A DNA stretch of 64,000 bases from positions 62,001-126,000 of the forward strand of contig NZ_NHSH01000057.1 in assembly GCF_016653315.1 (NCBI RefSeq). Reading direction: 5' to 3'. Made by a program: the position numbers and the translations under genes. Positions 1 through 64,000 of the stretch are shown one piece after another. Position 1 is the stretch's first letter. Each line of letters begins with the position of its first letter. This DNA comes from Halochromatium roseum. Lineage in GTDB: Bacteria; Pseudomonadota; Gammaproteobacteria; Chromatiales; Chromatiaceae. The notes beneath the pieces are model-generated. The model did not search any database. It saw only the letters and a program-made list of their open reading frames with translations, and was not told the origin of the DNA.

Positions 1-19
1 GTTTGATGCGCCCCTGAGG

Positions 20-54
20 AAGTCCCGCGCGTCGATCCACCGACAGCGGGACTT
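20..54 (+). terminator. Hairpin upstream of gvpC (attenuator or terminator)
   Basis: A perfect 9-bp inverted repeat (20-28 with 46-54; arm AAGTCCCGC) closes a 17-nt loop and has no downstream T-run. It lies just before the gvpC ribosome binding site. In many gas-vesicle operons a hairpin between gvpA and gvpC makes most transcripts stop after gvpA, so the structural protein is overproduced. The stem is seen; the attenuator role and the presence of gvpA upstream are inferred. Confidence 0.6.
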
Positions 55-86
55 GTGGTTCCTGGATTGGCCTGAGGAGACAGACG

Positions 87-965
87 ATGAGCAAGATTTT
101 AGATGAGATGACGCATCTGCGCAGCGATATCGATCGCGCGCGAGAGGGCCGCGCGCAGGCCCAGCAGGCGCGCTCCGAGCAGCTTGCGGACCAGGCATCG
201 CTAGTAGAAGGCCTGCTCACCGGCTTTGCCGCGGCGCGCGCCGACCAGGGTGCGGCTGACCGCGCCGCACGTCAGCAGTTTCTCGCTGGCTTAGGGCAAG
301 ATATCAACGCCTTGAGCCAAGGCGTGCGCGACATGATGCAGGATCTGCAGCAAGCCAGGACCGAGCAGGCGGCGGCTGCGGCCGAAGAGCGCCGCGCCCA
401 GGTCGAGGCGATTGCCGATGACATTCGCGGGACGCTTGGCGAGTTCAAACAGTCGATGATCGCTTTTCGCTCCGATTACCTGGCATCCGTCGATGAGGAT
501 GCTTCCGCGCGTGCTGGCTTTGTCGCTGAGACCGCGCGTCAGGTTGGCGATCTGCTGAATGGCTTCAAGCAGGAGCGCAGCCAACAGGCTGCCGCCGCTG
601 CTCAGACGCGACTTGCTTTCATGCGGGATCTCAGCAGCCAGGTTGCCGCGATTCAGAACTCGGTGGCTGAGGATCTTGCTGGGGTGCGGCAGTTGTTTGG
701 AGCAGCCTCTGAGTCCGCTGCTCGTTCAGCCAAGCCTGTATCGAACTCGGCGCGGGCAAAAAAGCCGGCTACCGCGCCAGCATCGCCAGCACCATCGGCC
801 GCGCCAACCAAGCAGGCGGGGACGCATGAGCAAGCCCAGCCGGTGGCCGATGAGTCGGTGACCAATGGTGGCAAGGCTCCGGCAGCCGCACACAAGCCGA
901 GGAAGTCAAGTGCTCACCAGGAAGCAAAGGCGAAAGCGTCGAAAGAATCGATAGCAGGCGACTGA
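87..965 (+). CDS. gvpC: Gas vesicle protein GvpC-like
   Basis: Probable outer-surface scaffold that strengthens the gas-vesicle shell. The 292-residue protein is Ala/Gln/Arg-rich and helical. It holds three to four degenerate repeats of about 35-40 residues between residues 60 and 205, each with a core like FLAGLGQDI, FRSDYLASV, FVAETARQV or FMRDLSSQV followed by an Ala/Gln/Glu-rich stretch; this is the pattern of GvpC. The C-terminal 80 residues are a low-complexity Ala/Pro/Lys tail. The ATG has a strong GAGGAG site about 8 nt upstream. It leads gvpN and the other gvp genes. GvpC sequences diverge widely, so repeat form and context carry the call. Confidence 0.82.
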   Translation: MSKILDEMTHLRSDIDRAREGRAQAQQARSEQLADQASLVEGLLTGFAAARADQGAADRAARQQFLAGLGQDINALSQGVRDMMQDLQQARTEQAAAAAEERRAQVEAIADDIRGTLGEFKQSMIAFRSDYLASVDEDASARAGFVAETARQVGDLLNGFKQERSQQAAAAAQTRLAFMRDLSSQVAAIQNSVAEDLAGVRQLFGAASESAARSAKPVSNSARAKKPATAPASPAPSAAPTKQAGTHEQAQPVADESVTNGGKAPAAAHKPRKSSAHQEAKAKASKESIAGD

Positions 966-1093
966 GAGATCGATGCCTGAGCGCTGATCGCGACCTGATG
1001 GCCCGGGTTGCCAGGATCAGCGCTGACCCGTCCTGGCCCGATTTGATTGGGCCGTTTCGTTGATGTCTTGATGTGCGCTGAGCCTGGAATTGA

Positions 1094-2143
1094 ATGATGA
1101 CCCTGGAAAGTCTTCGACCCGATGTCGGTCTGAATGATGATGATCTCGTTGTCCCCGAGGCGAGCGAGACCTTTGTCTCCACACCCTATGTGGAGGAGGT
1201 GACGAATCGGGCGCTGGTCTATCTGCGGGCCGGTTATCCAGTGCATCTTGCCGGCCCTTCTGGGACTGGTAAGACGACCATGGCCTTCCATTTGGCCGCG
1301 CTCTGGGGGCGGCCGGTGACTCTGATCCATGGTAATGATGAGTTTAGCGTCTCTGATCTGATCGGCACCAATGATGCCGGCTATCGGCGCAGCAAGGTGG
1401 TTGATAATTACATCCATTCGGTAGTGCGCACTGAGGAAGAGATGCGGCAAATGTGGGTCGATAATCGCCTGACGACCGCCTGTCGCAATGGCGATACGCT
1501 GATCTACGATGAGTTCAATCGCTCACGGCCCGAGGCGAACAATGTGCTGCTCTCGGTGATGTCGGAGGGGATCTTGAACCTGCCGGGATTGCGCACGGCG
1601 GGAGAGGGCTACCTGGATGTCGGCGGCGATTTTCGTGCCATCTTCACCTCCAATCCTGAAGAATACGCCGGCACGCACAAGACCCAGGATGCGCTAGCGG
1701 ATCGCATGATCACGATCCGTCTGAATCCGCCGGATCGCGATACCGAGATCGAGATCGTCAAGGCCAAGGCCGGCATCGATGAATTTGAGGCCGGTCATAT
1801 CGTTGACATCATTCGTGAGTTGCGCGGCAGCGGCGAGAACAAGACGCGACCGACCCTGCGCGCGGGGATTGCGATTGGCAAGATCCTCGGTATGGTCAAT
1901 GGCCGAGCGCGCTTTGGCGACCGCTTCTTCCATGGCGTCTGTTATGACGTGGTCAGCACTGAAAGCGCAAAGGTCCTGCATGATGGGCAGTCGATCTTCC
2001 GGCAATTGGTCGACAGCGTGATCAAGCAGGTCTGTCCGCCGGTGGCGGCTGGACCAGGCGCCGAGGCTGCCGGTAGGAGCGCGTTGAGCGATGACATTGT
2101 CGTCGCTTTGAGCGGCAAGCCAAATCTGATCAGGAGTCAATAA
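1094..2143 (+). CDS. gvpN: Gas vesicle protein GvpN (AAA+/MoxR-type ATPase)
   Basis: ATPase needed for gas vesicles to reach full width, probably a chaperone or remodeller during assembly. The 349-residue protein has Walker A GPSGTGKTT near residue 57, a Walker B-like IYDEFNRS near residue 137 and a sensor-1 stretch IFTSNPEEYAGTH near residue 183, all typical of GvpN. Two ATGs in a row (1094 and 1097) are possible starts. The stop overlaps the next start by one base, so translation is probably coupled. The order gvpC-gvpN-gvpV matches proteobacterial clusters such as that of Serratia. Confidence 0.95.
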   Translation: MMTLESLRPDVGLNDDDLVVPEASETFVSTPYVEEVTNRALVYLRAGYPVHLAGPSGTGKTTMAFHLAALWGRPVTLIHGNDEFSVSDLIGTNDAGYRRSKVVDNYIHSVVRTEEEMRQMWVDNRLTTACRNGDTLIYDEFNRSRPEANNVLLSVMSEGILNLPGLRTAGEGYLDVGGDFRAIFTSNPEEYAGTHKTQDALADRMITIRLNPPDRDTEIEIVKAKAGIDEFEAGHIVDIIRELRGSGENKTRPTLRAGIAIGKILGMVNGRARFGDRFFHGVCYDVVSTESAKVLHDGQSIFRQLVDSVIKQVCPPVAAGPGAEAAGRSALSDDIVVALSGKPNLIRSQ

Positions 2144-2508
2144 TGGCAATCAAGACAACGCGTCCACCGCGCACCTTAAGCGACATCAAGACCGTCGCGG
2201 GACGAAGCTCGAATAAGAATCAACGGCGCTACGCCAGTTATTTTCAATTAGGTGCGCTAGAGCTTGAGCGTTATCGTCGAGGGCTTGAGCGGGATGCGGC
2301 ACAGGGGCGGATTGATGGCATCAATGAGCGCCTTGGTGAGATCGAGACTGAAATGCAGGGCCTGCTCGTCGAGGCTGGGGTCGAAGGCGTACAAAGATCG
2401 ACCAAACAGGATGCTCGCGCGCCCGCTGGCCGTCGCTCGGAGACTTGCAGCCGGTCCACCTCGGGCGAGCCAACAGGCCAGTCTCGTGGGCTACGCATCC
2501 GCTATTGA
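2143..2508 (+). CDS. gvpV: Gas vesicle protein GvpV-like
   Basis: Small basic accessory protein (121 residues) in the position of gvpV, between gvpN and gvpF. The N-terminal half reads RTLSDIKTVAGR, then a helical Glu/Arg-rich segment; the C-terminus is low complexity and ends in IRY, an ending I associate with this family. The start overlaps the gvpN stop and has an AGGAG site 7 nt upstream. Its biochemical role is unknown. Identity rests mainly on gene order and on the N- and C-terminal motifs. Confidence 0.7.
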   Translation: MAIKTTRPPRTLSDIKTVAGRSSNKNQRRYASYFQLGALELERYRRGLERDAAQGRIDGINERLGEIETEMQGLLVEAGVEGVQRSTKQDARAPAGRRSETCSRSTSGEPTGQSRGLRIRY

Positions 2509-2550
2509 AACGCAAGCCTCAACCGCGATCAAACAATCCGCAGGATTATC

Positions 2551-3342
2551 ATGGCTCAGAAATCGAAATCGCCGGGCGGAAAATTTATCTATGCGCTGGT
2601 CGATGTTGGTGATGAGGCGCCCGCTTATCGCGTGACCGGACTGAATAAGGAGCGAGTCTATGGCCTGAATGCGGGCCATATCGGCGCGGTCGTCAGTGAT
2701 ATTCAAAGTGCCCGTGTGCGCCCGGAACGGCGCCATCTGATGGCGCATCGCGCCGTGCTCGCTCATCTTTTGGAACAGGGCACCGTATTGCCAATGCGTT
2801 TCGGCGTCATTGCAACCAGTGCCGCGGCGGTACAGAGCTTATTGACTGGTAATCGTGCCGCGATCGAGGAGCAGTTACAGCGGGTGCGCCACCGCGTTGA
2901 GATGGGGCTTCGCGTCTCCTGGGACGTCGGTAACATCTATGAGTATTTCGTCAGCATGCACCCCGTCCTGCGCGAGATGCGTGATTATGTGATGCAAGAA
3001 GAGCATAACCGACGCGAAGAGAAGATCGAGCTAGGCCGAATGTTCGATCGCTTGGTGCAGGAAGAGCGCGAGCGGCATACCGCAGCGGTCATCGAGGTGT
3101 TACGCGGCTATTGTGAAGAAGTGGTTGCGAATCCTCCTAAGCATGAAAAAGAGGTGATGAATCTGGCTTGTCTGGTCGACAAAGCAGCGCAGGCCGAGTT
3201 CGAGAAAGGTGTGTTTGAGGCCTCAAAGCGATTCAATAACGACTTTCTGTTCGATTACAACGGCCCTTGGGCACCCCACAATTTCGTCGATCTCGATCTG
3301 CAGACACCCTCTCAGCCAGCGAATCGAGCGGCCGTCGGCTAG
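2551..3342 (+). CDS. gvpF: Gas vesicle protein GvpF/GvpL family
   Basis: Accessory protein thought to bind GvpA monomers and keep them from aggregating before assembly. The 263-residue sequence has the family layout: an N-terminal alpha/beta domain (FIYALVDVG; then VLPMRFGVIA near residue 80), a long charged helical middle (residues 100-190) and a second alpha/beta domain ending FLFDYNGPWAPHNFVDL, the conserved GvpF/L C-terminal signature. It is a single-copy gene here; some organisms carry several. It lies 42 bp after gvpV and 48 bp before gvpG, in one apparent operon. Confidence 0.93.
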   Translation: MAQKSKSPGGKFIYALVDVGDEAPAYRVTGLNKERVYGLNAGHIGAVVSDIQSARVRPERRHLMAHRAVLAHLLEQGTVLPMRFGVIATSAAAVQSLLTGNRAAIEEQLQRVRHRVEMGLRVSWDVGNIYEYFVSMHPVLREMRDYVMQEEHNRREEKIELGRMFDRLVQEERERHTAAVIEVLRGYCEEVVANPPKHEKEVMNLACLVDKAAQAEFEKGVFEASKRFNNDFLFDYNGPWAPHNFVDLDLQTPSQPANRAAVG

Positions 3343-3390
3343 GCGGTCACGCGATGACAGGTCGACCAGTCACAGGATGAGGCCGGTGCT

Positions 3391-3801
3391 GTGCTACTGA
3401 TCGATGACATTCTTTTCAGCCCCTATCGCGGTCTGTTCTGGGTATTTAAGGAGATCCATAAGGCCGCACTCGAGGAGGTTAAAGGCGAGGCGGCGCGTAT
3501 CCGCAATGAGCTCACCGATCTCTACACGATGCTCGAGACCGAGCAGATCGATGAGGAGGAGTTCGACCGCCGTGAGGGACCGTTGCTTGACCGGCTCGAC
3601 GAGCTCGAGGCGGATGAAGCGCCAGATGAGGACGATGAGGAGGATGAAGATCAGGATGACGAAGATCTGGATGATGCGGATGCGGATGCGGATGCGGATG
3701 CGGATGCGGTTAATGAGGTTTCGGATGCGCATGATGAGGATTCGGAGGATAACCAGGCCGATAGCGAGGATGGCGAAGACGACTGGGAAGCCCACAAATG
3801 A
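3391..3801 (+). CDS. gvpG: Gas vesicle protein GvpG
   Basis: Small helical gas-vesicle accessory protein. The first 70 residues are typical GvpG: an amphipathic start (LLIDDILFSPYRGLFWVF) followed by KEIHKAALEEV and a Glu/Arg-rich coiled segment. It begins with GTG, with a GAGG site 8 nt upstream. Residues 75-136 form an unusually long acidic tail, almost all Asp, Glu and Ala, part of it encoded by a hexanucleotide microsatellite. Tail length could therefore vary between strains by slippage without changing frame. Confidence 0.9.
   Translation: MLLIDDILFSPYRGLFWVFKEIHKAALEEVKGEAARIRNELTDLYTMLETEQIDEEEFDRREGPLLDRLDELEADEAPDEDDEEDEDQDDEDLDDADADADADADAVNEVSDAHDEDSEDNQADSEDGEDDWEAHK
3673..3708 (+). 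repeat. Hexanucleotide tandem repeat (GATGCG)6 inside gvpG
   Basis: Six perfect copies of GATGCG, in frame, encode alternating Asp-Ala. Because the unit is 6 bp, gain or loss of copies changes tail length but not frame. Confidence 0.95.
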
Positions 3802-3880
3802 CCCTGATGGCACAGCCTGAATTTGCGCATGAGCCGGCATTGGCGCTGCTTTGTTGTCGATCCGCTGAGCTGAGCCTGGC

Positions 3881-4201
3881 GTGAGCGATGCGAGCATCGG
3901 CATCGCTGCTGGCACCCTGAGCGGTGGCAGTCAGGGGCTGGGTCAAGATCAGGATCTCGGTCATGGCACTGGCAGGTCGAGGACACCCGGAGCCGAGCAG
4001 CAGCACATCTCGCTGTGCGAGGCGCTGGATCGCATCCTCAACAAGGGCGCCGTGGTGGTGGCTGATCTGACCATCTCGGTTGCCGATATCGATCTCATTT
4101 ACATCAACTTGCAGGCCCTGATCACCTCGGTCGAGACCGGGCGGCGGCTGCAGCAAGAGGCGGCTCATGAACGACAAACAGCCGACGGCGGCAAATCCTA
4201 A
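3881..4201 (+). CDS. GvpA/GvpJ-family gas vesicle protein with N-terminal extension
   Basis: Minor shell-related protein of the GvpA/J/M/S superfamily. Residues 42-90 carry the core: SLCEALDRILNKGAVV, then VADLTISVADIDLIYINLQ and LITSVETG, matching the helix-strand-strand-helix fold of GvpA paralogues. About 40 Gly/Ser/Gln-rich residues precede it, absent from the major GvpA. The GTG at 3881 is the furthest upstream start; a later start would remove some of the extension. It occupies the place of Serratia gvpA2 and overlaps gvpK by 35 bp. The 79 bp between gvpG and this gene are too short for a gvpW. Confidence 0.82.
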   Translation: MSDASIGIAAGTLSGGSQGLGQDQDLGHGTGRSRTPGAEQQHISLCEALDRILNKGAVVVADLTISVADIDLIYINLQALITSVETGRRLQQEAAHERQTADGGKS

Positions 4202-4550
4202 ACGACCTCAGGGGGTGCTGCCGGATGCGCTGGACAGGTCGCTGCAGGCGTCTACCCGATTCTCAGGGACCGGCTCAGTAGGCGGTCGCAAGCGCCTGGA
4301 GATTGATGGCGAGCGCGTGCGTGATGGGTTAGCGCAATTGGTGCTGACGCTGATCAAGCTGCTGCACGAGCTGCTAGAGCGACAAGCGATCGCGCGGATG
4401 GACTCCGGCTCGCTGAATGACGAGGAGATCGAACGACTCGGCCTGACACTGATGCGTCAGGCCGATGAGCTGGCACGCGTGCGCAAGGCCTTTGGCCTGC
4501 GCGATGAGGATTTGAACATCGATCTCGGCCCGTTGGGCCGACTGCTTTAA
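4167..4550 (+). CDS. gvpK: Gas vesicle protein GvpK
   Basis: Accessory protein required for vesicle formation. The 127-residue sequence has the GvpK core from residue 45: LEIDGERVRDGLAQLVLTL, then KLLHELLERQAIARMDSG, LNDEEIERLGLTLM and a C-terminal LNIDLGPLGRLL. The start lies inside the upstream gvpA-like gene with an AGAGG site 6 nt before the ATG, so translation is probably coupled. No gvpX-like gene separates it from the next gvpA paralogue, unlike in Serratia. Confidence 0.95.
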   Translation: MNDKQPTAANPKRPQGVLPDALDRSLQASTRFSGTGSVGGRKRLEIDGERVRDGLAQLVLTLIKLLHELLERQAIARMDSGSLNDEEIERLGLTLMRQADELARVRKAFGLRDEDLNIDLGPLGRLL

Positions 4551-4559
4551 AGATGCATC

Positions 4560-4889
4560 ATGGCCACCAATCAACGCAATCTGACCCATGCGACCGACAG
4601 CACAACCGTCGCCGACCTGCTTGAGCGCTTGCTGGATAAGGGGGTTGTGATTGCGGGCGACATCCGCGTCAAGCTGGTCGAGGTCGAGCTGCTGACGATC
4701 GAGGTGCGGCTGTTGATCTGCTCGGTCGATCGCGCCGTCGAGATGGGTGTCGACTGGTGGCGTGGCAACCCAACCTTCGATACCAAGGCGCGTGACCCAC
4801 AGTTGAACACCCCAGGACTAGAAGAACGGCTGGCTCGGCTGGAGGAAAAGCTTGAGACGCCAGCGTCGTCCGACCCGGAATCTCGATAG
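4560..4889 (+). CDS. GvpA/GvpJ-family gas vesicle protein (gvpA3 position)
   Basis: Second minor GvpA-superfamily protein, 109 residues. The core is at residues 15-65: TTVADLLERLLDKGVVIAG, then DIRVKLVEVELLTIEVRLL and ICSVDRAVEMG. A Trp-containing linker follows, then a short predicted coiled coil (LEERLARLEEKLE). Such paralogues are thought to act at vesicle tips or in nucleation. It starts 9 bp after gvpK and is the last recognisable gvp gene. Its 3' end runs into the decayed mazF fragment. Confidence 0.85.
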   Translation: MATNQRNLTHATDSTTVADLLERLLDKGVVIAGDIRVKLVEVELLTIEVRLLICSVDRAVEMGVDWWRGNPTFDTKARDPQLNTPGLEERLARLEEKLETPASSDPESR

Positions 4890-5070
4890 GGAATCTGATA
4901 TCGTCTTTGTTGATTTCGAGCCGACCAAAGGCAAAGAGATCGGTAAGTACCGTCCGGCGCTGGTGTTGCGAGCAGGGCTTATAACCAGGCGACTGGCCTG
5001 CTCATCTGCTGCCCGATCAGCACCAGTCTCCGGGGTGCGGCCACAGAGGTGCTCCATTTGGCCTCGACGC
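4885..5070 (+). pseudogene. Degenerate MazF/PemK-family toxin fragment
   Basis: Relic of an mRNA-interferase toxin. One frame reads SDIVFVDFEPTKGKEIG then KYRPALVL, the conserved N-terminus of MazF/PemK. At about 4973-4977 the match shifts frame and continues AYNQATGLLICCPISTS then LRGAATEV. The missing base, the lack of a start codon free of the upstream gene and the loss of the C-terminal third show the gene is broken. No intact antitoxin gene is adjacent. It sits exactly between the gas-vesicle and nif blocks, as expected of a rearrangement or insertion scar. Confidence 0.75.
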
Positions 5071-5082
5071 GGGTTGTAGATA

Positions 5083-6360
5083 TCAGGCATAAGCGGGCTG
5101 AAAGCCGGCCTGATGCCCCTGGCCCTCGGTCGCTGGGCGGTCTTGATCCCAATAGGGCGAGAGCTTGCGCAGTTGAGCGACGACCGGTGGCACGGCTTCG
5201 ATGACGCGTTCGATCTCCTCGGCCGTGGTGTAGCGCGAGAGCGAGAAGCGGGTGGTGCCGTGGGCGGCAGTGAAGGGGATGCCCATGGCGCGCATCACAT
5301 GGCTTGGCTCAAGCGAGCCCGAGGTGCAGGCCGAGCCACTGGAGGCGGCGATGCCAAGCTTGTTCAACAGCAGCAAAATGGCCTCACCCTCGATGAACTC
5401 GAAGGCGATGTTGCTGGTGTTCGGTAGTCGATTGCTGGGATCGCCGGTGACGAAGCTGTTGGGGACCACCTCAAGGATGCCTTGCTCAAGCCGGTCGCGC
5501 AATGCGGCGACCTGGGTGCGCTCGGTCTCAAGATGGGCTTGGGCCAGCTCGCAGGCCTTGCCGAGCGCGACGATCGAGGCGCTATTCTCGGTGCCAGCAC
5601 GTCGACCGCGCTCTTGATGGCCACCACGCAGCAGCGGACGGAAGCGGGTGCCGCGACGCAGATAGAGCACGCCGATACCCTTGGGCGCATGCAGCTTGTG
5701 CCCGGACAGCGAGAGCATGTCGATGGCCGTCGTCTTGAGATCGATCGTCAGCTTGCCGACGGCTTGCACCGCGTCGGTATGGAACATCACACCGGCCTCG
5801 CGTGCCATCTCGGCCATCTGTTCGACCGGGAACAGGGTGCCGGTCTCGTTGTTGGCCCACATCACCGAGACGATGGCGACCTGATCGCTAAGCAGCGATT
5901 GATACCGCGCGAGATCGAGGCGCCCCTGGCCATCGACCTCGAGCCTGTGAACGGTATAGCCGTCCTTCTCCAGATGCTCGCAGAGGCTCAGCACTGCCGG
6001 ATGTTCGACCACCGTGGTGATGATCTCGCGGCGCTCCGGCTGGGCCTTGAGCGCGGACAAGATGGCGGTGGAATCGGACTCGGTGCCGCAGGAAGTGAAT
6101 ACGATCTCGGAGTCGAGCTCGGCGCCAAGCAGGGCTTGCACCTGCTGGCGCGCGGTCTTGATCGCGCGCCCGACCCGGTCGCCGAACTGATGCATCGAGG
6201 AGGCGTTGCCGAACTGATCGCTGAAGTAGGGCAACATCGCCTCGACCACTTCGGGTGCGACCATGGTGGTGGCGTTATTGTCGAGATAGATACCGGTGCT
6301 GGGTTGATCGCTAGACATGCTGGTTGAGCTCATGGTGTCGGTGTTCATCGTCTGTGTCAC
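5083..6360 (-). CDS. nifS: Cysteine desulfurase NifS
   Basis: PLP enzyme that takes sulfur from cysteine and passes it to NifU for nitrogenase Fe-S clusters. The 425-residue protein is close to Azotobacter-type NifS throughout: YLDNNATT near residue 25, the PLP-Lys in SLSGHKLHAPKG, GGHQERGRRAGTEN, and the catalytic Cys in ASSGSACTSGSLEPSHVMRAM. The family normally starts near the YLDNNATT strand, so the first 20 Met/Ser/Thr-rich residues are an extension or the start is later. It lies 192 bp downstream of nifU; nothing else was recognised in that gap. Confidence 0.96.
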   Translation of the reverse strand: MTQTMNTDTMSSTSMSSDQPSTGIYLDNNATTMVAPEVVEAMLPYFSDQFGNASSMHQFGDRVGRAIKTARQQVQALLGAELDSEIVFTSCGTESDSTAILSALKAQPERREIITTVVEHPAVLSLCEHLEKDGYTVHRLEVDGQGRLDLARYQSLLSDQVAIVSVMWANNETGTLFPVEQMAEMAREAGVMFHTDAVQAVGKLTIDLKTTAIDMLSLSGHKLHAPKGIGVLYLRRGTRFRPLLRGGHQERGRRAGTENSASIVALGKACELAQAHLETERTQVAALRDRLEQGILEVVPNSFVTGDPSNRLPNTSNIAFEFIEGEAILLLLNKLGIAASSGSACTSGSLEPSHVMRAMGIPFTAAHGTTRFSLSRYTTAEEIERVIEAVPPVVAQLRKLSPYWDQDRPATEGQGHQAGFQPAYA

Positions 6361-6552
6361 GCGAAGCCGATCAATCCGCTAAACTGCTCCGTCACGGACT
6401 CATGGTCTCGCCCAAGCCAAGTGCTTTCTTTGCTGAGCATTTTCGCGTCTTTGCGTCTTCGCGTGACATCTTCTTTTTCGCAAGACTCTTTTCGTAAGGC
6501 TTTCGCCTGAGCTGTTTGCGTTGAATCAAGCTTTTATTGCCGAAGCACAGGC

Positions 6553-7653
6553 TCAGGCGCGCTGAGCAACGGCCATCGCCTGTTCTGGCAGCACGCGAAC
6601 CAGTTCACCGAGATCCTCGCAGATGCGCTCCTGAATACCTTCCAGCGTCACCGCGGCAAGCTGGCAGCCGGAGCAGGCGCCGACCATCTTGACGAAGATG
6701 TTCTTGCCATCGACATCAATTAGTTCGATATCGCCATGGTCGCGCTGCAGATTTGGCCGAATCGACTCGATGGTCTGCTCGATGCGGCGGATGCGGGCGA
6801 GATTGCTCAGCTTGGGGCGAGACTTTGCGCTGGGTTCAGCCTGGTTCGCTGTTGCCGCCGCTGGCGATGCGGCGGCTAATGCGGCGCTGCCAGGAGGTGG
6901 TGCGACGCTTGCTGATGACGCGGGCGGCGCTGTTGCGCTCGTTGCAACGGCTGCCGCATCCGTCGACGGCTGTTCAGCCGGCGAGGCTGTTTGGGCGCGC
7001 TTCGGCATCAGCGGCATGCCCACGGCAACCCGCTGGCGCTCCGGTGCTTTGGCTGGTGAAGCAGCTGGCTGAAAATCGCGCCCCTGCTCCTTGAGCACAC
7101 GCGCAAGGATGGTTTCGATGCCTTCATGACAGGCCGAGCAGCCGCCCCCGGCCTTGGTGTAGTTCGATACCTCTTCGACGCTGCTGAGATGGTTCGCGCG
7201 GATGGTCTCCTCGATCAGCACCTCATCGACGGCGAAGCACTTGCAGATCATGGCGCCTTCTTCATGATCGTCGCTCCAGACCTCGCCGCGGTAGTTGGCG
7301 ACCGCCGATTGCAGGGCTTCGCGACCCATCACCGAGCAGTGCATCTTCTCTGGCGGCAGGCCGTCGAGGTAGTCGGCGATGTCCTGATTGCTGACCTTGA
7401 GGGCCTGATCAAGCGTCATACCCTTGATGATCTCGGTCAGTGCCGAGCTGGAGGCGATCGCCGAGCCGCAGCCGAAGGTCTGGAAGCCGGCGTCGAGGAT
7501 GGTCTCGTTCTCTGGGTCGACCTTCAGGGTCAGGCGCAGCGCATCGCCACAGGAGAGGGAGCCGACCTCGCCGATCGCATTGGAGTCAGCGACGGCGCCG
7601 GCATTGCGCGGGTTGAAGAAGTGCTCTTTGACGGTGTCTGAGTAATCCCACAT
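6553..7653 (-). CDS. nifU: Fe-S cluster scaffold NifU
   Basis: Scaffold on which [2Fe-2S] and [4Fe-4S] clusters are built for nitrogenase. Three domains: IscU-like (1-130, from [17 protein letters not shown], with Cys in [16 protein letters not shown] and MHCSVMG), a central permanent [2Fe-2S] domain (ICKCFAVDE and [11 protein letters not shown]), and a C-terminal Nfu domain ([18 protein letters not shown]). The start at 7653 was chosen because the conserved N-terminus begins there with GGAG 7 nt upstream; a longer reading adds 50 non-homologous residues and crosses the promoter. The linker between domains two and three is an unusually long Ala/Pro/Ser-rich stretch of about 65 residues. Confidence 0.96.
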
Positions 7654-7743
7654 GGTCTGGCTCCAGGCTCGAGTTTTTGGCGGCTGCTGGCGCTGAAGGG
7701 GCGCCGATCGGTGCGATTGAGAATCCGCATGGTTGTCTTGGCA

Positions 7744-7760
7744 AGCAACTCTTGGGCCTA
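7744..7760 (-). promoter_or_regulatory. Sigma-54 (-24/-12) promoter for nifUS
   Basis: On the minus strand the sequence reads TAGGCCCAAGAGTTGCT: GG and GC 12 bp apart, with TTGCT matching the -12 consensus exactly and GGC present at -24. It places the start of transcription near 7733, about 80 bp before nifU. The spacing is exact and a NifA site lies upstream. Confidence 0.72.
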
Positions 7761-7821
7761 GAGTGAGGGAGGTTTCAGGTCTCTGAAATTCAAGAGATTC
7801 CATCCGCCTCTTGGCACGGGT

Positions 7822-7837
7822 TGTCGGGCTTGCAACA
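7822..7837 (-). promoter_or_regulatory. NifA upstream activator sequence for nifUS
   Basis: A perfect TGT-N10-ACA (7822-7824 and 7835-7837) is centred about 97 bp upstream of the predicted nifU transcription start, in the usual window for NifA binding. It lies in the 302-bp gap between nifU and the divergent Uma2 gene, which otherwise holds only the promoter and the Uma2 ribosome binding site. Confidence 0.7.
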
Positions 7838-7955
7838 AGCAGGTTGTCGGCAGCGTAACGCGCACTCGGATTTTTTCGTGCTTTGGGATTGATTCAAGCG
7901 ATACGATGCGGACAGTCGACGAGCTGATCTTTAGATTGAACAAGGAGAAAGACTG

Positions 7956-8885
7956 ATGGGGCTACCTCAGCGAGATACCGACTATCACAGCTACGGTGAA
8001 CATCTGACCTGGCAGGATGACATTGTGCCCGAGCCCTATGATGGGATGGTCGTGAGCGAGGCCGATTATTGGCGGTACTACGCGGATTGGCCGGATGTGA
8101 CCTACGAATGGCATCAGGGGCGATTGGAGGCCAAAGGCGTGTCGGACTGGGCAACGATTCTATTATTTCAATGGTTTATCGCGCTCATCCGGTATTGGCT
8201 CGACAGCCATGCCGGTGGGCAACTGGTCAACCAGGAGATGGGATTCGTGCTCAACCTCGCCGGTCAACGCAGCATCCGACGACCGGATACGGGCATCATC
8301 CTGCCGCACAATCCACATCAGCTGCAACTCCCTGACCGCAGTTATCCAGGGGTCTTCGATCTGTGCCTCGAAGCCCTCTCCGATAGTGATCCGAGACAAA
8401 AGGCGCGCGACCAAGTGGTCAAGTATCGGGAATACGCCCAAGCAGGAGTGCCCGAATATTATATTCTGGCTGGCGACCTCGCCAATTGCGCTTTTTATCG
8501 TCGCGATCCGCAAGGCTTCTACCAACCGCTCATGCCTGACGCGGAGGGGATCATGGCATCCGTCGCGTTACCCGGATTGCGCTGGCGCCAACGCGACCTG
8601 GTCAAGCAACCGTCTTTAGAAGGACTCCTGACTGATCCAGTCTACCGTGATTATGTGCTGCCTGAATTCAGTCGAGCCCGGGAGGCTCAAGCCGCCGCGC
8701 TCGTGCGAGCTGATCAAGAGGCCCGGCGGGCGGAGCAAGCGGCCCAGCGGGCGGAGCAGGAGGCCCAGCGAGCGGAGCAGGAGGCCCAGCGCGCCGATCA
8801 AGAGGCCCAGCGCGCTAATCAAGAAGCCGCGCGAGCAGCGCTGCTGACCGCGCGCTTACGCCAACTCGGCATCGATCCGTCCTAG
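7956..8885 (+). CDS. Uma2-family (DUF820) restriction-endonuclease-like protein
   Basis: Probable PD-(D/E)XK-fold nuclease of the Uma2 family; cellular role unknown. The family core is clear: EWHQGRLEAKGVSDW near residue 51, SIRRPDTGIILP near 108, then DPRQKARDQVVKYREYAQAG and VPEYYIL around 146-170. Residues 235-295 are a charged helix of heptads of the type RAEQEAQ, encoded by near-identical 21-bp repeats. AGGAG lies 8 nt before the ATG. It is the only plus-strand gene between nifU and nifH and seems to be an insertion there. Uma2 genes are abundant in cyanobacteria and some Chromatiaceae. Confidence 0.85.
   Translation: MGLPQRDTDYHSYGEHLTWQDDIVPEPYDGMVVSEADYWRYYADWPDVTYEWHQGRLEAKGVSDWATILLFQWFIALIRYWLDSHAGGQLVNQEMGFVLNLAGQRSIRRPDTGIILPHNPHQLQLPDRSYPGVFDLCLEALSDSDPRQKARDQVVKYREYAQAGVPEYYILAGDLANCAFYRRDPQGFYQPLMPDAEGIMASVALPGLRWRQRDLVKQPSLEGLLTDPVYRDYVLPEFSRAREAQAAALVRADQEARRAEQAAQRAEQEAQRAEQEAQRADQEAQRANQEAARAALLTARLRQLGIDPS
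8703..8832 (+). repeat. 21-bp tandem repeat in the 3' end of the Uma2 gene
   Basis: About six imperfect 21-bp units encode consecutive heptads (RAEQAAQ, RAEQEAQ, RADQEAQ, RANQEAA), a predicted coiled coil. Sequence identity between units suggests recent duplication or gene conversion. Confidence 0.85.
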
Positions 8886-8954
8886 CGGCGCTTGGCTTGG
8901 CGCTGGAGCCTGTTGACCGCCCGCCCGACGAGCGATAACAGCATCCACGCCTGT

Positions 8955-9233
8955 TCACCCGTCATCCTCATCACTGACCTCGGCGAGGACCAATCCGGTG
9001 GCGCTGTCGAGGTCACGAGTGAAGCGCAGGCAGTGCTCGCTGGCGTCGATCAGGTAGAGATTAAAGCCAGCGGATTCGCGCACTGGCTCGATGCCGGCGC
9101 TGATGTCGTCATCGAGGCAGTGGGTGAAGTGATGGTCTGGGAAGGCGTCGCGCAGGGCCGCGACCGAGTCGGCGCTGAGGCCGGCGCGGCTGACGATGGT
9201 CTCGATCTGATCGAGAAAGACTGGAGTAATCAT
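8955..9233 (-). CDS. Small nif-associated protein (DUF6129-like)
   Basis: Protein of 92 residues in the nif block, matching what I recall of the DUF6129 family found beside nafY/nifX-like genes in diazotrophic gammaproteobacteria. Visible features are ALRDAFPDHHFTHC, DDDISAG, FNLYLIDAS and ATGLVLAEVSDEDDG. No metal-binding or catalytic motif is obvious. The ATG at 9233 was chosen because homology-like sequence begins there; a start 51 bp upstream is open. It is the last gene of the nifH-led minus-strand run. Function is not known. Confidence 0.65.
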   Translation of the reverse strand: MITPVFLDQIETIVSRAGLSADSVAALRDAFPDHHFTHCLDDDISAGIEPVRESAGFNLYLIDASEHCLRFTRDLDSATGLVLAEVSDEDDG

Positions 9234-9320
9234 GCTGTGTGTTGGCTTCAGGCTGCCGCCGTGCTGCCGGTCGTGCGCGAGCAAGCGTCCGTGCCAGTCT
9301 CGAGCGGGTCTTGGGGTTCC

Positions 9321-10034
9321 TTATGCTTCTTCAGCGGATCGCTCGAAGTGGACGCGGTCTTCGGTTGCAGTGCCCATGATCTTGGCGAGCCAGGGTGGCG
9401 TTTTTGCGGCGAGCGTGCGCGAGAGCTCGGCGATATGCTCGCGGGCGTTGCCCATCTGCGGACGTTTGATCGGATGGATGTCGCGCTTGACGACCTTGGC
9501 CGCGGCCGGGCCGCCGATGGAGGCGACGTAGAGGACCTGGCAGTCGGCGATCAGTGAGGCGCGATAGCTGTTTTTATCGTCTTGTAGCTCGCCGGCGGTC
9601 GGGTCGATGTCGCGGCAGTCGATGAGCTTGTAGCTGTCGGCGGAGACCTGATAGACCAGAAAGCGCTGGCAGGAGCCGAAGTGGCCGTCGAGCAGCTCGC
9701 CGCCGTTGGAGGCGCAGGCGACGCGGATTGAGTTGGGCAGTTCGCCGTCGCTGTAGGACTCGGGCTCGGGTGCGGGTTCGATGTCGGTGTTACCTTGGCC
9801 TTTGAGGCGGGCGAGGGCCTCTTTGAGCGAGGCGCTGTCGATCTCGCCGAGGTCGCCATTGGCGGCTTGTTTGAGGTCTTTGACGGTGAGTGTGTCGAGA
9901 TTGGCGGCGGTTGGTGGCAGGCCGACGGCGTTGGCGAGCACGCGCAGGAGCCGGGCGATGTCGGTATCTGGGAGGGCGCGCGCGGCGAGACCGATGCGCA
10001 GCGCGATCTCGTCGGATAAGGTCGGTTGGGTCAT
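9321..10034 (-). CDS. nafY: NafY/NifX-like dinitrogenase cofactor-binding protein
   Basis: Two-domain protein of 237 residues. The N-terminal helical domain (LSDEIALRIGLAARALPDTD to about residue 90) resembles the apo-dinitrogenase-binding domain of NafY. The C-terminal NifX/NafY domain (RVACASNGGELLDGHFGSC to FLVYQVS, then VLYVASIGGPAAAKVVKR) is the FeMo-cofactor-binding fold. NafY holds apo-NifDK and helps deliver FeMo-co. The ATG at 10034 has GGAG about 7 nt upstream; the frame stays open far upstream but that part is antisense to the ferredoxin region and not protein-like. It is separated from the ferredoxin gene by a large palindromic repeat. Confidence 0.85.
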   Translation of the reverse strand: MTQPTLSDEIALRIGLAARALPDTDIARLLRVLANAVGLPPTAANLDTLTVKDLKQAANGDLGEIDSASLKEALARLKGQGNTDIEPAPEPESYSDGELPNSIRVACASNGGELLDGHFGSCQRFLVYQVSADSYKLIDCRDIDPTAGELQDDKNSYRASLIADCQVLYVASIGGPAAAKVVKRDIHPIKRPQMGNAREHIAELSRTLAAKTPPWLAKIMGTATEDRVHFERSAEEA

Positions 10035-10088
10035 CGGTGGCTCCTTTTCTTGGCGTTGGTGGTGGCCGAGACTGCGGGTTGGGTGCAG

Positions 10089-10202
10089 GCAGAGTCTGCC
10101 GGGTAGCGCCCGCCGGGGGACGCCGTGAATCCGTCCTTGGAGGCTCGAGCGCAGCATCCTTGCTGCGCACGCCTCCGGCGGGCGCCACCCGACAGACTCT
10201 GC
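10089..10202. repeat. Palindromic intergenic repeat, copy A
   Basis: Two 28-bp arms (10089-10116 and 10175-10202) are complementary at 26 of 28 positions and enclose a core containing GCCGTGAATCCGTCCTTGG followed by AGGCTCG and an internal 8-bp hairpin (GCGCAGCA/TGCTGCGC). The core recurs at 10871-10925, 10960-11060 and 12845-12957. It lies between the ferredoxin and NafY-like genes and could fold strongly in the nif transcript. Confidence 0.88.
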
Positions 10203-10293
10203 TCGCACTTTGGCTGTTTGCGGACGTCCGGCGGCGTTTGCTGCTGGCTCACGGACAGCCTTTAGTTGCTTGCGCTTTTCGCTCGACCCTATC

Positions 10294-10482
10294 TTAGGCG
10301 GGGACGATGCAGTCGTCTTCCATGCAGACGTCGAGGCACTGCGGGTCGGCGTCGTCGCACTCGGTGCAGGTGGCGGCGTCGATCTTGTAGGTGCCTTTAA
10401 AAGCCGTGATGCTATCGGTCGGGCAGACGGATACGCAGTCGCCGCAGGCGGTGCAGAGGTCGCGGATGATTTGTAAGGCCAT
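10294..10482 (-). CDS. 2[4Fe-4S] ferredoxin, nif-associated
   Basis: Low-potential ferredoxin of 62 residues, probably an electron carrier linked to nitrogen fixation. The first cluster motif is CTACGDCVSVCP; the second is CTECDDADPQCLDVC, with eight residues between its second and third Cys, as in chromatial/FdxN-type 2[4Fe-4S] ferredoxins. A final Cys lies in DDCIVPA. Its place between nifT and the NafY-like gene on the same strand supports a nif role. Whether it donates to NifH or serves cofactor synthesis cannot be told from sequence. Confidence 0.93.
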   Translation of the reverse strand: MALQIIRDLCTACGDCVSVCPTDSITAFKGTYKIDAATCTECDDADPQCLDVCMEDDCIVPA

Positions 10483-10601
10483 GGTGTACCTCCGGTTGGG
10501 GCGTTGTGATGGCGGCTATGTCGGATGTTGGTCACGCATTGCCGCGCGAGCTGGATTAGGGCGTCGCTGCAGTAGCAAGTTTGCTGGCTTTGGTGACTCG
10601 C

Positions 10602-10820
10602 TCAGCTCTCGGCGCGCTTGAAGCGCAGGGTGGTTGGGAATCTGGGTGGTGGGCTGACCGGGTCGATGTACCAGCGTGAGCCGTCGGTCAGCTCGACAGC
10701 GCCACCCCAGGCGTCGCTGGTATCGGTCTCGACGCTGGCGATGGTCTCTTCCATGTCTTTCTTGGCGACATAGAACAGCAGTCCACCGCTGTCGTTCTTT
10801 CGGATCATCACGTTCGGCAT
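10602..10820 (-). CDS. nifT: Nitrogen fixation protein NifT/FixU
   Basis: Conserved 72-residue protein of unknown biochemical role, usually encoded next to nifK. Motifs: MPNVMIRKND, LLFYVAKKDMEE, AWGGAVEL, DGSRWYIDP and PTTLRFKR. The start at 10820 was chosen because the family begins MPxVMIR; an upstream in-frame start adds 33 unrelated residues. It is 356 bp from nifK, an unusually long gap filled by two copies of the palindromic repeat. Confidence 0.92.
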   Translation of the reverse strand: MPNVMIRKNDSGGLLFYVAKKDMEETIASVETDTSDAWGGAVELTDGSRWYIDPVSPPPRFPTTLRFKRAES

Positions 10821-10870
10821 CTTGTACGATCTCTTTGTTTTGGCTAGTCGGCGGTGCTTGTGACTCAGTG

Positions 10871-10925
10871 GTGTCGATCGCCCGCTGCCGGTCGCCGGGC
10901 CACCAGGGACTGGATTCATGCCACC
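10871..10925 (-). repeat. Palindromic repeat family, degenerate copy
   Basis: On the minus strand this stretch follows copy B with scattered changes (ATGAATCC, then GGTGGCCCGGCGACCGG and CGGGCGATCGAC). The flanking arms are no longer complementary. It looks like an older copy of the element at 10960-11060, in the same orientation. Confidence 0.6.
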
Positions 10926-10959
10926 CTCTGCTGTCCGGTGTTCTTGAGGCGCTAGTCGT

Positions 10960-11060
10960 GGTCCTGGTGTCCCCGGTCAGCGGCGTCGATCGCCCGGATG
11001 GCGATCGCCGAGCCTCCAAGGACGGATTCACGGCGTCCGCTGACCGGGGGTACCAGGGCC
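10960..11060 (-). repeat. Palindromic intergenic repeat, copy B
   Basis: 24-bp arms (10960-10983 and 11037-11060, three mismatches) enclose a core that, on the minus strand, contains GCCGTGAATCCGTCCTTGG then AGGCTCGGCGATCGCC. The core is nearly identical to copy C and inverted relative to copies A and C. The gap between nifT and nifK (10821-11176) holds this copy and the degenerate one, and no gene. Confidence 0.88.
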
Positions 11061-11176
11061 GCGACGGGACCTTTGGCACTGAGTAGGCGTTCCATGTCGC
11101 CTGAGCGTGCAGACAGTCCCACCCCGGCCCGACAAGAGGAGGAAGCCGCTTGTCGGGCCGAAAGCCACCTTCGCGG

Positions 11177-12748
11177 TTATCGAACCAGGTCGTAACCGAA
11201 GTCGGTAACGCCCATCTCGTTGGTCTCGCGATCGAGCTGCTCGAGCACGGCGTTGACCAAGGTGGTCAGCATGTACATCGCGCCTTCGTAGCCGAGCGTG
11301 GTCATCCGATGCAGGTGATGACGATCGAAGATCGGGAAGCCGAGGCGGATCAGCGGGACTTCATGCTCCTTGCCCTTGTGCAGGGTGTCGCGCTGGATGA
11401 ACTTGCCGTAGCTGTTACCGATCAGGAAGTCCGGCTTGTCGGTGAAGCAGAGTGAACGCAGGTGCCAGAGGTCTTTGCTGATGTAGACGGTCGAGTTCTG
11501 TCCATAGGGCGAGTCGGCCAGCATCGCCTCCATTGTCTTCTTCCAACGCTTGTTGGCGTGATGACAGAGGATATGCTTCGGCTCAGCACCGAGTTCGAGC
11601 AGGAACTTGGTCAGGCCCATGACGAAGTCGGCATCGCCGTAGAGCGCGAAGCTCTTGCCGTGCAGCCACTGATGGCTGTCGGTCATCATGTCCACCAGGC
11701 GACCGCGCTCCTTGGCCAGGGAGGCCGGGATCTCCTTGCCGGTCAGCTCCGAGACCTTCATCAGGAAGTCGTCGGTCCACTCGAGACCCATCGGGATGTC
11801 GATCTTCGAGGCCGGCTGATGCCAGACGGTGTCGATGTACTTCTTGGTCTTGGGCAGCTGCCAGGGCTGCAGCAGCAGGGTGTCGATGGCGTTAGGGGCG
11901 TCCTTGATCTCATCGATCTTGGTGCCGCCGTCGTACATCCGGTACTCGCCATCGGCTGGCGTGTCGAGCACATCGGTCGGGTCGCTGAGCAGGCTGTAGT
12001 CGACGCCCATCTCCTGCATCATCCGGTGCATGATGCGGAAGTTGCCCAGGTAGGTCTCGAAGCCCGGTACCAGGTTGATCTTGCCGTTACTGCCGACCTC
12101 TTTACCCTCCATCTCGTTGAGGGTGAAGTAGCGCATAGTGCCTTCGAACATGTTGTCCCAGCCGGTGGTGTGGCTGCCGACGAAGCTCGGGGTGTGGGCG
12201 AACGGGGTTGGGAACTCGGGCGGGATGTGCCCTTCCTTCTTGGCGTTGCCGATGAAGGCGTTGAGGTCGTCACCGATGACCTCGGCCATGCAGGTGGTAG
12301 AGACCGCGATCATCTCTGGCTTGTAGAGCGCTTTGGCGTTCTCGAGGCCGTCGAACATGTTCTTCTGGCCGCCAAAGACCGCCGCATCCTCGGTCATCGA
12401 ATCGGAGACGCAGGCGATCGGCTCCTTGAAGTGGCGGTTGAAGTAGGTGCGGAAGTAGGCGACGCAGCCTTGGGACCCGTGCACGTAGGGTAGGGTTTTC
12501 TCGAAGCCGAGCGCGCAGAGCACGGCGCCGAGCGGCTGACAGGCCTTGGCCGGATTGATGGTCAGGGCCTCACGGGCGAAGTTGAGCTCTTGGTATTCCT
12601 TGGTCGTGGTCCACTCGAAGGTCTCATCGAGCTTGGCCTGATCGACACGCTCCTCTGAGGTCTCGCGCTTGCTGGTGATGCTGGCCTGGTAGTCCTCATC
12701 GAGGAACAGCGGATAGCCGGGCTTGATCTTGTCGACGGTCTGGGTCAT
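11177..12748 (-). CDS. nifK: Nitrogenase molybdenum-iron protein beta chain NifK
   Basis: Beta subunit of dinitrogenase, which with NifD holds the P-cluster. Length (523 residues) is normal. P-cluster Cys lie in NPAKACQPLGAVLCALGF, YVHGSQGCVAYFRTYFNRHF and AVSTTCMAEVIGDD. The C-terminus (GVTDFGYDLVR) is typical. It is 238 bp downstream of nifD, the gap containing palindromic repeat C, and should be co-transcribed with nifHD from the nifH promoter. Confidence 0.99.
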   Translation of the reverse strand: MTQTVDKIKPGYPLFLDEDYQASITSKRETSEERVDQAKLDETFEWTTTKEYQELNFAREALTINPAKACQPLGAVLCALGFEKTLPYVHGSQGCVAYFRTYFNRHFKEPIACVSDSMTEDAAVFGGQKNMFDGLENAKALYKPEMIAVSTTCMAEVIGDDLNAFIGNAKKEGHIPPEFPTPFAHTPSFVGSHTTGWDNMFEGTMRYFTLNEMEGKEVGSNGKINLVPGFETYLGNFRIMHRMMQEMGVDYSLLSDPTDVLDTPADGEYRMYDGGTKIDEIKDAPNAIDTLLLQPWQLPKTKKYIDTVWHQPASKIDIPMGLEWTDDFLMKVSELTGKEIPASLAKERGRLVDMMTDSHQWLHGKSFALYGDADFVMGLTKFLLELGAEPKHILCHHANKRWKKTMEAMLADSPYGQNSTVYISKDLWHLRSLCFTDKPDFLIGNSYGKFIQRDTLHKGKEHEVPLIRLGFPIFDRHHLHRMTTLGYEGAMYMLTTLVNAVLEQLDRETNEMGVTDFGYDLVR

Positions 12749-12844
12749 CGGTGTGCTCCTGCCGCGCCGCTTATCCGCGGACTGACGGCGAGTGAAAACG
12801 GGATCGTTCGGTGCTTGCTATGGCTTGGCTATGGCGTTGACCTT

Positions 12845-12957
12845 AGGGCGCCGGTGCCGGCCTCACGTTTAGCGGACGCCGTGCATCCATCCTTGGAGGC
12901 TCGGCGATCGCCATCCGGGCGACCGATGCCGCCGGCCGTGAGCCCGGCACCGGCCCT
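12845..12957 (+). repeat. Palindromic intergenic repeat, copy C
   Basis: Arms of 23 and 21 bp (12845-12867 and 12937-12957) can pair over most of their length: CGGTGCCGG and CTCACG against CGTGAG and CCGGCACCG. The core reads GCGGACGCCGTGCATCC, then CCTTGGAGGCTCGGCGATC, matching copy B apart from a few bases. It lies between nifD and nifK, so the polycistronic message should carry a large stem-loop at that point. Confidence 0.88.
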
Positions 12958-12986
12958 TTGGCCTGGTTTAGTGCCGGGCTAGCCGA

Positions 12987-14474
12987 TCAAGCGCTGGCGG
13001 CCATGGGGGCTTCGCTCTCGCCCTCGGCCGGCTTGAGCCAAGGTGCCTTCATGCTGTTCCAGCAGGGGTTGTTGATGGTCATGTCCATGTCGCGGGCGAA
13101 GATGGCGAAGCCGTCGTAGCCGTGATACGGCCCGGAGTAGTCCCAGGAGTGCATCTGGCGGAAGGGGATGCCCATCTTCTGGAAGATGTACTTTTCCTTG
13201 ATGCCAGAGCCGACCAGGTCGGGCTTGAGGGCCTTGGTGAATTCCTCGAATTCGTAGCCGGTGACGTCGTCGTAGAGCAGGGTCGAATCGCCCATCTCCT
13301 TGACGGTGCGGTCGTAGTCGTCGTTATGGGCGAATTCGTAGCCGGTGCCGACCACCTCCATGCCAAGATCTTCGTAGGCGCCGATGATGTGACGCGGACG
13401 CAGACCGCCGACGTAGAGCATCACCTTCTTGCCTTCCAGACGCGGGCGGTACTTGGCGATGATGGCGTCGTACTCGGCCTGGTACTTGGCGATGACCTTC
13501 TCGGCATTGGCCTGGATGGTCTCGTCGAAGAACTCGGCGATCTTGCGCAGCGATTCGGCGATCTTGGTCGGCCCGAACAGGTTGTACTCCATCCAAGGCA
13601 CGCCATAGCGCTCTTCCATGTGGCGGCTGATGTAGTTCATCGAGCGGTAGCAGTGGATCAGGTTGAGCTTGACCTTGGGGGTCAGCTCCATCTCTGAGAG
13701 GGTGCCGTCACCAGACCATTGCGCGACCACCCGCAGACCCATCTCCTCGAGCAGGATGCGTGAGGACCAGGCATCGCCGCCGATGTTGTAGTCGCCGATG
13801 ATAGCGACGTCATAGGGCGTGGTCTCGAAGCTGGTGTCGTTGTCGCGGTTGTGCACGACATGGTCGCGGATCGAGTCGTTAGCGATGTGATGGCCGAGCG
13901 ACTGCGAGACGCCGCGGAAGCCTTCGCAGCGCACCGGGATGACCGGCTTGTGATGCTCTTTGGTCTTCTGCTTGGAGACCGACTCGATGTCGTCGCCGAT
14001 GAGGCCGATCGGGCATTCAGACTGCACCGAGACGCCCTTGGAGAGCGGAAACAGTTGCTCGATCTCGTCGAGCATCTTCGCCAGCTTCTTGTCGCCGCCA
14101 AAGACGATGTCCTTCTCCTGGAAATCAGAGGTGAAGTTCATCGTGCCGAAGGTGTTCACGCCGGTCATGCCGGTGTAGTAATTACGACGTCCAGCGCGCG
14201 AGTACTGACCACAGCCGACGGGGCCGTGGGAGATATGGATCATGTCCTTGATCGGGCCCCAGACCACGCCCTTGGAGCCAGCGTAGGCACAGCCACGAAT
14301 GGTCATCACGCCAGGCTGGGACTTGCGGTTGGAGGTGATGCACTTCTTCGACTGCTCGACCGATGGGTCATTGACGGCCAAGTGCTTGGCGCGGTCTTTC
14401 TTCGCCTTCTCGGGGTAGACCTCGAGCACCTCTTGGATCAGGGCTTGGGTCTCGTCACGGGTCATTGTTGCCAT
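12987..14474 (-). CDS. nifD: Nitrogenase molybdenum-iron protein alpha chain NifD
   Basis: Alpha subunit of dinitrogenase, binding FeMo-cofactor and sharing the P-cluster. The 495 residues include P-cluster Cys in [35 protein letters not shown] and [11 protein letters not shown], and cofactor ligands in [11 protein letters not shown] (Cys) and [16 protein letters not shown] (His). The ATG at 14474 has GAGGAA upstream; a start 33 bp earlier is open but lacks homology-like sequence. It lies 137 bp after nifH. Confidence 0.99.
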
Positions 14475-14541
14475 GTCGGCGTTCCTCTCATCGGCGCCGC
14501 CGCTCATCCGCGGACCGACGCACGTTGAAGCATCGAACTCA

Positions 14542-14579
14542 TCCCTCGCGGTTGCGCCCTGTGGCAGCGAGACGAGGGA
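14542..14579 (-). other. Hairpin in the nifH-nifD intergenic region
   Basis: A 7-bp inverted repeat (14542-14548 with 14573-14579, TCCCTCG/CGAGGGA) lies in the 137-bp gap after nifH with no T-run. Such structures after nifH are often proposed to protect the nifH message and raise its level over nifDK. Structure seen; role inferred. Confidence 0.45.
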
Positions 14580-14611
14580 CCGGTGAGATCGGCAGGGCGA
14601 TCGGTAGTGGT

Positions 14612-15556
<945 letters not shown>

Positions 15557-15559
15557 CTA

Positions 15560-15575
15560 AGCACAGCCTGTGCCA
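15560..15575 (-). promoter_or_regulatory. Sigma-54 (-24/-12) promoter for nifHDK
   Basis: On the minus strand: TGGCACAGGCTGTGCT. The -24 part TGGCAC is perfect; the -12 part GTGCT has GC at the right 12-bp distance. Transcription should start near 15549, about 53 bp before nifH. An AT-rich stretch (about 15580-15632) separates it from the NifA site, as expected where IHF bends the DNA. Confidence 0.88.
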
Positions 15576-15673
15576 AACAAGTAAAATTTCCTCAATGTAC
15601 TGAAATAAAAGTTAAAAATAACTCTGGCGCCGGTTTGTCATCTTCGTAGCATAGGCAACAAGGCCCCAGCCTT

Positions 15674-15689
15674 TGTGTGTCTAGCGACA
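15674..15689 (-). promoter_or_regulatory. NifA upstream activator sequence for nifHDK
   Basis: TGT-N10-ACA (15674-15676 and 15687-15689), centred about 130 bp upstream of the predicted nifH start point. It overlaps the GTG that would be the earliest possible draT start, which favours the later ATG for draT or a shared regulatory segment. Confidence 0.7.
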
Positions 15690-15709
15690 GCCGACGTTCT
15701 AACTCCGAC

Positions 15710-16693
15710 ATGCCTCAGCTCCAGCCCACAGACCGGCCTAGGTCACAGCCATCCTCTCAGCCATCCTCTCAGCCATCGCTGCCGTCGAATGCGCGCCTGC
15801 CCATCAATCGTTGCAACCTGCCAGCCGTCATCCTTGGTGGGCTGACCTACCAGGCGCATCCGGTCTCACTCGAGATCGACGGCATTCGTGCCTTCCATCA
15901 AGACCTGTTCCGGCTTCTGGCGCCGATCGATAACAGTCGCGAGCGCGCTGAGCGCTTTGTCGACTATATGGCCGCCCACTTCTGTCTCGATGATCTCGAG
16001 GCCGCCGGCCTAGCTGCAGAGCGCGTCAAGAAATACCGGCGCAACGCCAACTACCTGCGAATGGTGCGGGGCTGGTCGTTCGACGCTGACGGGCGCGAGG
16101 GTGCCGTGCTCAAACACTGGGTCGAGACGCGCTTTGGTCTGCTCGCCCGCTATCATGCGGGGCCGCTCGACGGTGCTGATCCGGATGCCTATCACCTTTA
16201 CCTTGCCCAGGGTACCAAGGGTCTTTACGCGACCAATGCCCTCGAGGCTCAGCTCGACCTGCTCTACACCTATTGCCAATACGAGTTGGTCCGCCAGCAC
16301 CCCGAAGAGACCCATCTGACGCTGTACCGCGGCATCAACCGCATTGGCGAGCATGAGCTGTTGGATGACAGGCCCGAGTCCGGCACCACCTTAGGGGCAG
16401 CCAGCGCCGCTCAAGCGCCGGTGCGGGGCCATCGGCGCGAGGCTGGACAGGGCAGCAGCCGGTTCTGCAGTGGCTCGACGACTCCCGGCTGGCGGCGGGT
16501 CTTGCTGAATAATCTCAGTAGCTTCACCAGTAACCGCGAGCGCGCCTGCGAGTTCGGCGACTACATCCTCGAGACGCAAGTGCCGATCCCAAAGGTCTTC
16601 TTTTACAACAGCTTGCTGCCCGGTATGTTGAAGGGCGAGGATGAGTGGGTGGTGATCGGTGGGGTCTATGAGGTGGCGATCAGCTGTTTGTGA
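15710..16693 (+). CDS. draT: NAD(+)--dinitrogenase-reductase ADP-ribosyltransferase DraT
   Basis: Switches nitrogenase off by ADP-ribosylating NifH Arg101 when ammonium appears or energy falls. Family sequence runs from INRCNLPAVILGGLTYQAHP through YRRNANYLRMVRGWSFD, HLYLAQGTKGLYATNALEAQ, ETHLTLYRGINRIGEHE to LLNNLSSFTSNRERACEFGD and PKVFFYNSLLPGMLKGEDEW. The N-terminus has a Gln/Pro/Ser-rich extension, and a Gly/Ala/Ser-rich insert of about 40 residues lies between HELLDD and VLLNNLSS, absent from the shorter Rhodospirillum-type enzyme. A GTG at 15677 is an alternative start. It diverges from nifH. The de-activating glycohydrolase gene draG is not in the window. Confidence 0.93.
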   Translation: MPQLQPTDRPRSQPSSQPSSQPSLPSNARLPINRCNLPAVILGGLTYQAHPVSLEIDGIRAFHQDLFRLLAPIDNSRERAERFVDYMAAHFCLDDLEAAGLAAERVKKYRRNANYLRMVRGWSFDADGREGAVLKHWVETRFGLLARYHAGPLDGADPDAYHLYLAQGTKGLYATNALEAQLDLLYTYCQYELVRQHPEETHLTLYRGINRIGEHELLDDRPESGTTLGAASAAQAPVRGHRREAGQGSSRFCSGSTTPGWRRVLLNNLSSFTSNRERACEFGDYILETQVPIPKVFFYNSLLPGMLKGEDEWVVIGGVYEVAISCL

Positions 16694-16736
16694 GCCTTTT
16701 CAGACTCTCAGTGACAAACGCTGTAGTCTGCTCGAT

Positions 16737-16759
16737 GGCTCGAAAGAGCCGATTTTTTT
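16737..16759 (+). terminator. Rho-independent terminator after draT
   Basis: GGCTC-GAAA-GAGCC stem-loop followed by GA and seven T (16753-16759), 44 bp after the draT stop. It would also separate draT from the convergent kinase gene. Confidence 0.8.
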
Positions 16760-16795
16760 CGCGGGGTCGGCGTCATGATGTCGGCATAACATTGA

Positions 16796-19700
16796 TCAGG
16801 TCGCGTCCCATGCTGTGAGGAGCTTCTCGCAGTGTTGCCGGGCGCTGTCGTAGTCGAGTCGGTCGAGGTCTTGCGCCATAACGTCAAGATGAGGTGCTTT
16901 GCACTGGCCGATAGAGTTGCCCGGTTGATCAGCCAGTTGCGTCCTGAGCTTAGCAAGGGTATCGCGGGCGCTGAGACTGTTGGTCTTGATCTGCGCATAC
17001 AGGGTGGAGAGCTGGCTCAAGCTTGCCGCCGATGTGGGGTTGGGGTCAGCGGTTGCAGGAGCAGGTTGTGGCTCGGCTCCGCGGATGCTGTTGAGATCAG
17101 TGCTCGAGATCAGTTGCCGCACCGCCTGCAGCGCGGGTGCAAGTTGTTGGTCAATGGCCTCCAGCAAGGGCTCGAATCTGAAATCAGGCTCAGCAGGATC
17201 GCTCTCAAGGTCGTGCAGCCTTGCTTCGAGCTGCTCGGCGGCCTTGCTGAGGTGCTCGAGATGCAGTGTCGCGGCGGCACTTTTGAGCGTATGCGCGAGG
17301 CGCTCTGCCGGTTTGAGCTGATGCGCCTGAAGCGCGTGGCGCAAACGCTGACCGGCGTCGGCATAATCGCGTGCGAAACCGAGTATGAGTTTTTGCAGCA
17401 ATGCCCGGTTGCCATCGCAGCGCTGGAGCGCAGCTGGCAAGTCGAACGGTGGCAGCTGCGAAGGCAGCCATGTGGATGATTGTGCTTCTCCTAAAGCCAT
17501 TTCCGATTGCGATGCTCCCGATGGCGGTTGTGCCTTCGACATCGTCCGGGATGACCCGGTGCTATCTCTACTAGAAGCAGCGTAGCAATGTTCAGACGCT
17601 TGCGCGTCAAGACGTGCGGAGGCTGTGCTGCTGGGTATTGGTGTGAGCCAACGCCGTAACAAGTTCCAAAGCTGATGGGCGTCGATCGGCTTGGTGAGGT
17701 GATCGTCCATCCCTGCCGCTAAGCTATTCGCGTGATCCTGCTCGCTGGCGTGGGCGGTCAGGGCAATGATCGGTAGCCGTGCAGAGGCCTTGTTGCCGCC
17801 GACAGCGACCAAAGCGGCCTCTTGTGCGCGAATGGCGCGGGCGGCTTGCAGACCATCCATGTCTGGCATCTGGATATCCATGAGCACCAGATCGAAGGCG
17901 CCGGTCTTGGCCTTGTGCAGACCCTCGCGTCCATTGCGGGCGACCTCAGTGTCGATGCCAAGCTCATCTAAGAGGGCGCAGACCAAGTCAGCGTTAAGCT
18001 GATTATCTTCGACCAAGAGGACCCGACACCCGCGGAATGCAAGCGGGTCAGACTGGGCAAGCGCTCTGTTGCGTTGAGTCTCAGCGAGTGCGCATTGGGC
18101 CGATGCTTCGGCACTGAGGGTGCCGAAACGAATCTGGACAGAGAAGCTAGTACCGCGTCGAGCACGCCGACGGACCTGAATCTCACCGCCCATCAGCTTG
18201 ACCAATTGCTTGGTGATGGGAAGACCAAGACCCGTGCCACCATAGCGCCTGGTGGTGGAGCTGTCGGCTTGCCAGAATGGCTCGTAGAGCAGCGGTGACT
18301 GATCGGCCTTGATGCCGATACCTGAGTCATGTACCCAGAAGCCCAGACGGACCCAGTCGGTGGCGCAATCGAGCAGCCGCACGCGCACCTGGATCAGCCC
18401 CTGCTCGGTGAATTTCACGGCATTGCCGGCGAGGTTGAGCAGGGCTTGGCTGAGACGCAGCGCATCGCCAACCAGGTAGTTGGGGATGGCGGGGTCGGCC
18501 TCGATCCTGACCCGATTACCCTTGGCCGCAGCCGAGATGGCGAGGACCGAGCGCAGCTGGGCAAGTACCTCTCGGAGCTGGAAGGGGCGCGCCTCGAGCT
18601 CGAGCTTGCCGGATTCGATCTTCGACAGATCTAAGAGGTCGTTGATGAGCCGCAGTAGCCAGCGAGCGGCCTGCTCGATCTGCGCCAGCCGATCGCGAGT
18701 CTTGGCGCTGGGTGGCTCGCGCTGCGCCAATTGCGCCATGCCGATCACCGCATTCATGGGCGTGCGGATCTCGTGGCTCATATTGGCCAGAAAACGGCTC
18801 TTGGCCGCGGTGGCGCTTTCGGCCTTTTGTTTCGCGGTCAGCAGCTCACGCTCTTTGCGCATCTTCAGCTCGGCCTCGGCGAGCAGGTTGCTGAGGATCT
18901 TGAGGGACGAGGCCTGTTTCTCGGTCCAGTGGCGCGGTTGGCGTATGCTGTCAAAGCCTAAAAAGCCGACCACGCGACTGCCAATCTTGAGCGGGGCAGT
19001 GAGCAAGGACTGGATGCCCTGGCGGGAGAATTCGCGTTGTTCGGCCCCGGCCTCCGCTGGTAGCGCCTTGATCTGCGGAATCAGCACATAGTCCTGATTC
19101 AGGATCTGGCGCCTCCACCAGGGCAGGGCGTTGACCTCAGTGACCGTGTCGTGAAGAAAGCCCTCAATGCCTGGAGCGCACCATTCATGGGTGTTGCGCA
19201 TCGATGTCAAATCATTCGAAAAGGCAAACAGATAGCTGCGGTCGACATCAAAAAAGGTGCCGGTCACGGCCAAGAAGTGATTGATCTTGGCATCGATGTT
19301 GTTAGGATCGGCGCTAATGAGGTCAGTCGAGAGTTCAGTGACCATCGCCTGGAATCGGCCTTGATCGGTCAGCGCCTGGTTCGCTCGCTGACTGTCGATC
19401 AGTGCCTTGCGATAACGACGATTGAGGACGGTGACGTAGGCCGAGATGAGTCCGGTGATGCCAAAGAGGGTCAGGCTAATCGCCAGACTACGATAGAACC
19501 AGCTCAGGTCCACCTGTTGCTCCGGCTGGTAGAGTAGACCCTCGAGAGAGAAGCCTGCGGGTAAGAGCCCAAGCTCGATATAGACATCGACGATGTGCTG
19601 CCAGCGGCCTGGGTTCATATAGCCGATGTCGATCAGGTCCGGCTTGATGAGGTCGCGCAGGGTGTCGGCCTCATAGCGCAGATGGTCGAGCGACTTATCC

Positions 19701-20875
19701 GGATTCCAGTGCTCTTGAATCAGCGCGATGATCTCTTCTGGATGCGCCATGGCATAGTCCCATCCACGCAAGCTCGCCCTGAGAAAGGCCTCGACCCGAT
19801 CGGGCCGGCGCTCGAGTTCGCGATGGCTGGTGAAGAGACTATCGCCGTAGAAGTCGACGCCGTAGTGCTTGGGCCAGAGGATCTGGTAGCGCTCGCCACG
19901 CTGCTGTAGATAGTAGGGCTCGTTGGTCGCGTAGGCGCTCAGGACGTCGATGTTTGGATTCAGATAGTCGGCTTGGCCGACCTCGCCATCCGTCAGCGCG
20001 AGCTGATCGATGTCGATGCCCTCCATCGCCAGCATGGCCTGTAGCTCGGCATCGCGGGCGTCCCTGGTCATCTTCACTGCTGCGCCGATCAGATCGTGCG
20101 GCGTCACGATGTTGCTCTGCTCGCGGGCTAGCAGGACCAAGGGGGAGTGTTGGAAGATGGCCGCGAGCACGATGACGGGATCGCCATCACCGGCGCGTAG
20201 CAGGAGCTCGCTGTTGGTAACCCCGTAGTGGGCATCGCCGTCGACCACCGACTGCACGACGTCTTCCGCTTCGGAACGCTCGCGGATGATAACCTCGAGG
20301 CCGGCATCGCGATAGAAGCCTTTGGCTTGGGCCGCGTAGTAGCCGGCAAACTGGAACTGATGGAACCAGCGCAGTTGTAAAACGATACGCTCGTATTTGT
20401 TCTGGTTGTTGTGGTTGTTCTGTACGGTTTGTGCAGTCAGCTCAGTCTGCTGCACCGAGTCTTGCTGCACCGAGTCTTGCTGCCCCGAGTCTTGCTGCAT
20501 CAAGTCTTGCTGCCCGGGATCAAAAGCGTCTTTGGTGATCGTTGGAGCATTTCTGTTGGGCGTATTGATGGGCGTATTGATGGGCTGAGTCATGGACTCA
20601 GTGATTGGATCTGCGGTCAGCTCAGTGTTGGACTGGTCAGCCTGAGCATGCAGTGGATCAGCCATCAGGATCAGATTCAGTGCGAGCAGGCTGAGCAGGG
20701 CCCTCGACCAGGCTAAGACGGCTTGCCGAGACTGTTTTGCGATCAGAGCCTTATCAAGGCTGAGAGGGATGTGGTGAGCGGCGTCCTGAATGTGTGCACG
20801 AGTGATCAGGGCCGCATCGGCGGTTAAGGTTGGCGTCTGCACCGCGATCAACAATTCAGATCCTTGGCTAAGCAA
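16796..20875 (-). CDS. Hybrid sensor histidine kinase with THI5/NMT1-like sensor, GAF, REC and HPt
   Basis: Large membrane kinase (1359 residues in the longest reading). Order: long leader with a signal-anchor-like stretch (about 50-78), Gln/Asp-rich repeats (122-143), a periplasmic THI5/NMT1-type solute-binding domain (162-440; LQLRWFHQFQFAGYYAA is the family start), one TM helix (461-484), a GAF-like domain (505-665), HisKA with His701 in FLANMSHEIRTPMN, HATPase (GGTGLGLPITKQL), REC (VLLVEDNQLNADLV, LVLMDIQMPDMDG) and HPt (AHTLKSAAATLHLEHL). The sensor suggests detection of a pyrimidine- or nitrate/sulfonate-like small molecule, but the ligand is unknown. It overlaps the upstream diguanylate cyclase gene by 28 bp, so the pair are likely partners. 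Start uncertain. Confidence 0.9.
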   Translation of the reverse strand: MLSQGSELLIAVQTPTLTADAALITRAHIQDAAHHIPLSLDKALIAKQSRQAVLAWSRALLSLLALNLILMADPLHAQADQSNTELTADPITESMTQPINTPINTPNRNAPTITKDAFDPGQQDLMQQDSGQQDSVQQDSVQQTELTAQTVQNNHNNQNKYERIVLQLRWFHQFQFAGYYAAQAKGFYRDAGLEVIIRERSEAEDVVQSVVDGDAHYGVTNSELLLRAGDGDPVIVLAAIFQHSPLVLLAREQSNIVTPHDLIGAAVKMTRDARDAELQAMLAMEGIDIDQLALTDGEVGQADYLNPNIDVLSAYATNEPYYLQQRGERYQILWPKHYGVDFYGDSLFTSHRELERRPDRVEAFLRASLRGWDYAMAHPEEIIALIQEHWNPDKSLDHLRYEADTLRDLIKPDLIDIGYMNPGRWQHIVDVYIELGLLPAGFSLEGLLYQPEQQVDLSWFYRSLAISLTLFGITGLISAYVTVLNRRYRKALIDSQRANQALTDQGRFQAMVTELSTDLISADPNNIDAKINHFLAVTGTFFDVDRSYLFAFSNDLTSMRNTHEWCAPGIEGFLHDTVTEVNALPWWRRQILNQDYVLIPQIKALPAEAGAEQREFSRQGIQSLLTAPLKIGSRVVGFLGFDSIRQPRHWTEKQASSLKILSNLLAEAELKMRKERELLTAKQKAESATAAKSRFLANMSHEIRTPMNAVIGMAQLAQREPPSAKTRDRLAQIEQAARWLLRLINDLLDLSKIESGKLELEARPFQLREVLAQLRSVLAISAAAKGNRVRIEADPAIPNYLVGDALRLSQALLNLAGNAVKFTEQGLIQVRVRLLDCATDWVRLGFWVHDSGIGIKADQSPLLYEPFWQADSSTTRRYGGTGLGLPITKQLVKLMGGEIQVRRRARRGTSFSVQIRFGTLSAEASAQCALAETQRNRALAQSDPLAFRGCRVLLVEDNQLNADLVCALLDELGIDTEVARNGREGLHKAKTGAFDLVLMDIQMPDMDGLQAARAIRAQEAALVAVGGNKASARLPIIALTAHASEQDHANSLAAGMDDHLTKPIDAHQLWNLLRRWLTPIPSSTASARLDAQASEHCYAASSRDSTGSSRTMSKAQPPSGASQSEMALGEAQSSTWLPSQLPPFDLPAALQRCDGNRALLQKLILGFARDYADAGQRLRHALQAHQLKPAERLAHTLKSAAATLHLEHLSKAAEQLEARLHDLESDPAEPDFRFEPLLEAIDQQLAPALQAVRQLISSTDLNSIRGAEPQPAPATADPNPTSAASLSQLSTLYAQIKTNSLSARDTLAKLRTQLADQPGNSIGQCKAPHLDVMAQDLDRLDYDSARQHCEKLLTAWDAT
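20445..20517 (-). repeat. 15-bp tandem repeat in the kinase gene
   Basis: About five imperfect 15-bp units (type CTGCACCGAGTCTTG on the plus strand) encode QQDSV/QQDLM repeats in the region before the sensor domain. A shorter 12-bp duplication beside it (about 20557-20583) encodes INTP twice. In-frame units imply a length-variable linker. Confidence 0.88.
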
Positions 20876-21771
20876 CTGCGATTGCGACCGCTGTTCTTGG
20901 CTCGGTAGAGCTGCTCGTCGGCTTGCCTGATCAGGAGTGAGGCGTCCGTCGTCTGATTGCAGCAGGCGGTGATGATGCCGAGGCTAATTGTCACATACTC
21001 TGCGGTTGGCGAGGATTTGTGCGGCACGGCCAGCGCCGCGACCTGCTTGCGCAGTGCCTCAGCGAGCGCGAGCGCACCCTGTGCGGGTGGACCGTCGACG
21101 AGGACACAGGCGAATTCCTCGCCGCCATAGCGGGCGACCAGATCTGTGTTACGTCTCAAACCGCGCTCAAGCACCTGTGCCACCGCACAGAGACAGTCAT
21201 CGCCGAGCACATGACCATAAGTGTCGTTGTAGGCCTTGAAGTGATCGATGTCGAGCATGATCAACCCAAGCTGGGTGCCTGTGCGGGCGTGGCGGGCATG
21301 CTCCTGCGCGAGGACCTCATCGAACCGGCGCCGATTGGCGATTCCGGTCAGACCATCAGTGGTGGCCAGCTTGGCAAGTCGATCGCGCGCTTGCTTCAGC
21401 TCGATCTGATTGCGTACCCGAATCTTCAGCACCAGCGGGTTGATCGGCTTGGTGATGTAGTCCATTGCACCCAGCTCAAGCGCCCGCGTCTCGGTGGTGC
21501 TATCGGCGCGCCCGGTGATGAAGAGCACCGGGATGGCGCTGGTCAAGGGGTCGGCCTTCAGTTGCGCGCAGACCGCGAAGCCGTCCATGCCTGGCAGCAT
21601 CAGATCAAGCAGGATGAGGTCGGGAATGGCGCTTGCCGCGATCTCCAAGGCCTTCTCCCCGGAGAGCGCAAACAGGGTCTCGTACTGGCCTCGAAAGAGG
21701 TTGGCGATCAGCTCGACGGTGGCGGGATCATCGTCGACGATAAGGATTTTGGCCGCTGGGGACTCAGGCAT
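20848..21771 (-). CDS. Response regulator with GGDEF domain (diguanylate cyclase)
   Basis: Cytoplasmic two-domain regulator, 307 residues. REC domain (9-125): ILIVDDDPATVELI, phospho-acceptor Asp in LILLDLMLPGMDG, Lys in DYITKPINP. GGDEF domain (140-300): TDGLTGIANRRRFDEVL, ARYGGEEFACVL active site, and an RNTD inhibitory site five residues before GGEEF. It should therefore make c-di-GMP and be product-inhibited. The overlapping hybrid kinase is the likely phosphodonor. Confidence 0.95.
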   Translation of the reverse strand: MPESPAAKILIVDDDPATVELIANLFRGQYETLFALSGEKALEIAASAIPDLILLDLMLPGMDGFAVCAQLKADPLTSAIPVLFITGRADSTTETRALELGAMDYITKPINPLVLKIRVRNQIELKQARDRLAKLATTDGLTGIANRRRFDEVLAQEHARHARTGTQLGLIMLDIDHFKAYNDTYGHVLGDDCLCAVAQVLERGLRRNTDLVARYGGEEFACVLVDGPPAQGALALAEALRKQVAALAVPHKSSPTAEYVTISLGIITACCNQTTDASLLIRQADEQLYRAKNSGRNRSCLAKDLNC

Positions 21772-21862
21772 GGATAGGGCAGCCGCATTGAAAATGCCAA
21801 TAGTTTAGCCGGTCTGCGACGGTGAGCCTATGCATTGGGCAGGCTGTTGGGCTGGGTGGGTG

Positions 21863-23035
21863 CTAGGGTTTCTTCTGCTGCCGCAGCAAGTCGGTGATTG
21901 GGATTTGGATCGGCGCACCTGGCTGGAAACGGGGCGTCTGCGGCCGGCTTTTAAAAGGCTCGGTGAGCTGATCTGCGAGCCAGAGACCCAAGAGTGCCAG
22001 CGGTAGGGCGATCAGCCAGGCGGGTGCTGGTAGTCCCAGGAACTCGACGCCGCCAAGCAGCGGCAGCTGATAGGTCCAGGCTGGCGATGCTGACGTTAGC
22101 GCACCAAGCAGCAGATTGAGGGCTTGGCCGAATGCGATCAGCAGTGTTGCGGCAGCGGCCGTGAGCATGGGGCGGCTCCAGTCGCCCTGTGCAATGCCAG
22201 ACAAGCTCGTGGCTTGGCGCAAGGCGATTTGCAGTCCAAGCGTGAGGAAGGTCGGTGCGATGAGCATCAGTGGATAGAGTTGATCCGGCCAGACCGCTGC
22301 GCTGGCCAGCGCTAGGCCGGCGAGCCCCATCATGGGCCAACCTTCTTGTATCAAATCACCGATCGGCAGGCCCGACTGGGTCCAGCGCAGCAGCCGCGGG
22401 AAAGAGCCGAGCCATTGGCGCAAGCTTAGGAGTGCGGGCAGTAGACTGGCGTAGTCCAGCGACTTGCCGAGCGCGAAGGGCACGGCCTCGGTGGCGTTCG
22501 GGTAGGTCCAAACGCCAATGAAGAGATTCAGCCAGTAGAAGACCAGCCAGCCTGCCGCCAGACTGGCAGGAAACAGGAGCAGGAAATAACCGCGGCGTTG
22601 GCTGATCAGGCTGCTGCCGGTGCGGCGCTCGGTGTCGGCATTGAGGAGCAGGGTCAAGGCCAGCGTGAGCAGTCCAATCGCCACATTGAAGGCCTTGCCG
22701 TCAATCGCTATCAAGGCTACGAGCAGCAGCAACAGCGAGATCCAGACAAAACGAGGCCAAGGATGCTGCGCTGTCCGGCGTTGTCCATCGGCGATGTCTG
22801 GCCGTTTGCGCTGGCGTGGCCAGCACAGCCAGAGCAACGTGCCAATACATAGAATGGCAAACAGTTGTGCCGCATGAGTGAAGGCGGCATTGATCGGTGC
22901 CGGGTCCCAACCGCGCGTATTGAGCGGAAAAATCAGCAGACTACTCAGTGGCTGACCGCTCAAGACAGCGCCTGCAAGGGGCAGCAGAACAGTCAGCAGC
23001 GCGATGACGATCAGGCGCAAGACTGAGCCGGACAT
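21863..23035 (-). CDS. Polytopic membrane protein of unknown function
   Basis: 390 residues with about ten predicted TM helices (for example ISLLLLLVALIAI, GLLTLALTLLLNA and WLIALPLALLGLWLAD). I do not recognise the family, and no catalytic motif stands out. It follows ccmI on the same strand after 111 bp, so it may be a distal member of the cytochrome c maturation operon, but no sequence feature ties it to heme handling. Confidence 0.7.
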   Translation of the reverse strand: MSGSVLRLIVIALLTVLLPLAGAVLSGQPLSSLLIFPLNTRGWDPAPINAAFTHAAQLFAILCIGTLLWLCWPRQRKRPDIADGQRRTAQHPWPRFVWISLLLLLVALIAIDGKAFNVAIGLLTLALTLLLNADTERRTGSSLISQRRGYFLLLFPASLAAGWLVFYWLNLFIGVWTYPNATEAVPFALGKSLDYASLLPALLSLRQWLGSFPRLLRWTQSGLPIGDLIQEGWPMMGLAGLALASAAVWPDQLYPLMLIAPTFLTLGLQIALRQATSLSGIAQGDWSRPMLTAAAATLLIAFGQALNLLLGALTSASPAWTYQLPLLGGVEFLGLPAPAWLIALPLALLGLWLADQLTEPFKSRPQTPRFQPGAPIQIPITDLLRQQKKP

Positions 23036-23147
23036 CAGTCAGCCCTGACAAACCCGTGCAGCGGGTTTGCAGTCCTTGGCAATCCGTTGGCTCGCGTCTG
23101 GCATCATGCTGTCTGTGTTGTACACGATTGATCGGGTACTGCCTGTT

Positions 23148-24722
23148 TTAGCGCAGCACCTGATTGATGCGGACCTGAACCGGCTCCGTCGCTGTGCTCT
23201 CGACCGGCCCGGTCTCGCCTTGCAGATCGCCTGGGCGGGGCATGGCTTGACCGGATGGCGAGACGCGAGCGCCGACGATGATCTGCGGGAAGTTGGAGAG
23301 CTGCATCGCCGGCATCATCGCCATGCTGTCATCAAGCCGCACCTGCACCGGAAGATCGCCGAGGGTCGCCCGTTGAACCGCGAGCGGCATCGGCGGGCCG
23401 GCAGCGGCCTTGGCGTAGATGAACACCGGTGTGTTGGGCGGTAGGCGACCGCTGAGTTCGGTGGCGAGGGCGACGCTGACTTGGACGCCCGGCTGGATCG
23501 CTTCAGGTGGCGTATCGCTCGGCCGGTCTTGAGCATCCGCTCCGGCTGATGCCCTAGCCGAGGGCTGGCTGCTCGTTGCTGGGCCATTGGATGGGCCTGG
23601 ATCGTTACCCGGCTCGTTGCCCGGATCGTTGTGCACTTGTGCTGCTGATCCTTGGGATACCTCATCGCCGGAGCTTGCTTGCCTTGGTGATCCCTGGGAG
23701 GCATCGTCGCTGGCGTTATCGCCGGCTGCTTCCGCTGCAGCGGTTACTGGCACTGAAACCCCACCCGCTTGAGCAATCTGCTGCGCTGCATCAGGCAGGC
23801 CAGCGCGTTGCTCGGCCTCGCTGATCAGGTTGCGTAGCTCGGCGGCATCCTCGCTCTCGGGATCAAGCTGTTCGAGCAGATTGCGCCAGGTGGTGGCTGC
23901 AGACTGAAACTGCCCGCGCTGGAAGGCGACCATCGCCGCCAGCCAGCGCGCGGTGGCGTTGTTGGGCTCGAGTGCCAGCGCCTCTGAGATCAGCTCGGCC
24001 GGACGCCCTTCGAGCTGGTTGTCGTTGTTGGTCGCAATCGACTCGGCGTAGGCCAGCACGATCAATGGATCGGTGGGCAGGAGCTTGTAGGCCTGAGCCA
24101 GTGCCGCTTGTGCTCGTTTGCGATCACCGGTGGCGAAGTAGGTGCGCCCGAGCATCATCCAGCCCTCGGCGTTGCCCGGTTCTTGCTCCAGCCGCTGCTC
24201 GAGCCTGGCGACCAGCTCTTCAAGCGGTGGCAGTTCGGCCTGGCCGCCGCCGTGGCCACCGCTGCTGCCTGCGCCGCCGCTAGCCGCAAGCTGCTCTAAC
24301 TGCGGGATGAGCGCCTGGCTGCCGATCAGGCCATAGAGCACCCAAGCAGCGAGGGGGACCACCAGCAGCAACGCCAGCGCGGTGGGGCGGGGGCCGGGAA
24401 GCCGATAGCGGCGTTGCTTGGCGTCGATGCTGCGGGCTGCAGTGAGCGGGTCGCGATCGCCGAGATCGTGCAAGAGTTCGCGCTCGAGATCGCGGCGTGC
24501 GGCCTCGTAGACGGTCTGGTCGAGCTTGCCGCTGCTGAGATCGGCATCCAGCTCGGTGAGCTGCTGCTTGAACAGCTCGAGGTTCAATAGGGCCTGATCG
24601 GCCTCGGTGTCGTCAGAGTCCGGTGCGTCCTGAGCTGTTGGTGCGGGCGTGAGTAGGGGCGCAACGGCGAAGAGGACCGCCAGACCGGCCAGCCCAGCAG
24701 CGAGTATCCAAAAGATGATCAT
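23148..24722 (-). CDS. ccmI: Cytochrome c maturation protein CcmI
   Basis: Apocytochrome chaperone of the System I heme lyase. The 524 residues begin with a TM helix (IIFWILAAGLAGLAVLFAVA), a cytosolic loop with DADLSSGKLDQTVYEAARRDLERELL, a second TM helix (ALALLLVVPLAAWVLYGLIG), then periplasmic TPRs (EGWMMLGRTYFATGDRKRAQ; ATARWLAAMVAFQRGQFQSA). A low-complexity Ser/Gln/Pro stretch of about 75 residues leads to a C-terminal beta domain (QPGVQVSVALATEL; PVFIYAKAAAGPPMPLAVQR), the extended C-terminal type. It is last in ccmA-I. Confidence 0.93.
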   Translation of the reverse strand: MIIFWILAAGLAGLAVLFAVAPLLTPAPTAQDAPDSDDTEADQALLNLELFKQQLTELDADLSSGKLDQTVYEAARRDLERELLHDLGDRDPLTAARSIDAKQRRYRLPGPRPTALALLLVVPLAAWVLYGLIGSQALIPQLEQLAASGGAGSSGGHGGGQAELPPLEELVARLEQRLEQEPGNAEGWMMLGRTYFATGDRKRAQAALAQAYKLLPTDPLIVLAYAESIATNNDNQLEGRPAELISEALALEPNNATARWLAAMVAFQRGQFQSAATTWRNLLEQLDPESEDAAELRNLISEAEQRAGLPDAAQQIAQAGGVSVPVTAAAEAAGDNASDDASQGSPRQASSGDEVSQGSAAQVHNDPGNEPGNDPGPSNGPATSSQPSARASAGADAQDRPSDTPPEAIQPGVQVSVALATELSGRLPPNTPVFIYAKAAAGPPMPLAVQRATLGDLPVQVRLDDSMAMMPAMQLSNFPQIIVGARVSPSGQAMPRPGDLQGETGPVESTATEPVQVRINQVLR

Positions 24723-24740
24723 GGTCAGATGGCGAACGGG

Positions 24741-25277
24741 CTAGGTCGATCGGGGGCCAGAAGAGGGGCTGTCAGTGCTGTTGTCGAGCAGGGCCTGAAG
24801 CCGCTCCTGCTCGGACGCTGAGATGGGCTCATCGGTGGCGCGTTTCTTGGCCAGGATGGTGCGCACGACGACGAAACCAGCGATCCCGATCAGCACGAAG
24901 GGGCCAAACCAGAGTAGGTAGGTCGATGGCTTCAACGGCGGATCATAGAGCACGAAATCGCCGTAGCGCTCGACCAGAAAGTCGAGGATCTCGTCTTGCG
25001 ACTGCCCGGCTCGCATCATCCGATAGACCTCGTTGCGCAGGTCTTGCGCCAACTCGGCCTGGGAGCCGGCTAAAGACTCGTTTTGGCACACCAGGCAGCG
25101 CAGCTTGGCGATCAGCTCGCGGAACTCGGTTTGCTGTTCGGGGCTATCGAACTGGAATTCTTCCAGCGTATAGGCGCTGAGCGAGCCGCTGCCGAGCAGC
25201 AGCAGCGCGCCAAGCGCTAGTGATTTGATCACAGGCGACATCTTGATCAGCGGGTCCTTCTTGAGCAGTGGGGGCAT
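24741..25277 (-). CDS. ccmH: Cytochrome c maturation protein CcmH
   Basis: Membrane-anchored thiol oxidoreductase that reduces apocytochrome CXXCH cysteines. Of 178 residues it has a signal peptide (about 17-36), the hallmark LRCLVCQNESLAGSQAELAQ near residue 59, LRNEVYRMMRAGQ, FLVERYGDFVLYDPP, and a C-terminal TM helix (LLWFGPFVLIGIAGFVVVRT). Its ATG overlaps the ccmG stop (ATGA), which supports this start although a later Met is possible. Confidence 0.96.
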   Translation of the reverse strand: MPPLLKKDPLIKMSPVIKSLALGALLLLGSGSLSAYTLEEFQFDSPEQQTEFRELIAKLRCLVCQNESLAGSQAELAQDLRNEVYRMMRAGQSQDEILDFLVERYGDFVLYDPPLKPSTYLLWFGPFVLIGIAGFVVVRTILAKKRATDEPISASEQERLQALLDNSTDSPSSGPRST

Positions 25278-25819
25278 CAGGCACCTTCCGCCTTGAGCTG
25301 AGCGACCAGCGGTTGCAGGGTCTCTTCCCAGACCTTGCGATCGATGGGGCCGATGTGCTTGTAGCGGATGACGCCCTTTTGATCGACGACGAAGGTCTCC
25401 GGGGCGCCGTAGACGCCCCAGTGCAAGCCAACCTTGTTATCCGGGTCGTAACCATTCATGGCGTAGGGGTTGCCGGTCATGCGCAGCACGGCGAGTGCAT
25501 CCCGCGCATCGTCCTTCCAATTGAGCCCGACGATTTGGAAGTCGGTCTCCTTGGAGAGCGCCATCAGCGCCTGGTGCTCCTGGCGGCAGGAGCCGCACCA
25601 GGAGGCCCAGACGTTGACCAGCGAGATCTGCCCCTTGAGATCCTCGTCGCCGACGCTGCGGTCGGGGTCGGTGAGTTCGGGCAAGCTGAACGCTGGGACC
25701 GATTTGCCGATCAGCGGCGAGGGCACCTTGCTCGGGTCCTTGCCGAGTCCGATCACCAACAGGATGACCAAGGCGCCAAAGATGACCAGCGGGATCAGGA
25801 AACGAACCGATTTCGACAT
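25277..25819 (-). CDS. ccmG: Thiol:disulfide interchange protein CcmG/DsbE
   Basis: Periplasmic thioredoxin-fold protein that keeps CcmH or apocytochrome thiols reduced. 180 residues: N-terminal anchor (RFLIPLVIFGALVILLVIGLG), FSLPELTD, the active site VWASWCGSCRQEHQALM, and VYGAPETFVVDQKGVIRYKHIG with the cis-Pro region. GGAG lies before the ATG. The ccmG stop and ccmH start overlap. Confidence 0.97.
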   Translation of the reverse strand: MSKSVRFLIPLVIFGALVILLVIGLGKDPSKVPSPLIGKSVPAFSLPELTDPDRSVGDEDLKGQISLVNVWASWCGSCRQEHQALMALSKETDFQIVGLNWKDDARDALAVLRMTGNPYAMNGYDPDNKVGLHWGVYGAPETFVVDQKGVIRYKHIGPIDRKVWEETLQPLVAQLKAEGA

Positions 25820-25834
25820 ACTGCATTGCTCCTG

Positions 25835-27823
25835 CTAGGCCTTGGCGCCGACAGCGCCCGCGGGCGCGGTGCTGCGGGCACGGGCTATGCGATAACGACG
25901 GTCGGAGACGGCAATGGCGCCACCCAGGGCCATCAGTGCCGCACCGAGCCAGATCCAGCGCACGTAAGGCTTGTAGTAGAGCCGCAGCGCCCAGTCACCG
26001 CCACCGACCGCCTCGCCGAGCGAGACATAGACATCACGGAAGAAGCCGGCATCGATGGCCGCCTCGGTCATTGGCATGCCACCGCCGAGATAGGAGCGCT
26101 TCTCAGGGAAGAGCTCAGCGATCTGACGCTCGCCGCGATAGACCAGGAAATGCCCTTGGTCGGCCCGATAGTTTGGGCCGTTGACCTTCTGTGCACCCAA
26201 GAATTCGAAGCGATAGCCGGCCATCTCGTGGCTGTCACCAGGCGACATGCGCAGATCCTTCTCGATCTGATGGTTCGAGACCATGGTGACGCCGACGATG
26301 AACATCGCCACGCCCAGATGAGCGACGACCATGCCATAGAAGCTACGACCATTGCCGCTGAAGTCGGCGACCATGGCCTGGCGCCAGCCCTGCTGCTTAT
26401 GCTTGAGGCGATCGCGAACGATGAGCAGATGCGAGAAGAGTAGCCAGGCCGCCAAGGCGATACCAATCGGCACCCAGAGGTCGTCGCCGCTGACGGCTGA
26501 CATCGAGGTCAGTGTCAACACGCCGATACTGAGCGCAAAGGCCAGCCACAGCTGCTTGGTCAGACGCGAGGGCTGATCGCTCTTCCAGCGGGTTGCCGGG
26601 CCGATGCCGAGCAGCAGGGCGAGGAAGGGCGCCAGCGCCAAGAACATCTTGTTGAACCAGGGGAAGCCGACCGAGATCTTGCCGAGATCAAAAGCTTCAT
26701 AGATCAGTGGCGCCAGGGTGCCGAACAGCACCAGCACGGTGAAGGCGACGAACAGCAGGTTGTTCAGCAGCAACGCACTCTCGCGCGAGAGCAGATCGAA
26801 GCGCCCGCCCTCGGAGACCTCGGGTGCCCGCCAGGCATAGAGCGCCAGCGAGCCGCCGATGACGATGCACAGGAAGATCAGGATGAACAGCCCGCGCTCA
26901 GGATCAGTGGCGAAGGCATGCACCGAGGTCAGCACGCCCGAGCGGACCAAGAAGGTGCCGAGCAGGCTGAGCGAGAAGGCCGAGATGGCCAAGAGCACGG
27001 TCCAGCTCTTGAACGCCGCGCGCTTTTCGGTGACGGCGAGCGAATGGATCAAGGCGGTGCCGACCAGCCAGGGCATCAGCGAGGCGTTCTCGACCGGGTC
27101 CCAGAACCACCAGCCACCCCAGCCAAGCTCGTAGTAGGCCCACCAGGAGCCGAGCGCGATGCCGATGGTCAGGAACACCCAGGCAACCGTGGTCCAGGGC
27201 CTCGACCAGCGTGCCCAAGCGGCATCGAGCTTGCCACCGATCAGCGCCGCGATGGCAAAGGCAAAAGCAACTGAGAAGCCAACATAGCCCATATAGAGCA
27301 TCGGCGGATGGATGGCGAGGCCAAAATCCTGCAGCAGCGGGTTCAGGTCACGACCCTCTGGCGGCACTGGGAACAGGCGTTCAAAGGGGTTAGAGGTCAG
27401 CAGCATGAACAAGAAGAAGCCGATTGCGACCATTCCCATCACGCTGAGTACGCGTGCTACGACCGGTAGCGGCAGGTTCCGGCTGAACGCGGAAACCGCT
27501 GCGCCCCAGCCGGACATCATCAGCGCCCAAAGGAGCAACGAGCCTTCGTGACCGCCCCAGACCGCTGAGACTTTGTAGATGTCAGGCAGCAGGGTATTCG
27601 AGTGCTGGGCGACGTAGAGCACCGAGAAGTCGCTGATCAGAAAAGCCTCGACCAGGGCAACGAAGGCGATGGCGACAAAGACGAACTGCCCGTAGGCCAG
27701 CGGCCGCGCCATCGTCATCCAAGGTCGGTTACCGGTCAGCGAGCCGGCGAGCGGCATCGCCGCCTGCGCGGTGGCGAGGATCAACGCAAAGATGAGTGCG
27801 AGATGTCCGAGTTCTGGGATCAT
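25835..27823 (-). CDS. ccmF: Heme lyase subunit CcmF
   Basis: Integral membrane core of the heme lyase that takes heme from holo-CcmE and attaches it to apocytochromes. 662 residues with about 15 TM helices, the WWD-type signature GWGGWWFWDPVENASLMPWL, and heme-ligand histidines in the family positions (for example GGHEGSLLLWALMMSGWG). Its start overlaps the ccmE stop by 4 bp (ATGA). Confidence 0.98.
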   Translation of the reverse strand: MIPELGHLALIFALILATAQAAMPLAGSLTGNRPWMTMARPLAYGQFVFVAIAFVALVEAFLISDFSVLYVAQHSNTLLPDIYKVSAVWGGHEGSLLLWALMMSGWGAAVSAFSRNLPLPVVARVLSVMGMVAIGFFLFMLLTSNPFERLFPVPPEGRDLNPLLQDFGLAIHPPMLYMGYVGFSVAFAFAIAALIGGKLDAAWARWSRPWTTVAWVFLTIGIALGSWWAYYELGWGGWWFWDPVENASLMPWLVGTALIHSLAVTEKRAAFKSWTVLLAISAFSLSLLGTFLVRSGVLTSVHAFATDPERGLFILIFLCIVIGGSLALYAWRAPEVSEGGRFDLLSRESALLLNNLLFVAFTVLVLFGTLAPLIYEAFDLGKISVGFPWFNKMFLALAPFLALLLGIGPATRWKSDQPSRLTKQLWLAFALSIGVLTLTSMSAVSGDDLWVPIGIALAAWLLFSHLLIVRDRLKHKQQGWRQAMVADFSGNGRSFYGMVVAHLGVAMFIVGVTMVSNHQIEKDLRMSPGDSHEMAGYRFEFLGAQKVNGPNYRADQGHFLVYRGERQIAELFPEKRSYLGGGMPMTEAAIDAGFFRDVYVSLGEAVGGGDWALRLYYKPYVRWIWLGAALMALGGAIAVSDRRYRIARARSTAPAGAVGAKA

Positions 27824-28299
27824 TGGGTCGCGCTCCTGGGTGTGTTGGCCCCGGTGGTCTGCTCGACGATGCCGTCGACATGGGCGGTCTGCAGGGTATC
27901 GGCGACCTCAGGCGGCATATAGGACTCGTCATGCTTGGCGAGCACCTCTTCGGCATAGAAGACACCGTCAGTACCGATGCGGCCCTTGGCCACGACGCCC
28001 TGTCCTTCGCTGAACAGGTCCGGCAGGATGCCGGTGTAGCTGACCGGAACCACCGCGGCGTTGTCGGTGACCTTGAAGTGAACCGTCAGACCGTCTTCCT
28101 GGCGGGCCAGCGTGTCTTTAACCACTAAGCCACCGACTCGGAACACCGCGTCGGTTGGATGTTCACTGGCCATGACCTGGCTCGGACTGAAGAAATACGA
28201 AATATTGCTCTGCAATGCGCTGAGCGCCAGCGTGGTTGCGCCGGCGACACCGACCAGCGCAAGGCCGACTAAAACCAATCGTTTTTGTCTTGCTTTCAT
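27820..28299 (-). CDS. ccmE: Heme chaperone CcmE
   Basis: Periplasmic OB-fold protein that carries heme covalently on one His. N-terminal TM helix (KRLVLVGLALVGVAGATTL), SPSQVM, FRVGGLVVKDTL, and the heme-binding motif VLAKHDESYMPPEV. The Met at 28299 gives the usual 159-residue form; an upstream in-frame start adds seven residues. Confidence 0.97.
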   Translation of the reverse strand: MKARQKRLVLVGLALVGVAGATTLALSALQSNISYFFSPSQVMASEHPTDAVFRVGGLVVKDTLARQEDGLTVHFKVTDNAAVVPVSYTGILPDLFSEGQGVVAKGRIGTDGVFYAEEVLAKHDESYMPPEVADTLQTAHVDGIVEQTTGANTPRSATQ

Positions 28300-28368
28300 G
28301 GTGAGCACTCCGCGTGGCAATCGATCGAGCGGCTGATTCGGGTCCGGGGCAAGCCGACTCCTTTAGGA

Positions 28369-28581
28369 TTAGGTTGTTGGGCCGGAGGTTCCCCGCTGCA
28401 TGCTGGGGCCGGCACCCGCTTGCCGGGGTGCGCGTAAGCGCAGCAGCCGGCTAATGCGAGTGAGCGTCGTCTTACGGCTGCTGCGCAGTTGCAGCACTTC
28501 GATCAGCAGCAGCCCGAAGGTCATGCCAAAGGCACCCCAGACATAGCCGGCGTAGCCGCCCTGGCTGAAAAACTCCATCAT
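28369..28581 (-). CDS. ccmD: Heme exporter protein CcmD
   Basis: Small membrane protein (70 residues) that helps release holo-CcmE from CcmABC. It has one TM helix (YAGYVWGAFGMTFGLLLIEV) followed by a basic cytoplasmic tail with SRKTTLTRISR. The start at 28581 has a strong GGAGG and its ATG overlaps the ccmC stop. The conserved aromatic-Gly pattern before the helix (GGYAGYVWGAF) is typical. Confidence 0.92.
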   Translation of the reverse strand: MMEFFSQGGYAGYVWGAFGMTFGLLLIEVLQLRSSRKTTLTRISRLLRLRAPRQAGAGPSMQRGTSGPTT

Positions 28582-29336
28582 GCTGTTGCCTCCTTGGCGA
28601 TGACATCGCTCACCCAGGCATGGTCTGCCTCGCGCGTCAGTATAATCGTGCGCAGACGCGCGAATACCGCAGCGAACGAATAGGACCAGAGTCCGAGTGT
28701 CATGGTCAACATCGGTATCAGAATACTCAGGTGGATACTGCCTGGATCGGAGCGCTGATGCAGCGCCGCACACTGATTTGGGTCAGGGCAGTTGATGGAG
28801 AGGAAGATCACCGGAACCATCACCAGTCCAACAATGGCTAACAATGCCGCGGCACGGTCGGCGCGCCGGGTGTCGTCGATCGCCGAATGCAGCGCAATGT
28901 AGCCGATATAGAGGAAGAACAGCAGCAGCTCCGAGGTCAGCCGCGGGTCCCAATCCCAATAGGTGCCCCAGCTCGGGCGGCCCCAGAGGGCGCCGGTCCA
29001 GAGCGCTAAGAAGGTAAAGATGGCGCCGGTAGGGGCGACCGCCTTGGCCATCATGAAGCTCAGGCGGGTGTTGAACACGAGGCCAATCGCCGACCAGCCG
29101 GCGAGCACAAGGTAGAGCCACATCGACATCCAGGCCGCGGGCACATGGACGTAGATGATGCGGTAATACTCTTTCTGTGGGTTGCTGCCACCAAGCTGAT
29201 CGGCAGTGAGGAAGAAGCCCCAGAACAGGCCGATGAGCACCAGCGCGAGGGCGACGCGGCCGAACCAAGGGATGAGGCGGCCCGCGATCGGGTAGAACGC
29301 GGCGGGCGAGGCGAATTTGAACCAGTTGATCGTCAT
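28578..29336 (-). CDS. ccmC: Heme exporter protein CcmC
   Basis: Membrane protein that loads heme onto CcmE. 252 residues, six TM helices, the WWD-type motif WGRPSWGTYWDWDPRLTSEL, and conserved histidines in IIYVHVPAAWMSM and HLSILIPM. A gap of 196 bp separates it from ccmB, longer than elsewhere in this operon, with nothing recognisable in it. Confidence 0.97.
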   Translation of the reverse strand: MTINWFKFASPAAFYPIAGRLIPWFGRVALALVLIGLFWGFFLTADQLGGSNPQKEYYRIIYVHVPAAWMSMWLYLVLAGWSAIGLVFNTRLSFMMAKAVAPTGAIFTFLALWTGALWGRPSWGTYWDWDPRLTSELLLFFLYIGYIALHSAIDDTRRADRAAALLAIVGLVMVPVIFLSINCPDPNQCAALHQRSDPGSIHLSILIPMLTMTLGLWSYSFAAVFARLRTIILTREADHAWVSDVIAKEATA

Positions 29337-29532
29337 GATAGTGGCAAGCGGGTTGATTCTAACAGCGGATCGGTGATCCAGGCTCCGCGGCTGACTGTTA
29401 AAGAGTCAGAAATAGTCGGTCTTGACCTCGAAAAGTTCGAAGTGTTCTGTTGCTGCCAACCATTGCGATGAGCATTGGCATCAGCCACGGTGAATTGGCG
29501 AGGTCAGCGATGGCGGCAAGCGGCAGCATGAG

Positions 29533-30204
29533 CTATTCCAGCGAGATACGGAGCGCTGCGGCCGCGGCGAGCGGGGCAAGCAAGCTCGAGCCCATCAGGA
29601 ATGCGGTTAACAGGTAGAAATAGGGTTGCGTGTCGGCGATTTCGATCGCGCTGACCGAGACCGCGCCAGCGCCATAGACCAGTACCGGCACATAGAGCGG
29701 CAGGATCAGCAGCGATAACAGGATACCGCCACCTCGTAGCCCTAGGGTCAAGGCGGCGCCAATCGCGCCGATCAGACTCAACACCGGGGTGCCAATGGCC
29801 AAGGCGGCCATCATCACCCAGATCGCGGTGCTGCTCAGATGGTATTGCATCGCCACCAAGGGTGCGATCAGTACCAAGGGCAGGCCGGTCAGCAGCCAGT
29901 GCGCAACGACCTTGCCAAGCACCAGCAGTGCTAGCGGTTGGCCGGTGAGCAAGAGCTGCTCGAGCGTGCCATCGTCGTAGTCGGCCGCGAACAGCCGCTC
30001 TAAAGCGAGCATCGACGCTAACAGCGCGGCGACCCAGACCACGCCTGGGCCGAGCATCCGCAACTGCTCGCGCTCGCTGCCGACACCGAGCGGAAACAGG
30101 CTGACGACAATGATAAAGAAGAACAGCGTCGTCAGTACGTCGGTGCGCCGACGCAGGGCCAGCGTGATGTCGCGAGAGAGGACGCAATAGAAGACCTTTA
30201 GCAT
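29533..30204 (-). CDS. ccmB: Heme exporter protein CcmB
   Basis: Permease subunit of the CcmAB(CD) ABC complex. 223 residues with six TM helices: DVLTTLFFFIIVVSLFPLGV, PGVVWVAALLASMLALERLF, DDGTLEQLLLTG and GIGAALTLGLRG-type segments of the family are present. The start at 30204 was chosen because homology begins MLKVFYCVLSRDITLALR; it overlaps the ccmA stop. Confidence 0.96.
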   Translation of the reverse strand: MLKVFYCVLSRDITLALRRRTDVLTTLFFFIIVVSLFPLGVGSEREQLRMLGPGVVWVAALLASMLALERLFAADYDDGTLEQLLLTGQPLALLVLGKVVAHWLLTGLPLVLIAPLVAMQYHLSSTAIWVMMAALAIGTPVLSLIGAIGAALTLGLRGGGILLSLLILPLYVPVLVYGAGAVSVSAIEIADTQPYFYLLTAFLMGSSLLAPLAAAAALRISLE

Positions 30205-30857
30205 GAGGACTCGGTGTTTTCCGAACTGACCGGATCGCTTGCCTCGCCGAGCGTCAGACGTTGGATGGCGCCACTGGTCAAAGGAACCTCTTGATGGGTG
30301 GTCAAGATCACCGAGCCGCCACGGGCGACCTGCTCGGCGATGAGTTGCTGCAAGAGGTCGACCGCATCGACATCGAGCGCAGTGAAAGGCTCGTCCAAGA
30401 TCCACAGCGGCGCCTTGCTCAAGATCAAGCGCGCTAGGGCAACGCGTTTTTTCTGCCCCTGAGACAGCATTCGGGTCGGGAGATCCTCGAAGCCTTCCAG
30501 CCCGATGCGACTGAGGGCCGCGACGATCGCGTCCGCGTCTGTCGGGTCTTGATCGAGGGTGCTGGCGATGCGGAGGTTCTCGAGTCCCGTCAGATCGGCC
30601 TTGATGCCATTAAGATGGCCGAAATAGAGCAGATCACGATTATAGTCTTCGGCCAGGTCGCGGATGGGCTCGCCGCGCCAGCGAATGCTGCCGGCGTCCG
30701 CCCGCAACAGACCACAGAGCGCACGCAGTAGCGTTGTCTTACCGCTGCCGTTGCGTCCGCGTACATGCACCAAGGTTTCCGCAGGCACCTGGAAGCTGAG
30801 GTCGCTGAACAGGAGACGCTCACCGCGACGGCAAGCGAGATCGGATACGTCGAGCAT
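30198..30857 (-). CDS. ccmA: Heme exporter ATP-binding protein CcmA
   Basis: ATPase that drives release of holo-CcmE from CcmC. Walker A GRNGSGKTTLLRALCG, signature RMLSQGQKKRVALARL, Walker B PLWILDEPFTALD, switch His in ILTTHQE. The family start is near MLDVSDLACRRGER (30857), but no good ribosome binding site precedes it; Met codons at 30896 and 30944 are alternatives. It is the first gene of the ccm run. Confidence 0.95.
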   Translation of the reverse strand: MLDVSDLACRRGERLLFSDLSFQVPAETLVHVRGRNGSGKTTLLRALCGLLRADAGSIRWRGEPIRDLAEDYNRDLLYFGHLNGIKADLTGLENLRIASTLDQDPTDADAIVAALSRIGLEGFEDLPTRMLSQGQKKRVALARLILSKAPLWILDEPFTALDVDAVDLLQQLIAEQVARGGSVILTTHQEVPLTSGAIQRLTLGEASDPVSSENTESSC

Positions 30858-31003
30858 CAGTAGATTGGGCTGCGGGTGAGAACAGCGCGACACCATAGCG
30901 GTTCTCGAGCGATGCGACAATCGAAAAGCCGTGCTTTGGACCACAGCCCTGACATACGATCAACCTGGCCAACCGCAGTAGAGCTTATATTTATGTGAAG
31001 GAC

Positions 31004-31043
31004 AAAAAACAACGGCTTAGCCTCATAAAGAGGCCAAGCCGTC
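31004..31043 (-). terminator. Rho-independent terminator after tRNA-Asn
   Basis: On the minus strand ACGGCTTGGCCTC-TTTAT-GAGGCTAAGCCGT forms a 13-bp stem with one mismatch, followed by a T-run (31004-31009). It sits 8 bp beyond the tRNA-Asn 3' end. Confidence 0.88.
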
Positions 31044-31051
31044 GATTTAGT

Positions 31052-31127
31052 TGGCTCCCCGAGCAAGACTCGAACTTGCGACCCACTGATTAACAGTCAG
31101 TTGCTCTACCGGCTGAGCTATCGGGGA
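31052..31127 (-). tRNA. tRNA-Asn (anticodon GTT)
   Basis: 76-nt cloverleaf read on the minus strand: acceptor TCCCCGA pairs with TCGGGGA, D-arm GCTCAGCCGGTAGAGC, anticodon stem-loop CTGACTGTTAATCAG with GTT, T-arm GTTCGAGTC, encoded discriminator and CCA end. Confidence 0.98.
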
Positions 31128-31219
31128 TTTGACTTAGCCGCTTACTATATTCCGCTTTGGCCCGCGAGTCAAGTATTGTTTGTCAGCACTTCAACATTCA
31201 GAACCCTGAGGGCGCATCT

Positions 31220-32020
31220 ATGAAAACGACAGCCTGGCTCGGGAAGAGGCAAAGACACGGGGGGTTGATCGGTTGCGCAATGCTGCTCGGGTTGGCCACG
31301 ACGGCCGAGTCCTCCGACTGGTATCTCCGCGCTACCCTGGGTGGTGAGCAGTCCAACGATGCGGATGTCTTCGATCGCGATTGCGCCTCACAACAGCCGG
31401 CTGCGCTCTTCGGCTGTGTTAGGGGCGACGACGGCCGACCGATCGGCGCCTATGGTGACTTCGGCCGCTATCCGCTGATCGAGGTCGCGCTTGGCAAACG
31501 GTTGCTGCCTTGGCTGCGCACCGATCTGTCACTCGGCTACCGCTTCGACAGCGACTATCAAGGCAACGCCAACTTCCTCTCGGTGGGGACGCACGAACCG
31601 GTGTCAGCACAGTTCGAGTCTTGGAGCAGCATGGTCAACGCCTTCGTGGATCTTGCGCCACTGATCGAGGCGGATCTGGGCCGGTTTCAACCCTTTGTCG
31701 GCGTCGGCGCGGGCTTGGCCTACAACCAGCTTGGCAAGATGACCTACCGATTCCCGCAGAATCCCTACCGGCACAAGCTCAGTGTGACCCCGGACGGTGA
31801 ACGGACCAGCTTCACCTATCGGTTGACTGCCGGCACCGGTATCAGGCTCACCGATAGCCTGATGCTGGATCTCGCCGTCGCTTACAGCGACCTCGGCAAG
31901 GTCGGCACGAACGCGGGTGTCATGGCGATGAACCATGTTCCGAGGGGCATTCCGATTGACGAGACCGAGACGCACCTGCGCGCCTTGGGGCTGAGTGTCG
32001 GGCTGCGTTATGGCTTCTAG
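31220..32020 (+). CDS. Outer membrane beta-barrel protein
   Basis: 266-residue protein with a signal peptide (HGGLIGCAMLLGLATTAESS) and alternating hydrophobic strands ending in aromatic residues (DWYLRATLGG, RTDLSLGYRFD, FVGVGAGLAYNQLG, FTYRLTAGTGIRL, LMLDLAVAYSDLG, LGLSVGLRYGF), with the terminal Phe that the BAM machinery recognises. It resembles small OmpW/OmpA-type barrels or 'outer membrane protein beta-barrel' families; function unknown. The ATG at 31220 has GAGGG upstream and puts the signal peptide at the N-terminus. Confidence 0.82.
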   Translation: MKTTAWLGKRQRHGGLIGCAMLLGLATTAESSDWYLRATLGGEQSNDADVFDRDCASQQPAALFGCVRGDDGRPIGAYGDFGRYPLIEVALGKRLLPWLRTDLSLGYRFDSDYQGNANFLSVGTHEPVSAQFESWSSMVNAFVDLAPLIEADLGRFQPFVGVGAGLAYNQLGKMTYRFPQNPYRHKLSVTPDGERTSFTYRLTAGTGIRLTDSLMLDLAVAYSDLGKVGTNAGVMAMNHVPRGIPIDETETHLRALGLSVGLRYGF

Positions 32021-32056
32021 GCACACATGGCGGATCACTAATGGGTCCATGTGTGC
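32021..32056. terminator. Inverted repeat after the beta-barrel gene
   Basis: A perfect 10-bp inverted repeat (GCACACATGG, 32021-32030 with 32047-32056) starts directly after the stop codon. It lacks a T-run, so it may be a factor-assisted terminator or an mRNA-stabilising stem. Confidence 0.5.
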
Positions 32057-32144
32057 GAGTGGTGACCCAGAGATCCTCTGAGCCGTTCTCGGTTCGATCC
32101 CGACCACGCAATCGGTGATCTGCCGGCGTTCATGAGAGGTTTGT

Positions 32145-32198
32145 GCAAACGATTCTTATTTGTCTTGATGTTTGACCTGAGAAGCATTACTATTTGTA
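32145..32198. promoter_or_regulatory. Candidate Fur-binding region upstream of the HMA2-like gene
   Basis: Two AT-rich motifs resemble Fur boxes: AAACGATTCTTATTT (32146-32160; compare AATGATTCTCATTT) and GAGAAGCATTACTATTT (32179-32195). They stand out from the surrounding GC-rich sequence and precede a gene in an iron/metal neighbourhood. Match by eye only. Confidence 0.5.
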
Positions 32199-32249
32199 TG
32201 GAATCCTGCCAATGCCTCTGTTGTAACGCTTGCCGTCGAGTTCTAGCCC

Positions 32250-32960
32250 ATGAATCCTCGTGACCTCAGCTATCTGCCCTTTGCGAGTGGCATGCGCCAC
32301 CCTATGACGTTGCCGCCGCTCGTGACCAGCAGCGATTGGCAGCTGCGACTGCGTCACCGCAGCGCCGGCCGGGCGCGACTGCAGTTGCCAGTGCTGCGGC
32401 GCGAGCCCGAGTTGGCTGATCGTCTCAGCGCGGCGCTCGAGGTCGATCCGCTGATCCGCGCGGTTCGCCTGAATCCGCGCTGCGCCAGCCTGGTTGTCCA
32501 TCATGCGCTAGACCACTGCTCGGATACGGCCTTGGTGGCACAGCTGATGAAGCGGCTTGAGCCCCTGAGTCTGGCCTGGCGCGTCTCACAACTGCAGGCT
32601 GTTGTGAATAGGATCGGGCCAGATTCAGCATTCGGCTCTGCCTCGGCGTCAGGTTCAGCTTCGGCGGCAGAAGACATGCATCAGTGTCGCGAGGCGGTTG
32701 CTCAGAAGCCGATCGCAGCGCAGGCAAATTGTGCATCACGATCCCGTCGTCCTGGCTTGACCTGGGCCCTGGCCGATGTGCCGATTCGCCCAAACGCCTT
32801 GGCTGGTGATCCGCTGCCGAGCTTGCAGCAGAAACCGCTATCGGCGGTGCGATCACAGCAACCATCGCGGCGGCCAAGTTGTTGGCTCTGTGCTCTACAT
32901 CGCCGATTCATGCGCTGGATGACTCGGCTCACGCTGCGCTGCTGGTGGCAGGGACGCTGA
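32250..32960 (+). CDS. HMA2-like protein, possibly frameshifted
   Basis: Residues 30-115 resemble the HMA2 type of heavy-metal-associated fold that lacks CXXC (LRLRHRSAGRARLQLP; LIRAVRLNPRCASLVVHH), as seen before or beside metal-transporting P-ATPases. Downstream of residue 125 the reading becomes Ser/Ala/Arg-rich and unlike a folded protein. From about 32810 a different frame reads AAETAIGGAITATIAAAKLL, then IHALDDSAHAALLVAG and LIQSRLR, which looks like a genuine helical C-terminus. A one- or two-base frameshift, real or from assembly, is therefore likely between about 32630 and 32810. Role in metal handling is inferred from context. Confidence 0.55.
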   Translation: MNPRDLSYLPFASGMRHPMTLPPLVTSSDWQLRLRHRSAGRARLQLPVLRREPELADRLSAALEVDPLIRAVRLNPRCASLVVHHALDHCSDTALVAQLMKRLEPLSLAWRVSQLQAVVNRIGPDSAFGSASASGSASAAEDMHQCREAVAQKPIAAQANCASRSRRPGLTWALADVPIRPNALAGDPLPSLQQKPLSAVRSQQPSRRPSCWLCALHRRFMRWMTRLTLRCWWQGR

Positions 32961-32961
32961 T

Positions 32962-33945
32962 TCAGTCCCGGTTGCGGCAATGTGCGTCCTGGCATTGGTT
33001 CACCTCCAGGGTGAGATGATCGATACCAGGGATGTCAGCCAGCAATCGCTTGTAATGCTCGACGCTCTGCGGATCATGGGTGACTATGGACAAGATGCAG
33101 GCGCGGCTTGCCGCGCCAACACGCCACAGGTGCAGATCGGCGATCTGAACGTCATCGATCGTCTCGAGTGCAGCGCGGATTTGGCTTGCAATCGTGCGAT
33201 GGTCTTCTGCATCCAGTAAGGTTTGGGCGCTATCCTTGGCCAATCCATAGGCCCAACGGCCGATCAACAGCGCGCCGACAATTCCCATCAATGGGTCTAG
33301 GAAAGCCCAGCCGAGCAGCATCCCTGCGCTGAGCGCACCGATGGCGAGCACTGAGGTCAGCGCATCGGCAATGACATGCAGATAGGCTGCGCGCAGGTTG
33401 TGATCCTTGTACTCGCGATGGCCCTGATGAGCATCAGCATGTTCCTGCCCATGATGATCGTGATCGTGTCCATGGTGATGATGCGCCGAGCCGCCACCGA
33501 GTATCCAGGCACTGGCAACGTTGACGACCAGGCCGAGGATGGCGACTGTGATCGCCTCGCTGTATTGGATTGTGATGGGCTGTAGAAACCGGGTCAGCGA
33601 TTCCCAAAACAGCCACAAGGCCCCCAGCCCGAGCAACAATGAGCTGGTGTAACCGGCCAGCGTCGGTACCTTGCCGGTGCCAAAGGTGAAACGGTCATCT
33701 CCGGCCCAGCGCCGTGAGAAGCGATAGGCGATGACGCTCATGCCGAGCGCCGCGGCGTGGCTGCCCATGTGCCAGCCGTCGGCCAGTAGCGCCATCGAAC
33801 CGGTGAGCCAGCCAGCGATCAGCTCCACCACCATCGTCGCCAAAGTGAGATAGACCACCCAACGCGTGCGCCGCTCGGCTTGCAGTTCGGCGTCGGTTCT
33901 GTAGTCGTGAGTATGGGTCCAGGCGTCGATGGAGTGTGGCTGCAT
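32962..33945 (-). CDS. dmeF: CDF-family metal efflux transporter, DmeF-like
   Basis: Inner-membrane cation diffusion facilitator, 327 residues. Six TM helices; the metal-site Asp/His pattern lies in MALLADGWHMGSHAAALG and AYLHVIADALTSVLAIGAL. A very His-rich cytosolic loop (GGGSAHHHHGHDHDHHG and following, residues 147-175) and a C-terminal domain with VQIADLHLWRVGAASRACIL match the DmeF Co/Ni-exporting branch. It overlaps no neighbour but is convergent with the HMA2-like gene (1 bp apart). Substrate is inferred; zinc is possible. Confidence 0.85.
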   Translation of the reverse strand: MQPHSIDAWTHTHDYRTDAELQAERRTRWVVYLTLATMVVELIAGWLTGSMALLADGWHMGSHAAALGMSVIAYRFSRRWAGDDRFTFGTGKVPTLAGYTSSLLLGLGALWLFWESLTRFLQPITIQYSEAITVAILGLVVNVASAWILGGGSAHHHHGHDHDHHGQEHADAHQGHREYKDHNLRAAYLHVIADALTSVLAIGALSAGMLLGWAFLDPLMGIVGALLIGRWAYGLAKDSAQTLLDAEDHRTIASQIRAALETIDDVQIADLHLWRVGAASRACILSIVTHDPQSVEHYKRLLADIPGIDHLTLEVNQCQDAHCRNRD

Positions 33946-34103
33946 TGATCAGGGTTCTCAGTGGTTTGTGGTCAGTCTATAACGATGGTCACCACATGAT
34001 CATCACCCTGAGCAGGTGATCGATTGCTCAGCTGGGCATACGTTTTCTAATTTTGTATGATCACTGGCCTAGATTGAGTTGTCAGACTGGACCGGAGATC
34101 ATC

Positions 34104-35258
34104 ATGAGGCGAGGCAGAGCGCGAGCAGTTGGATGCGGTCTGGATCGGCGTGAGTTTCTCCGATGGGCTGCATTGTTGTCCTTGTCGGCGGCGTTGCCAC
34201 TGCATGCAACGGCGGCGGATACAGCGGAACTGAGGACTGCGCCGCGATCGCCGGCGACTCAGTTGCCAGCGCGAGTCGTTGCGCTTGGTCCAGGTGCGTT
34301 GCGACTCCTGGCCTATCTGGACGCGACCGATGGGCTCTGCGCGATCGAGGGGATGGAGCAGCGTGGCCCGAGCGGTCGGCCCTATACCCTCATGCTCGGC
34401 GATCTCAGCGATCAGCTACCGGTGATCGGTCCCGGTGGGGTGGGGCGTCTGCCGGATCTGGAGCGGCTGCTGATGGCCAAACCCGACCTCGCGGTCGCCG
34501 TCACGCTCGACGAACAACAGGTGCGGATGCTCGAGCAGCGCGCCGGCATCCCGGTGCTGCTGCTCAGCTACGGCGCGATCGGCGAGCTGCAGCTGCCGGT
34601 GTTTGCCGACTCACTACGGCGCTTGGCGGAGCCGCTCGGGCGCCAAGCGCGTGCCGAGGCGCTGGTCGAGGCCATCGAGGCCTCGCTCGCCGAGCTGGCG
34701 ACGCGGGTGGCGGATGCCGACCCCGTGCCGGCCTACATCGGCGGCATCAGTCTCAAGGGTCAGCAGGGGCTGGCCAGCACCCAGGCGGGCCATCTGCCGC
34801 TGCGCTGGGCTGGTGCCGACAACCTGGCCGACCGCATCGCTGAATCGGGTCATCGCTTTATCGATCTCGAACAGTTGCTGGCCTGGAACCCGCCGGTCCT
34901 GTTCATCGACGGCGGCGGCCTGCCGGCGGTGCTGAAAGAGGTTGCGATCAATCCGGGGCTGTTCGCCGCGCTGGATGCAGTGCAACGCGGTCAGGTCTTC
35001 GCGACCTTGCCATTCAACGCGTACAACACCAACGTTGAGCACGCCTTGATCAACGCCTGGTTCATCGCCTCAAGGCTCTATCCGGAGCAGTTCCCGGCGT
35101 TTGATCCGGTCGCTAAGGCGGATGCGATCTACCGCGACTTCTATGGTGAGCCACTCTATGCGCGTCTGCGGGCGGAGGGGCAGGGGAGCCAGCCGGGATT
35201 CGCACGGGTTGATCTGCTGACCGGCGAGGTTGACCCGCTACCCATCGGTGGCGGTTGA
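34104..35258 (+). CDS. Periplasmic iron/heme/cobalamin-type binding protein (Tat substrate)
   Basis: Substrate-binding protein of a FecCD-type importer, 384 residues. The N-terminus is a Tat signal: DRREFLRWAALLSLSAALP with the twin Arg. The mature protein has the two-lobed fold of the TroA/FhuD superfamily: RVVALGPGALRLLAYLDA, PDLERLLMAKPDLAVAVT, GIPVLLLSYG, WAGADNLADRIA and FIDGGGLPAVLKEVAINPG. Ligand (hemin, ferric siderophore or cobalamin) cannot be set from sequence. The ATG at 34104 has GGAG 6 nt upstream. Permease and ATPase genes follow. Confidence 0.85.
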   Translation: MRRGRARAVGCGLDRREFLRWAALLSLSAALPLHATAADTAELRTAPRSPATQLPARVVALGPGALRLLAYLDATDGLCAIEGMEQRGPSGRPYTLMLGDLSDQLPVIGPGGVGRLPDLERLLMAKPDLAVAVTLDEQQVRMLEQRAGIPVLLLSYGAIGELQLPVFADSLRRLAEPLGRQARAEALVEAIEASLAELATRVADADPVPAYIGGISLKGQQGLASTQAGHLPLRWAGADNLADRIAESGHRFIDLEQLLAWNPPVLFIDGGGLPAVLKEVAINPGLFAALDAVQRGQVFATLPFNAYNTNVEHALINAWFIASRLYPEQFPAFDPVAKADAIYRDFYGEPLYARLRAEGQGSQPGFARVDLLTGEVDPLPIGGG

Positions 35259-35435
35259 TCTGCGGGAGATGTTTCGGGACAAGACCATCAGCGGGCTGAC
35301 GCCTTGGCGATTGGCAAGATTGAGTCTGTGTCTGTGGTCAGGCCCTCGCTGCCAACCTCTTGCGCGGCTGTTGTGGCAATCCGACGCGTTCGAGCCATTC
35401 GGTAAACCCCACCCGGCGACTGGATCAGTATCCTG

Positions 35436-36560
35436 ATGCAGGGGCTTGCCAAAGACAAAGAGTCCGCTGTTGGCAACGCAGGGGATGCGCCGCCGTCGCC
35501 GCGTCGAGCCTACCAGCGTTTACTCCAGCAGCGGCTGCTGCTTGGACTGGCCATGCTCGCCGCGCTCGCGCTGCTGCTACTCATTGCGCTTGGCAGCGGC
35601 TCCTACCAGCTTGGCCCAAGCGCGGTCGCAGCGGCACTGCTGGCCGGCCCATCGCCAGCGGATCAGGAGCAACTCGTTGCCGCCCAGGTCATCTGGAGCT
35701 TGCGCCTGCCACGGGTGATCACGGCACTCTTGGCCGGCGCCTCCTTGGGCCTGGCCGGCGCCGTACTGCAAGGGCTGCTGCGCAATCGGCTGGCCTCGCC
35801 TTTTACCCTCGGCATCTCGCAAGGGGCCGCGCTTGGGGCGACCTGCGCCATCGTGCTCTTCGATGCCGGTGCGCTGCATGCGGTGGGTACCGAAGCCATG
35901 ACCCTGCAGGCGCCGATGAGCGTGGTTGGCTTGGCGCTGGCCGGTGGTCTCGGCGCTGCAGCGCTGATCCTAATGATTGGAACGCTGCGCGGCCTGACCC
36001 CCGAGGCGGTGGTCTTGGCCGGCATCGCGCTTGGCGCCTTCGCCAGCGCGGCGACCATGATCGTTCAATACTTCGCCTCCGACACCCAGGCCGCGGCGAC
36101 CCTGTTCTGGACCTTTGGCGATCTTGGCCGCGCCGGCTGGTCCGAGTTGGCTTGGCTCGCGGCGGCGCTGGTCGCGATTGGGGTCTGGCCGCTGCGGGCG
36201 GCTTGGCATTACAACGCGCTCGCCTGGGGCGATGATCTCGCTCGTGGACTCGGGGTCTCGGTCGCCCGGCAGCGGTTGATCGGTACCGCCGCGGCCGCCG
36301 CGCTGGCGGCCATCACCACCGCTTTTCTCGGCGTGATCGGCTTCATCGGGCTGATCGCGCCGCATCTGATCCGTCTGCTGATCGGTGGTGATCAGCGCTT
36401 TCTGCTGCCCTTCTCGGCGCTCGCCGGGGCGCTGATCCTGCTTGCTGCCGATACCTTGGCGCGGGTGCTGATTGCGCCGGTGATGCTGCCGGTCGGGGCA
36501 GTCACCGCGCTGCTCGGTGCGCCGCTGTTGCTGGTGCTCCTGCTGCGCCAACGGCGCTGA
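35436..36560 (+). CDS. FecCD-family ABC transporter permease
   Basis: Ten-TM permease for an iron-chelate, heme or cobalamin importer, 374 residues. Family signatures: SLRLPRVITALLAGASLGLA, GAVLQGLLRNRLASPFTLG, GLTPEAVVLAGIALGAFA and GVIGFIGLIAPHLIRLLIGG. It follows the binding-protein gene after 177 bp without recognised features and precedes the ATPase gene by 5 bp. Confidence 0.95.
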   Translation: MQGLAKDKESAVGNAGDAPPSPRRAYQRLLQQRLLLGLAMLAALALLLLIALGSGSYQLGPSAVAAALLAGPSPADQEQLVAAQVIWSLRLPRVITALLAGASLGLAGAVLQGLLRNRLASPFTLGISQGAALGATCAIVLFDAGALHAVGTEAMTLQAPMSVVGLALAGGLGAAALILMIGTLRGLTPEAVVLAGIALGAFASAATMIVQYFASDTQAAATLFWTFGDLGRAGWSELAWLAAALVAIGVWPLRAAWHYNALAWGDDLARGLGVSVARQRLIGTAAAAALAAITTAFLGVIGFIGLIAPHLIRLLIGGDQRFLLPFSALAGALILLAADTLARVLIAPVMLPVGAVTALLGAPLLLVLLLRQRR

Positions 36561-36565
36561 CCGCG

Positions 36566-37426
36566 ATGCTCGAGATCGACCGACTCTCTTTTTCCTATGC
36601 GCGGGGCACTTCGAGCAAGGCGGCGGGTCGCCATGGCGCTCTTGGTCCTTCCTGTGACGTCTCTGCCGTCTCTGCCGACAGTGCTGTCGGCAACGGCCGT
36701 CCGCTGCTGCTGGACCAGCTGAATCTGTCGGTCGCCTCTGGCGAGCTGCTCGCGGTACTGGGGCCGAATGGCGTCGGCAAATCAACCCTGCTCAAGCTCA
36801 TCGCGGGACTCTTGCCGTGCAAGCAAGGCCGGATTGGCATCGATACCACGGATCTGAACGCGCTGAGCCGGCGCGAGCGGGCGCAGCGCATCGCCTATCT
36901 GCCGCAGATGACCGAGATCGCGTCGGTGACGGTGTTCGAGGCGGTGCTGCTCGGCCGCCTGCCACATCTCGGGCTGCAGCCGAGCGAGCGCGATCTGGCG
37001 ATGGTCGAGACGATGCTCTGCGATCTTGGGCTAGCGCCACTGAGTGGCCGGCGGGTGAGTCGGCTCAGTGGCGGCGAGTTGCAGAAGGTGGTGATCGCGC
37101 GCGCGCTGGTTCAAGAGCCGCGGCTGTTGCTGCTCGATGAACCGGTGAATCATCTCGATCTGCGCAACCAGATCGCGGTGCTGCGCAGCATCCAGGCGCT
37201 GACCCGCGCGCATGCGCTCATCACCTTGGTCGTGCTGCATGATCTCAATCTCGCCCTGCGCTTTGCCGACCGCTTCCTGCTGTTGGGGCCGCATGCAGCC
37301 GTCACGACCGGTTGCATGGAAGCGCTCGCATCAGAGGCTGTCGGCGCGGCCTATGGGATCACAGTGATCCGAGGTGAGGTGGGTGGGCTGCCGGTGATGG
37401 TGCCCGTCGTCTCTGCTGCATCATAG
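36566..37426 (+). CDS. Iron-chelate/heme-type ABC transporter ATP-binding protein
   Basis: ATPase partner of the FecCD permease, 286 residues. Walker A LGPNGVGKSTLLKLIAGLL, Q-loop YLPQMTEIAS, signature RVSRLSGGELQKVVIARAL, Walker B LLLLDEPVNHLDLRNQ, switch His in VVLHDLNLA. Between the first strand and the second there is an insert of about 30 Ser/Ala/Gly residues that is not typical. Confidence 0.95.
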   Translation: MLEIDRLSFSYARGTSSKAAGRHGALGPSCDVSAVSADSAVGNGRPLLLDQLNLSVASGELLAVLGPNGVGKSTLLKLIAGLLPCKQGRIGIDTTDLNALSRRERAQRIAYLPQMTEIASVTVFEAVLLGRLPHLGLQPSERDLAMVETMLCDLGLAPLSGRRVSRLSGGELQKVVIARALVQEPRLLLLDEPVNHLDLRNQIAVLRSIQALTRAHALITLVVLHDLNLALRFADRFLLLGPHAAVTTGCMEALASEAVGAAYGITVIRGEVGGLPVMVPVVSAAS

Positions 37427-37479
37427 CGGATAGCCTGAGCCGGGCACGAAGCACGAAGGGCTCAACGCGGACTGGCCCT

Positions 37480-38517
37480 TCAAGCCATTCGCCAGGCGAC
37501 CTCAGTTCCGGCGCGCAAGGGCAGGATCTCGTCCGAGCCTGAGCGGATCAGCTCGGGCACTGACCAGGCCTGGGCTTCCAGGGTGATCTGGTCGTCATTC
37601 CTGGGCAGGCCGTAGAAATCCGGGCCATGGAAGCTCGCAAAGCCTTCGAGTCGATCCAAGGCACCGGCGTTGGCGAAGACCTCGGCATAGAGTTCGATCG
37701 CCGCCGGCGCGCTGTAGATCCCGGCACAGCCGCAGCCCGACTCCTTGGCGTTTTTTGGATGCGGCGCCGAATCCGTGCCAAGAAAGAACTTCGGATCACC
37801 GCTGGTGGCCGCTTTTACCAGGGCCTGACGATGGGTTTCGCGCTTGAGCAGCGGCAGGCAGTAATGATGCGGCCGCAAACCGCCATCGAACAGCGCATTG
37901 CGGTTCAGGAGCAAATGATGAACGGTGATGGTCGCCGCAACCCGCTCGGAGGCCTCCAGCACGTAGTCAACGGCGTCTTGGGTCGTGACGTGCTCGAGCA
38001 CGGTGCGCAGGGCCGGAAAGCGGGTATTGATCTGCTGTAGATGCCGCTCGATGAACACCGCTTCCCGGTCGAAGACATCGATCTCCCGGTCCGTGACTTC
38101 ACCGTGCAGCAACAACGGCAGATCGACCTCCTGCATGGCCTCGAGCACCGCATCAACCTGGCTCAGATCCCGAACCCCATTGTCGGAATTAGTCGTTGCG
38201 CCCGCCGGATAAAGCTTAACCGCATAGATCGCTTCTGAGGCCTTGGCCCGTTGGATCTCGTCTGGCGAGGTGTTTTCGGTCAGGTACAGTGTCATCAGCG
38301 GATCGAAGGTCATACCCTCGGGCACCGCCGCGAGAATGCGCTCGCGATAGGCCTCGGCCTCGGCCACTGTGGTCACCGGCGGCTTGAGATTGGGCATCAC
38401 GATGGCTCGCGCGAAGCAACGAGCGGTGTCCGCAATCACTGTCTTCAGCATCTCACCATCGCGCAGATGCAGATGCCAGTCATCGGGTTTGGTAATTCGG
38501 AGTTGCTGGTTGGTCAT
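37480..38517 (-). CDS. pyrC: Dihydroorotase PyrC
   Basis: Zinc enzyme of pyrimidine synthesis, converting carbamoyl aspartate to dihydroorotate. 345 residues, class II type. Metal ligands: [10 protein letters not shown], carboxylated Lys in [15 protein letters not shown], His in LLLHGEVTD and LEHVTTQDA, Asp in [15 protein letters not shown]. It stands alone on the minus strand. Confidence 0.98.
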
Positions 38518-38556
38518 TCCAAACTGGAGGATCAGGTTGTTGCTGCAAAGGCTGTG

Positions 38557-39066
38557 ATGCCGCGACCATCTTACTCTTTGACGGCTGATCTGGCAGGCTG
38601 TTTTGGGTGGGGTGCGGACGTTTTCCGGGCCTGTGATTTGGTGCGCACTCGCGATCCTCAGACCCTGCTACTCACCGCTGCCGACAGCGATGGCTCTGGT
38701 CTCCAGCTCTTGTGTGTCGCGCCTGATGGCATCGAAGGGGCCAACACCCGCGCCTTCGTCGCCGAGGCCGACGCGCAGCTGCCGTATCGCCCCCTGCCCA
38801 ATCTGGCCACCGAGCTGCAGCCGGTGCCCGCGCAACCACTGCTGTTCGCCATCGCCTGGCCCGGCTTCAGCGACTTCGCCGGCGGCATCCTGAGCCGGGC
38901 CGAGGGGCTGAATGCGGACTGGCTGCGTCGTGCCGAGCCCTTTGCCGCGGGTGAGCCGCCGCTGCGCCAGCGTTTTGACAACACGGATGTCTACCGGCTG
39001 CTCTACAAGACCCTGTTTGGCGTGCGGCTGCCAAGTAGGGTTGGGGTGGAGGCAGAAACGCGGTAG
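38557..39066 (+). CDS. Protein of unknown function
   Basis: 169-residue protein starting at ATG 38557, 39 bp from the divergent pyrC. I do not recognise it. It has a mixed alpha/beta composition ([40 protein letters not shown]), no signal peptide and no cofactor motif. A longer reading extends through pyrC on the opposite strand and is unlikely. Confidence 0.5.
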
Positions 39067-39126
39067 CCAGTAGCAGGGTCCTGTGGCTCAAGGCTCAAGC
39101 CATCCCTGGCTCAGCGTCGAGGACGC

Positions 39127-39930
39127 TTAATCCAGTGCGGTGGCATTGATCCAGAGCACCGCATCCTGCGACAGCTCTTTACCCTCATACTCCTTGTCCG
39201 GTCCAGAGCCGAGGCAGGCGAAGCCCCAGACGCCCGCGCGCGGGATACCGAAGGTGAATAGCCCGTTGTCGTCGGTGATGGCGACCACGGCCGTGCTCGG
39301 CACCGGCCCCAGGGTCTCCTTGCTGATGCGGTTGGCCTCCAGGTCGATCTCGCTGTTGATGTACTCGATCTCGCACTCGACACCGGCGGCCGGCTTGCCC
39401 TCTGAGAGCAGCTGACCGGTGAAGGTGCTGCCGGCGAAGACCTGATAGGGCTTGTTCATCGGCATGATCTCGGTGGGCAGGCCGAGCGGCTCGTTCCAGC
39501 CGGTCGGCATCGCCCCCTTGTTGACCATGGCTTTCGTGATCTGCTGGATGTAGACATCCTCAGCGCCCTCCATATAAGGCGCTGGTACCAGGCCGAAGAG
39601 GTAGTCACCATTGCGCTTGATCTTGTAGCTGGCCTTGTAGCCATCGGCGGGCTCATCGCCTGGCCCCTGCCAGTCGACCGCCTCGAGGCTGTCGATCAGA
39701 TCGGTCTTCTCGCCCTTGAAGACGACGAAGAACGCCTCCGGCTGGCCCATGTCCATGCTGTGGCTGTTCTCCATCGGGTGCCCGAAGATCAAAGCCAGAG
39801 GGATGTCGCCTGGCTTCTCCAGCATCACCTCGGGGGTGTAGAGCAGCTGGAAGTGCGCCTGGGCGTTGCCGGCGAGGGTCAGAGCAAGGGTCATGCCGGT
39901 GGCGGTACTGAGCAGAACGGGGCGTTTCAT
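39127..39930 (-). CDS. DUF4198-family periplasmic metal-related protein
   Basis: 267-residue exported protein. Signal peptide MKRPVLLSTATGMTLALTL then AQA cleavage leaves a mature N-terminal His in HFQLLYTPEVML. The body has the beta-rich DUF4198 pattern (PLALIFGHPMENSHSMDMG; YKIKRNGDYLFGLVPAPY; PYQVFAGSTFTGQLL; PSTAVVAITDDNGLFTFGIP). DUF4198 proteins often lie beside nickel, cobalt or iron uptake genes. AGGAG precedes the ATG at 39930. It is transcribed with the next small gene and away from feoAB. Confidence 0.8.
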   Translation of the reverse strand: MKRPVLLSTATGMTLALTLAGNAQAHFQLLYTPEVMLEKPGDIPLALIFGHPMENSHSMDMGQPEAFFVVFKGEKTDLIDSLEAVDWQGPGDEPADGYKASYKIKRNGDYLFGLVPAPYMEGAEDVYIQQITKAMVNKGAMPTGWNEPLGLPTEIMPMNKPYQVFAGSTFTGQLLSEGKPAAGVECEIEYINSEIDLEANRISKETLGPVPSTAVVAITDDNGLFTFGIPRAGVWGFACLGSGPDKEYEGKELSQDAVLWINATALD

Positions 39931-40024
39931 CGTCTCGAGTCTCCTATGGAGCAGGGGTGGAGGGGGTTCAACAGGCTTCCGGGGCCGAATCAAATCGAGC
40001 AGCCTGAGCGACCGTCTTTTGGAT

Positions 40025-40393
40025 CTACTCGACGATGTCGCTGCCAGCGATCTCGATATCGTGGCCAGGACCGGCGTCGAAGACGACCTTGTAGTCGCCA
40101 TCGGGCTTGTCGAACTCGAACTCGCTGTACTCACTCATCTCGCCCTCGATCACGACGTTGTCGTTCGCGTCCAAGACACGGATGCCGACCCCGGCGGCGG
40201 AGGAGCCATCGGAGAATCCGCCTTCGCAGAGCACGGTGCCGTCACCGTTGTCGTAGCAAGAGCACAGCGGGGTGTGGGCAAAGGCGGTTGCAGTTGCAAG
40301 CGTCAGTGCGAGTGCCGTGGCCGCTGAGGCGATGTGGAGTAAGGGCTTGCGGGTCAGAGAGGGGATCAGTGAACGGGCGATCGGCTGGGTCAT
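40025..40393 (-). CDS. Small periplasmic protein, feo-associated
   Basis: 122-residue exported protein with a signal peptide (IASAATALALTLATATAFA) and a mature start HTPLCSCYDNGDGTVLCEGG then FSDGSSAAGV: three Cys close together, followed by a small beta domain (VVFDAGPGHDIEIAGSDIVE). I recall this CxC...C plus GFSDGSSA pattern from proteins encoded beside iron- or nickel-transport genes in anaerobes, but no function is assigned. It is upstream of the DUF4198 gene on the same strand and divergent from feoA. Confidence 0.72.
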   Translation of the reverse strand: MTQPIARSLIPSLTRKPLLHIASAATALALTLATATAFAHTPLCSCYDNGDGTVLCEGGFSDGSSAAGVGIRVLDANDNVVIEGEMSEYSEFEFDKPDGDYKVVFDAGPGHDIEIAGSDIVE

Positions 40394-40435
40394 CGGGTCA
40401 TCTCCGTGTCTGGACGTTTCACCACAAGCCTAGCG

Positions 40436-40502
40436 CTGTTTTTTTCACATGTAAATAAAAAACGATCGCATTTGCGTTTGTTTTGTTGTCTGGATTATTA
40501 TT
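40436..40502. promoter_or_regulatory. AT-rich divergent promoter region of the feo module, possible Fur site
   Basis: The region between the two transcription units is strikingly AT-rich against its surroundings. On the minus strand AAATGCGATCGTTTTTTATTT resembles a degenerate Fur box. Regulation of feoAB by Fur is well known elsewhere; here it is inferred. Confidence 0.4.
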
Positions 40503-40599
40503 AGCTCTCCAGTGGATGAACCTAAGCCTGATGGGGCTCCCATCAGTCCCAATCCTGAAGCGTCGCCCATCGATGGACGACCCCCTGAGAGCGTCAGCG

Positions 40600-40866
40600 A
40601 TGTCCAAGATGCCCGAGCGCGGCGGCGCGCAAACCCTGAACGACATTCGCCCCGGCGGGCGCGTGCGCATCCACCGGCACCATGCCGAGGCTGCGGTTCG
40701 CCAACGCCTGCTGGACCTGGGCCTGATGCCGAATGTGGTGGTGACGGTGGTGCGCAGCGCACCCTTGAACGATCCGATTGAGCTCAAGCTCGAGGCCTCG
40801 AGCATCACCCTGCGACGCCATGAAGCCATCACCATCGAGGTGACTAGCGAGGACAGTGAATCATGA
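40600..40866 (+). CDS. feoA: Ferrous iron transport protein FeoA
   Basis: Small SH3-like cytoplasmic protein (88 residues) that assists FeoB. Motifs: TLNDIRPGGRVRIHRHH, RQRLLDLGLMPNVVVTVVRS, PIELKLEASSITLRRHEA. The ATG at 40600 was chosen for a GAG-rich site about 8 nt upstream; ATGs at 40573 and 40609 are alternatives. The stop overlaps the feoB start. Confidence 0.92.
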   Translation: MSKMPERGGAQTLNDIRPGGRVRIHRHHAEAAVRQRLLDLGLMPNVVVTVVRSAPLNDPIELKLEASSITLRRHEAITIEVTSEDSES

Positions 40867-43382
40867 GCAAGCGCGATGGGGTCCTGGTCGCCCTGGCAGG
40901 CCAGCAGAACGCCGGCAAATCGACCCTATTCAATGTGTTGACCGGAGCGCGTCAGCATGTGGCCAACTATCCGGGCGTCACCGTCGACAAGAAGTACGGT
41001 CAGTACCGCGATGCGGTTGGCAGCGTCTATACCGTCGATCTCCCAGGCACCTACAGCCTGACCTCGTTCTCGCTCGAGGAGCGGGTCGCGCGCGAGTTCC
41101 TGCTTGGTGACCGACCGGACGTCACAGTCAACGTGGTCGATGCCTCCAATCTGCGCCGTTCCCTGCATCTGACCCTGCAGATCCTGGAGATGGAGCTGCC
41201 CTCGGTGCTGGCCTTGAACATGATGGATGTGGCCGAGGGGCGTGGTCTCCAGATCGATCAGTCGTTGCTGTCTGAGCGGCTGCAACTGCCGGTGGTGGCT
41301 ACTGTTGGCCGCAAAGGGCAGGGGCGCGAGGCATTGCGCGAGGCGGTGCGTGCCGAGGCGTCTCGGCAGGTCGAGACCCCGACACCGCCGCCGGTGCTGG
41401 TCGATTATGGGCCGCTCGAGCCGATCATCGCCCAGGTCCAACAACGCCTGGCGCGGTTCAAGGCGATTGCCGATCTGCCACAACGCTGGCTCGCGCTCGA
41501 GCTGCTCGAGGGTGACAGCCAAGCGGTCAGCATCCTGGTCGAGCGGCTCGGGGAAGCGGCGGCACGACCGCTGCGCGAGGCCATTGGCAGCTTGATCGCC
41601 GAGTTCGAGCAGCAGCAGGACATGGAGATCAGCGATTACGTCGTCGGCTGCCGGGATCGGGCCGTCGAGCGCCTGCTCGATGGCGTCTTGAGCGGCGGCG
41701 AGCAAGGCCGTAAGACCCTGACCGAGCGGGTCGATCGGGTCGTGCTCAATCGCTGGCTGGCACCGGGTTTCCTGCTGCTGACCGTGTTCGCGATCTATCA
41801 GGTCTCGATCGTCTGGGGCTATGAGCTGACCAACGTCACCTGGCCTTACCTCGCCAAGGGCCGCGAGCTGATCGCTGGGCTGCTACCGAGCGCACATTTC
41901 CTGGTCGATCCCTATGTGCGCTCGCTCGGGCTCTGGCTGGTCGATTCGGCCAACACCCTGCTCAACTATGTGCCGATCTTCATCATCCTCTTCGCCTGCA
42001 TCGCCATCGTCGAGGACTCGGGCTACATGGCCCGCATTGCCTTCATCCTCGATAAGGTGCTGCATCGCTTCGGCCTGCACGGGCAGAGCACGCTGCCGTT
42101 GATCCTCGGCGGCGTCTTTGCCGGTGGCTGTGCCGTGCCCGGCGTGATGGCCACCAAGGGCATCCCGGACAATCGCGCGCGCATGGCGACCATCTTCACC
42201 GTGCCGTTCATGAACTGCCTGGCCAAGGTGCCACTCTACACGCTACTGCTCGGCATCTTCTTCGTCGAGCACAAGTCGTTGATGATGTTCTACATCTCGA
42301 CCATGACCATCGTCTTCGCGCTGCTCGTGGCGAAACTGCTGACCAAGACCGTGCTCAGCGGCCAGGAGACCTCGCCGTTCGTGATGGAGCTGCCGCACTA
42401 TCATCTGCCGACCTTCAACGGTGTTGCCCGACGGGCGATCGAGCGCACCTGGCAGTACATCAAGAAGGTCGGCACCGTAGTGCTAGCGGTTGCGGTGGTG
42501 GTGTTCGTGCTACTGCATCTGCCGGGCCTGCCAGAGGCGCGCAAGGCGCATTTCCAGCAGGAGGCCGAGGCCGCCATCGAGCGCTTCGAGCAGGCGCTGG
42601 CTGGTAACCCTTATCGCGAGATCGCCACCGGCGCCAACCTGGTGCCGCTCATCAATTATTACAGCGACTACAAGCGCGCCAAGCTGAACGCAACGGGCGC
42701 CGAGGCCTCGCAGCGTGTCACCGAGCGCTTCCAGGCGCGCAATGCCGACTTCTATCCGCTCGTGATACGCGGCGGCGATCGTGACGCGAAACAGGCGAGT
42801 CGCGCGCTGCGCACCCTGGCGCGCGAGCGCCAGAAGCTGCGTCTGCAGATGCGCGAGGAGCGCATCACGCACTCGATCCTCGGCACCATCGGCCGCGGCA
42901 TGGAGCCGATCACCCAGTTCGCCGGCTTCGATTGGAAGATCAATGTCGCGCTGCTGGCGTCCTTTGCCGCCCGTGAGAGTAGTGTCGCGACCCTGGGGGT
43001 GCTGTTCCAGCAAGGCGATGACGAGAACCAGACGCTCGAGGAGCGCATGGGGCAGGAGACCCGAGAGGGTGGCGCCACCGCATTGCTGGCGGTGTCGATG
43101 ATCCTGTTCTTCGCCCTGTATCCGCCCTGCCTGGCCACCACCATGATGGTCAAGGTGCAGACCGGTTCCTACAAATGGATGGCATTCTCGATCATCTTCC
43201 CCACCATCCTTGGACTAGCGGTCTCGAGCGCGGTCTACAGTATTGGCATGGCAGTGGGCGCCACCGGGATCGAAGCCATGTCGGCGGTCTATTGGAGCGC
43301 CTTCGTGCTGCTGCTGATCGTCGGCCTGTTCAGTGATCGTCAGGCGAGCCGGCTGCTGCGGCAGCGCTTCTCGGAAGGTTAA
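40863..43382 (+). CDS. feoB: Ferrous iron transporter FeoB
   Basis: Main Fe(II) importer, 839 residues. N-terminal G domain: G1 GQQNAGKSTLFN, VANYPGVTVDKK, G3 DLPGTYSLT, G4 LNMMD. Membrane core with two Gate motifs: LPLILGGVFAGGCAVPGVMA with RMATIFTVPFMNCLAKVPLY, and FDWKINVALLASFAARESSV. The Q-N-A version of G1 belongs to one FeoB branch. An insert of about 100 charged residues (roughly 555-660) lies between TM segments in the second half, longer than in E. coli FeoB. ATGA overlap with feoA. Confidence 0.97.
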   Translation: MSKRDGVLVALAGQQNAGKSTLFNVLTGARQHVANYPGVTVDKKYGQYRDAVGSVYTVDLPGTYSLTSFSLEERVAREFLLGDRPDVTVNVVDASNLRRSLHLTLQILEMELPSVLALNMMDVAEGRGLQIDQSLLSERLQLPVVATVGRKGQGREALREAVRAEASRQVETPTPPPVLVDYGPLEPIIAQVQQRLARFKAIADLPQRWLALELLEGDSQAVSILVERLGEAAARPLREAIGSLIAEFEQQQDMEISDYVVGCRDRAVERLLDGVLSGGEQGRKTLTERVDRVVLNRWLAPGFLLLTVFAIYQVSIVWGYELTNVTWPYLAKGRELIAGLLPSAHFLVDPYVRSLGLWLVDSANTLLNYVPIFIILFACIAIVEDSGYMARIAFILDKVLHRFGLHGQSTLPLILGGVFAGGCAVPGVMATKGIPDNRARMATIFTVPFMNCLAKVPLYTLLLGIFFVEHKSLMMFYISTMTIVFALLVAKLLTKTVLSGQETSPFVMELPHYHLPTFNGVARRAIERTWQYIKKVGTVVLAVAVVVFVLLHLPGLPEARKAHFQQEAEAAIERFEQALAGNPYREIATGANLVPLINYYSDYKRAKLNATGAEASQRVTERFQARNADFYPLVIRGGDRDAKQASRALRTLARERQKLRLQMREERITHSILGTIGRGMEPITQFAGFDWKINVALLASFAARESSVATLGVLFQQGDDENQTLEERMGQETREGGATALLAVSMILFFALYPPCLATTMMVKVQTGSYKWMAFSIIFPTILGLAVSSAVYSIGMAVGATGIEAMSAVYWSAFVLLLIVGLFSDRQASRLLRQRFSEG

Positions 43383-43515
43383 GGTGAATCTCACGCAATT
43401 GATCTGCTGGGGGTGGGCGGCGCCATGAGCGTTAGGAATCTGGCCCTAACCACAAGCAAGCGCGTGGCTTCGAGTACGCCACGCCGTCTTGAGTTGACCG
43501 CAGAGGGGATGAGCG

Positions 43516-43857
43516 ATGGCCGAGCCTGACCAAGGATCGCAAACACACACAGCGTCGCCAGACAGCCTGGTCTCGCAGGCCGAGAGTGCGCGCAAGGATG
43601 AGCCTCTAGTGCAAACCTCGTCGCCATTGACGCTGGTCGATGCCGGAATCATTGCGCTGATCCTGGGTGTGGCGCTCTGGTATCTCTACCGGCAGTTCTG
43701 GCGCAAGCGCGGCGCTTGCGGTGGCTGCGCCAAGGGGGCAGGCGGCGGTTGCGCGGTCGCGCGCACGGTTGCCAACGCCTCGGCCTCGGCGCCATCGCCG
43801 CGCTCGCCCCAGGTGCATCCTGTCTCGGTCGATGCCGAGCACAAGCGATCCAAATGA
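43516..43857 (+). CDS. FeoB-associated Cys-rich membrane protein
   Basis: 113-residue protein with one TM helix (AGIIALILGVALWYLYRQFW) followed by a Cys cluster GACGGCAKGAGGGCA in the cytosolic side, the layout of FeoB-associated Cys-rich proteins thought to take the FeoC place. The N-terminal 40 residues are polar. It lies 133 bp after feoB, and its stop overlaps the next ATG. Confidence 0.8.
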   Translation: MAEPDQGSQTHTASPDSLVSQAESARKDEPLVQTSSPLTLVDAGIIALILGVALWYLYRQFWRKRGACGGCAKGAGGGCAVARTVANASASAPSPRSPQVHPVSVDAEHKRSK

Positions 43858-44738
43858 CGGCCGCAATCCAGGTCGAGCGGCTCGCGCACCGCTATGGGCG
43901 GCGCCCCATCTACTCGGATCTGAGCTTCAGCGTCCCGCAAGGCAAGGTCGTCGCCTTGCTCGGCAAGAACGGTGTTGGCAAGACCACCCTGATTCGGCTG
44001 CTGATGGGTTTCATGCGCCCGAGCGCGGGTTGCTGTCAAGTGCTCGGCGAGCCCTCGCATGCGCTCTCACCGGCGACACGGGCGCGCATCGGGCTCTTGC
44101 TCGAGGGCCATCTGACCTATGACCTGATGACCATCGCGCAGATCGAGCGCTTCTATCGGCCGTTCTATCCGCGCTGGCGCCGAGAGCTGTACTTCGATCT
44201 GGTCGATCGGCTCGGGCTGCCCCATGGCCATCGGATCGGCAACATGTCCTGCGGACAACGCTCGCAGGTGGTACTGGGGCTGATCTTCGCCCAGGACCCG
44301 GACCTGATGATCCTCGACGACTATTCGATGGGGCTCGATGCGGGCTATCGGCGGCTATTCCTGGACTATCTGCGGCGCTTCCTCGATGAGGGCGGCAAGA
44401 CCCTGTTCGTCACCTCGCATGTGGTGCAGGATATGGAATCGCTGGTCGATGAGCTGATCTTCCTGCAGCGGGGTGGGGCGCTGCGACAGCTGCCACTGGT
44501 CGATTTTCGGCGCGATTTCCGTTGCTTCGGTTTCCAAGTCGATGGCGGCTCAGCACCACAGCCGGACGCCCTGATCGAGAACGTCGACCTGCATGGCCGC
44601 GAGCCTGTTCTCTATAGCTTCGCCGACCGCGAGCCGCTCGAGGCGCACCTGGCAACCCATTGGCCGCAGGTCCGACTTGGCGATGAGCAGCCGCTGTCGC
44701 TCGAGGATGCGTTCATCGGCCTGACCGGGAAGTATTGA
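43854..44738 (+). CDS. ABC transporter ATP-binding protein, feo-linked
   Basis: 294-residue ATPase. Walker A LGKNGVGKTTLIRLLMGF, signature region GNMSCGQRSQVVLGLIF (SCGQ in place of SGGQ), Walker B LMILDDYSMGLDAG with Asp where the catalytic Glu normally stands, switch His in VTSHVVQDM. About 75 residues follow the core. The deviations occur in some ABC-2 type systems and may slow ATP hydrolysis. The ATGA overlap with the Cys-rich protein gene ties it to the feo operon. Substrate unknown. Confidence 0.88.
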   Translation: MTAAIQVERLAHRYGRRPIYSDLSFSVPQGKVVALLGKNGVGKTTLIRLLMGFMRPSAGCCQVLGEPSHALSPATRARIGLLLEGHLTYDLMTIAQIERFYRPFYPRWRRELYFDLVDRLGLPHGHRIGNMSCGQRSQVVLGLIFAQDPDLMILDDYSMGLDAGYRRLFLDYLRRFLDEGGKTLFVTSHVVQDMESLVDELIFLQRGGALRQLPLVDFRRDFRCFGFQVDGGSAPQPDALIENVDLHGREPVLYSFADREPLEAHLATHWPQVRLGDEQPLSLEDAFIGLTGKY

Positions 44739-44753
44739 GAGGAGCGATCGGCG

Positions 44754-45431
44754 ATGCGAGCGGCCATGCTGTCGGCAATCTTTTTGAAGGAATGGCTCAA
44801 GGTGCGCTGGGTCTGGCTCGGGCTGTTGGTGCTGCATCTGGGGATGCTGTTGTATTTGTTGCTCGCCATCCGCCATCAGTTCCGGGTCGAGCACTCGGAG
44901 ATGATCTGGTATTGGGCCTTCGAGCTGCGCCGGCTGTTGTATGCGCCGATCCAATACCTGCCGCTGCTCACCGGGGTGCTGATCGCCATCGCGCAGTTCG
45001 GCCCGGAGATGCTCGGCGGGCGCTTTCGCCTGTCCCTTCACCTGCCGCTGCGTGCTGACCTGCTGGTCTGGAGCTGGGTCGGCTTCGGGGCGCTGATGGG
45101 CGCCTTGCTGGCGCTGTTGGATGCCGTCGCCCTGTATTGGATCATCGCCGGCTGGTTTCCCCATGAGGCCGCCGTCAGCGCCCTGCTCACGGCCTTGCCC
45201 TGGCTGCTGGGCGGCTGGATCGGCTATTTCGGCGCGACCCTAGCGCTGTTGGAGCCAGCCGCGCCGCGCCGACTGATCTATCTGGGGCTGAGCGCGGCCT
45301 TCCTGGCCTTGCTCTATCAACACCGCGGCTATCAGGAATACGACCAGGTGTTGCCGGTGCTGATCGCGCTCGCGCTGCTGTTCATCCCGGCAGTGATCCT
45401 GCCCGCCCACCGCTATCGCCACCAGCGCTGA
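44754..45431 (+). CDS. ABC transporter membrane subunit, feo-linked
   Basis: 225-residue protein with about six TM helices (LGLLVLHLGMLLYLLLAI; YLPLLTGVLIAIAQFGP; WVGFGALMGALLALLDAVAL). MLSAIFLKEWLKVRWVWL at the N-terminus and EMLGGRFRLSLHLPLRAD in the middle fit an ABC-2 type permease. It follows the ATPase gene by 15 bp and precedes the DUF4857 gene by 17 bp, so the three are probably one complex. Confidence 0.78.
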   Translation: MRAAMLSAIFLKEWLKVRWVWLGLLVLHLGMLLYLLLAIRHQFRVEHSEMIWYWAFELRRLLYAPIQYLPLLTGVLIAIAQFGPEMLGGRFRLSLHLPLRADLLVWSWVGFGALMGALLALLDAVALYWIIAGWFPHEAAVSALLTALPWLLGGWIGYFGATLALLEPAAPRRLIYLGLSAAFLALLYQHRGYQEYDQVLPVLIALALLFIPAVILPAHRYRHQR

Positions 45432-45448
45432 CCCGGAGCTGACCGACC

Positions 45449-46765
45449 ATGACTGCCAGGATTGCCCGCTGGTCCTTGCTGCTGCTGACCATCGTCCTGC
45501 TCGCGCTCTGGTGGCCCTTGCTCAAGGAACTGCTGTTCGAGTACCGCTACGGCAAGACCGACCTGTTCTACAGCCCGGTGATCGAGCGCTTCGTCTACAA
45601 GGAGCTGCTCGGCGAGGGCCATGCGTTCATCTATCGCGACCAGGACGCCAACGATTACGACCGCCAGACCTTTGAGACCCTGATCCCGTTCATCTACTAC
45701 AAGAACATGGAGCTGTGGGGCAAGCTGCCGTTGCAGCTCGCTGGCCAGAGCTTCGATAAGGCCCAGATCCAGGCCGAGCGTCAGGTGCTGGAGCTGAAAC
45801 CGGGTGAGCTGCCGGGGCATGCCCCGCGCATCCAGCTGTTCCCGCTGCTCGAGGCCAATCCCGGCCGCGCCCGGCTGCGCTTTCCGGAGGACATCCTGCG
45901 TCCCAGCGAGCAGCTGACCTTCATCAACAGTGATCACAACCGGATCGACCCCGAGCTGACCACGCGCTTCACTGAGGCGCTGAGCGAGGCTGGCTTCGTC
46001 TGGCCGGTGCAGGCGACCTTCGGCCGGGTCTCGATCCTGAAGGCGTTCGATGCCGGTTTCTTCCTGCTCGATCGCGCCGGCCAGCTGTTCCAGCTTCGTC
46101 GCGTCGACGGCCTGCCCGAGATCACGCCGGTGCCATTGCCCGAGGGGCTTGAGGTGCGTCATGTCAAGGTGGCCGAGAACAAGCGCGGCGACTCTCTTGG
46201 TCTGATCCTGGGCGAGGACGGTCGACTCTTCCTGCTCGGTCAGGCTGATGGCCGTCGGACCGCAGCTGGGCTGACCCCGCTTGCGCTTCCGGGCTACGAT
46301 GCGGAGACCATGGCGCTGAAGATCCTGTTCAATCCGCTGCATCGAACCGCGATCTACGCCAACCAACGCCAGATCAAGGCCGTCGCCATGAATCGAGCCT
46401 TCGAGCCGATCGCGCGCTATGAGCGCCGCATGGCCATGGGCGAGCCGCGCCTCGTCGATCGGGTCTGGCAGGCCTTGGTACCGTTTAGCCTGGATCTGCG
46501 CGATCCGAACGGGCGCTATCTGCGGCTCAGCCTGGATGTTCATGCCCTCGCAGCGCTGCCGGCCAGTGCTGTTGCGCTCCTGCTTGCTTGGCTGCTGCTC
46601 TGGCGGCGTGGCTTGCGCTTTCTTGCCATGACACCGAGCTTGCTGCTGGTAGCCTTCACCGGCGTCTATGGACTGATTGCCGTCGGGCTGATTCCGCCCG
46701 AGCCGTCGGATCGGGCCGGCGCCGGTGATCTGGGACGGACGGCGCTGGAGCCAGGCGCCACCTGA
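45449..46765 (+). CDS. DUF4857-family membrane-anchored protein, feo-linked
   Basis: 438-residue protein resembling what I know of DUF4857: N-terminal TM helix (SLLLLTIVLLALWWPLL), then a large extracytoplasmic domain beginning DLFYSPVIERFVYKELLGEG and TLIPFIYYKNMELWGKLP, and two C-terminal TM helices (ALPASAVALLLAWLLLW; LLLVAFTGVYGLIAVGLI). The soluble part has repeated beta strands (FGRVSILKAFDAGFFLLD; LGLILGEDGRLFLLG) that could form a propeller-like fold. It is always with an ABC ATPase and permease here. Biochemical role unknown. Confidence 0.7.
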   Translation: MTARIARWSLLLLTIVLLALWWPLLKELLFEYRYGKTDLFYSPVIERFVYKELLGEGHAFIYRDQDANDYDRQTFETLIPFIYYKNMELWGKLPLQLAGQSFDKAQIQAERQVLELKPGELPGHAPRIQLFPLLEANPGRARLRFPEDILRPSEQLTFINSDHNRIDPELTTRFTEALSEAGFVWPVQATFGRVSILKAFDAGFFLLDRAGQLFQLRRVDGLPEITPVPLPEGLEVRHVKVAENKRGDSLGLILGEDGRLFLLGQADGRRTAAGLTPLALPGYDAETMALKILFNPLHRTAIYANQRQIKAVAMNRAFEPIARYERRMAMGEPRLVDRVWQALVPFSLDLRDPNGRYLRLSLDVHALAALPASAVALLLAWLLLWRRGLRFLAMTPSLLLVAFTGVYGLIAVGLIPPEPSDRAGAGDLGRTALEPGAT

Positions 46766-46777
46766 GCGACAGGGCGC

Positions 46778-47467
46778 TTGCAGATATCAGCGCTGCTCAA
46801 TCACCTGCTGCCGTTTCGCCGAGCACCGGCGCGCGCCTCAGCGCGCCCGCCGGTGCTGCTGGTGATCGGCGCCCACCGCGAAGAGCTGAGCTTTGGCGAG
46901 GCCGTTGCCGCCCAGCTCGACCGCCAGCGCCTCGACCTGCTGCGCATCCCGGTCGGGATCTCGGGGCAGCGGCCCGGTCCGGATGCGCTTGAGGAGTATC
47001 GCCAGCGCCATGCCGAGCTCTATCGGCAGATCCTGGAGCATGTTCAGCCAGCGCAGCGGGTCCTGATCGATCTGCATACCGGCTTCGACGAGCGCCTGTG
47101 CTCGGCCGATGTGCTCTGTGGCGAACCGGCGCTGCTGCGCTGCATCGAGCAGCAGGCGTCGCAGCCAGGGGCACCGAGCGGCGGTGGCATGCGCGCAGTG
47201 CGGCTGGTGGCGTCCGATCGCGATGCCGTGCTCAGTCCTGGAGAATGCCCGCGGGCCGAATCCTGGCCCTGGGTCAGCCCTGTGCTGCCAGAGGCGATTT
47301 GGAACCGTCGGCGCCCACTCTATGTTGGGATTGAGGTCTATCTGGCCTCGTCATCCTATGCCTTATCCTCCCGTGGAACCGCAGCTGAGGTGCGCTTGGC
47401 CGCGGCCGTGATCGAGGCCGTCAGTGATTGTGCGCTGTCGGTGCAGCGTGCGATGGAGCCGGGCTGA
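46778..47467 (+). CDS. M14-like (aspartoacylase/succinylglutamate desuccinylase type) metallohydrolase
   Basis: 229-residue protein with zinc-ligand motifs of the M14/AstE-AspA superfamily: HxxE in LVIGAHREELSFGE and the third ligand His in VLIDLHTGFDE. Such enzymes cut amide bonds at the end of small peptides or acyl-amino acids. The apparent start is TTG at 46778, 12 bp after the DUF4857 stop, with AGGGCG nearby; no ATG is available before the first motif. It is the last gene of the feo-linked run. A peptide or peptide-like substrate, perhaps a metallophore, is speculation. Confidence 0.62.
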   Translation: MQISALLNHLLPFRRAPARASARPPVLLVIGAHREELSFGEAVAAQLDRQRLDLLRIPVGISGQRPGPDALEEYRQRHAELYRQILEHVQPAQRVLIDLHTGFDERLCSADVLCGEPALLRCIEQQASQPGAPSGGGMRAVRLVASDRDAVLSPGECPRAESWPWVSPVLPEAIWNRRRPLYVGIEVYLASSSYALSSRGTAAEVRLAAAVIEAVSDCALSVQRAMEPG

Positions 47468-47481
47468 GTCTCAGAATCATT

Positions 47482-47712
47482 CCGTCGAGACTCCATCACA
47501 TGGCCATTCTTTCCCCCCTGCAGGCGCGCAATCCGCGTTTGGTGCTTCAGCTCCAAGGCATCCACCGAATCAAGGTTCTTCTTCCAGGCCTCGAATAACC
47601 GGTCGTCCTGCCGCGAGAGCCAGAACCCGCAGTCGCCGTAGCACTGGCCACCATCGGCGAGGCATAGAGGACAACGGCAATGGCAGGAGCTTGCGAACCT
47701 AAGCTTGCGAAC
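47482..47712 (-). other. Cys-rich reading frame without a start codon, between trkA and the M14-like gene
   Basis: The 261-bp gap holds a minus-strand frame open from 47712 that begins with a cluster of six Cys (CHCRCPLC, then CYGDC) and continues FWLSRQDDRLFEAWKKNL and DALELKHQTRIARLQGG, quite protein-like. It lacks ATG, GTG or TTG before the Cys cluster and follows a 14-bp direct repeat (about 47690-47717, AGCTTGCGAACCTA twice). It may be the remains of a small zinc-ribbon gene whose 5' end was lost. Confidence 0.4.
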
Positions 47713-47728
47713 CTACCAGAGCCGGAGG

Positions 47729-48388
47729 TCAGGCGCCGTTCGATGGTCCGCCCCAGCGACGATGCAGCTTGTCGAGCTGTTCGTGGGCGCAAATGACGAT
47801 GACCTCATCGCCTGGCTTGATGCGGCGGGTCTCTTCGGGCAGGCGAAAGCGCTCGCCGCGGTAGAGACAGACGATGCGCGTGCGCTCGGGTAGGTCCAGA
47901 TCCTGAACTGATCCGGCGTCGTCGTCGCCGACGGTGAAGCTGAACACCGCCGCGTCGTCGCGAATCACCGACGATAGCTCCAAGGATTTCTCGCCGACCA
48001 GCAGGGCGCGCAGATGGCTGGCCACGGCCTGGTTCGGCAGCACGGCATCCTCGAGTCCAAGCTCGTCTGTGATGTGCTGGAACTGACGCTCGTTGACCCG
48101 CGGCACGACGCGTGAGAAGCCGAGCGAGCGCCCGATGAGCGCCGCCAAGATGTTGGTCTGGTCTGACTCGAGCAGGCAGAACAGCACATCGGTGTTTTCG
48201 GGCTCGGCGTCTCGCAGCACTACCGGCGACGTGCCGTCACCGTGTACGAAGCCGGCATCCAGTCGCTCTGAGAGCGCGTCAATGCGCTCGCGCTCGCGCT
48301 CGACGATGATGACCTCATGCCCGTCACCGAGCAGCAGCTCGGCGGTGGCCACGGTGAGGGAATTGCTGCCGATGAATGCCGTTCGCAT
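47729..48388 (-). CDS. trkA: TrkA-family potassium channel regulator (RCK)
   Basis: Cytosolic NAD-binding regulator of the TrkH potassium channel, 219 residues, one RCK unit as in KtrA/CeoB-type proteins rather than the double unit of E. coli TrkA. N-domain: MRTAFIGSNSLTVATAELLL, EVIIVERE, FVHGDGTSPVVLRDA, LFCLLESDQTN. C-domain from about residue 135: LSSVIRDDAAVFSFTV, RRIKPGDEVIVICAHEQL. Its start overlaps the trkH stop (TAATG). The usual GXGXXG is degenerate (GSNSLT). Confidence 0.88.
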   Translation of the reverse strand: MRTAFIGSNSLTVATAELLLGDGHEVIIVERERERIDALSERLDAGFVHGDGTSPVVLRDAEPENTDVLFCLLESDQTNILAALIGRSLGFSRVVPRVNERQFQHITDELGLEDAVLPNQAVASHLRALLVGEKSLELSSVIRDDAAVFSFTVGDDDAGSVQDLDLPERTRIVCLYRGERFRLPEETRRIKPGDEVIVICAHEQLDKLHRRWGGPSNGA

Positions 48389-49872
48389 TAGAGCTTGCGC
48401 CTCCGCGCGATCCAGGTGGGTGGGTAGAACAGCACGAGCATGGCCAGGATCTCGACGCGCCCAAACAGCATGTCGCCAATGAGTACGGCCTTGAGCGTCG
48501 GCTCCAGGTCTGTCCCGGTGAGCCCCGTTGAGAGTCCGGCGTTGGCGATCGCGGAGACCACCTCGAACAGGCTTGGCAGCGGCGCGTAACCGTAGACTAG
48601 GAACAGTAGCCAGGAGAGCAGCAGCACGGCGAGCCAGAGACTCAGGAGCTGCAGCGCACCGGTGATCATGTCCGGCTGCAGGATGTGGCCATCGACGCGC
48701 GCGTGCAGCACGGCTCGCTCACCGATTGCGGTGCGTCGCAGGGCGAGCTGCACCAGCCGCAATAGCACCAGGAGTCGCACCAGTTTCAGTCCGCCCGCGG
48801 CGGAACCGGTGCAGCCGCCGATCGTCATCGATAGCACCAGCACGAGCTGGGCCGCTGGCGACAACGCCGTCAACTCCAGGGTGCTAAAGCCGGTGGTCGT
48901 TTGCGCCGAGACACCAAGCGCGACGCTGTGACCGAGCGCGCTCTGCCAGTCCATCTCAGGTTCCAGATCCTGCTGCCAAATCCAGAGCAACATCAGCAGC
49001 AGCGTCGTGAGCAGTGTCGCGGCCAGCAACGCGCGGACCTCCTCATCACGCCAGAGCACACTGAGCCCTTGCGATGGTATCCGAGCGTAGAGCGGGAGCG
49101 TCACGGCCGACAACAGGCAAACAGTCGTTAGCACCGCGACAGCGGCAACAGGCAGCGGTGCGAGGCTTGCGTCTGCCGGCGCGAAGCCACCGGTAGCGAC
49201 CGATGCGAGCGTATAGAGCAGCGCATCGAAAGGGTCGGTCCCAGCGGCCCAGACCGCCGCCAGCGCCAACCCGCTGAGCAGGACATAGACAATGAACACC
49301 GTTCGCGCATGCTGGCGTGCGCTGGCGTTAGAAAGCCGCTCACCGCTGGTCTCGATCAGCCTCCGGGCGCTGGCGTGGTGCCGCATGATGAGCGCCACGG
49401 TCAGCACCGCGATGCCGAGCCCGCCGTACCACTGCATCCAGGCGCGGAGAAAGAGCAGGGCAGGGTCGATCTCCTCGACACCGCGCAGGACCGTGAGACC
49501 TGTAGTGGTGACCGCAGACGCGGTTTCCAGCAGCGCATCGAGCGGCCTGATGCCAGCCGCCATCATGGGCCAGACCATGCTCGCTGCTGCCAGCAGAAAG
49601 GCGAGCGCCGTGACCGCCAACGCCTCGTTCCACTGCAGGTCGATCCGCTGGAGGTCGACACCGGGCAACCGCAGCAAGAGCAATCCGAGCGCACACAAGG
49701 CCAATGCGACCAACCCGAGCCGCTGGCATAGCGGTACGCTGCCGAGTCCAAGCGCTACCCCTGCCGGCAGCAGCGTCAGCAAACCCAACATCATCATCAG
49801 TTGCGCGAGCATCGCTGCCACCACCCGAGCTCGGGCGGCATGCATGAGAGTTTGGACGGCGTGCTCGGTCAT
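48388..49872 (-). CDS. trkH: Trk-type potassium uptake membrane protein TrkH
   Basis: Potassium-translocating subunit, 494 residues with four M1-P-M2 repeats. Selectivity-filter strands appear as ASAVTTTGLT, ASVATGGF, SAQTTTGF and ANAGLSTG; SMTIGGCTGSAAGGLKLVR is the typical loop. The ATG at 49872 was chosen because a TM-rich N-terminus follows (ARVVAAMLAQLMMMLGLL); the longer reading is Arg/His-rich and not membrane-like. Overlaps trkA. Confidence 0.93.
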   Translation of the reverse strand: MTEHAVQTLMHAARARVVAAMLAQLMMMLGLLTLLPAGVALGLGSVPLCQRLGLVALALCALGLLLLRLPGVDLQRIDLQWNEALAVTALAFLLAAASMVWPMMAAGIRPLDALLETASAVTTTGLTVLRGVEEIDPALLFLRAWMQWYGGLGIAVLTVALIMRHHASARRLIETSGERLSNASARQHARTVFIVYVLLSGLALAAVWAAGTDPFDALLYTLASVATGGFAPADASLAPLPVAAVAVLTTVCLLSAVTLPLYARIPSQGLSVLWRDEEVRALLAATLLTTLLLMLLWIWQQDLEPEMDWQSALGHSVALGVSAQTTTGFSTLELTALSPAAQLVLVLSMTIGGCTGSAAGGLKLVRLLVLLRLVQLALRRTAIGERAVLHARVDGHILQPDMITGALQLLSLWLAVLLLSWLLFLVYGYAPLPSLFEVVSAIANAGLSTGLTGTDLEPTLKAVLIGDMLFGRVEILAMLVLFYPPTWIARRRKL

Positions 49873-49916
49873 GTTTGCTGACCTGAACGGCCCGATGACG
49901 GAGGAATGTGTTAAGT

Positions 49917-51056
49917 CTAGTCGTCCGAGCCGCTGAGGTAGCAGCGCAGCACCTGCTCCGTGGTTGCCGCAAGCAGTGACGGACCTCGAGCCATGGCCTG
50001 CTCGAGGGTCATCGGGCCAGGGCAGAGGCTGAATACGGCATCGATGCCAATCTGATGAAGTGCAGCGATACGCTCGCCGATGCTGCCAGCGATGGCGATG
50101 CAGGGGATGCCATGCGCTTTGGCACACTCCGCCACCCCGGCCGGGGCCTTGCCGAAGGCGGTCTGAAAATCAATTTGGCCCTCGCCGGTGATCACCAGAT
50201 CGGCTCCTGCAAGCTGTGTATCTAAGTCGAGGAGGTCGAGCACTAGGTCCACGCCTCGGCGAAGCTCCGCGCCGAGGAAGGCGTACAGTCCGGCGCCCAA
50301 ACCGCCGGCTGCGCCGGCGCCGGCCAGGTCCCTGACCTCGTGACCCAAGTCGGCGGCGATGCGATCAGCCAGATGGGACAGGCCGGCGTCCAGAGCGCTG
50401 ACCTGCTCGGGCGTTGCCCCCTTTTGAGGGCCGTAAACGGCCGCAGCGCCGGTGGGGCCGACCAACGGGTTGTCGACGTCGCAAACGGCCTCGCAGCTCA
50501 CCTCGGCCAGGCGCGGATCGAGCCCGCTGGCGTCAATGCGGCGGATCTGCCCCAGCGATCCGCCCACCGGTGCCACCGTCTCACCGTCAACATCGAGAAA
50601 ACGCACTCCGAGGGCGGCGGCCATGCCGATACCGCCATCGATGGTAGCGCTGCCGCCGATGCCGACCACGATGCGCTGAGCCCCCAGGTCCAGGGCGGCA
50701 CGGATCAGCTCGCCGGTACCATAGGTCGTGGTGCGCATTGGATCACGGTGTTCGGGGGCGAGCAGGGCCAGACCGCTGGCAACAGCCATCTCTACCACCA
50801 CCAGCCCCAGGGCCGGGACATGGCATAAGGTGGCCTGGACGGGCTCATGCAAGGGGCCATGCACGCTGAAGACTCGCGCTTCGCCATGCAAGGCATCGAT
50901 CAGGATCTCTGCGAGACCATCGCCGCCGTCCGCAACCGGGATCTTGCAGACCTCCGCTGCCGGGTAGGCGGCGCGAACCCCTTTTTCCATGGCCAGCGCG
51001 GCCTGCATGGCGGACATGCTGCCTTTGAAGGCATTGGGTGCCAAGACGAGCTTCAT
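49917..51056 (-). CDS. glxK: Glycerate kinase
   Basis: Phosphorylates glycerate with ATP, feeding photorespiratory or glyoxylate-derived carbon into central metabolism. 379 residues, GlxK/GarK class: MKLVLAPNAFKGSMSAMQAA, IPVADGGDGLAEILID, MAVASGLALL, IVVGIGGSATIDGGIGMAAA, DVDNPLVGPTGAAAVYGPQKGA, GAGAAGGLGAGLYAFLGA and DLVITGEGQIDFQT. The Met at 51056 matches the family start. It ends 45 bp before trkH. Confidence 0.96.
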   Translation of the reverse strand: MKLVLAPNAFKGSMSAMQAALAMEKGVRAAYPAAEVCKIPVADGGDGLAEILIDALHGEARVFSVHGPLHEPVQATLCHVPALGLVVVEMAVASGLALLAPEHRDPMRTTTYGTGELIRAALDLGAQRIVVGIGGSATIDGGIGMAAALGVRFLDVDGETVAPVGGSLGQIRRIDASGLDPRLAEVSCEAVCDVDNPLVGPTGAAAVYGPQKGATPEQVSALDAGLSHLADRIAADLGHEVRDLAGAGAAGGLGAGLYAFLGAELRRGVDLVLDLLDLDTQLAGADLVITGEGQIDFQTAFGKAPAGVAECAKAHGIPCIAIAGSIGERIAALHQIGIDAVFSLCPGPMTLEQAMARGPSLLAATTEQVLRCYLSGSDD

Positions 51057-51231
51057 CGGATCATCCGCAGTTGCAGAATAGGATAACAATCATAGATGAT
51101 CGATCGCCGCCTGAGAGGATGGTCCAGTCAGGATGTTCCGGAGCGGCTGCCGGGCTGGAACCACTTCGGCAAGCCAGAATGGACTCGATTCTCGCCGCCG
51201 GCATCTTCGAGACGATAGAGATCGTACCAAC

Positions 51232-52020
51232 ATGACCTACTGCCTTGGACTCGTCGTCAACGCTGGCTTGGTGCTCGCCTCCGACTCCCGCACCAATGCG
51301 GGCATCGATTATGTGACCAGTGTCAGCAAGCTGCATGTGTTCCAGCCGGCGCCAGACCGACTGTTCGTCTTGCTCTCCGCCGGCAACCTTGCCTCGACGC
51401 AGGAGGTGCTGAACCTCATCCGCCGCGATCTGGATCAGCCGCCGTCTGGGCTCAGTCTGATGTCAGCGAGTTATCTATTCGAGGCCGCTGATTATGTGGG
51501 GAGGGTCAACCTTACAGTGCAGTGCGACCGTGGGCCCGCGCTCGCCGCGCATGGCGTCAGTGCAGAGACGACGCTGATCCTGGGTGGCCAGATCGCCGGG
51601 CAGCCACCGGGTCTGTTCCTGATCTACCCGCAGGGCAACTACTTTGCTGCTTCTCCCGAGACGCCCTATCTGCAGATCGGCGAGAACAAGTACGGCAAGC
51701 CCGCGCTAGACCGCATTGCCCGACCGGAGCTGTCACTGGAGGATGCCGCGCGTCTTTGTCTGGTTTCACTCGACGGTACCTCCCGTTCTAACGTTACCGT
51801 TGGCCCACCCTTCGAGGTCGCGATCTATCCCAGAGATAGCCTGGCGCTGAGCTACCGGCTCAAATTGCCGCAGGATTCGCCGCTACTTGCCCAGATGTCC
51901 CAGAGCTGGAACGCGGGTCTACGCAAGGCCTTTGAACAACTGCCGCGGTTCGATTGGGAGGCGCCATCAACAGCGGACATGCCGGCATTGCAGGCCGGCG
52001 CAATGGCGGCAAGCCCTTGA
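51232..52020 (+). CDS. Anbu (bacterial proteasome-like Ntn hydrolase)
   Basis: 262-residue proteasome-fold protein. The start MTYCLGLVVNAGLVLASDSR places Thr at position 2 as candidate nucleophile after Met removal, with SDSRTNAGIDYVTSVSKLHVF and LLSAGNLASTQEVLNLI typical of Anbu. Later, ETTLILGGQIAG, LFLIYPQGNYF and KYGKPALDRI follow. Anbu is normally encoded with an ATP-grasp protein, an alpha-E domain protein and a transglutaminase-like protein; none of these is in the window. The Met at 51232 was chosen to expose the Thr. Confidence 0.9.
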   Translation: MTYCLGLVVNAGLVLASDSRTNAGIDYVTSVSKLHVFQPAPDRLFVLLSAGNLASTQEVLNLIRRDLDQPPSGLSLMSASYLFEAADYVGRVNLTVQCDRGPALAAHGVSAETTLILGGQIAGQPPGLFLIYPQGNYFAASPETPYLQIGENKYGKPALDRIARPELSLEDAARLCLVSLDGTSRSNVTVGPPFEVAIYPRDSLALSYRLKLPQDSPLLAQMSQSWNAGLRKAFEQLPRFDWEAPSTADMPALQAGAMAASP

Positions 52021-52083
52021 TGCGAAAATGACCTGAAAAATGATGACTTGGACTAATGACTTGGCCTCTTGGTGAGTGTCGGT

Positions 52084-52407
52084 ATGGCTAGAAAACACGA
52101 CGAGTTTACGTTCCTCGATGTCTTGTACAGGGTGTGTGATGCCCTCTGCGAGGGGGAGAGGCGTGAGTTCACCCGCGACAACGGCGTCACCCGCTTTCGT
52201 CGCGACAAGGACAACGTCTTCTTCGTTGAAGGCCCCTTTGTCGCCGTCAGCTTGAATCTTCCGAGTGTGCGGGTTTCGATGAATGGGATTTCCGATCAGA
52301 ATGGAAAGCCGCTAGAGGTCGATAAAGACGACATTGCCGGATTGACCGGAAGACTCATCAACCTGGATTACGAAATGGTACAAGCCAAGGTTCTCCCCCG
52401 GGCTTGA
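52084..52407 (+). CDS. Protein of unknown function
   Basis: 107-residue charged protein (EFTFLDVLYRVCDALCEGER; FFVEGPFVAVSLNLPSVRVSM), no signal or TM helix. I do not recognise it. ATG at 52084; a GTG at 52069 is an alternative. It is the first gene of a small patch before tRNA-Arg. Confidence 0.5.
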   Translation: MARKHDEFTFLDVLYRVCDALCEGERREFTRDNGVTRFRRDKDNVFFVEGPFVAVSLNLPSVRVSMNGISDQNGKPLEVDKDDIAGLTGRLINLDYEMVQAKVLPRA

Positions 52408-52534
52408 TTCGTGGGTGACCTACCGCTGAACCTGTTAGTGGGTTAGTGGATTAGTGGGAGGCTCCACACCGAGCTCGGCGCGGGGTCGTTCGAGCCACTT
52501 TGTCTTCATCATCATTAGCGACGGGGTAGACGGC

Positions 52535-53227
52535 ATGAGTCAGATCCATTTCATTGGCGGCGAAAAGGGCGGGGTAGGCAAGTCGGTCCTGTCCCGGCTG
52601 CTGGCCCAGTATTATATCGACCAAGATCTGTCTTTTCGCGCCTTCGACACGGACCGCTCACATGGTGCAATGCTGCGGTTCTACGCAGGCTACACCACGC
52701 CTATCGCACTAGACGACTTCTCCAATGCTGACCAGCTCATGGAGGCCGCGCTGGAACAAGACCAGAACGTGCTTGTGGACTTGGCTGCCCAGACCTCCCG
52801 ACCCCTGTTCCAGTGGATGGATGAGAATGACCTGCTCGGGTTGGCAACAGAGCAGGGTATTGGCGTCATCCTCTGGCACGTAATGGACGACGGCGTCGAC
52901 AGTATCGGGCTGCTAGAACAGTTATTCGAGCAATTTCCAAGCGGCGCCCGCTATGTGGTGGTCAAGAACCTAGGCCGCGGCAAGGACTTCTCCAACTTCG
53001 AGGCTTCGCGAGCACGCGAAAGCGCGACGGCGCTGGCTGCCCCCGTCATCGAGCTGCCCGAGCTACACGCCGCCACGATGCGCAAGGTTGACCACGGCAA
53101 CCTGAGCTTCTGGGCCGCGGCCAACAACACGGAGGCTGGGCTCGGGCTGATGGACCGCCAGCGGGTCAAGGTCTGGATGCGCAAGACCTATCGGCAGTTC
53201 GACGCCATCGCTGAGTCTCTCGCCTAA
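52535..53227 (+). CDS. MinD/ParA-like P-loop ATPase (mobile-element type)
   Basis: 230-residue ATPase with deviant Walker A GGEKGGVGKSVLSRLLAQ, AFDTDRSHGAMLRFYAG, Walker B-like VLVDLAAQTSRP and a C-terminus with FWAAANNTEAGLGLMDRQRV then KVWMRKTYRQF. I recall this class from conjugative or mobilisable elements and genomic islands, where partner genes are variable. No ParB, relaxase or integrase gene is nearby. The ATG at 52535 precedes the P-loop directly. Confidence 0.75.
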   Translation: MSQIHFIGGEKGGVGKSVLSRLLAQYYIDQDLSFRAFDTDRSHGAMLRFYAGYTTPIALDDFSNADQLMEAALEQDQNVLVDLAAQTSRPLFQWMDENDLLGLATEQGIGVILWHVMDDGVDSIGLLEQLFEQFPSGARYVVVKNLGRGKDFSNFEASRARESATALAAPVIELPELHAATMRKVDHGNLSFWAAANNTEAGLGLMDRQRVKVWMRKTYRQFDAIAESLA

Positions 53228-53303
53228 AGCGGGCTACATTACGCGAAATAACGATGTCCACCACAATGGTTGGCAGTGTTTAACTGGACTGGAGGTAAAA
53301 GTA

Positions 53304-53615
53304 ATGGAATTGAATCTGGACCGCGAGAAGTTTGATGAGCATCAGGCCATATTCATCACTGAGATTGTTGAAAAAATCAGAATAAAGGTACAAGAGGCGG
53401 GCTTGCGGGGAGAGTCTTTAGAGGCGCTTACAGCGAACATCGCTTTTAGTATCGCCAGCACTATCGATGACACCTCACTAATAGAACGTGACGGTATTGA
53501 GGTAAAGCCCTATTTGACGTTCCGCACAAGTGAAAACGAACTCCTTCATTGCGGCGAAAATGCGTACACTTATGAGTTTGTTCCGGGCGTCTTACGATCG
53601 CTATTTGAAGGCTAA
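53304..53615 (+). CDS. Protein of unknown function, AT-richer than neighbours
   Basis: 103-residue acidic protein (FITEIVEKIRIKVQEAGL; ALTANIAFSIASTIDD; LHCGENAYTYEFVPGVL). GGAGG lies upstream of the ATG. Its lower GC and use of codons such as ATA and AAA differ from the flanking genes, suggesting acquisition. No family recognised. Confidence 0.55.
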   Translation: MELNLDREKFDEHQAIFITEIVEKIRIKVQEAGLRGESLEALTANIAFSIASTIDDTSLIERDGIEVKPYLTFRTSENELLHCGENAYTYEFVPGVLRSLFEG

Positions 53616-53923
53616 AGATGTGCCACTAACTTGCCGATTTGCACAAGCATCAACGGCAGAAACGGTATCGGCACCAGTGTTGTCGTTGTTGCCGCCCTCG
53701 GCAGCACTCGCATCAAAATCGCCAGACTTGGCTTGGTTACCGAGCTCGGCATTGCCGCGCTATTGTTCGCAGAGTGGCTCCCTACACCGCTCTCAATTCT
53801 GCTCTCGGTGCCGCGCTGCCTGATCGATACAGGCGACGGTCTGGATGCTGACTGACATGCAGGCACGCCCGGCCGGGCAGGCTGTGGCCTTGGATAAACT
53901 TGGTCTTCCGCTGGAAAATGAAA
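53616..53923. other. Gap with no recognisable gene
   Basis: This 308-bp stretch has short open frames on both strands, none with a family motif or convincing start. It ends at the tRNA-Arg terminator. No direct repeat of the tRNA 3' end was found in it by eye. Confidence 0.5.
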
Positions 53924-53960
53924 AAAGGCCTAGCATCTGGTGGATGCTAAGCCTTTGATT
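53922..53960 (-). terminator. Rho-independent terminator after tRNA-Arg
   Basis: On the minus strand AAAGGCTTAGCATCC-ACCA-GATGCTAGGCCTTTTTT forms a long stem with one or two mismatches followed by a T-run. It begins 5-10 bp after the tRNA 3' end. Confidence 0.85.
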
Positions 53961-53964
53961 TTTA

Positions 53965-54041
53965 TGGCGCGCCCGGAAGGATTCGAACCTCCGACCACCT
54001 GGTTCGTAGCCAGGTACTCTATCCAGCTGAGCTACGGGCGC
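53965..54041 (-). tRNA. tRNA-Arg (anticodon ACG)
   Basis: 77-nt cloverleaf on the minus strand: acceptor GCGCCCG pairs with CGGGCGC, D-arm GCTCAGCTGGATAGAGT, anticodon stem-loop CCTGGCTACGAACCAGG with ACG, T-arm GGAGGTTCGAATCCTTC, encoded CCA. A34 is expected to be deaminated to inosine to read CGN codons. Confidence 0.98.
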
Positions 54042-54238
54042 GATGAGCAGATAATTATGTTTACTGCGCGCGGAGATGTCAAGCATTTGTTGTAGGTTGA
54101 TCAGCGCAGTCCTGATTTCCTGATTGTTGCTCGGACCACAGTTTGGCCTTGCATCCTGTATCCTTGACAAGTTTTAGAAGAGCGGCGCTTGAAGGCGCTC
54201 GCTTGAGAATGACCTAGAAAACGGCTTGGAGGGTTCTG

Positions 54239-54595
54239 ATGCGTCTGGTGTTGATCGCCCTCGCGGGTCTCTGGGCCGTGGGAGCACTGGTTACCTTTTT
54301 GCAGACGCGCGATCGGCCGACCGATGCGAAGCTGAGCGCTGCCTATTTGGTGGGCTGGCCGGCGCTGTTGGTGCTGATGTATATCAATCAGCCGGTGCCC
54401 TTGTGGGTCTCTGTCCCGGTCTTCTTTGGCTTTATCCCTTGGTTCTTGGCTGGGCCGCACCTCTGGGGCATCTTGAAGGAGCCGAGTCGGATCAAGCCAG
54501 GCGAGGTTGTCGGTATCCCGCTCGGCTACTGGAAGTGGGGTGGGCTCGCCGCGGTGCTGTTGGGCATCCTGTTCGATGTCCTCGTCCGCCCTTGA
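54239..54595 (+). CDS. Small membrane protein of unknown function
   Basis: 118 residues with three or four TM helices (LVLIALAGLWAVGALVTFL; AYLVGWPALLVLMYI; LWVSVPVFFGFIPWFLAG; GGLAAVLLGILFDVLV). No known motif. GGAGG lies about 9 nt before the ATG. It precedes mazG by 56 bp and may share its transcript. Confidence 0.7.
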   Translation: MRLVLIALAGLWAVGALVTFLQTRDRPTDAKLSAAYLVGWPALLVLMYINQPVPLWVSVPVFFGFIPWFLAGPHLWGILKEPSRIKPGEVVGIPLGYWKWGGLAAVLLGILFDVLVRP

Positions 54596-54651
54596 GCCAA
54601 GCAACGCGAAGCCGATCGCCGCGCGCGACCATTGAGTTTTAAGACAGTCTT

Positions 54652-55479
54652 ATGAGCAATCCCCCGAACAATCAGCCACCCCAGGACATCCGCAGGATTG
54701 AGGCGCTGCTGCAAATCGTTGCGCGCTTGCGCGACCCTGAGCACGGCTGCCCTTGGGATCTCAAGCAGACCATGCGCAGCATCCTGCCGTTCACACTCGA
54801 GGAGGCCTATGAGGTCGCCGAGGCGATTGAGAACGACGATATGCCGGAGCTGCGCGAGGAACTGGGTGATCTGCTGTTCCAGGTGGCGATCTATTCGCGC
54901 ATGGCCGAGGAGCAGGACGCCTTCAGCTTCGAGGATGTCATCGAGGCGATCTGCGACAAGATGATCCGTCGCCATCCGCATGTGTTCGGCGATGTGCGTG
55001 TCGAGTCCGAGGCCGAAGTGCGGGCGAACTGGGAGCGCATGAAGGCGGACGAGCGTGAGGCCAAGCACGAGCGTCCTCACATTAGCGTGCTCGATGGCGT
55101 CGCGCAAGCGCTGCCGGCCTTGGTGCGCGCCGAGAAGCTGCAGAAGCGCGCTGCAAACGTTGGATTCGATCTCGACGACCTTGATCATGTGGTCAAGAAG
55201 ATCCGGGAAGAGCTTGAGGAATGCGAGGAGACCTTCGCCGAGCACGCCGATCCGACTGAGCGCGTGCACGAGGTCGGTGACCTGCTGTTCTCCTGCGTTA
55301 ATCTCGCTCGCCACCTGGGCGTCGATGCCGAGCAGGCGCTGCGTGCGGCCAACCATCGTTTCGAACGGCGCTTTCAGCGCATCGAGGTCTGCCTACGCGC
55401 CGCTGGGCAGGTGCCAGCGCACTCTCAACGTGCCGAGATGGATCGGCTGTGGGAGATCATCAAGAACGAACAACATTGA
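54652..55479 (+). CDS. mazG: Nucleoside triphosphate pyrophosphohydrolase MazG
   Basis: Hydrolyses (d)NTPs to NMP and pyrophosphate, a house-cleaning enzyme. 275 residues with two MazG domains: the catalytic-type N-terminal one begins LLQIVARLRDPEHGCPWDLK, FTLEEAYEVAEAIEN and ELREELGDLLFQVAIYSRM; the C-terminal one contains IREELEECEETFAEH and EVGDLLFSCVNLARH. Both carry the EExxE/ExxD metal pattern. Confidence 0.96.
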   Translation: MSNPPNNQPPQDIRRIEALLQIVARLRDPEHGCPWDLKQTMRSILPFTLEEAYEVAEAIENDDMPELREELGDLLFQVAIYSRMAEEQDAFSFEDVIEAICDKMIRRHPHVFGDVRVESEAEVRANWERMKADEREAKHERPHISVLDGVAQALPALVRAEKLQKRAANVGFDLDDLDHVVKKIREELEECEETFAEHADPTERVHEVGDLLFSCVNLARHLGVDAEQALRAANHRFERRFQRIEVCLRAAGQVPAHSQRAEMDRLWEIIKNEQH

Positions 55480-55601
55480 ACGCCGACAGTGCACAGTCGT
55501 TTCGGCCCAGACCAGGCTCAGATCTGTCTCAGGCTTGCCTCAAATTTCCTCTGGCGCCGGTTCCTTGGAGACGATTGAGAGGCTGATGAGGTGATCTTCC
55601 G

Positions 55602-56456
55602 ATGAGCTTTCTCGCGCGCATCAACGAGTGCAATCGCTGGGCGCCCGGCGATTACATGCCCTTCATCGTCGACGGCGAACGGCTCGGCATGGCGCGCATT
55701 GAGTTTGCCAGAGCCCTTTGCGAGCTGGACGACCAGGCGTTCGCCCTAGAGAGCGCTGGGCTGCGCTGGGCGGGCGCGCCGAGCGGTTTTGATGCGCGGA
55801 CCGACGCGATGCACGCGCTTTGCGACGAGCTGATCGCGCGCGGACTAATCAGCCATCAACATGGCGAGCAGTATCCGGTCACAGCCGGCCGTCGTGAGGA
55901 TGCGCGGTTCCTGATTGATCGCGCCTGTGCCCCTTACTTCGGCGTCCGCGCCTTCGGGCAGCATATCAATGGCTTTGTCCGTCGCCCAGCGGGGATCATG
56001 ATGTGGATTGCTCGGCGCTCAGCGGACCGCCGCGTCTACCCAAATCGCCTCGATAATATGGTGGCCGGCGGCCTGCCTTGGGGCATCGCGCTGCGTGATA
56101 ACCTGCGCAAGGAGTGCGCAGAAGAGGCGGGGATGTCCGCTGAGCTTGCCGATCGCGCCATCGCGGTTGGGGCCATTACCTATTGTCGAGCCTCCAAACG
56201 CGGCCTCAAGCCAGACGTGATGTATTGCTACGATCTGGAGCTGCCCGCAGAGTTTGAGCCATGCTGCCAAGATGGCGAGGTGGCCGGCTTCGAGCTGCTG
56301 CCGATCGAGCAGGTGGCTGAGATCGTCCGCGACACCGACGCGTTCAAGCTCAACTGCAATCTGGTCATCATCGATTTCCTCGTGCGCCATGGCGTGCTAA
56401 CCCCCGAACATCCCGACTATCTGGAGATCGTCCAACGGCTGCGCTCGCTGGCCTGA
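55602..56456 (+). CDS. DUF4743-Nudix hydrolase
   Basis: 284-residue two-domain protein: N-terminal DUF4743 (FIVDGERLGMARIEFARAL) and a C-terminal Nudix domain with the box GGLPWGIALRDNLRKECAEE followed by AGM, matching G-x5-E-x7-REUXEEXGU in spacing apart from Ala/Ile for the first Glu region. Related proteins in plants and fungi sit with thiamine pyrophosphokinase and act on damaged thiamine diphosphates; that substrate here is inference. Confidence 0.85.
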   Translation: MSFLARINECNRWAPGDYMPFIVDGERLGMARIEFARALCELDDQAFALESAGLRWAGAPSGFDARTDAMHALCDELIARGLISHQHGEQYPVTAGRREDARFLIDRACAPYFGVRAFGQHINGFVRRPAGIMMWIARRSADRRVYPNRLDNMVAGGLPWGIALRDNLRKECAEEAGMSAELADRAIAVGAITYCRASKRGLKPDVMYCYDLELPAEFEPCCQDGEVAGFELLPIEQVAEIVRDTDAFKLNCNLVIIDFLVRHGVLTPEHPDYLEIVQRLRSLA

Positions 56457-56519
56457 TGGCGGCAGGAGCTCCAGCCCATCCCTTCGTCTCCGGCAACACT
56501 CTTGAGTCTTGAGGGCACT

Positions 56520-57749
56520 ATGAGCATTCAGTTTGGCATTCCGCGTCGGCAATCGGTTCAGGTCATGATCGGCGGGCTTGCGGTCGGCGGCGACGCGCCG
56601 GTGCGCGTGCAGTCGATGACCAACACCGATACCGCCGATATCGAGTCCACCGTGGCCCAATGCGCCGAGCTGGCCCGCGCCGGCTCTGAGTTCGTGCGCA
56701 TCACGGTCAACAACGAGACCGCTGCGGCCGCGGTGCCACGGATTCGTGATCGCCTTGAGGCGATGGGCTCGCCGGTGCCATTGATCGGTGATTTTCACTT
56801 CAATGGACACCGCTTGCTGACCGACTATCCGGCCTGTGCCGAGGCGCTCGCTAAGTATCGGATCAACCCCGGCAATGTCGGCCGTGGCGAGAAGCGTGAT
56901 ACCCAGTTCGCGACCATGATCGAGATCGCCTGCCGCTACGATCGGCCTGTGCGCATCGGCGTCAACTGGGGCAGCCTTGACCCGGAGCTGATCGCGCGGA
57001 TGATGGATGCGAATGCGCGCTCCGAGAATCCCCGTTCTGCTGAGGAGGTGATGCGCGAGGCAATGGTTGAATCCGCGGTGGGCAGTGCGCTGCGTGCCGA
57101 GGAACTCGGACTTGGCCGCGACCACATCATCCTCTCTTGCAAGATGAGTGGCGTGCAGGATCTGATCGCGGTCTACCGAATGCTCGCCGCGCGCAGCGAC
57201 CACGCACTGCATCTCGGCTTGACCGAGGCAGGCATGGGATCGAAAGGTATCGTCGCCTCAACGGCAGCGCTGTCGGTGATCCTGCAGGAGGGGATTGGCG
57301 ATACCATCCGCGTCTCCTTGACTCCGGCTCCAGGCGAATCTCGCACCCGCGAGGTGGTGGTGGCACAGGAGATCCTACAGACCATGGGAATGCGCTCGTT
57401 TGCCCCCATGGTTACCGCGTGCCCGGGATGCGGTCGGACCACGAGCACCGTGTTTCAGGAGCTGGCCGAAGATATTCAGGGCTATCTGCGTGATCAGATG
57501 CCGATCTGGCGCGAGACCTATCCTGGGGTCGAGACCTTGCAGGTGGCCGTGATGGGCTGCGTGGTCAACGGCCCCGGCGAAAGCAAGCATGCCAACATCG
57601 GCATCAGCCTGCCGGGTACGGGTGAGCAACCCTCAGCGCCGGTCTACATCGATGGCGAGAAGGTCACCACGCTGAAAGGGCCGGATATCGCTGAACGCTT
57701 TAAGACGATGGTGAACGAGTACATCAGCGAGCGTTTCGGGGCTCGATAA
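56520..57749 (+). CDS. ispG: (E)-4-hydroxy-3-methylbut-2-enyl-diphosphate synthase IspG
   Basis: Fe-S enzyme of the MEP isoprenoid pathway, which supplies carotenoid, bacteriochlorophyll-tail and quinone precursors. 409 residues: TIM-barrel part with [48 protein letters not shown]; cluster Cys in [13 protein letters not shown] and [19 protein letters not shown]. The ATG at 56520 has GAGGG 5 nt upstream; an ATG-like reading 18 bp earlier is less likely. Confidence 0.97.
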
Positions 57750-57781
57750 TCTCGTCGGCTAAGCAGCTCCCGACCCGTTAT

Positions 57782-57820
57782 CCATGGTGCATGTCCATGG
57801 TGCATGTCCATGGCGCACGA
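57782..57820 (+). repeat. Three 13-bp direct repeats
   Basis: CCATGGTGCATGT occurs twice in tandem and a third copy is slightly changed (CCATGGCGCACGA), just upstream of the GlcG/HbpS-like gene. It may be an operator array or simple slippage. Confidence 0.85.
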
Positions 57821-57852
57821 CCACCAAGACGTTAACTGCGGAGAGACGATTA

Positions 57853-58362
57853 ATGAAGAAAACGGTACTGGCCGCCTCAACCCTTGCCATCGCACTGGCG
57901 GGGAGCTTATCGACCAGCGTTGCGTTTGCGGCTGATGATCCGATGATGGTATCGGTGAAACGCCTGTCTCTGACGACGGCACAGCAGATCGCTCAGGCCA
58001 CCATCGACGCCTGCCGTGAGAAGGGGATTCAGATCGGTGTTACCGTCGTCGACCGCGACGGCGTCATCCAGGCCCAGCTGCGCGATACCATCGCCTCACC
58101 AATCACCGTTCCGATCAGCTATAAGAAGGCCTATACCGCCGCCAACTTCAATGCCGCGACCTCGGCACTCGAGCCGCGCGCAGACACCGCTGTTGGGCGC
58201 CAAGACTTCTTGGTCATGTCGGCCGGTGGGCTGCCAATCCAGGTCAGCGGTGCCTTGATCGGCGGCGTCGGTGTGAGTGGTGCACCTGCCGGCGAGACCG
58301 ACGAGGAATGCGCACAGGCCGGCGTGGATGCGGTTCAGGATGATCTTGAAATGGCGATGTAG
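57853..58362 (+). CDS. Periplasmic GlcG/HbpS-family protein
   Basis: 169-residue exported protein: signal peptide LAASTLAIALAGSLSTSVAFA, then the compact GlcG/HbpS domain (RLSLTTAQQIAQATIDACRE, GVTVVDRDGVIQAQLRD, GLPIQVSGALIGGVGVSGAP, AQAGVDAV). HbpS-type members bind heme or redox cofactors; others accompany oxidases. GGAGA lies before the ATG at 57853. The next genes (DUF302 and cytochrome c) are convergent with it. Confidence 0.85.
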   Translation: MKKTVLAASTLAIALAGSLSTSVAFAADDPMMVSVKRLSLTTAQQIAQATIDACREKGIQIGVTVVDRDGVIQAQLRDTIASPITVPISYKKAYTAANFNAATSALEPRADTAVGRQDFLVMSAGGLPIQVSGALIGGVGVSGAPAGETDEECAQAGVDAVQDDLEMAM

Positions 58363-58438
58363 CAGACTCGCAGATTACTGCGCTGGGCCGACCAACAGGT
58401 CGGCCCACAATCACCCGATCAGTGCGCGGCTCGCAATG

Positions 58439-58960
58439 TTAGAAATTGCCGGTTGCCCCGGCGGTGATGATCGAGAGCATCTCGCCGTTGATGGTGATCG
58501 CAATCGCCTGCAGCTCCGCTGGGAGTTCGTAGGCGTTGATGATCATGTCGAGATTAAGCATCTCGAGCCAATGGCGCCCATCATTATCCTCGATCAGTGC
58601 AATCGAGCAGGGCATGTAGGCGGCGTAGATGGTGTTGAATCGCACCATCTTGATGGCATCTTCGGGCCGACAGAACTGGAAGATCTCCAGCCTCGGCGAC
58701 TCGAGGCCGCGCGCTTCGAGCTCGGCGCCGACGTTTTGATGGCCGACCAGTTTCATATTCAGCTCGACCGCCTTGGAATTCATCGCGTCGATGGCGTCGT
58801 CTGGACTCACTCCATCCGCAAGACCGATCTTCAGCACTGTTTGACCAATCTCGTACATATTGACTTCAGGCGCATTAGCAACCTCAGAGGCCAAGACGAT
58901 CGGCAGCGAGAATGGTAACAGACACAACAATGCGGCCGAAGCAAGGGTGCGTTTGAGCAT
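58439..58960 (-). CDS. DUF302-family exported protein
   Basis: 173 residues with a signal peptide (TLASAALLCLLPFSLPIVLA) and a DUF302-like domain (DAIDAMNSKAVELNMKLVGH; LEIFQFCRPEDAIKMV; MPCSIALIEDNDGRHWLEML; AIAITINGEMLSIITAG). DUF302 proteins are common near redox and sulfur genes, but their function is unknown. It follows the cytochrome c gene on the same strand, 48 bp away. Confidence 0.85.
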   Translation of the reverse strand: MLKRTLASAALLCLLPFSLPIVLASEVANAPEVNMYEIGQTVLKIGLADGVSPDDAIDAMNSKAVELNMKLVGHQNVGAELEARGLESPRLEIFQFCRPEDAIKMVRFNTIYAAYMPCSIALIEDNDGRHWLEMLNLDMIINAYELPAELQAIAITINGEMLSIITAGATGNF

Positions 58961-59008
58961 GGGCAGAACTCCTTGGGTGTTCATCCGCGAGCGCTGAAGC
59001 AGCTCGGG

Positions 59009-59713
59009 TTAATCGTCGTTATCGTTGTCATCATCGTCATCGTCGCCGCCGCCGAGATCATCATCGAGCGATGCGACGAAGGCGAGGATGTCGAGCAGTT
59101 CGTCCTCCTCGTAGGCAGCGAAGGTCTCGTCTTCAGGGTCATCGGCGTGGATGCGCTCGCCGTTCTTGAACAGGGCGATCTGGCGCAAGAGATATTCGTA
59201 GTACTGACCTCGCAGCGGCGGCGAATCCTTGCGTGATTTGCCCTGAGCCTTGCGTCCATGACAGCTCTTGCAATCGTATTTGTAGAGCTTCCGACCCGAG
59301 CGGGCGCTTCCTTCTTCCGGCCCCGGCACATCAAGCTCGATATCGAGATCGGAGATATAACCAGCCAGGTCCATCAGGTCTCGGTCATTTGCCGTCTTCA
59401 GACCACCAACCACGAGCATGGCGTCGTAGCCGCGCGCACCGGTCTGGTAGTCGCGCAGCGCGTTCACCAGGTAATACTCGGGGAGCCCAGCAAGCCGCGG
59501 GTATTTGCCGCCCAGGATGCCCTGGCCGCGTTGACCGTGACAGAGCGCACATTGGCGAAACATTACCTCGCCAGCGGCGAGGTCTGGCTCATAGTCGTCT
59601 AGGGCCTCGTTGCGGGCCTCGTTATCGTCAGCGGCCTGCGCCGGCAAGGTCATTGCCATCAAGGCCAGTGGAACCGCAACTAGCGCGGCGAGAAGCGAAC
59701 GCGTCAGCGACAT
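59009..59713 (-). CDS. Diheme cytochrome c (c4/c553-like) with acidic tail
   Basis: Periplasmic 234-residue cytochrome with signal peptide (LLAALVAVPLALMAMTLPAQA) and two heme sites: CALCHGQRGQGILGG near residue 56 and CKSCHGRKAQGKSR near 148. Distal Met candidates lie in YDAMLVVGG and further on. Its C-terminus is an Asp/Asn/Gly run of about 18 residues (from DDDLGGG), rare in this family, which could be a docking or metal-binding patch. GGAG precedes the ATG at 59713. Confidence 0.92.
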   Translation of the reverse strand: MSLTRSLLAALVAVPLALMAMTLPAQAADDNEARNEALDDYEPDLAAGEVMFRQCALCHGQRGQGILGGKYPRLAGLPEYYLVNALRDYQTGARGYDAMLVVGGLKTANDRDLMDLAGYISDLDIELDVPGPEEGSARSGRKLYKYDCKSCHGRKAQGKSRKDSPPLRGQYYEYLLRQIALFKNGERIHADDPEDETFAAYEEDELLDILAFVASLDDDLGGGDDDDDDNDNDD

Positions 59714-59982
59714 CGAAACTTGCTCCGTTCTCTCTTTGGTAGGGCTTCGCCTGGGCGAAGCTTGAGAAGGTCTCGTGCGTGAATAGGTCGAGCCTTCATC
59801 GTTGTTTTCGGCACGACTAACATAGGCGATTGCTTGGGGTGCTGCAACCGCGTTCATAACCATGAAATGCGTATTGGATAAACCGCTCAGTCTGCACCGA
59901 TTGGGATCGACACCGGCAATCCGGTGCCGTCGATGGCGATGGTGCGGGCCTACGCTGATCGGCGCTGAGTGATCGATCTCGC

Positions 59983-61338
59983 TCAAGCGCGATCGTCATG
60001 TAACTGGCGCGCGACAGCCTCGCCGACGCGCCGACCGCTGCTCAGCGCCCAATGGATCGATGGCGGCGCAGTAAGCTCACCACAGACCCAAACCTGCTCA
60101 GCAACTGGCTGCACGGTGTCAGATGTGCTTGCTGCAGTGACAGGCGGAGCCTGCACCGGGAGCGCGTCGTCGATGCGATAAATCGCGAGTCGGCACCAAT
60201 CCTCAACCGCATTGCCGAACCAGGAACGCAACTGCTGCTGAACCAATGGCGCCAGCTGCTCAGGAGCGCGCTCATGCCCAAAGCAGTTGACGCTTACCAA
60301 GGCCTGTCCGGGCGGTGCATAGGCTGGCGCGAGGTTGCTCGGGCAGAGCAGGCTGTTGATGGGGCCTTGGCCGTTGCCGTCAAGCACCAGATAAGGGCCA
60401 TCAATTGGCGCCACCGGCGCCGCGAAGTAGAAGCAGGTCGTGCCGCGCGTCGGTGGTGCCGGTCGGCCGAGCAGGCGGGCGGACTCTCGCCCTTGAGTGG
60501 CCAGGATGACGGCCTTGGCAGGGCAGAGCGAACCATCGCTGAGGACAACCCCAGCCCCATTCCCTGCAGCCCGATCGGACGCGATCAGGCGCTCGACCTT
60601 GCGCCCCAGCTCGATGGTCTCTGGGGGAAGCCGCTGCGCAAGCTGCAGCGGTATCTGCGCCATCCCCTCAGCCGGTAGCGCAGTGTCGCCGAGCGCAAAG
60701 GCGCGAAACACAAACTCGAAGGTCCGGCTCGAGACATTCAACGCTGGCTCGAAGAAGACGCCGGCAAAGAACGGCTTAAAGAAGCGCTGAATGATGCGCT
60801 CTGAGAATCCAAGCTCACGCAGCAGCGTGAGCGCTGAGGTTTCGGGTCGGCCGTAAAGGGCCTCGAGATCGCCGCGGATGGCTCGTTGGCGCAGGCGCAG
60901 CAAACGTAGCTTGTCGGTCAGATGACCGACCGGGGATAGCAGCATCTCAGGCAAGCGCTCTGGATGCCGCCAAATGTCGCTCACGCGATGGAAGCGATTG
61001 CCGATGCGTACCTGGGCGCCGGGATAGAACGAGCGCAGGTCGAGTGCAGCATAATCGAGCTGCCGTTGCGCCTCCGGATACCAGGTCTGCAAGACCTGAA
61101 AGCCGCGATCGAGTTTGAAACCCTCGACCTGGTCGGTCGCGATACGACCGCCGATGCGGTCGCTGGCCTCTAGGAGGCGGTAGCTGATCTTGGACTCATG
61201 CAGTGCGCGCGCACAGGCCAAGCCGCTTAATCCTGCGCCGATAATGATGACATCCGCGTTCAAGTAATTCTCCAATAGAAGCTTTGCCTGAGCAGGCTTG
61301 GCTTGAGCATGTTTGGCCTCCGCATGCTTGGTATGCAT
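59983..61338 (-). CDS. FAD-dependent oxidoreductase (amine oxidase/phytoene desaturase-like)
   Basis: 451-residue flavoprotein. The dinucleotide motif VIIIGAGLSGLACARALHE is followed by LLEASDRIGGRIATDQVEG and FKLDRGFQVLQTWYPEAQ; the C-terminus has VWVCGELTAPPSIHWALSSG then RRVGEAVARQL, the FAD motif of this superfamily. Related proteins in phototrophs and cyanobacteria are annotated as amine oxidase or carotenoid desaturase relatives without proven substrate. The N-terminal 20 residues (KHAEAKHAQAKPAQAK) are repetitive, so the true start may be the Met or GTG nearer ADVIIIG. Confidence 0.85.
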   Translation of the reverse strand: MHTKHAEAKHAQAKPAQAKLLLENYLNADVIIIGAGLSGLACARALHESKISYRLLEASDRIGGRIATDQVEGFKLDRGFQVLQTWYPEAQRQLDYAALDLRSFYPGAQVRIGNRFHRVSDIWRHPERLPEMLLSPVGHLTDKLRLLRLRQRAIRGDLEALYGRPETSALTLLRELGFSERIIQRFFKPFFAGVFFEPALNVSSRTFEFVFRAFALGDTALPAEGMAQIPLQLAQRLPPETIELGRKVERLIASDRAAGNGAGVVLSDGSLCPAKAVILATQGRESARLLGRPAPPTRGTTCFYFAAPVAPIDGPYLVLDGNGQGPINSLLCPSNLAPAYAPPGQALVSVNCFGHERAPEQLAPLVQQQLRSWFGNAVEDWCRLAIYRIDDALPVQAPPVTAASTSDTVQPVAEQVWVCGELTAPPSIHWALSSGRRVGEAVARQLHDDRA

Positions 61339-61412
61339 CTGATGCAGATGATGACTGTGCGGCGCGCGGGCTCGACGTCAGTGCAGGCTGACCAGGAGTG
61401 AGTGATCAGGAG

Positions 61413-62156
61413 TTAGTGATACTGCTCGGTGGTGTAGTGGCCGGGCTCGGTGCGCTTATGTCGATGCAGTCCATGCGCCTCGAGCCAAGCGCGGACATCC
61501 TTGATCATCTCTGAGTTTCCACAAAGCATCAGATGGCTATCGTTGGTCGTGATCTTGGCGCCTGCCGCATCCTCGAGTACGCCATTTTCGAGCAGATTCG
61601 TGATCCGGCCTTGCAGGGCAGTCTCGCTTGAATCGCGGGTGAGTGCCGTGATGAAGGTGAAGGCATCTTCGTGTTTGGCTTGCAGCTCAGCGATGGTTTC
61701 GCCATAGGCCAACTCGCCGGTGTTGCGCGCTCCATGCACGAGGATGATCCGCTCAAAGCGCTCCCAAGGCTCGGCGGTCTTCAGGATCGAGAGGAATACG
61801 CCCAACGCGGTTCCCGTCGCCAACATCCACAGATCTCGACGCGAGACCACGTTGTCCATCGTGAACACACCGCTGGCCTTTGCCGAGATCCAGATCCGAT
61901 CGCCGATCTCGAGATCCGAGAGCTTGGGTGTTAGTGGCCCTTCTGGCACCTCGTTGAAATAGATTTCCAACGGTTGTTCTTGCGGTGCGTTGACCAGCGA
62001 GTAGGGCCGCCCGACGCGCTCACCGTCGACATCAAGCGCAACCTTGATGTACTGCCCGGCTTGGAAGTCTGTGAGCGGTGCGTCGATCTGCAGGCTGTAG
62101 AGTGCCTGCGACCAATGCCGCTTGCCCGAAATTCTCCCTTCGATCCAATCAACCAT
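61413..62156 (-). CDS. fpr: Ferredoxin--NADP+ reductase
   Basis: Flavoenzyme (247 residues) linking ferredoxin/flavodoxin and NADP(H). FAD-binding part: VGRPYSLVNAPQEQPLEIYF; NADP-binding part: WMLATGTALGVFLSILK, IILVHGARNTGELAYGE, and C-terminal HLMLCGNSEMIKDVRAWLEA. Bacterial Fpr subclass, probably supplying reduced ferredoxin to nitrogenase or stress responses. Confidence 0.96.
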   Translation of the reverse strand: MVDWIEGRISGKRHWSQALYSLQIDAPLTDFQAGQYIKVALDVDGERVGRPYSLVNAPQEQPLEIYFNEVPEGPLTPKLSDLEIGDRIWISAKASGVFTMDNVVSRRDLWMLATGTALGVFLSILKTAEPWERFERIILVHGARNTGELAYGETIAELQAKHEDAFTFITALTRDSSETALQGRITNLLENGVLEDAAGAKITTNDSHLMLCGNSEMIKDVRAWLEAHGLHRHKRTEPGHYTTEQYH

Positions 62157-62410
62157 CGATCTTTACCTCAATAACTTGGTTAATTTGCTTAGGTGGCTCC
62201 GGAACACCCTTTTCAAACCCTGAACAACGAATGTTCAGCGATAGATTGCTGGTACAAAGACCTCGCAAACCGAGCTTTCAGTGTTGATTTTCTGCTAAAC
62301 CCTATCGAGGTCAGGTGTTTGGGCGCTAGTGCTCGACCAGTTGTGTTCGCAGATCGGCATCCCATTTTAGGGTTGTCTAGACTTTGCACAATCATAAACG
62401 AGGCCGATCT

Positions 62411-62953
62411 ATGCGACTTCTGGCTCTACTCGCCGTATTAGGAGGCTTGACCATGACGACCAACGCGACTGCTAACTGCGGCCCAGCACTCGATTTCGAA
62501 CTGCGGCGTCTCGCGGGTGATGAATCCGTGAGGCTCTGCGATGCCTACCAAGGCAAAGTGGTGCTGATGGTCAATACCGCTAGCAAGTGTGGATTCACCG
62601 GTCAGTACGAGGGGCTCGAGGCACTCTACGACAAGTACAAGGAGCGCGGACTGGTGGTGCTGGGCTTCCCCTCCAATGACTTTGGCAACCAAGAACCCGG
62701 CAGCGAGGAGCAGATCCAGCAATTCTGCCGACTGACCTACTCGGTCGAGTTCCCGATGTTCGAGAAGATCCACGTCAAAAAAGGCAAGGCTGATCCGCTT
62801 TATCAGTACCTTGCAGCCCAAACTGGAGCCTACCCGAAATGGAATTTCTACAAGTATCTGATCGATCGGGATGGAAATGTTGTCGACTACTTCTCCAGTA
62901 TCACATCACCTGATAGCAAGAAGTTCATAGCGGCAATCGAGAAACTGCTCTAA
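62411..62953 (+). CDS. Glutathione peroxidase, exported
   Basis: 180-residue peroxidase with an N-terminal signal peptide (LLALLAVLGGLTMTTNATA) that most bacterial homologues lack, implying a periplasmic site. Catalytic Cys in VNTASKCGFTGQYEGLEALY, Gln/Trp partners in GFPSNDFGNQEPGS and YPKWNFYKYLID. Cys in place of selenocysteine. No clear ribosome binding site precedes the ATG at 62411; an in-frame start 27 bp upstream is possible. Confidence 0.92.
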   Translation: MRLLALLAVLGGLTMTTNATANCGPALDFELRRLAGDESVRLCDAYQGKVVLMVNTASKCGFTGQYEGLEALYDKYKERGLVVLGFPSNDFGNQEPGSEEQIQQFCRLTYSVEFPMFEKIHVKKGKADPLYQYLAAQTGAYPKWNFYKYLIDRDGNVVDYFSSITSPDSKKFIAAIEKLL

Positions 62954-63165
62954 GCAGTTGACCTGATCATGGCAGGATTCGATGCTCTGAGGGCGGCTCG
63001 AGACCTGGTCCGCAGCCGCCAGATGCTGGCACCCAATGATGCGAACTACCGCTGGCCTGACATTTCCTGCCTGAAGTGCATTCCCGGATTGCCCGATCGG
63101 ACAGAACCCCTGAAAATGGCGACCAGATCGACGGCACAGCCGTCAGCGTTAAGAGGTCGACCGCC

Positions 63166-64000
63166 TTGCCTAAGGCTCCCTATCATTCGGATGATCCTGA
63201 CCAGGCCTCGGCCGAAGGTCCGCCACCGCTGTTGCCTGAGGACTTCGGGCTAACCCCGGCCAGCTCACCCACGGATTCGCTCTCTGAGCTGGCTGAGGCC
63301 ATGCCAGGGATGCGCGTGCCGCCGCACAACCTACAGGCCGAACAGTCGTTGCTCGGCGCCCTGATGCTCGAGAACAGCGTCTGGGAGCAGGTTGCCGATA
63401 AGGTCCGCGAGACCGATTTCTACCGCCAAGAGCATCAGCTGATCTTCCGTGCGATTCATATCCTAGCCGAGCAGGATCAACCGTTCGACGTCATCACGTT
63501 GGCCGAGGCGCTTGAGAAGCGCAAGCTGCTCGATGACATGGGCGGAATGCAGTATCTGGCTGAGATCGATCGCAACACCGGCTCCGCCGCCAACGCCGCA
63601 CATTACGCGCGCATCGTCCGTTTCAACTCGGTCTTGCGCCAACTGATCCGAGCCGGTACCGGCATCGCCGATCTGGCGTTCGATACCAAGGGCCGCAGCG
63701 AGGCCGAGATCCTCGATGCCGCCGAGGCCAAGGTGTTCGAGATCGCCGAGCAGCTCACCCGCGGCGGCGGCTTCAAGTCGATCGAAGACCTGCTGACCAT
63801 CGCGGTCCACAAGATCGATGAACTCTATCATCGTGACGAACCCATCACCGGCCTGCCGACGGGGTTCATCGACTTCGACATGAAGACCTCCGGCCTCCAG
63901 CCCGCCGATCTGATCATCTGTGCCGGGCGGCCGTCGATGGGCAAGTGCCTAGAGGCCAGCAGTGAGGTCCTGCTTGCGGATGGTCGGGTCACAACCATCG
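63166..64000 (+). CDS. dnaB: Replicative DNA helicase DnaB, N-terminal part, interrupted by an intein (runs off the window)
   Basis: Ring helicase of the replisome. N-domain: RVPPHNLQAEQSLLGALMLE, FDVITLAEALEKRKLLDDMG, GGMQYLAEI; linker FKSIEDLLTIAVHKIDELYH; ATPase domain PITGLPTGFIDFDMKTSGLQ, then LIICAGRPSMGK. At the next residue, where DnaB has Thr (GKT), there is Cys followed by intein sequence. The start is taken as TTG at 63166, with AGAGG about 9 nt upstream; GTG 63076 and ATG 63301 are alternatives. The frame is open to the window's end. Confidence 0.93.
   Translation, partial: MPKAPYHSDDPDQASAEGPPPLLPEDFGLTPASSPTDSLSELAEAMPGMRVPPHNLQAEQSLLGALMLENSVWEQVADKVRETDFYRQEHQLIFRAIHILAEQDQPFDVITLAEALEKRKLLDDMGGMQYLAEIDRNTGSAANAAHYARIVRFNSVLRQLIRAGTGIADLAFDTKGRSEAEILDAAEAKVFEIAEQLTRGGGFKSIEDLLTIAVHKIDELYHRDEPITGLPTGFIDFDMKTSGLQPADLIICAGRPSMGKCLEASSEVLLADGRVTTI
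63946..64000 (+). other. N-terminal end of a DnaB intein (truncated by the window)
   Basis: Immediately after GRPSMGK the protein reads CLEASSEVLLADGRVTTI. This is intein block A: Cys1, then a Thr/Ser-x-Val core and DGR, closely like the start of the Rhodothermus DnaB intein inserted at the same site in the Walker A motif. Only the first 18 residues are in view; whether it has a homing endonuclease domain or is a mini-intein cannot be seen. Confidence 0.9.

Follow-up and report, generated by a model that had tools for sequence, protein, structure and literature searches.

A predicted class 1 intein with a LAGLIDADG domain in the P-loop of the DnaB helicase of a probable purple sulfur bacterium, and its occurrence among relatives

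Introduction

The Ssp, Npu and Rma DnaB inteins lie at the H4 site of their host protein. They share the DnaB host and class 1 membership with the intein described here, as does M. smegmatis DnaBi2, which is placed at the H4 site, called site a, in PMC6195587. The H4 inteins that we read differ from ours in their insertion, at RESG/SIEQ or RE/SG(A/S)IEQ (slashes outside brackets mark the junctions), and in lacking a Cys at position 4 of block G. A preliminary description of the present locus had cited Rhodothermus as a precedent for insertion at the P-loop. This is probably wrong: the Rhodothermus intein probably lies at the H4 site (SG/SIEQ), and such a junction was found in the H4 inteins read in our loci.

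The same protein and the same P-loop location are occupied by DnaBi1 (site b) of M. smegmatis and M. leprae, described in PMC6195587 as a mini-intein of class 3 that lacks an endonuclease, has Ser+1 and uses Cys118 of block F as nucleophile; in contrast, the intein reported here has Cys1, an Asp in block F, Thr+1 and an endonuclease domain. The P-loop DnaB inteins of cyanobacteria (e.g. Nostoc) and of Chromatiaceae-like bacteria have the same GK/C...HN/T junction and the same domain order as ours, with a best-segment identity to it of 38–81% (80 loci kept of 217), and differ in length, from 328 to 550 residues in 100 unique inteins and 288 in locus L134. The P-loop junction was read directly in cyanobacterial loci, in agreement with the preliminary description, which had listed cyanobacteria among the bearers of inteins at this DnaB site.

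DnaB inteins are also reported, in PMC4853749, from the giant sulfur gammaproteobacteria Thiomargarita and Maribeggiatoa BOGUAY; what these share with our case is a DnaB intein in a sulfur-oxidising gammaproteobacterium. Since they are in print, a DnaB intein in a sulfur gammaproteobacterium is not new as a general observation, and what is added here is one member and a better picture of the occurrence of the P-loop form. Within the literature collection searched, no paper was found on inteins in Halorhodospira halophila or in purple sulfur bacteria, and Chromatiaceae were absent among the matches listed for the intein and DnaB literature.

Results

The window analysed is a stretch of 64 kb (G000:C57:62001-126000), and the contig extends beyond it. 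On the forward strand, nt 63925–63945 of the window code for GRPSMGK, residues 1–7 of the Walker A motif, and nt 63946–63948 for Cys1 of an intein inserted immediately 3' of the lysine codon, exactly where the preliminary description had placed them. Of the intein, only its initial 55 bases (63946–64000), with block A (CLEASSEVLLADGRVTTI), lie in the window, which they close. The remainder was read from locus L002 (G000:C57:124001-142000; L002 position + 62000 = window position), where the whole intein, 472 aa from Cys1 to HN, occupies L002:1946-3361 (+), ending at G000:C57:127361, and is followed by the C-extein TSFAMN... of a normal DnaB. The dnaB frame is open over 1,002 codons, from a GTG at window position 63076 through intein and C-extein to the stop at L002:4084, and Pfam DnaB_C matches it in two stretches (E 9.9e-104), the host sequences flanking the intein, LIICAGRPSMGK and TSFAMNIAENVA, each supplying one half of a normal Walker A motif. 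In this frame the N-extein spans nt 63076–63945 (+). Because the Pfam DnaB N-terminal domain begins only at residue 82, the true start is more likely one of the ATG codons at 63301 or 63310, right before RVPPHNLQAEQS. A glutathione-peroxidase-like gene lies directly upstream of dnaB (62384–62953), and alanine-racemase-like and RadA-like genes lie downstream, all three named by eye.

The intein was recognised by Pfam Intein_splicing over residues 8–472 (E 1.5e-21) and, above cut-offs, by NCBIfam TIGR01445 and TIGR01443, covering the N- and C-terminal intein splicing regions. Beside block A, it has blocks B (TATH, 68–71), F (VYDLTIPETHNFVAND, with Asp454 within VYDL) and G (CVHN), the latter followed by Thr+1. 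Thus the downstream blocks ending in HN, the Thr and the normal DnaB sequence that the preliminary description expected of an intein interrupting the motif after GRPSMGK were all found on the contig past the window. The block names follow general usage and, in part, PMC5222942. Among 106 inteins extracted from the loci (six overlapping copies of our own locus having been skipped, and L026, whose contig ends inside the intein, dropped), 100 were unique and six duplicates, and Cys1, T68, H71, D454, H471 and N472 were invariant in the alignment of the 100.

PMC5222942 defines class 1 inteins by a first residue that is Ser, Thr or Cys, and PMC10663303 names TxxH in block B and Asp in block F as class 1 features. 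The first residue here is Cys, blocks B and F have TATH and Asp454, and the C-terminal His-Asn precedes a residue of the Ser/Thr/Cys set (CVHN/TSFAMN). Class 3, the type of DnaBi1, requires a Trp at B:12, a Cys at F:4 and the absence of an N-terminal nucleophile (PMC5222942); this assignment was rejected, Phe being found two residues after H71 (B:10), Asp at F:4 and Cys at position 1. A sequence search of the PDB ranked the Ssp DnaB intein 1mi8 highest, together with its variants, the closest structures being Ssp and Npu splicing domains (1mi8, 6frg, 4o1r). A model was predicted for the intein of Lamprobacter, 88% identical to ours over 472 aligned codons (516 residues, 40 sequences; mean pLDDT 91.8, pTM 0.89). 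Its best structural matches in the PDB were the endonuclease-bearing inteins TliVMA (7qss, E 1.2e-18) and PI-PfuI (1dq3), and its splicing part matched the Ssp DnaB and Mtu RecA inteins, mostly at 1.1–1.7 Å over about 100 columns. Judged from sequence, the element looks like a working, mobile, self-splicing class 1 intein.

Of the two endonuclease types that had been suggested for the interior of the intein, LAGLIDADG or HNH, the former was found (Pfam LAGLIDADG_3, residues 259–359, E 1e-16), with the two expected helices, LLGCLIGDG (112–120) and LFLNRLFATDG (262–272). Their acidic residues, D119 and D271, are both kept here, and Asp occupies the two positions in 96/100 and 94/100 aligned inteins; endonuclease activity is predicted from these conserved residues. 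An HTH_3 match at residues 184–219 (17.2 bits) stayed under the Pfam cut-off of 23 bits.

Some match to the intein was present in 49 of the 194 genomes of the family, our own included. A strong best match (E < 1e-40, a line set after the table had been inspected; next best 5.6e-26) was obtained in 27, and both P-loop junctions were read in 26 of these, while the remaining one (G047, L026) has the N-terminal junction and a contig that ends inside the intein. With the exteins as query, the match ran uninterrupted across the junction in 155/194 genomes (150 rows counted by hand plus five from a second extein search); two genomes gave fragments short of the junction and eight no match. As most of the sampled dnaB genes of the family are without it, the intein is dispensable to the family as a group. 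Two further genomes have, close to the P-loop junction, an insert that divides the dnaB match and that our intein hardly matches (G019:C44:9367-10881 and G053:C3:2905-4527); these inserts are possibly other inteins. Within the genus the intein was found in six of eight genomes, being absent from G015 and from G137, where the P-loop is empty and an intein sits at H4 instead.

Among 369 genomes sampled evenly from the class, 18 had a match, and the loci of the 12 stronger ones were read; at least nine have the P-loop junction, including G000 and G008 of the family, two have an H4 intein only, and one locus lacks a P-loop frame. In a draw of 398 genomes of the phylum, our own alone passed the stricter limit of 1e-30. 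P-loop inteins are thus rare across the class sample (at least 9/369) and not rare in the family (27/194), so that the earlier statement that they are uncommon in gammaproteobacteria holds for the class, with the six weaker matches set apart, and fails for the family and for the genus (6/8).

Related loci, 80 of which were kept of 217 confirmed, came among others from Lamprobacter modestohalophilus, Halochromatium, Allochromatium warmingii and many cyanobacteria, and also from Gemmatimonadota, Acidobacteriota, Verrucomicrobiota, Rubrobacter and Aliidiomarina. From the names of these relatives, the organism is a probable purple sulfur bacterium. L. modestohalophilus and G119, which belongs to our genus, have identical inteins. 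The junctions GK/C and HN/T were found in 100/100 unique extracted inteins, which argues, on the sequences compared, that this intein family is bound to the P-loop site; weaker matches were at H4 or elsewhere.

In quick trees of 46 of the 100 unique inteins, 23 inteins of the family form one clade, and L117–L119 join Aliidiomarina in a second P-loop lineage. The latter is a divergent intein type with the same junction, starting with Cys-Ile or Cys-Val and with block G position 4 occupied by Leu, Ile or Val (L117, L118, L119, L108, L129, L130, L131).

H4 inteins were also read in the retrieved loci (L018, L021, L037, L040, L041, L110, L120, L121, L124, L125 and others), 27 in all, counting those whose end lies inside the locus. 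They have two insertion points, two residues apart: those at RE/SG(A/S)IEQ mostly end in WLADGIVSHN and those at RESG/SIEQ mostly in a form of NFVANNIIVHN. By their sequence, they seem to belong to two distinct intein families whose sites almost coincide. A P-loop and an H4 intein occur together in one DnaB gene in L012, L018, L019, L022, L024, L037, L043, L047, L120, L121, L129 and L130. Outside the window, our genome has a second intein in a dCTP deaminase gene (G000:C70:109239-110369; locus L027:1123-2850), a 575-aa ORF with Pfam DCD in two stretches and Intein_splicing.

Comparison with seven relatives, one of which (L023) was too diverged for dS and gave no value, returned a dN/dS of 0.14–0.20 for the intein in 6/7 comparisons, splicing and endonuclease parts being alike, and of 0.008–0.12 for the exteins. 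The intein therefore evolves faster than its host exteins, yet under purifying selection. This bears on an unlikely reading of the element as decaying, i.e. still splicing, with a dead endonuclease, and inherited vertically. Such a history would agree with the trees, since the main groups of the 23-intein clade match those of the extein tree, with several forks that differ or stay unsettled, and with the shorter forms in the genus (L017, 364 residues; L011, 433; L015, 441) and in the family (L120–L123, 328–345 residues). Against it speak the two acidic residues kept in our intein, a dN/dS of 0.13–0.27 for the endonuclease part in 6/7 comparisons and the synonymous divergence from Lamprobacter, which amounts to 0.33 for the intein as against 0.50 for the exteins (codon bootstrap P 0.0065) and weakly hints at some recent exchange; the second pair tested, L010, is without such sign (P 0.14). 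Nine relatives whose site is empty agree with our dnaB at 46–52 of the 60 bases around the junction. The trees would fit an intein long present in the family and often lost, with two or more separate entries.

Discussion

Eight cysteines are present in the intein, and only two are kept throughout, Cys1 (100/100) and C469, at block G position 4 and four residues from the intein end (95/100); C108 comes next, with 72/100. This pattern makes it possible to think of a conditional redox or metal switch, in which Cys1 would pair with C469, or both would bind zinc, so that DnaB maturation would be held up until conditions are again reducing, a reading that we regard as quite improbable. Besides Cys1, C469 is the only nearly invariant cysteine, and the penultimate His follows it by two residues; in a beta strand the two side chains would face the same way. 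None of the 27 H4 inteins, 24 of them in genes that also have a P-loop intein, has Cys at this position. PMC6195587 and PMC7360933 report inhibition of the M. smegmatis P-loop intein DnaBi1 by oxidants and zinc via its catalytic Cys, and PMC4031507 reports disulfides with the active-site Cys in other inteins. However, DnaBi1 is of class 3 (PMC6195587) and uses block F Cys118 with the non-conserved Cys48, a chemistry that is not transferable to our intein. The five exceptions at C469 are all Leu, four from the second P-loop lineage and one from L105 (Bacillota), and C469 tracks a lineage rather than the site. It is also conserved in oxygenic cyanobacteria, so that nothing ties it to a lifestyle or boundary of oxygen and sulfide, and the link between a redox switch and these two that the preliminary description raised is unsupported. 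By sequence, C469 marks a lineage and could be a candidate partner of Cys1; it may also merely pack.

Another possible disulfide partner of Cys1, an N-extein Cys at position −9, for which P. abyssi MoaA (PMC10663303) offers a comparison, was discarded: it is present in all six P-loop-intein genomes of the genus and absent in G015, but it is found also in G137, with its empty P-loop, and is not tied to the intein. The broadest form of the switch, in which the large class 1 P-loop DnaB lineage of cyanobacteria, Chromatiaceae-like bacteria and other phyla would keep the block G Cys as partner of Cys1 in a zinc site or a reversible disulfide, halting helicase maturation and replication under oxidative or metal stress, is more doubtful still.

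The dependence of the organism on the intein turns on the number of its DnaB proteins. The genome is a draft of 88 contigs, with 100% estimated completeness and 1.55% contamination, and a DnaB_C search of the whole assembly returned the two halves of the interrupted dnaB and two matches below the cut-off, with no second DnaB found. Two candidates were examined and rejected: a RadA-like gene (C57:129466; named by eye), with a weak DnaB_C match, and a KaiC-like ATPase (C87:30858), which scores 197 bits with KaiC vs 40.8 with DnaB_C, the latter value exceeding the cut-off of 27 bits when the protein is scanned whole. A second dnaB hidden in an assembly gap is possible though unlikely, because of the estimated completeness. 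That our dnaB is dead or mis-assembled, with the working copy elsewhere, is extremely improbable, nothing having been found in its favour, and is dismissed by the open frame with both junctions exact, the intact C-extein, the draft assembly in which one DnaB was found, and the same arrangement in the separate assemblies of relatives. With a single DnaB found in the assembly, the helicase is expected to rely on splicing for its function, and replication very probably needs it, as the preliminary description had proposed.

We are highly confident in a class 1 LAGLIDADG intein located in the P-loop of the one DnaB found, between its Lys and Thr, and predicted to be spliced out of one precursor. 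A protein of about 920–1,000 residues would be translated from dnaB, in which Cys1 would attack the Lys-Cys bond, the N-extein would be transferred to Thr+1 and the terminal Asn would cyclise, so that an ordinary Walker A motif, GRPSMGK-TSFAMN, would be restored in the joined exteins. In dnaB alleles that lack the intein, the endonuclease domain would make a cut at the P-loop, by which the element would be copied into them. We infer all three of splicing, inactivity of the unspliced helicase and endonuclease cutting.

P-loop DnaB inteins are frequent in one family though rare in the class sample, and a genus with both intein-bearing and intein-free dnaB would be useful for tests of homing and of cost and benefit. 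The conserved block G cysteine makes the idea of a redox switch precisely and cheaply testable. For the organisms themselves, these data indicate that a replicative helicase in this group probably depends on protein splicing.
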